Below are positions 1 to 21,319 of a DNA stretch of 21,319 nt, piece by piece. The DNA lies in IMG/VR virus record IMGVR_UViG_3300038825_001161, positions 1-21,319 of that record, one strand, 5' to 3'. The stretch's first letter is position 1. Every line of letters begins with the position of its first letter. The translations under genes were made by a program, and so were the position numbers. The notes under the pieces were generated by a model. That model did not search any database and was not told the DNA's origin. It saw only the letters and a list, made by a program, of their open reading frames with translations. This stretch comes from a virus.

Positions 1-1228
1 CACCAACACCGCCAGAAACTATAATATCACCATCCGCAGGAACACCCGACGCTTGCTGCGAAGTAGTAACTGCCAGACTTGTGAGATTGCCTTGAACCAC
101 CTTCTGCACTTGCGTCACACCAGAAGCCGAACAAGTGCCATCCGCTGCGCCAGCGCGGTCTTGAACGGTGCGGGATTGCGTTGGGTTGGCGAATGCGAGG
201 TCGTAGTCGCTGACGCAGCCGATTTGAGTCGCTTTAATGTTGTCGATGAAAAACGTCCCAGCTTCCAGCAATCCAAAAAAAGCGTTTTCAAGCGCAATCC
301 TTTTTCCAGTAATCGAGAAAGTTTGATTTGATGTCGAAAGCACAAAGTCTTTGTAACTTCCTGTCGTGACATCGCTGTGGTCAAACGGTGTTCTAGCGCG
401 CAGCGTTGGCGTTCCAGAACTAGCGCGTGCTGTGAACTCCCACTTGTAGACTTTGCCGTTTGTTCCAGTTCCTCCATAGGTAGCAGCTAAAGTAGCAGCA
501 TTAGAAGAACCGTTGCTTGCCCCACTTGCGACAACTTGCAACTCGCCGCTGACTATGCTTGCCGAGTGGTTGCCTTGGCCAACCCAATTACCTGCGCCAG
601 AGAAATCACCGTTTGCGGCGGGGTTAACTAAGTTGGTTTGACTTCCATACTGCAAACTATAATCAACGTCTGCCTGCTCGTACGCTGTCCTCACATCATC
701 GGCGGATAAGGCGCGATTGTAGAACCTTGCGCGATATATAGTGCCGTTGAAAAAACCGGCAGACCCGGTGTAATTACTCCCAATAGCCGCGTCCGTAGCT
801 GAGTCAATAGTCTGTGTTCCGAGTGTAGTTGTTCCGACTTGATTTCCGTTGTCATAAAGTACAGCAGAAGTGCCGTCAATCGTCACAACGAGGTGGTGAA
901 CTTTTAAATCGTCTAAAACTTTTACGCCGAAACTGCGGTCGCCACCGTCTTGAATGCCGAGGTTATATGAGTTAGCAACCCAACTCCCCAGTATAAATGT
1001 TCCTCCGTCCCCAAAATCAACAATAGTAGAATATGCGCTTCCCCACTCGTGAGCTTGAATAATAAACTCGAAACTGAATTTCGTTCCCAAGTCTGGCGGC
1101 GAGGCAATGTCGATGCTTCCCGCCGCACCATCAAAATGTAAGCCCTGCCCGTCTGAGCTATTTATAAGAGACGTTCTCTGCTCGCCAAGGGTAGGGTTCT
1201 TTTTATATATCTGAATAGCTGATGACAT
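1..1228 (-). CDS. Tail fibre / receptor-binding protein with LamG-like domain (3' end outside window)
   Basis: Reading the minus strand from the ATG at 1228 gives 409 uninterrupted codons to the left edge, so the gene is truncated at its C-terminus by the window. Residues about 25-185 look like a concanavalin A/LamG_3 domain: an FSFEFII strand, HHLVVTIDG, LYDNGNQVG, and the characteristic ending YRARFYNRALSADDVR. Residues about 199-337 look like a second carbohydrate-binding-type beta-sandwich (NLVNPAANGDFSGAGNW ... FFIDNIKATQIG). The following stretch (DYDLAFANPTQSRTVQDRAGAADG) is of a kind often seen in phage tail fibres. It is the last visible gene of the tail module, one reading-frame step after the 107-aa protein. 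Its codons are clearly richer in G and C (GAC, GGC, CGC, AAC) than those of the preceding tail genes, which suggests recent exchange. The role in receptor or surface-glycan binding is inferred from domain type and position. Confidence 0.85.
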   Translation of the reverse strand, partial: MSSAIQIYKKNPTLGEQRTSLINSSDGQGLHFDGAAGSIDIASPPDLGTKFSFEFIIQAHEWGSAYSTIVDFGDGGTFILGSWVANSYNLGIQDGGDRSFGVKVLDDLKVHHLVVTIDGTSAVLYDNGNQVGTTTLGTQTIDSATDAAIGSNYTGSAGFFNGTIYRARFYNRALSADDVRTAYEQADVDYSLQYGSQTNLVNPAANGDFSGAGNWVGQGNHSASIVSGELQVVASGASNGSSNAATLAATYGGTGTNGKVYKWEFTARASSGTPTLRARTPFDHSDVTTGSYKDFVLSTSNQTFSITGKRIALENAFFGLLEAGTFFIDNIKATQIGCVSDYDLAFANPTQSRTVQDRAGAADGTCSASGVTQVQKVVQGNLTSLAVTTSQQASGVPADGDIIVSGGVG

Positions 1229-1232
1229 TATA

Positions 1233-1556
1233 TTAGTATAGTGAGCCTACGTTTAGTTCATCCTGCTGCAAAGCAACATAACCAAGACCATCCCCAGCCG
1301 TTACATTCTCAACTGTAAACTGGTCTAGTGTATATTCTTTTTCGTTTATGCCAGGAATTGAAACTATATCGCCGGGTTCTATAGGTAGCTTAACAGTTCC
1401 GAATCCTAAATATACTGTACCGGAGTTTTCTGTTTTAGCTGCCTTATGCCCTACTACTAATAAACTGTCTGCCTTAACTGAAGATGCTCCCAGCGCGGAG
1501 CTACCGTCTGCTCCTGCATTGGTTGTATAGGCACTAGAAAAGTTAATATCTGCCAT
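1233..1556 (-). CDS. Small beta-rich structural protein of unknown function (tail/fibre module)
   Basis: A 107-aa protein I do not recognise. It is rich in Ala, Gly, Thr and Val with alternating hydrophobic residues, and has a central IEPGDIVSIPG segment typical of compact beta-folds. It has no signal peptide or membrane segment. It lies between the 246-aa protein and the LamG fibre, with only 4 nt separating its stop from the fibre's ATG. It is probably a small virion protein or fibre-attachment or decoration protein, but only position supports that. The start is fixed by a TTGAAACAG element 35 nt upstream, shared with four other structural genes in the window. Confidence 0.7.
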   Translation of the reverse strand: MADINFSSAYTTNAGADGSSALGASSVKADSLLVVGHKAAKTENSGTVYLGFGTVKLPIEPGDIVSIPGINEKEYTLDQFTVENVTAGDGLGYVALQQDELNVGSLY

Positions 1557-1582
1557 GCGCGTTATTCTGGTTTAAATTGTTT

Positions 1583-1591
1583 CTGTTTCAA
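1583..1591 (-). promoter_or_regulatory. Recurrent TTGAAACAG element, copy 1 (before the 107-aa gene)
   Basis: Minus strand TTGAAACAG begins 35 nt before the ATG at 1556, in the gap just after the TAA of the 246-aa gene. It is followed by A-rich sequence, a TTTAAACC and ATAACGCGC immediately before the ATG. Its function is unknown; see the finding on the five copies. Confidence 0.5.
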
Positions 1592-1592
1592 A

Positions 1593-2333
1593 TTACTCCC
1601 CATCCATTATATTTTCTTTAATGGTGATTTGCTGCTGTAAAATAGTAGTATATCTAAGGGCTGAACCACTACCACTATTCTTAATTCTAACTTCTATGTT
1701 AGTGGTCCCCTGTTTAGTAGTGCTATCTATTACGCTAGTATCTATACCGGAAGAAGTTAAATCTAACTTACCTACAAACGTCTGAGCGAATAGGCATTTA
1801 AGAGTACAACTAGCAGCACTAGCATCCTTAGTTACATGTTTGCCCGTAACGTATCCCGTAGCTGGCTGGGCAATGCCACTAGTATATGCCCCTTCGTCAA
1901 TTATTCTAACTCCCGATACAACATTACTTTCTACTGCCGTAACTTCTACCTTAGCAGATTCTACAGTTGTACCGTTAGTAATAGTAAGAACATCCCCTAC
2001 ATTATATGCAGTACCACCAGTTACAACCTCTGCACTAAATAACTTCTGCTCTGCCGTTAGTGATACATCAGAACCTAACACCGTAGATTCACTAACACTA
2101 ACCGGCCCAAGGTTGGCTAATGCAGATGTAAATAATGTAGTGTCTGTAATTGGGTCATAAGGATTAGCACCAAGCCCACTAAATACATTAGGCATTAATG
2201 GGTAGACTTCTATGTTCAGAATATCATCAGAAATAAAAGTAGGTAGAGTAGGTGTAGATGGGTCGAACGGTGAGCTTATTAGCCGCCGATTGTGAACATC
2301 GATGAATAAACGTAGTGAATTTAAGCTACTCAT
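1593..2333 (-). CDS. Tail-associated structural protein with GYxVGDxLTV-type beta repeat
   Basis: A 246-aa protein. The N-terminus (MSSLNSLRLFIDVHNRRLI, then ISDDILNIEVYPLMPN) is likely a beta-domain. Around residues 100-165, TAYNVGDVLTITNG and later GVRIIDEGAYTSG match the repeat style of many phage fibre and structural proteins, in which a GxxYxVGDxLTV strand is followed by a second glycine-tyrosine strand. There are no enzymatic motifs. The gene is preceded by a roughly 100-nt interval that contains the TTGAAACAG element 37 nt upstream of this ATG. Its ATG overlaps the stop of an upstream small reading frame as ATGA. It is probably a virion protein near the tail tip; exact role unknown. 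Confidence 0.75.
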   Translation of the reverse strand: MSSLNSLRLFIDVHNRRLISSPFDPSTPTLPTFISDDILNIEVYPLMPNVFSGLGANPYDPITDTTLFTSALANLGPVSVSESTVLGSDVSLTAEQKLFSAEVVTGGTAYNVGDVLTITNGTTVESAKVEVTAVESNVVSGVRIIDEGAYTSGIAQPATGYVTGKHVTKDASAASCTLKCLFAQTFVGKLDLTSSGIDTSVIDSTTKQGTTNIEVRIKNSGSGSALRYTTILQQQITIKENIMDGE

Positions 2334-2524
2334 TCCGGTTTCGTTTTAAAGCATTTATTTTCTGTTTCAATATGACCAAGGGGAACAATGCCCAAAAGTG
2401 GCTTAGAACGCATTCTACGCTCAGTAATCGCCTGTTTAAGCTGAATGAGTGGCAGGGGGAGTGACTTGGCAAAAGTAAAGAATCTGATTAGAACCGGAAT
2501 CAGTAACGGTAATTTCATCTGCAT
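2330..2524 (-). CDS. Possible small coupled ORF (64 codons) between two tail genes
   Basis: An open frame of 64 codons starts inside the 3' end of the 955-aa gene, in a different frame. It fills the otherwise empty 102 nt before the 246-aa gene and ends in an ATGA overlap with that gene's start. The first 25 residues are hydrophobic and proline-rich, and the remainder is basic (ITERRMRSKP). The ATGA junction is the main argument that it, or a shorter version starting downstream, is translated to couple the next gene. It may equally be chance. No family recognised. Confidence 0.25.
   Translation of the reverse strand: MQMKLPLLIPVLIRFFTFAKSLPLPLIQLKQAITERRMRSKPLLGIVPLGHIETENKCFKTKPE
2362..2370 (-). 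promoter_or_regulatory. Recurrent TTGAAACAG element, copy 2 (before the 246-aa gene)
   Basis: Minus strand TTGAAACAG begins 37 nt before the ATG at 2333, followed by an A/T-rich run with TTTAAAAC and then ACCGGA before the start codon. This is the same arrangement as the other four copies. Confidence 0.5.
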
Positions 2525-5303
2525 TTAGATTAGTAATCGTATCACTCCCCACTTGACCGGAACTATCTACAGCCTTTTTAGCGAGCTTGGCCCTAGTGCC
2601 GGTAGATGGATGCCCGTCTCTGCTAGTGTCGTGTAAGTAAAATAATATGGCTGGGTTAGCATCTGAGGCCACGCCAACTAACCTAGTTAAATACCAAGCA
2701 CCATCACTATTAATATTAACTATACTTTCAGTTAAACCGCTTATATAAGATGAACCAGATAAAACCGCCTTAGCTATAGGTTGCTTCCAGTTACCAGTTG
2801 CAGCCGGCCTAAATGTATCTACATCACTTGTCATTCCCGCATAAGCAACATCTTCCTCCCTTGAAAATGATAATCGCTGAAACTGCTTTTCATATCTAAA
2901 TTTGAATCCCATTGCAGCCGCTTTAGCTTTTACATTGGCTATAGTTACCCATCTTACACCTGACATGATTGTTTGGTCTGCTAAAGTAGCATTAGTAAAT
3001 ACATCATCTGGTAATTCAGACACACCACCCGAACCACCTATAGTAACACCTAACCTAGACCATAAAAGGTTCTGAGTAGAACCAGATGTAAAAGTAGCAT
3101 AGGCATCTTTAGGCATATAGTTAGTAGTTGAGTTTACGAGTAACTTAGTAATAGATGTTTCTGGTTTTGCATTTCCGAAATATACTTCATCAAAACATAA
3201 CGGCCTAATCTTAGTAACCTTCTTCAACATAGTCACTAAATCGTTATAGTGTTCTTTCAGTAAGTTAGTTCTAATATATAATGTATCGTCTCCGCTTATA
3301 GCATTAGTAAAGTTAGTAAAGTTTGCGCTGGCTGCTTTTTGTAATTCTAATTCATGCGAAACATCTCCTGCTAAAGTTAATGGGTAACTTCTATTATCTG
3401 TTAAGTTAATACTAATAGGTTCTATCTTCGTATTAATCTTTACTGTCTGAAATGCTATATCAGATTCAGTTAATACACCTATATTATTTTGAGTAAAGTC
3501 TGCACCATCAGCGCCGACAGGGTCGTTAGTTATATCTAAGTGGTTATAGGTACTACCTCTATCTTCATACTTCTTACCATGCTTCGGCCCCTCAAACATC
3601 CTATGGTAATCAGTAGTATTATTATATGCTATAGGCCAACCCCTGCCACTATCAGAACCATTTAAAGTATAAGCTATAGCCCTATCTTGTTTTATTTGGA
3701 TTTGTGCATCATTAGAAGTATCTACATATACATCATAATAATTATTAGTGTTAAACCCATTAAAATAGATAGTAGGGTTAGTGGGTGTTAATACTGTAGC
3801 TATAGGCCAATCTTCCGTAGAAAACATTACCGGCCCTTCAGTAGTTAACTTAACTTGTTCACCACTAGCAGAAGCATAAGAACCAAGGTTAGTGTTATAA
3901 TCACTTATGTATTGTGTTCTAGTTGTAGAAGATGCATTTAATTCATCTGTTATACTTATGCCTTTTGAGCCATTAGAATAGCACGGCCTAGTGCTATCTT
4001 TAGCCCTTACCGGCTTCCCTATTCCGTTTTGTAAATAAACATTAGCACCTTCATCACCTACATTAATTACTCTAGGGTTATCATCATAAGTTAATATGTT
4101 AGTAGTTTTTTGCCAGAGATAAAAATAATCATAGGCAGTAGATTTAGTTATCTTGGCTAATGCATATATATTACCACTAGTAAATGAACTAACATTTATA
4201 TCTAAAGTTAAACCAGCCGCCGAGAATGCACTTACAATACTGCTAAAACCATTAAAGGTTATAGTACCATATTCAGGCGTAGCACTACTGGTAGTAGCTC
4301 GCATATAACTAATATCACCCTTATGAAATATTAAATCACCTATTAGCGTGCTACTTGTTATAGATGGGCTATGCCCTGCATCTTCGTAATCATCTCCTAT
4401 ATCTGTATATGTATGAGCATCAAAAGTAATTCTAGTAGGGTTTCTAAAATTACCCAAGTCATCTACGCTATCTTTACGCTGCCCTATGTTCTCTAAAATA
4501 TTGTATAGAAAAGAAGCATTAGTAATATTATTAGCTCGCATGGAATTAGGAACGAAACCGCTATGCGATTTAAAGTATAAATAGCGAGGGTCATTAACCA
4601 TGCACTTAAAGAAATACTTATAACTACTATCATAACCAGAAGTAACAGAGTCACGCCTAACACATCTTTGAGAATATTTAGATATAGATACACTATGGTT
4701 ATTACTCGATGATGTTCCGAAATAGAAAGTTATATCATTGCCAGTTAGGTTATGTATTTTAAAACAGTTGTACTTGTTATAGGCATTACTAAATTCAAAC
4801 TTATAACCTCCGGAACCATCTGAAACAGCATCACCTATAATTATTTCTGCTACTGCAAAACGCCATTTCTTCTCACTATATGGTTGCCCCTTATCCCATA
4901 CATAATACTCTACCCCGCTATGCGTTATAGTGTGGGCCTTTAAAGAATCGTTAAGCCCTATATCTGCTGATGTTATTGCGTAATTAGGGGAAGTGTTATA
5001 ATGCGATATAGTAGCACCACTAACAGCATTGTCGTAAGTTGTTTGATTATAACTAGCCGGTAACGGGTTTTGTATAGGATATAATACACTAACGTCAGTA
5101 GCATCATGGTTTCCGCTAGTATAAAAGAAAAACTCTTTGCCTCTAATAATAGGGTCACTAGGGTTTGATATAGCTATAGGGTTAACTAGGTAGGTAGATT
5201 TACCATCTAATACTTTATCTACTATGGTTTCAGCTTCAGCCCATAGAAGATTCATCGTCGCCGCTGTCGGCGTTTCGTCTCCTGTTAGATAACTTACAGC
5301 CAT
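2436..5303 (-). CDS. Large tail fibre / tail-tip structural protein (955 aa), unknown family
   Basis: The longest gene in the window. The protein is dominated by Ser, Thr, Asn, Tyr and Gly, with very little charge patterning or Cys, as is typical of beta-rich fibre or adhesin-like virion proteins. The N-terminus MAVSYLTGDETPTAATMNLLWAEAE, with a short helical stretch, could be the virion-attachment part. I see no protease, lysozyme or lyase motif, no collagen repeat and no clear intramolecular chaperone tail. The start ATG overlaps the end of the 68-aa gene by about 10 nt (GTATGG), which indicates translational coupling. Codon use is A/T-ending like the tube and tape-measure genes. A role as the central fibre or baseplate-hub-like protein is inferred from size and position. 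Confidence 0.75.
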   Translation of the reverse strand: MAVSYLTGDETPTAATMNLLWAEAETIVDKVLDGKSTYLVNPIAISNPSDPIIRGKEFFFYTSGNHDATDVSVLYPIQNPLPASYNQTTYDNAVSGATISHYNTSPNYAITSADIGLNDSLKAHTITHSGVEYYVWDKGQPYSEKKWRFAVAEIIIGDAVSDGSGGYKFEFSNAYNKYNCFKIHNLTGNDITFYFGTSSSNNHSVSISKYSQRCVRRDSVTSGYDSSYKYFFKCMVNDPRYLYFKSHSGFVPNSMRANNITNASFLYNILENIGQRKDSVDDLGNFRNPTRITFDAHTYTDIGDDYEDAGHSPSITSSTLIGDLIFHKGDISYMRATTSSATPEYGTITFNGFSSIVSAFSAAGLTLDINVSSFTSGNIYALAKITKSTAYDYFYLWQKTTNILTYDDNPRVINVGDEGANVYLQNGIGKPVRAKDSTRPCYSNGSKGISITDELNASSTTRTQYISDYNTNLGSYASASGEQVKLTTEGPVMFSTEDWPIATVLTPTNPTIYFNGFNTNNYYDVYVDTSNDAQIQIKQDRAIAYTLNGSDSGRGWPIAYNNTTDYHRMFEGPKHGKKYEDRGSTYNHLDITNDPVGADGADFTQNNIGVLTESDIAFQTVKINTKIEPISINLTDNRSYPLTLAGDVSHELELQKAASANFTNFTNAISGDDTLYIRTNLLKEHYNDLVTMLKKVTKIRPLCFDEVYFGNAKPETSITKLLVNSTTNYMPKDAYATFTSGSTQNLLWSRLGVTIGGSGGVSELPDDVFTNATLADQTIMSGVRWVTIANVKAKAAAMGFKFRYEKQFQRLSFSREEDVAYAGMTSDVDTFRPAATGNWKQPIAKAVLSGSSYISGLTESIVNINSDGAWYLTRLVGVASDANPAILFYLHDTSRDGHPSTGTRAKLAKKAVDSSGQVGSDTITNLNADEITVTDSGSNQILYFCQVTPPATHSA

Positions 5304-5500
5304 ACAGCCGCGCCTGACGATGCTGCATCGCCACCGCCTTTGCCCTTACTAGTTCCTTCTATAATAGTACCCCTAGTGGTTCTAGTAATCTTATTATTAA
5401 CAGACTGTATAGGCATTAGGCTTAATATAACTTCTCGCATCTGGTTATGCCATGTTGCCTCGGCAGATGTTCCTTTTAGTTTTGGCGGTACTCTAAGCAT
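5294..5500 (-). CDS. Small basic, glycine-rich protein in tail-tip module
   Basis: A 68-aa protein with a basic N-terminus (MLRVPPKLKG), a helical middle (NQMREVILSLMPIQSV) and a Gly/Ser/Ala-rich end (KGKGGGDAASSGAA). No family recognised. It overlaps the 288-aa gene upstream by 8 nt and the 955-aa gene downstream by 10 nt. That argues for real coupled translation rather than a chance ORF. It could be a small assembly or tail-tip factor. Confidence 0.6.
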   Translation of the reverse strand: MLRVPPKLKGTSAEATWHNQMREVILSLMPIQSVNNKITRTTRGTIIEGTSKGKGGGDAASSGAAVWL

Positions 5501-6359
5501 ATAATGGGTAATCTGTAGATAGCCAATAATTTAACCACCACTCTTGGCTTCGTTCTATTTGGCCTCCTACAGTATATGTAATTTGTGGAGCTTGTTTAAG
5601 AAAACCAAAATTCCATGTAGCACTAGTACCAGCCAATATATCACTAGTAGTATCATTAGCTACTGTGCTACGGGCCGCATCTGATAAAGTAGCAGCTATA
5701 GCCGCAGGGCAGTTCTCCCCTCTAATTAATGCACCTAATGTCCATACATTCTCCACACCAGCAGTAGCCATTTTTAATTCATAATTGTTAGTTACTACTT
5801 GGTTCTTTCTTAGAACGTATTCAGAAGTAATAGTAGATTCTTGGTCTACCAGATATTTATATAACAGGATTCTTAACTTCTTTTGCGCGGAAGTTAACGA
5901 GCCAGAACCGTAGCTACTAGTTCCCTCAAATGCATAACTAACATCACCTACAGTTGCTTCATCTAATGCATTTTGTACGGTTATTTTCCCTGAAATTATT
6001 GCTTCTACTTGTTTTTTAATAACGGCTATATCTCTAGCACTAACATTGCCACTAATTCTAGGGTTCTCTGATATATGCCTTTGTGCAGATTGCCCTACTA
6101 TTTCCCATGTAGTAGATAGTTCATTAATAGAATTAACTGGCGACATCTGGTCAGTATCGATGCGCGCCGTCATCGTACTAGTAGGCCCGTTCTCTACTAA
6201 GTCTATAGTCTGAGCAAATGCAGCATACTTTTGGGCCTCATGTTTAACTTGTTCCTTTAAGCCCTCTATAGTTACTTCTTTAGACCACCCTGTTCTATAG
6301 TCAAAGTTAAAACGCTTGCTAGTTATTTGTGGTTTATTTGTTCCTGTTACTATAGCCAT
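5493..6359 (-). CDS. Tail protein after the tape measure (distal-tail/tail-tip candidate), unknown family
   Basis: A 288-aa protein lying directly after the tape measure gene (1-nt spacing), the slot where siphophages usually place the distal-tail or tail-tip proteins. It has mixed alpha/beta character: a Lys/Glu-rich helix around residues 30-50 (TIEGLKEQVKHEAQKYAAF), a beta segment with TARIDTDQMSP, a second helical region around 105-130 (ARDIAVIKKQVEAII), and a Trp/Tyr-rich C-terminus (QEWWLNYWLSTDYP). No motif identifies the family, and the role is inferred only from gene order. Confidence 0.7.
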   Translation of the reverse strand: MAIVTGTNKPQITSKRFNFDYRTGWSKEVTIEGLKEQVKHEAQKYAAFAQTIDLVENGPTSTMTARIDTDQMSPVNSINELSTTWEIVGQSAQRHISENPRISGNVSARDIAVIKKQVEAIISGKITVQNALDEATVGDVSYAFEGTSSYGSGSLTSAQKKLRILLYKYLVDQESTITSEYVLRKNQVVTNNYELKMATAGVENVWTLGALIRGENCPAAIAATLSDAARSTVANDTTSDILAGTSATWNFGFLKQAPQITYTVGGQIERSQEWWLNYWLSTDYPLYA

Positions 6360-6360
6360 T

Positions 6361-7614
6361 TTAATTACCTGTATATGGGTTTAATCCTCCAGCAGCATTT
6401 AATGTAAATACCCCGCTACCTTCTCTAATGTGTCTAAGTATTTCTTTCTGTACTGATAACTGACCAGCCGCTAGTTGAGCTATACGCTTATCTACTCCTG
6501 CAATTCTAGCACCGGCTTGCTGCATCGATGACTGCTGAACTCTTAAACCACCAAGCGGGTCGCCTTGCCCTTTTAGATTTTGTAATTGTCCAGATAGTAT
6601 AGCTGCCTCCTGCATCTTTTCGTAAAACTCTACTTCTTTACCGGCTTTACTGGCAGCTTCAGCATCAGCTATTAATTTTAATTGTTCCTCTTTTAACTTA
6701 GTTATCTTTTGCTCTGTAGATAACCTATCCATCATATTATCTCTCTGAGCTTTTTCAAAACCAGCCTTAGCCTTATCTATTTCTTTTTGTTTCTTCTCCC
6801 TAGCTTTTCTATCTTCCTCGGCTTTCTTAGCTGCCTTTTCTTCATCTTCTATAGATTTTAAACTACCTTCTAAATCTTTAGTGGATTTTCTTTTAACAGA
6901 AGTACCACCTACGCCGAAAGGGTCGCCTAATGGTTCTAATGCAGGGCCAACATTTTTAACAAGCCAGCCAATGAAATTACCGGCTGTAGCTTTCATGTTA
7001 TCCCATGTCTTAGCGGTCTTGTCACCTAACTTATCTAATGCAGTTAGATTATCTTGGCTTATAACTTGGTCATAAGTCTTATTATATTCATCAAGAATAG
7101 GAACTAATCTTTCTACTGGTTCACCTAGTAGCTTCATAGCTACAGCTAGTTTCTCTAATCTATTAGGTGAATCTGTAAGGGTACTGTTTAAGGTATCAAA
7201 CATACCTTCTATATTACCCCCTTCTAAATCTGCTTGGCTTATACCTAGTGCCTCAAATTGCTTCTGTAATATTTCATTACCAGCCGCTGCCTCCTGACTC
7301 CTTACCTTTAAAGTTTTGAAAGCATCGGCTACCGTTTCCATGCTCTGGCCGGTTCGATCGGCTGCTAGTTGGAATTTCTGTACTTCATCTGTACCAATTC
7401 CTAAACGAGTAGATAGGTTATCTATTTCATCGGCTGCTGCTGTAAATTCTTTTAATGCAGTAGTTATGCCGCCTAGTGCTAACCCTGCCCCTATCATCCC
7501 CCGTAACTTCGTAAACTTAGAACCAAAACTTTCTACTTGGCTACCGGCTTTTCTAAGGCTACCACCGAAACCCCTAGAGTCTAAACTTAACTTCGCTTCT
7601 AAATCTACTGCCAT
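6361..7614 (-). CDS. Tail tape measure protein (short)
   Basis: The protein is 417 aa. The N-terminal 120 residues carry the usual tape-measure features: AKLSLDSRGFGGSLRKAGSQV, a small hydrophobic glycine-rich segment (GMIGAGLALGGI) and LGIGTDEVQKFQLAADRTG, as in TMP N-terminal domains that contact tail-tip and initiator proteins. Residues about 245-345 are extremely Lys/Glu/Ala-rich and should form a long coiled coil (EDEEKAAKKAEEDRKAREKK). The C-terminus is Gln/Gly-rich. It is shorter than lambda gpH (853 aa), which predicts a short tail if it is the only ruler. It sits directly after the tail-chaperone candidate, and the two genes are 1 nt apart (stop, then ATG). Confidence 0.8.
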   Translation of the reverse strand: MAVDLEAKLSLDSRGFGGSLRKAGSQVESFGSKFTKLRGMIGAGLALGGITTALKEFTAAADEIDNLSTRLGIGTDEVQKFQLAADRTGQSMETVADAFKTLKVRSQEAAAGNEILQKQFEALGISQADLEGGNIEGMFDTLNSTLTDSPNRLEKLAVAMKLLGEPVERLVPILDEYNKTYDQVISQDNLTALDKLGDKTAKTWDNMKATAGNFIGWLVKNVGPALEPLGDPFGVGGTSVKRKSTKDLEGSLKSIEDEEKAAKKAEEDRKAREKKQKEIDKAKAGFEKAQRDNMMDRLSTEQKITKLKEEQLKLIADAEAASKAGKEVEFYEKMQEAAILSGQLQNLKGQGDPLGGLRVQQSSMQQAGARIAGVDKRIAQLAAGQLSVQKEILRHIREGSGVFTLNAAGGLNPYTGN

Positions 7615-7615
7615 A

Positions 7616-8221
7616 TTAGTTTACTCCGAATTTAACTTTCTGTTCTTCCGGCAACTCTGCTAACCATTCTTCAAACTGTTTAGCTTTATCTTGGTTTTCT
7701 TCATCCTGCTTACTAAACAAAGTTATAGCTCCATCCTGCTCTAATATAGTGCATACATCCCATACACTTAAAGCTAATGGCCTATTTAGTATTTCTGTTT
7801 CTGTTAGGTTAGTAGAACGAAGTAGGCGAACCTTTATAGCTTGGGCAAAGTTAGCACCACTTTTAGCATCACTATATTTCTGTTCTACCCAATACTTCGG
7901 GAAGTTTTCAAACGAATCATCTATATAGTTCTTAAAGGAGTTAGCTACTTTGTTTAGGTCGAATTTACCTAACTTAGCTGCCCATTTCTTAACTAGGTCT
8001 ATTAAGTTTTCTTCTCTGATTAACTTAATGAATTCCTCGTAGGTACTACAGCATATTAATACGGCAGAAAATAAATCGGCTGCATCAGCATCGCCGCCGA
8101 CTACGAAGGGATTATCAAAGCGTTCTAGTAGAATGTGATGGCCGAGGCTATATGGCATTAGCCTCTGGCCTAACAACTCTACCGGCTCCGGTATAGCCGC
8201 CTCGTAATAATCCCTAGCCAC
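7616..8221 (-). CDS. Tail assembly chaperone candidate
   Basis: A 201-aa, mostly helical and acidic protein between the tube candidate and the tape measure, the canonical slot for lambda G/GT-type tail assembly chaperones. The N-terminal LGQRLMPYSLGHHILLERF resembles the opening of tail-chaperone or 'phage tail protein X' type proteins that describe a Pro-Tyr-Ser substrate loop followed by a helix; this similarity is by eye only. The C-terminal EEWLAELPEEQKVKFGVN is helical. Translation probably starts at GTG (8221) one base after the tube stop codon. An ATG that overlaps it leads into another frame. I saw no obvious slippery heptamer giving an extended product, so programmed frameshifting is not supported here. 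Confidence 0.55.
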   Translation of the reverse strand: MARDYYEAAIPEPVELLGQRLMPYSLGHHILLERFDNPFVVGGDADAADLFSAVLICCSTYEEFIKLIREENLIDLVKKWAAKLGKFDLNKVANSFKNYIDDSFENFPKYWVEQKYSDAKSGANFAQAIKVRLLRSTNLTETEILNRPLALSVWDVCTILEQDGAITLFSKQDEENQDKAKQFEEWLAELPEEQKVKFGVN

Positions 8222-8222
8222 A

Positions 8223-8681
8223 TTACGATAAATTAGCGGTTGCTATTTCGTTAACGTCACTACGATATAAACTAACACTAATCTTAGCTTCTGATTCGTT
8301 AGAACGTGATAAGCTAGATTCTTGAACTATGTAAGCACCAGCAGCACCCGCGCCCTCGCCCGCATCAATTTCATCACCGTCATTAGAAGCATTAGTTACA
8401 ACTAATTTAGTACCGGCTGGCAATATAGTTTCATCACTAGCAGTTGCCGCTTTTGCCTGAGTAGTGCCAGTAGGAGTAATTTCTAAATCAAGTGTACGGT
8501 TATGGTTGTAATATACCAATGCCTTAACGGCTCCGTCACCGTCTCTAATTTCTTTGCGGTCAGATGTAACCGTTAAGTCTGCCGATTGAGTTTGCCTACT
8601 TGTATCAGCAGTAGTACCAAAACCAGTATAGGTAATTCCGTCTACGCCCCAAAAACAGGCCAAGCCTTTAAATGTCGCCAT
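8223..8681 (-). CDS. Probable major tail tube protein
   Basis: A 152-aa protein with alternating beta strands. The pattern QSADLTVTSDRKEIRDGDGAVKALVYYNHNRTLDLEITPTG and the C-terminal SRSNESEAKISVSLYR are characteristic of tail-tube or major-tail proteins of the lambda gpV/Hcp fold, in which an early strand defines an N-terminal arm and the domain ends on a self-assembling beta hairpin. It is in the right place: after the connector and terminator genes, before chaperone and tape measure. A TTGAAACAG element sits 34 nt before the ATG, and this is one of the few tail genes not directly coupled to its predecessor, fitting a need for high expression. Assignment is by pattern and position. Confidence 0.65.
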   Translation of the reverse strand: MATFKGLACFWGVDGITYTGFGTTADTSRQTQSADLTVTSDRKEIRDGDGAVKALVYYNHNRTLDLEITPTGTTQAKAATASDETILPAGTKLVVTNASNDGDEIDAGEGAGAAGAYIVQESSLSRSNESEAKISVSLYRSDVNEIATANLS

Positions 8682-8706
8682 GCGGTTAGTCTCTCTGTTT
8701 TAGATT

Positions 8707-8715
8707 CTGTTTCAA
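8707..8715 (-). promoter_or_regulatory. Recurrent TTGAAACAG element, copy 3 (before tail tube gene)
   Basis: Minus strand TTGAAACAG begins 34 nt before the ATG at 8681, just after the TAG of the 268-aa gene. It is followed by CTAAAACAG and CTAACCGC directly before the ATG. Confidence 0.5.
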
Positions 8716-8723
8716 GTAATGCA

Positions 8724-9530
8724 CTATTTCCATTTACCAGCCGCTTTTAGTTTAAGAATCTTTTCTATATTAGCCCGTAAAGATTGGGTTCTATTCCTAA
8801 TAGCTACAGCCATAATTCTACTTTCTCTACCGTGCTTCTGTATATAATCAACTAGATTAGCAACGTATACAAAACTCTTTTCAGTTTTGCCTAAATTCTT
8901 CCTAATCATCCCCTTACCCCTATGCCTACTAATAAACTTATTAACGTGTCTCTTAGCTAGTTTTAGATGTCTAGCGGCTGGCATCCATCCCGCCTTAGCT
9001 TTACCTATGCGCTCGTATACTTTGTTAGCATACTCATTTATAGATGATTCATTTTTAACGTAGAACCTTTTAGGGTTTGTTTTAGGAATACGCCCCCGCT
9101 TGTTACGCATACTATCATGGAAATTATCGGGAACCTTACTTCCCGCCTTACCGGAAGCATCACCAATAATATCCATTACTAAATCATAGTTACCGGCTTT
9201 ATATGCCTTACCTAACCAGCGTTTTACTTTTGCATTCTTATACAGATTTAATTCGGGGTATCTTTTAACTACTCGCTTTATATCGTTCTTAACTGCCTTT
9301 TTCCCTGCATTAAACTGGTCTGTAAGTTTTTCTTTTATCACACCCGCGCCCCCAGTAGTAGGCGGGGTTAACTTTATGCAGTCTGCTACTAAATGCTTTG
9401 CCTCGTTTGCTATAACTTCACCAGCAGATTTTTTTACATGCTTCAAAAGGTTAGCCACTTCTGTTTCCCATTCAGCAGTATCTAAATATAAGCCCTGCCT
9501 TTTACTTTTGGGATTTAAACGCTTAGGCAT
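8724..9530 (-). CDS. HK97 gp10/lambda Z-like neck or tail-completion protein (tentative)
   Basis: A 268-aa, strongly basic protein (many Lys and Arg). The N-terminal third, with a helix (EVANLLKHVKKSAGEVIANEAKHLVADCIKLTPP), a threonine-proline turn and glycine-rich TTGGAG, follows the pattern of gp10/Z-type proteins, in which a helix ends in a P-x-x-TG turn. It is longer than the usual 100-190 aa, with an additional basic region (residues about 70-240) that could contact DNA at the portal exit. It overlaps the tail-terminator gene by TAATG and ends before the tube gene. Functional assignment rests on gene order and this short pattern. Confidence 0.45.
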   Translation of the reverse strand: MPKRLNPKSKRQGLYLDTAEWETEVANLLKHVKKSAGEVIANEAKHLVADCIKLTPPTTGGAGVIKEKLTDQFNAGKKAVKNDIKRVVKRYPELNLYKNAKVKRWLGKAYKAGNYDLVMDIIGDASGKAGSKVPDNFHDSMRNKRGRIPKTNPKRFYVKNESSINEYANKVYERIGKAKAGWMPAARHLKLAKRHVNKFISRHRGKGMIRKNLGKTEKSFVYVANLVDYIQKHGRESRIMAVAIRNRTQSLRANIEKILKLKAAGKWK

Positions 9531-9976
9531 TAATTAGCAGAAACAACTATCGTAAATGTTAAATCTCCTGTCGCCATTCGGCTATCAGTAGAATTATTAA
9601 TAGAAAAAGAATTAACCCCACTTACTATTATATCTTCGTCAGTAGCGTTTAATGTTGCATCTAAAGCACTATCCATAAATAAATCTCTAATCTTAGCTAC
9701 GTTAGATTTATGATTTGTTAATGCGTTGTTACCATCAAAGTTAGTATTAACAGTTACTATGCAATTTACAGACCACACACCACTTCTAGGAAATAATTCC
9801 TCTGCTGCATCTACATAACAGATAATGTTATTTTCCTCTGATAAGTTTACATCGATGCCGGTTCTAATATCTCCTGCATCAGTTAAAGATAATGTTCCTG
9901 CCGTTACTGCATCTGTTATAACTTCTTTTAATGCAGCTTCTACTTTCGTGTCTATATTGTTATAAGGCGCGCTCAT
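9530..9976 (-). CDS. Probable tail terminator protein
   Basis: A 148-aa protein with an N-terminal helix (TKVEAALKEVITDAV), a central strand pair (SVNCIVTVNTNFD), a helix KSNVAKIRDLFMDSAL and final strands ending MATGDLTFTIVVSAN. This alpha/beta layout, with the 'xxxxGDLTFTIVV' closing strand, is typical of tail terminator proteins (lambda gpU/HK97-like), which cap the tube and dock to the head. TAATG overlaps with both neighbours imply coupled translation. The family call is by eye. Confidence 0.5.
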   Translation of the reverse strand: MSAPYNNIDTKVEAALKEVITDAVTAGTLSLTDAGDIRTGIDVNLSEENNIICYVDAAEELFPRSGVWSVNCIVTVNTNFDGNNALTNHKSNVAKIRDLFMDSALDATLNATDEDIIVSGVNSFSINNSTDSRMATGDLTFTIVVSAN

Positions 9977-10320
9977 TATTCAGAAAGGGATTCTAACTCA
10001 AATTCAAAAGTAGCATTATCAGTAATAGTAACTTCACCTATGCGAAACTTATAACCTACTAAGGCACTATCATAACTGCTGGCTACAGTTATCTCTGAAC
10101 CCGTTGTAGGGTCTGCTACACCATCACTATCAAACTGGCTTTTCTGAACAAATAGATTAGCTCTATACTCTGGCCTAAAACCACCTACATCTAATTCTGT
10201 ATTTGTTTCAACGGTACTAATGTAACCTTTGATAGTGTTACTACCCCAAGTAAAGGTAATATAAAAATCATCAGCCGCCGCGCCTAAGTCTGCACTTATA
10301 ATACTTGCTAGAGTTGCCAT
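9976..10320 (-). CDS. Head-tail connector / stopper candidate, unknown family
   Basis: A 114-aa beta-rich acidic protein (ISADLGAAADDFYITFTWGSNTIKGYISTVETN; later GYKFRIGEVTITDNATFEFELESL). It occupies the slot immediately after the major capsid gene and its terminator, where lambda has FI/FII. Size and strand content agree with a gpFII-type stopper or adaptor, but no diagnostic motif is visible. It is the first gene after the 10331-10358 terminator, so its expression would depend on readthrough or on an unidentified start. Confidence 0.45.
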   Translation of the reverse strand: MATLASIISADLGAAADDFYITFTWGSNTIKGYISTVETNTELDVGGFRPEYRANLFVQKSQFDSDGVADPTTGSEITVASSYDSALVGYKFRIGEVTITDNATFEFELESLSE

Positions 10321-10330
10321 GTTATATATT

Positions 10331-10358
10331 AAAAAAGAGGGAGGCCGAAGCCTCCCCC
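10331..10358 (-). terminator. Rho-independent terminator with TTCG tetraloop after the capsid gene
   Basis: Minus strand has a perfect 7-bp GC-rich stem (GGGAGGC / GCCTCCC) closed by a TTCG tetraloop and followed by CTC and six T. It lies 22 nt after the stop codon of the capsid gene. In a strand of otherwise continuous genes it would cut or reduce transcription of everything downstream, giving capsid excess over tail proteins. Confidence 0.88.
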
Positions 10359-10380
10359 TTATAGTTATGAGGAAGCTATA

Positions 10381-12363
10381 TTAAGCACCCATGTAACCAA
10401 TCGCGAACGAGCCGAGATGGCGATAGTTAACGTCAACCATCATCTGAACAATCATGCGAACGGTTCCAGTAGTAGCCAAGGTATAAGGGTCGATTACAAC
10501 ATCAAGCCCACCAAAGTTACCGATAATAACATCGTTCCAGTTACCGAAGAAGTAAGCAGTATCTACAGCAGTAGTTCCGCCTGCTGTCGGGTCATCTAGA
10601 GTAATGCCAATGTTATTACTAATAAAGGCAGGGTAGTTATTCATCTTACCATCCTCGAACAAGAAACGACCAGACCCACTATCGAGGGCAATCGTCTTAG
10701 CGGTGAATGCACCCTTGGGCGAAGTACAATAGGCGAGCGCGCCGCGGAGGGCGTTGCCTTCTGCAACAATTTTTTCAAGGTTAACGATCTCGCTATATGA
10801 TGGAGAAGCACCAAAGTCTATATCATTAGCCGCTAAGTTATCGGCAATAGATTTATATAGACCAGTAGGAGCATCTGTATCTGCTGGGTCAGTAACACCA
10901 GTAAAGACACTCTTATCGATTGCATTAGCAGCCGTAACTACAAGATCGTTACGAACCACGTTTTCAATGTCTACAGATGATTGCTGAATCAACTGCTTAG
11001 ACATGTTAACGTGCATACTAAGACGATGCGGAGTAAGAGTAATCTTATCAAACGTATTAGCAGATTCAGTTACAGCCGCTTGCTCACCAAGCCAATAGCT
11101 AGTAGCACCACCCGACATGCGAGGAATATCTACATTACTAGTAAGCCCATCGAGAACAGTTGCACCGGCTTGAATAGCGATAGCCTCGTTACGAAGCAAA
11201 TCGATAAAGCCCGTTAGGTCAGTAGCAACGGTGTTACCACCGGCACTAGCAGTACCAGCAACTAAATCACGTTTAGCAAATGCATCCGAAGGAATGCAAA
11301 GCCCGTTAGTAGAACGTCCTTGGGCCTTCTGAGCAGTTTGCGAAACTTCTGCTTCGTAGCCAGTCCATTTACCCTCGCTAATATAGTTGCGAACGGCACG
11401 CGAGATAGAAAATTCCTCACGCTCGTTTGCATCCATTACCGGAGCTTGTTTAACAGGCTCAGACTTCATTTTATTCTCCAAAACCCAGCGGCTAAATTCA
11501 CCGACAGATTTTCCATCGTTGACGAAGTTTGTAGCATCGTCAATGCAACCGTACTTAGCACCGAGGCTAAGAATCTCTTTAGAACGCTTAACAGATTCGT
11601 TAGTACGCTTTTCGACTTCAGCGACAACGTCAATCTTCGGTTCTACATTTTCAGTATTATTATTATCAGACATAGTAGTTCTATCTTCTTTGATAGGTTC
11701 AGGCGTATTAGATTCGACTGTGCGGCCAACGCCACTACCCACATAGTCGGCTGGTATCGATGCCAGACTTATCTCTAGAGGTTGCCACAAAGTAGCTCTT
11801 ACAGTATCCCTACCGTTTGATTCTTCGCGTTTACTCTGGAGTATATAGTAGCCGACAGAAATACCAGTTCTTACGCCTTCTACTACATCCCGATAAATTT
11901 CATTAGCACGTTGACTATTACCAAACCTAACTGTAGCCCTGCCAACTTTGTCACCATCTATTCTAGCATTTTCTACAACTCCTACTTGGTCATCTGCATT
12001 ATGGTTTACTAGTAGTGGCGCGCCGTTGTTTAGTCTATCGAGTTTTACGCTATTAGGTGAATGGTCTAGCACCTCCATACCGTATCCCCGTTCTACGGGG
12101 AACTCTGAACTAAAAGCTAATTCTACAGTTCTATTATCTTCGTCTACGTTTCTAGCCTCAAATTTTAATTCCCGTTTTACTACCTCCATAGATTCGCTTC
12201 TATCTTCTTCTTCATTATAAACATTTTCGGCGGGGTAATGTGGGCCGTTCATTTCTGGCTCAGTAGGATTAGGCGGGGGCGGGGGAGTTTTCTCGAATGT
12301 AATAGTATAACTGTTATCATCCTCAGTTACCGCCGTTACATGTCTTTTATTTAACTCATTCAT
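10381..12363 (-). CDS. Prohead protease (S78-like) fused to HK97-fold major capsid protein
   Basis: A 660-aa protein from the ATG at 12363, which overlaps the portal stop as ATGAATGA; the longer ORF from 12423 lies inside the portal gene. Residues 65-215 are a prohead protease of the U35/S78 type: LLVNHNADD with the presumed catalytic His121, GISVGY with Ser169, and QPLEISLASIPAD with Glu198 as the probable third residue. A Pro-rich stretch (residues 27-33) precedes it. From about residue 231 comes a helical, charged delta/scaffold-like segment (KIDVVAEVEKRTNESVKRSKEIL). This is followed by an HK97-type capsid domain: NGLCIPSDAF, DLTGFIDLLRNEAIAIQAGATVLDGL, GEQAAVTESANTFDKITLTPHRL, STMV-like helices and FGNWNDVIIGNFGGLDVVIDPYT. 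The protease presumably removes the delta segment during maturation. Arginine codons change at residue 231 (see finding). Confidence 0.92.
   Translation of the reverse strand: MNELNKRHVTAVTEDDNSYTITFEKTPPPPPNPTEPEMNGPHYPAENVYNEEEDRSESMEVVKRELKFEARNVDEDNRTVELAFSSEFPVERGYGMEVLDHSPNSVKLDRLNNGAPLLVNHNADDQVGVVENARIDGDKVGRATVRFGNSQRANEIYRDVVEGVRTGISVGYYILQSKREESNGRDTVRATLWQPLEISLASIPADYVGSGVGRTVESNTPEPIKEDRTTMSDNNNTENVEPKIDVVAEVEKRTNESVKRSKEILSLGAKYGCIDDATNFVNDGKSVGEFSRWVLENKMKSEPVKQAPVMDANEREEFSISRAVRNYISEGKWTGYEAEVSQTAQKAQGRSTNGLCIPSDAFAKRDLVAGTASAGGNTVATDLTGFIDLLRNEAIAIQAGATVLDGLTSNVDIPRMSGGATSYWLGEQAAVTESANTFDKITLTPHRLSMHVNMSKQLIQQSSVDIENVVRNDLVVTAANAIDKSVFTGVTDPADTDAPTGLYKSIADNLAANDIDFGASPSYSEIVNLEKIVAEGNALRGALAYCTSPKGAFTAKTIALDSGSGRFLFEDGKMNNYPAFISNNIGITLDDPTAGGTTAVDTAYFFGNWNDVIIGNFGGLDVVIDPYTLATTGTVRMIVQMMVDVNYRHLGSFAIGYMGA
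11671..11691 (-). promoter_or_regulatory. Possible internal translation start for the capsid domain
   Basis: An in-frame ATG at 11673 (fusion residue 231, MSDNNN) is preceded by the purine-rich AAAGAAGA about 10 nt upstream. Starting here would give a 430-aa delta-plus-capsid protein without the protease. Codon choice changes at precisely this point. Confidence 0.4.
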
Positions 12364-14092
12364 CTGCCGGAATAGTGTCGGGTTTAATTTCTGTTTCAAG
12401 CTGCTTAGGTGTAAACCCATCAATAGCCTTTAACATCTTTAATACTGTAGGTTCATCTAAACCTAATGATATTAATAATTCCTTACCAGCATCAGCAGGC
12501 ATAGCCCCCGAAGTAATTTGTTCTATAACACTTAATGCGGCTTGAATTTGCGCGCCGTTTAAAGCGGATGTAGGTTCTACAGATAAGTTATCTGGCTTAT
12601 CTTCTGTTTTCCTACTAGGTGTCTGCTCTACTACTGTTTCTTCTGTTTCTTCTTCATCATCTTCTATAGGCATATCTGCCATATCAAAACGTAACCCCTT
12701 ATCTTCTGCTAGTTTCTTATCGGCTGCTATAGTGGAATATACATCTTCAATATCACCACCAGTATAATTAATTATATTCCTTTTAGCTTCTAACCCGTTA
12801 TTCATTGCAAGAATGTTAGCTTGCATATCTTTTAACGGGTCTACCCAAGGCCATCGGCGCGCACACCACTTGGGCTGATTCATCTTATCAAACTTATTTA
12901 CACCAAAAGGAAACACACCATTAAGAATACTAGCCTCTAACCAAGCCTCAAATACTGGTTGTATAAATGAATCTATAAACCAATTCTGTATAGACTTGTA
13001 GTGTTCGCGTTCATCAAACAGACCGGCCCTAATGCTACTATAGTTAACGCCCTCTAAATCATTAGCTAAAGTATTATAGCTAATATTAAGACCAGCACTA
13101 ATGCCCCTTAATGTTGCCTTAACAAAATCTTTATAAGCACTAGTAGGGTGTTGCGGGTTCCATTCTTGGAATCTCATACCCGTAGGTAATTCCTCAATCG
13201 ACCCCGGTTCTGCCTCCATGATTAGATTATAATCTTCATCTTCTTCGCCGGTATAGTTTTCAGCATTAGCATCCTTAGTAAGAAAACCCATCTTACATGC
13301 AGCAGTCCTACTAGCTACTAGTTCGCTTTCTTCATACCCTGCCAGCATTTGTAAACGTGTCATAGCTGATACCATCCAAGGCACACCTCGCGTCTGACTT
13401 ATACGCTCAGGGTTATATAGATGTATAATATCATCTGCATCTACTCTTACACGTTTTCTACTAGTATCAGAAGTTTCGCCAGGATGTGAGGTTAGTATAT
13501 GATAAGCAACTGGTCGCCCTACTGTATTAGTTTCTACACCCATGCGAATTTCTCCACCATTAGCTAACCTATAGTTATTATGGTGTATATCTAGCATATC
13601 AGCTTCTATTAACTGAACAGCAAAACCATGGTCATTATTATACCCCCTTACTAACTGAAGCAATACATCACCATCTCTAGCACATGAGCGTAATGCTAGT
13701 TTACAAATCTCTAGCCAACTTTGCCGCCCGTTAGGTGTAGTGTATTTACGATTACACCACTTATGCCATTCTCTCTCTATAACCCTGTTAGCTTGTTCAT
13801 CATATACTAGTGGTGAATCCTCTACTTTCATTTGTAGCATTACACCACTTGAACCAATAACATTAGAATCTAAACCATTTAAGTAACGTCTAACATAATC
13901 GTTATTACGTTCTAATTCTCTGCATCTGTTTCTGAGCTTCTGTAAATCTCGCCTTATTTCTTCATCACCCGTAGTAGTGGGGTTTAACCAATCGCCAGTA
14001 AGTCGAGAAGATATAGCACCGGAGTAACCTCTAGCTTTTGCCTTTGCCTTACTATAACCGAATCTCTTTAGTACCTTGTCTACTAAATTCAT
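12356..14092 (-). CDS. Phage portal protein, lambda gpB family
   Basis: 578 aa, the usual length for Phage_portal_2. It has the family's opening (basic KAKARGYSGA, ELERNNDYVRRYLNGLDSNVIG), a central SWLEICKLALRSCARDGDVLLQLVRG, IEADMLD, and GVPWMVSAMTRLQMLAGYEESELVASRTAACKMGFL, all typical of lambda-type portals. The C-terminal 100 residues are acidic (DDEEETEETVVEQ) and end in a helical tail. It forms the dodecameric DNA channel at the head vertex and the docking site for the terminase. The start is one nt after the gpW-domain gene's TAA (TAATATG) and the end overlaps the capsid fusion by 8 nt. Confidence 0.92.
   Translation of the reverse strand: MNLVDKVLKRFGYSKAKAKARGYSGAISSRLTGDWLNPTTTGDEEIRRDLQKLRNRCRELERNNDYVRRYLNGLDSNVIGSSGVMLQMKVEDSPLVYDEQANRVIEREWHKWCNRKYTTPNGRQSWLEICKLALRSCARDGDVLLQLVRGYNNDHGFAVQLIEADMLDIHHNNYRLANGGEIRMGVETNTVGRPVAYHILTSHPGETSDTSRKRVRVDADDIIHLYNPERISQTRGVPWMVSAMTRLQMLAGYEESELVASRTAACKMGFLTKDANAENYTGEEDEDYNLIMEAEPGSIEELPTGMRFQEWNPQHPTSAYKDFVKATLRGISAGLNISYNTLANDLEGVNYSSIRAGLFDEREHYKSIQNWFIDSFIQPVFEAWLEASILNGVFPFGVNKFDKMNQPKWCARRWPWVDPLKDMQANILAMNNGLEAKRNIINYTGGDIEDVYSTIAADKKLAEDKGLRFDMADMPIEDDEEETEETVVEQTPSRKTEDKPDNLSVEPTSALNGAQIQAALSVIEQITSGAMPADAGKELLISLGLDEPTVLKMLKAIDGFTPKQLETEIKPDTIPADE
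12391..12399 (-). promoter_or_regulatory. Recurrent TTGAAACAG element, copy 4 (before protease-capsid fusion)
   Basis: Minus strand TTGAAACAG begins 36 nt before the ATG at 12363 and lies inside the portal's C-terminal codons (QLETEIKPD). It is followed by TTAAACCCG and CCGGCAG before the ATG. Its distance supports 12363 over 12423 as the capsid start. Confidence 0.5.
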
Positions 14093-14093
14093 A

Positions 14094-14711
14094 TTAATAA
14101 ATGCTATACTCTGAATTTTGGGTTACTCTAGTAGGATAACTAAAACGGGCTTTAATTAATCTGCCAGAACCGTGCTTATTAGCCAGCCGCCGTTTACGTT
14201 CCTCCTTATCTAGTTTTTCCTCGTAGGTGTGTAATATGTCTACTAACTCACTAACAGGAATCTTATTAATACTCCTACCACCTATAGAGTAGTTCTCTAT
14301 GTCTGCATCCATTCTGCCTTCTAATACAGATTGGATTTTAGATATCATTAACTTGGCATGTGTTCGTAAATCACTAGTCGCACTAGTAGCCAAGCCGTTT
14401 AAGTTACGGTGTATAACGGTAACACCATTATCGACTACATACCGTTCACTAGACTTGGTTACATACGCTTGCCAACTATATTCGCCCGTTGTGTAGTTTG
14501 CAGTAGTGGCGGCTGCTACTGTAATTTCCCATGCATCATTAGCACTATTAGCAGATGCTGATATATCGAAACCCGTGCCGGTATTGCTTCTAAAGCTATA
14601 TGATAAGGCCCAGCTATCAGCCGGTGAATAATCTTTAAGACTTTTATCCCATCTGAAAGTATCGCCAGCATATACCTCGTAGGGTTCTATCGTTGCTACA
14701 GTTGCCGCCAT
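14094..14711 (-). CDS. Head-tail joining protein: beta-sandwich domain fused to gpW-like domain
   Basis: 205 aa. The C-terminal part (residues about 110-180: KLMISKIQSVLEGRMDADIENYSIGGRSINKIPVSELVDILHTYEEKLDKEE) follows the gpW pattern: helix, YxIGGRS turn, then a helix rich in charged residues. gpW joins the tail to the portal after DNA packaging. The N-terminal 105 residues are a beta-sandwich (VYAGDTFRWDKSL, TGEYSWQAYVTKSSERYVVDNG) such as occurs in some phage 'Ig-like' structural proteins. It lies between large terminase and portal, the position of gene W in lambda, although lambda gpW is only 68 aa. It starts at the ATG 14711, 35 nt after a TTGAAACAG element. Confidence 0.65.
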   Translation of the reverse strand: MAATVATIEPYEVYAGDTFRWDKSLKDYSPADSWALSYSFRSNTGTGFDISASANSANDAWEITVAAATTANYTTGEYSWQAYVTKSSERYVVDNGVTVIHRNLNGLATSATSDLRTHAKLMISKIQSVLEGRMDADIENYSIGGRSINKIPVSELVDILHTYEEKLDKEERKRRLANKHGSGRLIKARFSYPTRVTQNSEYSIY

Positions 14712-14737
14712 CGGCGTTAAATTAATTTAAACTCGGC

Positions 14738-14746
14738 CTGTTTCAA
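14738..14746 (-). promoter_or_regulatory. Recurrent TTGAAACAG element, copy 5 (before gpW-fusion gene)
   Basis: Minus strand TTGAAACAG begins 35 nt before the ATG at 14711 and contains the TGA stop of the large terminase. It is followed by TTTAAATTAATTTAACGCCG before the ATG. Confidence 0.5.
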
Positions 14747-16653
14747 CTCTGCCAGCCCTTTACGAAGCTCCCACCGCCCTTAAACCGTTTAGTATTTGCG
14801 CGGAAACTGCCTTCTAAGGGCTTTTCTTTTTCGAGGGGCGTAGTTATGGCATCCTCTTTATGTTCGGCCTTAGACGCAATTCTCTTAAAGTTAGGATTAA
14901 GAATAACCATAGCTGCCATAGCGTAAATTCTAACATCTAATGCTTCATTGCGTTTACCCTCTTTTAATATCCATTTACGCTCTCTTACACCGGCTTTAGT
15001 TTTAATGACACACTTCTCTGCTGTTAACTGGTTAAAGTAATCTTCATGGTAGCCACTAGCAAAAGGCCAATGGCAGTAACCATAACCTTCTTCTTCTATT
15101 CTTAGTCTGCCATATACAACATCTTTAGCCGTATCAGTTCCTATACTAAATAACCTAACACCTCTAACACTTGATTTACTTGGCCTACTTACTAATGGTT
15201 TCCCGAAACCTCCTAACCCTTTTATAGCGTATACATTCCTTGGTTGCCTTGGCTTTACAAAATCATATACATCCTTTGTTAGATAACCAGAATCAATACA
15301 TACGGCTGCTACTGGCAACTCCCTGCTATCTTCTGTTGTATATCGTTCTAGTAACCATTTATCTAGCTGCCGCCATATTTCTTTCTGCGATGGGTCGCCG
15401 TATATAACTTTATATTCTATACCCCAACATTCTTCATCTAATCCCCATCCAACTAACTCGGCCTCTATACGGTCTGCTTGCACATCGATGCCACATGTTA
15501 AAACTAATACGCCCTTTGGTATATCCCCCTTGTACGCTTCGCGCCTCGATTCTAAATAATGGCCGTCTATAGTAGCCTCTAGTTCCTCCCATGTTTCTGC
15601 TAAGAATGTATTAATAAAAGTCTTTAAACCTTCTGGCCCTTTCTTTTTAGAATCTAAGAAACCAGCGGCTGCTTGGTGTAACCTATTATTAAAACCTTTC
15701 TTGGGAGGGAACAAACTATTTAACCCATTTAACCTATAACCCCTCTTACCTTCAAACTTAGCTGTAGCTCTCCATTCCCCATTACTAACCATGGTTCTCC
15801 TATCATCATCATCTAACTTAGCTTTACAATGCTCACAAACTATATGCGCCGTTTCTGGCCTATCCTTTTCCCATATAACATTTTTCCATGCTAATATCTG
15901 AAACTCTCCACACTTAGGGCATGGGGTAAACCATTCTTGTTTATCTGTTATGTTATATTCGTTTTCTACCTTACTTAAATCTTTAATAGTAGGTGTGCTG
16001 GTTTTAATGATAACTGCATTAGGAAAAGTGTCGGTTCTTCTTTCCGCTAGGCTTATAGGGTCGCCCTCCGCTCCCGCGCTTGCAGGGTATCTATCTATCT
16101 CGTCACATAATAAAACGCGAATAGGTCGAGCCGCTAAACTACTAGGGCTATTAGCTCCAGCCATAGTTATATGCCCTCCTAAGAATCTTTTATGTAATAA
16201 GGTGTTACCACTATCTCTAGCTTTACCCGTGCTTATAACTTTAGATAGTGCCGCCGTGTCTCTTATCATTGGAGCTAACCTATCCTTAGACCAAGTATCT
16301 GCCATATCTAAAGTAGGTTGGATACATAATATAGGGCTAGGGTCTTGGCATATAAAGTAGGCTACTATATTATTTATACATTCTGTTTTACCAGTTTGCG
16401 AAGCCCACATAAGCGTAACAGATTGCACACTAGAATCTTTTACAGCATTCATAGGTTCCTTCTGATACGGGGCCATGTTTAATCTATACATGCCAGCCCG
16501 TGCGCTAGATTCGCTAGATAGGATTCTATATTTCTCGGCCCATTCGCTAACCGTCAATCTCGGCGGCGGTTCCCATACTTGAAAATTCTGGTTCAGACTT
16601 TTTAGCGTCGGGCCGAATTGCAAACTCAGTTTTTTGTAATCGTGAAAGCTCAT
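14743..16653 (-). CDS. Terminase large subunit, GpA family
   Basis: 636 aa, normal for the lambda GpA family. The N-terminus has the family's WEPPPRLTVSEWAEKYR and APYQKEPMNAV. The ATPase domain shows a Walker-A-like WASQTGKTE (residues about 83-91), Walker B VLLCDEIDRYP (about 180-190) with Asp184/Glu185, and a Zn-ribbon-like CPKC/CEHC pair (residues about 250-280). The nuclease half has GIDVQADRIEAELVGWG and AVCIDSGYLTKDVYDF. It packages DNA into proheads and cuts the concatemer. The ATG at 16653 gives a 107-nt overlap with the small subunit. A start at TTG before TVSEW would shorten it but lose the WEPPPRL motif, so I keep the long form. Confidence 0.95.
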   Translation of the reverse strand: MSFHDYKKLSLQFGPTLKSLNQNFQVWEPPPRLTVSEWAEKYRILSSESSARAGMYRLNMAPYQKEPMNAVKDSSVQSVTLMWASQTGKTECINNIVAYFICQDPSPILCIQPTLDMADTWSKDRLAPMIRDTAALSKVISTGKARDSGNTLLHKRFLGGHITMAGANSPSSLAARPIRVLLCDEIDRYPASAGAEGDPISLAERRTDTFPNAVIIKTSTPTIKDLSKVENEYNITDKQEWFTPCPKCGEFQILAWKNVIWEKDRPETAHIVCEHCKAKLDDDDRRTMVSNGEWRATAKFEGKRGYRLNGLNSLFPPKKGFNNRLHQAAAGFLDSKKKGPEGLKTFINTFLAETWEELEATIDGHYLESRREAYKGDIPKGVLVLTCGIDVQADRIEAELVGWGLDEECWGIEYKVIYGDPSQKEIWRQLDKWLLERYTTEDSRELPVAAVCIDSGYLTKDVYDFVKPRQPRNVYAIKGLGGFGKPLVSRPSKSSVRGVRLFSIGTDTAKDVVYGRLRIEEEGYGYCHWPFASGYHEDYFNQLTAEKCVIKTKAGVRERKWILKEGKRNEALDVRIYAMAAMVILNPNFKRIASKAEHKEDAITTPLEKEKPLEGSFRANTKRFKGGGSFVKGWQS

Positions 16654-17167
16654 TTAATAACTCGTCTGTAGCTTGTTCATCTAGTGGGCTTTGTAATATC
16701 TTAGTTCTACATGCAGTAAATACATCCTGCATATATCGTTCTACTAATATCTTGGGCAACCAGTTCCCTCGTACTATATCTAATTCTGCTTCTAGCTTTA
16801 AACATTGGGCTAATATACGCCTTCTTTTTAAATCGCCTTCATCTTCATATTCAGAACCTTTTAACCCGTGGTTCTTTATAAATGCTATCCATTCACTTAT
16901 ATCATGGTTTCCGTTACTCTTAGCTTTTGGAGCTTCGTCATGTCTAGCCCACTTCGTTACGCTCGACCTACTAACATTTAATATCTTAGCAAGCTCTACA
17001 TAGTTCTTAGCGTAACCATTATCATTTACAGTATCTTTACCCGCTACAGAAAGCAGATAGGCGCGCTGGCTAGATGTTATACCCTTACCATCTTGCAGCT
17101 TCTTATATGCTAATGCTGCATCTGCTTCTAATAACTTATCAGCTAGTTCTGGTGTTATTGTACTCAC
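16547..17167 (-). CDS. Terminase small subunit, Nu1-like
   Basis: 206 aa from a GTG start at 17167. Residues about 50-85 (YVELAKILNVSRSSVTKWARHDEAP) form a winged-helix or HTH motif of the Nu1 type, which binds packaging-start DNA; the ISEWIAFIKNHG helix follows. The C-terminal half is helical and charged, with LRRRIL-like Leu/Arg repeats (LKRRRILAQCLKLEAELD) for multimerisation and for contacting the large subunit. It lies immediately upstream of the GpA terminase, overlapping it by 107 nt. Only a weak AGG precedes the GTG. Confidence 0.8.
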   Translation of the reverse strand: MSTITPELADKLLEADAALAYKKLQDGKGITSSQRAYLLSVAGKDTVNDNGYAKNYVELAKILNVSRSSVTKWARHDEAPKAKSNGNHDISEWIAFIKNHGLKGSEYEDEGDLKRRRILAQCLKLEAELDIVRGNWLPKILVERYMQDVFTACRTKILQSPLDEQATDELLNELSRLQKTEFAIRPDAKKSEPEFSSMGTAAEIDG

Positions 17168-17192
17168 TACCTAACAATATAATACCAATAGT

Positions 17193-17215
17193 AAAAAACA
17201 GAACCGTCATTCCGT
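17193..17215 (-). terminator. Weak hairpin with T-run in the folE-terS gap
   Basis: Minus strand ACGGAA/TTCTGT forms a 6-bp stem (one G-U pair) with a 6-nt loop, followed immediately by a T run. It sits in the 76-nt gap between modification and packaging genes. It could be a weak terminator or attenuator between the two modules. Stability is low. Confidence 0.3.
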
Positions 17216-17221
17216 ATTATA
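17216..17221 (-). promoter_or_regulatory. Possible -10 box (TATAAT) upstream of terS
   Basis: A perfect TATAAT on the minus strand, 49-54 nt before the terS GTG. No good -35 box is visible 16-19 nt upstream, so this is a tentative start site for packaging and structural genes; the transcript would begin near the weak hairpin. Confidence 0.25.
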
Positions 17222-17243
17222 TAGGTGTGTAGCTGTATGCTTT

Positions 17244-17837
17244 TCACTTTATACTATTTAAAAACTCTGCTCTTACTTCTGGTTTATTATACACACCCTT
17301 TAAAGAAGTAGTAACCATTTTAGAATTCTGCTTTCTAGCACCGCGGCATAACATACAGAAATGCTTTGCCTCTAACATTACAGCAACTCCTTTTGGGTGT
17401 AGCTTTTCTAATAGTATATCTGCTACTTGAGTTGTTAACCTTTCCTGCACTTGCAGCCGCTTACTATATACATCTAATACGCGAGCTAATTTAGATAAGC
17501 CTACAATCCTTTTACTCGGTATATAACTTATATGAGCGGTCCCCATGAAGGGCAGCATGTGATGTTCGCAAGTAGAATAGAATTCTATATCTCTTAGAGT
17601 TACCATTTCATCATAACCCTCGTTTTCAAATGTAGTTAATATATCATCTACATTTTGGTCATATCCCCCAAAAACTTCTTTATAGCTTTTAGCTACTCGC
17701 TTTGGAGTATCCAATAAACCTTCCCTATCGGGATTCTCTCCAATGCTTTTTAATATATTGTATATAGATTGCTTTACAATATATTCAGAATCTTGTGAGA
17801 CTGTAGGCTCAGTTTCCAATCTGGCTGGTCTAGGCAT
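17244..17837 (-). CDS. folE: GTP cyclohydrolase I, type IA
   Basis: 197 aa from ATG 17837; a TTG four codons upstream is the only longer alternative. It converts GTP to dihydroneopterin triphosphate, the first step to preQ0. It has the type IA motifs: YSTCEHHMLPF (Zn ligands Cys90 and His93), GLSKLARVLDVYSKRLQVQERLTTQVAD, and HPKGVAVMLEAKHFCMLCRGARKQ with Zn ligand Cys161. Neighbouring queE, queD and queC show that the product goes to 7-deazaguanine rather than folate. The start overlaps the queE 3' end by 64 nt, so it is probably translationally coupled. It is the last gene of the modification cluster before the packaging genes. Confidence 0.96.
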   Translation of the reverse strand: MPRPARLETEPTVSQDSEYIVKQSIYNILKSIGENPDREGLLDTPKRVAKSYKEVFGGYDQNVDDILTTFENEGYDEMVTLRDIEFYSTCEHHMLPFMGTAHISYIPSKRIVGLSKLARVLDVYSKRLQVQERLTTQVADILLEKLHPKGVAVMLEAKHFCMLCRGARKQNSKMVTTSLKGVYNKPEVRAEFLNSIK

Positions 17838-18403
17838 AGCTGTATACAATGTTTTATATTTTCTTGGTTAGGCCGGTTATCATCAAATATAGGGCTACAG
17901 TATTTGTTAATTATAGTTACATCATCTGGTTCACTTAACCTAAAATGCCCCTTATGCCTAACTAGTCTATATTCATCTATAGTAGCATCTTTAAAGTTTT
18001 TAGTTATAACATGGTTAGCAACTTTAGGTGAAACAACTAACCAATCTATAACACTTCTTAAAGATTCGCTAACATAGTTATTACCATTAGTTTCAATAGC
18101 AATTAAAAACCCTGCATCCTTAAAGTATTCTAAAACATCAAAACTTAATTGTAGTAATGGTTCACCGCCGGTAAACACTAACCACTTGCAAGGGTCATGC
18201 TGTAGTATTTGCAGCTTTAATTCCTTTAAGTTAAATGTTTTGTTACTTTCAAATTCAGTATCACAAAAGCCACAAGTTAAATCACATCCAGCTAACCTTA
18301 TAAATATACTTGGTTCTCCGGTACGCGCTCCTTCGCCTTGCAAACTATAAAATATTTCATTTACATCTAGTTCAGCTAATTCTCTTAATTTATTAATACT
18401 CAT
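17774..18403 (-). CDS. queE: 7-carboxy-7-deazaguanine synthase, radical SAM
   Basis: A 209-aa radical-SAM enzyme converting carboxytetrahydropterin to 7-carboxy-7-deazaguanine. The protein opens with the family's FYSLQGEGARTGEPSIFIRLAGC. It then has the CxxxCxxC cluster motif (Cys40, Cys44, Cys47; CDLTCGFCDTEF), the FTGGEPLLQ SAM motif and IETNG, all expected of QueE. The C-terminus WKLSLQSHKILNIL matches the usual family ending. The start ATG overlaps the queD stop as ATGA. Folding and length are normal and no residue appears to be missing. Confidence 0.96.
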   Translation of the reverse strand: MSINKLRELAELDVNEIFYSLQGEGARTGEPSIFIRLAGCDLTCGFCDTEFESNKTFNLKELKLQILQHDPCKWLVFTGGEPLLQLSFDVLEYFKDAGFLIAIETNGNNYVSESLRSVIDWLVVSPKVANHVITKNFKDATIDEYRLVRHKGHFRLSEPDDVTIINKYCSPIFDDNRPNQENIKHCIQLCLDQPDWKLSLQSHKILNIL

Positions 18404-18834
18404 ATACCTACTTCGTATTTCGCACTATTCTTATCATCTTCAAAAACTTCTACACTCTTAATAGCTACCCTGCCATTAGTTTCAAATGTAACAGTCCTCC
18501 TAAACTGTTCTTCTATATATTTACATAACCCCTCGGCTGATGCATCCGGTACTATATGTAATTTCCATAATACACTAGCATAAGTTTTAAAGTAGTCTAA
18601 GTGTGTATCATGCTGGCAAACTAATAAAGCATGGTCTAGCTTCTTATCTATCCAATCCTTAATAAAATCTAGTTTGCCAAAATCTATTACAAAACCATTT
18701 TCATCTAACTCCTTTGCTATAAACGTAAATTTAATAGCCCAGTTATGACCATGCACATACTGGCAATGCCCATCATGCAATGGCTGTCGATGTGCAAAGG
18801 GTATATTATAATATGTCTTACTACACGTTATCAT
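18400..18834 (-). CDS. queD: 6-carboxy-5,6,7,8-tetrahydropterin synthase
   Basis: A 144-aa PTPS-family enzyme that turns dihydroneopterin triphosphate into CPH4. It shows the Zn-binding His15, His28 and His30 (FAHRQ, HGHNW) and the QueD-type Cys24 in CxxxHGH, along with VIDFGKLD, LDHALL and a C-terminal SAEGLCKYIE plus VEVFED. The CxxxHGH spacing favours QueD over biopterin-forming PTPS. It overlaps queC by 14 nt and queE by ATGA. The annotated start directly precedes the family's initial strand. Confidence 0.95.
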   Translation of the reverse strand: MITCSKTYYNIPFAHRQPLHDGHCQYVHGHNWAIKFTFIAKELDENGFVIDFGKLDFIKDWIDKKLDHALLVCQHDTHLDYFKTYASVLWKLHIVPDASAEGLCKYIEEQFRRTVTFETNGRVAIKSVEVFEDDKNSAKYEVGI

Positions 18835-19507
18835 ATTCAGTAGGGTCTATTACTCCTGCTATACTAAAAGCCTCTATACGTTCTCGGCACGTTCCACACT
18901 TACCACAATGCTTTTCCCCGCCCTCATAGCAAGACCAAGTAGTTGTCCAATCAATTCCGTAATGTTCGCCTAGTGTTACTATATCTTCTTTTCGCTTGTC
19001 TAAGAATGGGGCATATAGTTCGACCTTATTCCAATCTGCTTCATTTAAAGCACCCTGCATAGCGTCTACGAAACTTTTCCTGCAATCTGGATATACTGCA
19101 TGGTCACCGTTATGCGCTCCATAAGCAACCGCTTCAGCACCAGTAGAAAATGCATAGGCAGCTGCTATACTTAGCATCATCATATTTCTATTAGGTACTA
19201 CTGTTTTCTTCATATTATCTTCTTCATAATGCCCATGTGGTACTTCTACATTATCATCAGTCTGGCTACTGCCTTTAAGCAGTTTCTTAACATCTGATAA
19301 ATCCACTATCTCTAAAGGAACATTTAATTTAAAACATGTAGCCTTAGCATAGTTTAATTCTTTGCTATGCCTTTGCCCGTAGTTAAACGATATACAGTTA
19401 ACTTCGTTGCCCTGCTCTAATATGTGATGCAGTAAGACCGTAGAGTCCATACCGCCCGATAATATATGTATAGTATTCATTAGTACAAAATCGTATGAAT
19501 GAATCAT
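18821..19507 (-). CDS. queC: 7-cyano-7-deazaguanine (preQ0) synthase
   Basis: A 228-aa ATP-dependent enzyme that makes preQ0 from 7-carboxy-7-deazaguanine. It has the PP-loop SGGMDST (residues about 17-23), NYGQRHSKEL, VPNRNMMMLSIAAAYA, YGAHNGDHAVYPDCR and the Zn-binding C-terminal CYEGGEKHCGKCGTCRER. There is no fused glutamine amidotransferase, so it is the plain QueC and not the GAT-QueC described in phage 9g. The ATG at 19507 overlaps the dpdA stop as ATGA. A second Met ten residues in (MNTIHILSGG) would fit family N-termini better, so either may be used. Confidence 0.95.
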   Translation of the reverse strand: MIHSYDFVLMNTIHILSGGMDSTVLLHHILEQGNEVNCISFNYGQRHSKELNYAKATCFKLNVPLEIVDLSDVKKLLKGSSQTDDNVEVPHGHYEEDNMKKTVVPNRNMMMLSIAAAYAFSTGAEAVAYGAHNGDHAVYPDCRKSFVDAMQGALNEADWNKVELYAPFLDKRKEDIVTLGEHYGIDWTTTWSCYEGGEKHCGKCGTCRERIEAFSIAGVIDPTEYDNV

Positions 19508-20343
19508 CTTTTTAAAACGCTTATTCTATTCTGCGCTGTTTTTTGGTGTATACTTAAACGAGTTATATGCTCTCCATCTATATGACCTAATAACTTACCA
19601 AATTTAGCCCTAGCACGTTTTTCTAACTTTAAATAATACTCTACTTCACCTTGTAAATTTTGCCTACTTCCCTTTACTGTCATTTGGCCAAATTGATTCC
19701 ATCTACCATATTTGCACGGGCCTACCTCCCAGTTAGTTGCATCTACACTATCCCAAGGTAATGCCATTATAGATTTCTCACTACCATAACCAAAACCGTG
19801 CATACGCTTAGGCCAAACTCTAGCGAAGCATTGTTCAGCGAATTTATTCTTAATACCAAACTTCATGGCTACACCACCTAACGCTATTTTAGGATAATCT
19901 TTTGCCATGCCCTTTAATACATTCCAAGGCTCTCCATGATGATAGCAGGGTATAGCAGGAACACCTTGCCGCCACATTTTCTCTGTATTCCTAAGACTAG
20001 CTTTCCAATCCCCTATAACATCTAAACTAAAAACTTCTACTAGTGTACTATCTTTAGCTAACAGTTCCTTTGCAGTATCTATATAATCCTGCAAGTTAAT
20101 TACACTACCTTTATTATGCGCGCTAAATGCACCAGAATCTAAAGCCCAGTTTCTATATACATAATCACTTTGCTTTTTTAGAAACGGTTTAAGGTAAACA
20201 TAACTTATAAGTAGTGCGGGTTTTAAACTTTCAGGAATTTTTTTGCACCCTCTTATACCTTGCAAAACATTTCCACCTTGAGCCACGCCATCATGCGCTA
20301 ACCTTACTGTAGGTGCATCTAATTCTGTCTGCGCATCTGGCAT
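19504..20343 (-). CDS. dpdA: DpdA-type 7-deazaguanine DNA transglycosylase (TGT-like)
   Basis: A 279-aa TIM-barrel TGT paralogue predicted to exchange guanine in DNA for preQ0. Seen in order: WALDSGAFSAH (about 66-76; Asp69, equivalent to the DSGGFQ loop of tRNA TGT), FSLDVIGDW (105-113), PAIPCYHHGEPW (129-140), KIALGGVAMK (152-161), HGFGYGS (182-188) and PWDSVDATNWEVG (196-207). I place the probable nucleophile Asp198 at the position of the TGT FDCVMPTR loop by analogy. The usual tRNA-TGT Zn site is not apparent, as in DpdA proteins. It overlaps the ParB-like gene by 25 nt and queC by ATGA. The complete preQ0 pathway next to it strongly supports DNA modification. Confidence 0.88.
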   Translation of the reverse strand: MPDAQTELDAPTVRLAHDGVAQGGNVLQGIRGCKKIPESLKPALLISYVYLKPFLKKQSDYVYRNWALDSGAFSAHNKGSVINLQDYIDTAKELLAKDSTLVEVFSLDVIGDWKASLRNTEKMWRQGVPAIPCYHHGEPWNVLKGMAKDYPKIALGGVAMKFGIKNKFAEQCFARVWPKRMHGFGYGSEKSIMALPWDSVDATNWEVGPCKYGRWNQFGQMTVKGSRQNLQGEVEYYLKLEKRARAKFGKLLGHIDGEHITRLSIHQKTAQNRISVLKR

Positions 20344-20909
20344 ATATTAGTTATTGATTGGGCGTAGTTATCTGATTCACCTATAGATTTAGTTATTATA
20401 TCCCATTGCAGTTTAGTAAACTTAACTGACTTACTATCATCATTTGCATCATCCATATCTTCTATCGATGGTGGTTCCCATTCTGCATTAAGTAACGGGT
20501 CTATCTCATGGTCAAGAAAACCAGATAACTCTAAATCTAAGTTAGCTTCTTTTAGTTCCTTTAATATATTACCTACATCTTGAAAATCTAACTCGGCTAA
20601 TTCTGCTACCCTGTTATCTGCTAATAGGTGTGCTTTCTCGTCTGCTTCGTTTTCAAAGTCTTGATAATCGACCGGAACCTTTTCTTGATTCAATACCTTA
20701 GCAGCCGCCAGTCGGCCATGCCCTGCTACTATATAACCGGAACGCTTAGAAACTGTTATAGGGTTTCTCCATCCTTGGGCATTTATAATTCTAGCTAACA
20801 GATTAACCTGACGTTCATCATGCTTATTAGGATTATTAGGATGCTCTACTAGCTTTAGTATATCTACTAGCTCCGAGTGTGAACAATGTACCTTGATTGA
20901 CTCTGACAT
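20319..20909 (-). CDS. ParB/sulfiredoxin-fold domain protein next to dpdA
   Basis: A 196-aa protein. Residues about 17-90 are a ParB N-terminal domain (LVEHPNNPNKHDERQVNLLARIINAQGWRNPITV, then GYIVAGHGRLAAAKVL). The GHGR box occupies the position of the nucleotide-binding GxxR motif. DEKAHLLADNRVAELAELD follows, as in many phage ParB-domain proteins that are often fused to DNA methyltransferases; no methyltransferase domain is present here. The C-terminus is acidic and helical (EPPSIEDMDDAND, KFTKLQWDIITKSIG). A good Shine-Dalgarno (AAAGGAG, 11 nt upstream) supports this start. Overlap with dpdA suggests a joint function. Alternative roles are DNA binding or partition. Confidence 0.75.
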   Translation of the reverse strand: MSESIKVHCSHSELVDILKLVEHPNNPNKHDERQVNLLARIINAQGWRNPITVSKRSGYIVAGHGRLAAAKVLNQEKVPVDYQDFENEADEKAHLLADNRVAELAELDFQDVGNILKELKEANLDLELSGFLDHEIDPLLNAEWEPPSIEDMDDANDDSKSVKFTKLQWDIITKSIGESDNYAQSITNICQMRRQN

Positions 20910-21319
20910 AGATTTAGTTTCTCCTTTTCTATAGCTGCTTCTAGTTCCTTCATATCCCTTAGCTCCCCTGCTTCTTTATAATGGTTAATTATACCCCTGC
21001 CAAAATCTTTAGGCTGGCTACGTTTAATTACATCATAGTAATCCCATCCTATTAACTTAATAGAAGAATCATCTATATACTTCGCTAAGACTATACGCTC
21101 TGCATGTTTCTTGTGCTGCTTACATAGAACACTAATGGGCCTTCTATATGTCTTAACATCTATAGTAATTGCACCTATAGAAAAATCATAACTATCACCG
21201 CCGCCGTTTAGGTTCTCCCAAGTTAAGGGCAAAGCGTATGCATGACTAAAGGCTACTTCACCTAGTAGACCTATATATTCGTGATTTGCGGAAAGGGGTT
21301 TGTAAGAAGTTTGGCCTAT
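20867..21319 (-). CDS. PD-(D/E)XK nuclease-like protein (5' end outside window)
   Basis: The frame stays open to the right edge: 29 further codons precede the TTG at 21232, so at least 150 residues are visible and the N-terminus is outside. The extra residues read IGLLGEVAFSHAYALPLTWENLNGGGDSYDF. Together with AITIDVKTYRR they give the E...D...DxK arrangement of a PD-(D/E)XK nuclease fold (GLLGE, DSYDF, IDVK). Beyond that are a strand with ERIVLAKYIDD, IKLIGWDYYDVIK and a helical end. Similar small proteins are frequent in phages. It overlaps the ParB-like gene by 43 nt, so it may belong to the modification module or be an unrelated accessory nuclease. Confidence 0.7.
   Translation of the reverse strand: MGQTSYKPLSANHEYIGLLGEVAFSHAYALPLTWENLNGGGDSYDFSIGAITIDVKTYRRPISVLCKQHKKHAERIVLAKYIDDSSIKLIGWDYYDVIKRSQPKDFGRGIINHYKEAGELRDMKELEAAIEKEKLNLCQSQSRYIVHTRS
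20921..20927 (-). promoter_or_regulatory. Shine-Dalgarno before ParB-like gene
   Basis: AAAGGAG on the minus strand, 11 nt before the ATG at 20909. It is the clearest ribosome binding site in the window, lying within the last codons of the nuclease-like gene, and fixes the ParB-like start. Confidence 0.6.

Follow-up and report, generated by a model that had tools for sequence, protein, structure and literature searches.

A predicted preQ0 DNA-modification cassette upstream of the terminase genes of a tailed phage and the exchange of parts of it for other modification genes in close relatives

The base preQ0 (7-cyano-7-deazaguanine) is formed from GTP via the enzymes FolE, QueD, QueE and QueC. 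These four enzymes together with DpdA are encoded by cluster B mycobacteriophages, i.e. Rosebush, with dPreQ0 measured in its DNA, Ares and CRB2, as well as by the Escherichia phages CAjan and 9g of the Queuovirinae, with 7-deazaguanine measured in their DNA. In Rosebush and CAjan, sharing the same gene set, dPreQ0 amounts to approximately 28% and 32% of G, respectively, and deletion of dpdA in CAjan resulted in the loss of dPreQ0 and in sensitivity toward all restriction enzymes tested (Hutinet et al. 2019, PMC6884629). A transglycosylase and a ParB-like protein also act in bacterial dpd islands (dpdA, dpdB, dpdC, dpdD-K), which place preQ0 into DNA and thereby mark self-DNA for a restriction system. 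For these islands the ParB-like ATPase DpdB is described to drive the insertion, possibly being dispensable in some systems (PMC12839542), and a phage ParB gene was suggested as the DpdB counterpart in the description of CRB2 (PMC6392294).

We analysed the complete IMG/VR record IMGVR_UViG_3300038825_001161, a stretch of 21,319 bases referred to as the window, which carries terminase, portal, capsid and tail genes plus a cassette, all on the minus strand, and which is probably a fragment. Judged by its sequence, the cassette appears to serve DNA modification in a tailed phage and is complete and ordinary in its contents. The first-pass annotation had placed FolE, QueE, QueD, QueC and DpdA at 17244-20343, and we confirm five uninterrupted, overlapping ORFs on the minus strand with intact active-site motifs, encoding the predicted DNA 7-deazaguanine transglycosylase DpdA (19504-20343; 279 aa), the 7-cyano-7-deazaguanine synthase QueC (18821-19507; 228 aa), the 6-carboxytetrahydropterin synthase QueD (18400-18834; 144 aa), the radical SAM 7-carboxy-7-deazaguanine synthase QueE (17774-18403; 209 aa) and the GTP cyclohydrolase I FolE (17244-17849). 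DpdA and QueC overlap by 4 nt, QueC and QueD by 14 nt and QueD and QueE by 4 nt; the overlap of QueE and FolE is 76 nt from the TTG start at 17849 and smaller from the ATG at 17837, which is probably the start of FolE. A gap of 76 nt separates folE from the gene of the terminase small subunit TerS (16547-17167, minus strand; PHROG 57, E=1.5e-6), followed by the GpA-type terminase large subunit TerL (14743-16653, minus strand; PF05876, PF20454). The window showed neither tRNA genes nor Rfam matches, and scans for promoters and terminators gave results at chance level.

All four enzymes of the preQ0 pathway are recognised by family models and by their motifs. FolE matches PF01227 (E=1e-72), scores above cut-off with NF006825 and TIGR00063 and contains the motifs CEHH, QERLT and HFCM. 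QueE matches PHROG 2076 (E=4e-36) and, under the cut-off of that model, TIGR04508 (E=4e-37), and it carries the CxxxCxxC motif, while QueD matches PF01242 (E=2e-24) and PHROG 2389 (E=4e-31) and has the CxxxHGH motif. QueC matches PF06508 (E=7e-67) and scores above cut-off with TIGR00364, showing the motifs SGGxDS, YxQxHxxE, VPxRN and YPDC and the cysteine motif C(x)7CxxCxxC. Canonical, preQ0-forming QueC enzymes have a first cysteine-motif spacer of eight residues according to a 2026 study (PMC13329287), and the window QueC has all canonical motifs of that study except for this spacer, with seven instead of eight residues. It is unfused, i.e. without a glutamine-amidotransferase domain, and no amidotransferase, ArcS or QueF was recognised in the block of the window, itself a probable fragment. 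Together with DpdA this is the gene set of the dPreQ0 group (Rosebush, CAjan) of Hutinet et al. 2019; the cassette is of a standard, known type adding to this group.

DpdA is the component for which a role on tRNA instead of DNA has to be considered. It matches PHROG 887 (E=2e-28) and PHROG 7068 (E=4e-13), all matched PHROGs being annotated as queuine tRNA-ribosyltransferase, and no model of Pfam or NCBIfam; its sequence shows the motifs DSGAF, LDVIGD and SVDATNW. A sequence search of the PDB retrieved no TGT, and we therefore used a model and structural alignment, with an AlphaFold2 model built from 54 sequences of the window and IMG/VR (pLDDT 84). Foldseek gave weak matches with an archaeosine TGT at the top (E=2e-4), and the best 50 VIA matches were all TGTs (Z 16.0-16.6; 225-238 residues aligned, rmsd 3.1-3.6), placing the model in the TGT-superfamily fold. 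D108, H135, H182 and D201 are invariant in the 54 DpdAs, D69 being nearly invariant. The zinc motif CxCxxC, present in E. coli TGT, is absent from the window DpdA, from CAjan DpdA and from all 138 of 138 DpdA ORFs. In a quick tree of 98 rows with long outgroup branches, the DpdAs split from the four TGTs and from nt-1 DpdA2 included as outside sequences with an SH-aLRT of 99, nt-1 DpdA2 itself sitting on a long branch whose position is uncertain; separated from nt-1 DpdA2, whose type lacks the conserved histidine, and having H135 and H182, the window DpdA is not of this type. The window DpdA falls into a clade of 42 rows (support 97), all from uncultivated viruses, and thus represents a large clade without an isolate. 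Experimentally tested DpdAs are only distant relatives, the nearest comparisons being 28% identity to DpdA of Ares, a Rosebush relative, and 32% identity across half the length to CAjan DpdA. Clustering with tRNA-acting TGTs had been set beforehand as a test of the DNA-modification proposal; in the tree and by the missing CxCxxC motif DpdA separates from them, and the proposed combination of a complete preQ0 pathway with a true DpdA holds, with four enzymes carrying intact motifs and DpdA identified by fold, residues and tree.

We identified a ParB-like gene (20319-20909, minus strand; 196 aa) as a predicted sixth part of the cassette, absent from the gene list of the first-pass annotation. 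It lies upstream of dpdA, overlapping it by 25 nt, and its product matches ParB_N weakly (E=3e-4) and PHROG 498 (E=1e-38) and PHROG 620 (E=1e-34); it matched no DndB model of Pfam, although bacterial DpdB is reported to do so. A scan of IMG/VR with the single DpdA sequence gave no matches, and an alignment query resulted in 79 loci; in 50 of 68 loci, dpdA has a ParB-like gene on its own strand no more than 300 bp away. We infer that the window protein is a DpdB counterpart with a role in insertion. We do not present the ParB-DpdA pairing as new, as it has already been described as DpdB (PMC12839542, PMC6392294). Past the ParB-like gene, a nuclease-like partial ORF runs off the end of the window.

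Comparison with the cluster B mycobacteriophages, for which Ares and CRB2 served as stand-ins for Rosebush in sequence comparisons, reveals the same enzyme set, likewise no amidotransferase in the block, and the identical order parB-dpdA-queC-queD-queE-folE immediately before the terminase genes. However, the cassette proteins of CRB2 and the window are 33-48% identical over their aligned parts (ParB 29%), TerS and TerL are without detectable relation, the GC content is 69% compared to about 40% in the window, and DpdA belongs to another clade. CAjan and 9g differ in gene order, have the genes beside a DNA polymerase gene and show no annotated ParB-like gene adjoining dpdA, and the 9g relative BRET has QueC in the Gat-QueC form. 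Unlike the bacterial dpd islands, the window genes are situated within a phage structural genome and supply their own preQ0 pathway; no restriction genes dpdD-K were recognised in the block by PADLOC, whose dpd coverage was unchecked, and Pfam, the window being a fragment. The nearest isolates are the Roseobacter phages CRP-821, CRP-811 and CRP-406 (TerL 49-52%, portal 40-42%, capsid 33-37% identity), having genomes of about 30 kb in which DpdA, FolE and Que genes are not annotated, with DNA cytosine methyltransferase genes annotated in CRP-821 instead. Taken alone, the window brings a virus group, probably marine, into the range of phages in which preQ0 is expected to take the place of guanine. 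The first-pass annotation regarded the gene order as non-random and packaging-linked. The exact order is the commonest one, found in 30 of 69 non-redundant loci with the window counted in, which argues against chance, and terminases follow folE in many IMG/VR loci, the individually inspected cases including PHROG families 9, 38 and 15, so that the adjacency is recurrent beside unrelated terminases rather than inherited with one of them. The order being conserved upstream of at least three terminase families partly supports the claim, but as an ordinary arrangement shared with CRB2 and Ares (genus Rosebushvirus) it does not distinguish this virus. The further assignment of the genes to a late programme is conjectural, with promoter and terminator scans at chance level and with the corresponding CAjan genes beside a DNA polymerase gene.

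The new part is comparative: by sequence, close relatives appear to have parts of the cassette replaced, in the same location, by different genes for DNA modification. Four IMG/VR contigs encode a TerL 85-87% identical to that of the window. One of these sister viruses, L007, retains queC-queD-queE-folE-terS-terL. In L009 (TerL 86%), blastn homology spans the nuclease-like ORF and the N-terminal part of the ParB-like gene (76%) as far as position 20517 of the window, where it stops, and restarts at 17168 with 74% over 9.5 kb. The segment 17169-20517 (minus strand), from mid-parB through folE, is missing and replaced by a DNA-methyltransferase domain, the only sequence between the breaks being the remainder of a ParB-DNA methyltransferase fusion (N6_N4_Mtase, SPPY) with neither dpdA nor que genes; the window ParB-like protein and the N-terminal part of this fusion show 73% identity. 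For ParBc domains fused to DNA methyltransferases the function was called unknown in a 2025 paper (PMC12783734). In L010 (TerL 85%), whose DpdA is the sister of the window DpdA on the tree (support 99), homology is lost near the end of dpdA and is back at the start of queD. The replaced segment 18836-19590 (minus strand) comprises queC and the last approximately 28 dpdA codons, and queC as the only gene is exchanged for one encoding a 270-aa SAM methyltransferase, here named MTq. Further loci of different sample origin, L041 and L099 among them, show the same DpdA-MTq-QueD-QueE-FolE arrangement, making chimerism of L010 unlikely. Within the same flanking genes these viruses constitute a natural experiment, comparing the preQ0 pathway, the swap of QueC for MTq and a ParB-joined DNA methyltransferase replacing the pathway.

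For the window we propose a mechanism in which FolE, QueD, QueE and QueC would supply free preQ0 from GTP and DpdA, assisted by the DpdB-type ParB-like protein, would remove guanine from replicated viral DNA and insert preQ0 ahead of packaging, with the resulting dPreQ0 shielding the viral DNA from many restriction enzymes; the enzyme activities, the final base, the ParB-like role and the protection we infer from the genes. A complete preQ0 pathway with a true DpdA makes 7-deazaguanine in virion DNA likely, and we consider the presence of some 7-deazaguanine there highly probable. That DpdA inserts preQ0 with ParB-like help to give dPreQ0, and that dPreQ0 is the main modified base of the virion, are both probable, and protection from bacterial restriction enzymes is the most likely purpose of the cassette. 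The alternative surviving best, to which we assign a small but appreciable probability, is a modified DNA with a main base other than dPreQ0 (such as dG+, dADG, dPreQ1 or dCDG) formed through tailoring enzymes of the virus or host. Several phages depart from the base predicted by gene content (Hutinet et al. 2019, PMC6884629), queC is swapped for a methyltransferase in a sister virus, and with the window probably being a 21 kb fragment tailoring enzymes (ArcS, QueF, others) may lie outside. However, the window QueC is intact and unfused, and no QueF above cut-off was found in the records of 13 relatives, several being 40-88 kb long. Very unlikely is a cassette boosting host tRNA queuosine for translation with the DpdA-like protein being a tRNA enzyme. 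Although preQ0 is a queuosine precursor too and such a role was proposed for known phages with preQ0 genes but without DpdA (PMC6884629), the separation of DpdA from the TGTs, its missing zinc motif, the pairing of dpdA with a ParB-like gene and the DNA methyltransferase, also a DNA-modifying enzyme, at the same site in L009 all argue for DNA as the target. Least probable, and only marginally conceivable, is a decaying or silent cassette with little or no modification. In its favour, modification is missing or found in traces in Orion and Salmonella phage 7-11, which have DpdA alone (PMC6884629); against it, the window genes are compact, overlapping, free of stops and intact in all tested motifs, and they are conserved with protein identities of 62-79% in the sister viruses L007 and L010.

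In L010, the question is which base results from MTq. A pathway without QueC would stop at 7-carboxy-7-deazaguanine (CDG), the product of QueE, and the simplest idea is methylation of CDG by MTq, perhaps as a methyl ester; the candidate product may be an undescribed methylated 7-deazaguanine. A profile scan retrieved 52 viral and 8 genomic MTq loci, 47 being non-redundant, with DpdA or preQ0 genes nearby in 44, without queC in 41 and with queC retained in six. Among loci with FolE, QueD and QueE, queC is present in 5/24 MTq-anchored compared to 52/62 DpdA-anchored ones (Fisher p = 7e-8, ignoring relatedness); upon correction for relatedness, the QueC/MTq exclusion tends in the same direction, with 3.7 same, 0.0 opposite and 2.3 undecided of 6 independent pairs, too few for significance. 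The full records of L041, L010, L099, L104 and L109, possibly fragments, show no QueC. On the DpdA tree, the MTq label changes at least four times on well-supported branches; DpdA columns tracking the linked enzyme were rejected as candidate positions, being confounded by clade. Faecalibacterium-type prophage loci have ParB-DpdA-MTq without QueD, QueE and FolE nearby, with no convincing QueC in two host genomes and no QueD in three, so that the substrate there must come from elsewhere. Due to these loci and the six queC-keeping ones we regard CDG methylation as a tentative and rather doubtful assignment. Similarly tentative is the joint reading of ParB-centred modification modules being swapped upstream of the terminase, with MTq of L010 methylating CDG for insertion by DpdA. 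If true, the base in L010 DNA would be one undescribed in the literature searched and MTq would stand for a widespread route to 7-deazaguanine in DNA that does without QueC. Two questions become testable: the base resulting from MTq and the role of the ParB-like domain for DpdA and DNA methyltransferases alike. The MTq model shows an ordinary class I methyltransferase fold with equally good matches to methyltransferases acting on cap guanine-N7, on small molecules and on carboxyl groups (CmoM), and the fold thus gives no substrate assignment. The methyltransferase of Cellulophaga phage phiSM was discarded as an MTq candidate, since none of the tested ORFs of the phiSM cassette was MTq-like. 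No MTq was found in isolated DpdA phages; isolated phages encode only distant MTq relatives (22-26% identity) with no DpdA nearby, and these are neighboured by genes for pyrimidine hydroxymethylase or thymidylate synthase and dCMP deaminase.

In the sister virus L009, the exact position of the whole 7-deazaguanine cassette is occupied by a ParB-DNA methyltransferase fusion (L009:578-1984). The partial nuclease-like ORF located upstream of the ParB-like gene (window 20867-21319) has a 79% counterpart in L009 and gave no matches in Pfam, NCBIfam or PHROG.

The SAM methyltransferase that replaces queC in the second sister virus, L010 (L010:1192-2004), here named MTq, defines a family of 47 non-redundant loci, i.e. 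L010 and 46 more, found in the setting of DpdA/preQ0 cassettes, and queC is absent from most of the cassettes holding MTq. We identified ParB-DpdA-MTq loci in two Faecalibacterium genomes of named strains (L150, L154) and in a Gemmiger MAG (L148); QueD was not found in any of these three genomes, nor was a convincing QueC in the two from Faecalibacterium. On an archaeal contig from a Candidatus Nitrosotalea MAG, possibly a virus, MTq follows genes in the order QueD-QueE-FolE-QueC. MTq was not found in any isolated DpdA phage. Distant MTq-like methyltransferases are encoded by Stenotrophomonas phage AXL3, Pseudoxanthomonas phage PW916 and two Manatee Spring phages (L160-L163), adjoining NTP-pyrophosphohydrolase and pyrimidine-modification genes.

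Among cassettes without QueC, one carries a carbon-nitrogen hydrolase gene with a Pfam match (L086:6306-7340) and another a putative one (L083:6967-7959), lacking a Pfam match and assigned by resemblance to the L086 protein by eye. Eight cassettes contain two to three DpdA-like ORFs each, in tandem or close by (L021, L027, L041, L063, L082, L092, L143 and L151). In Cellulophaga phage phiSM (L164:3839-4303), a ParB_N protein comes after DpdA, again representing a DpdA/ParB pairing; a CxxCxxCC-domain protein is encoded immediately upstream of dpdA.
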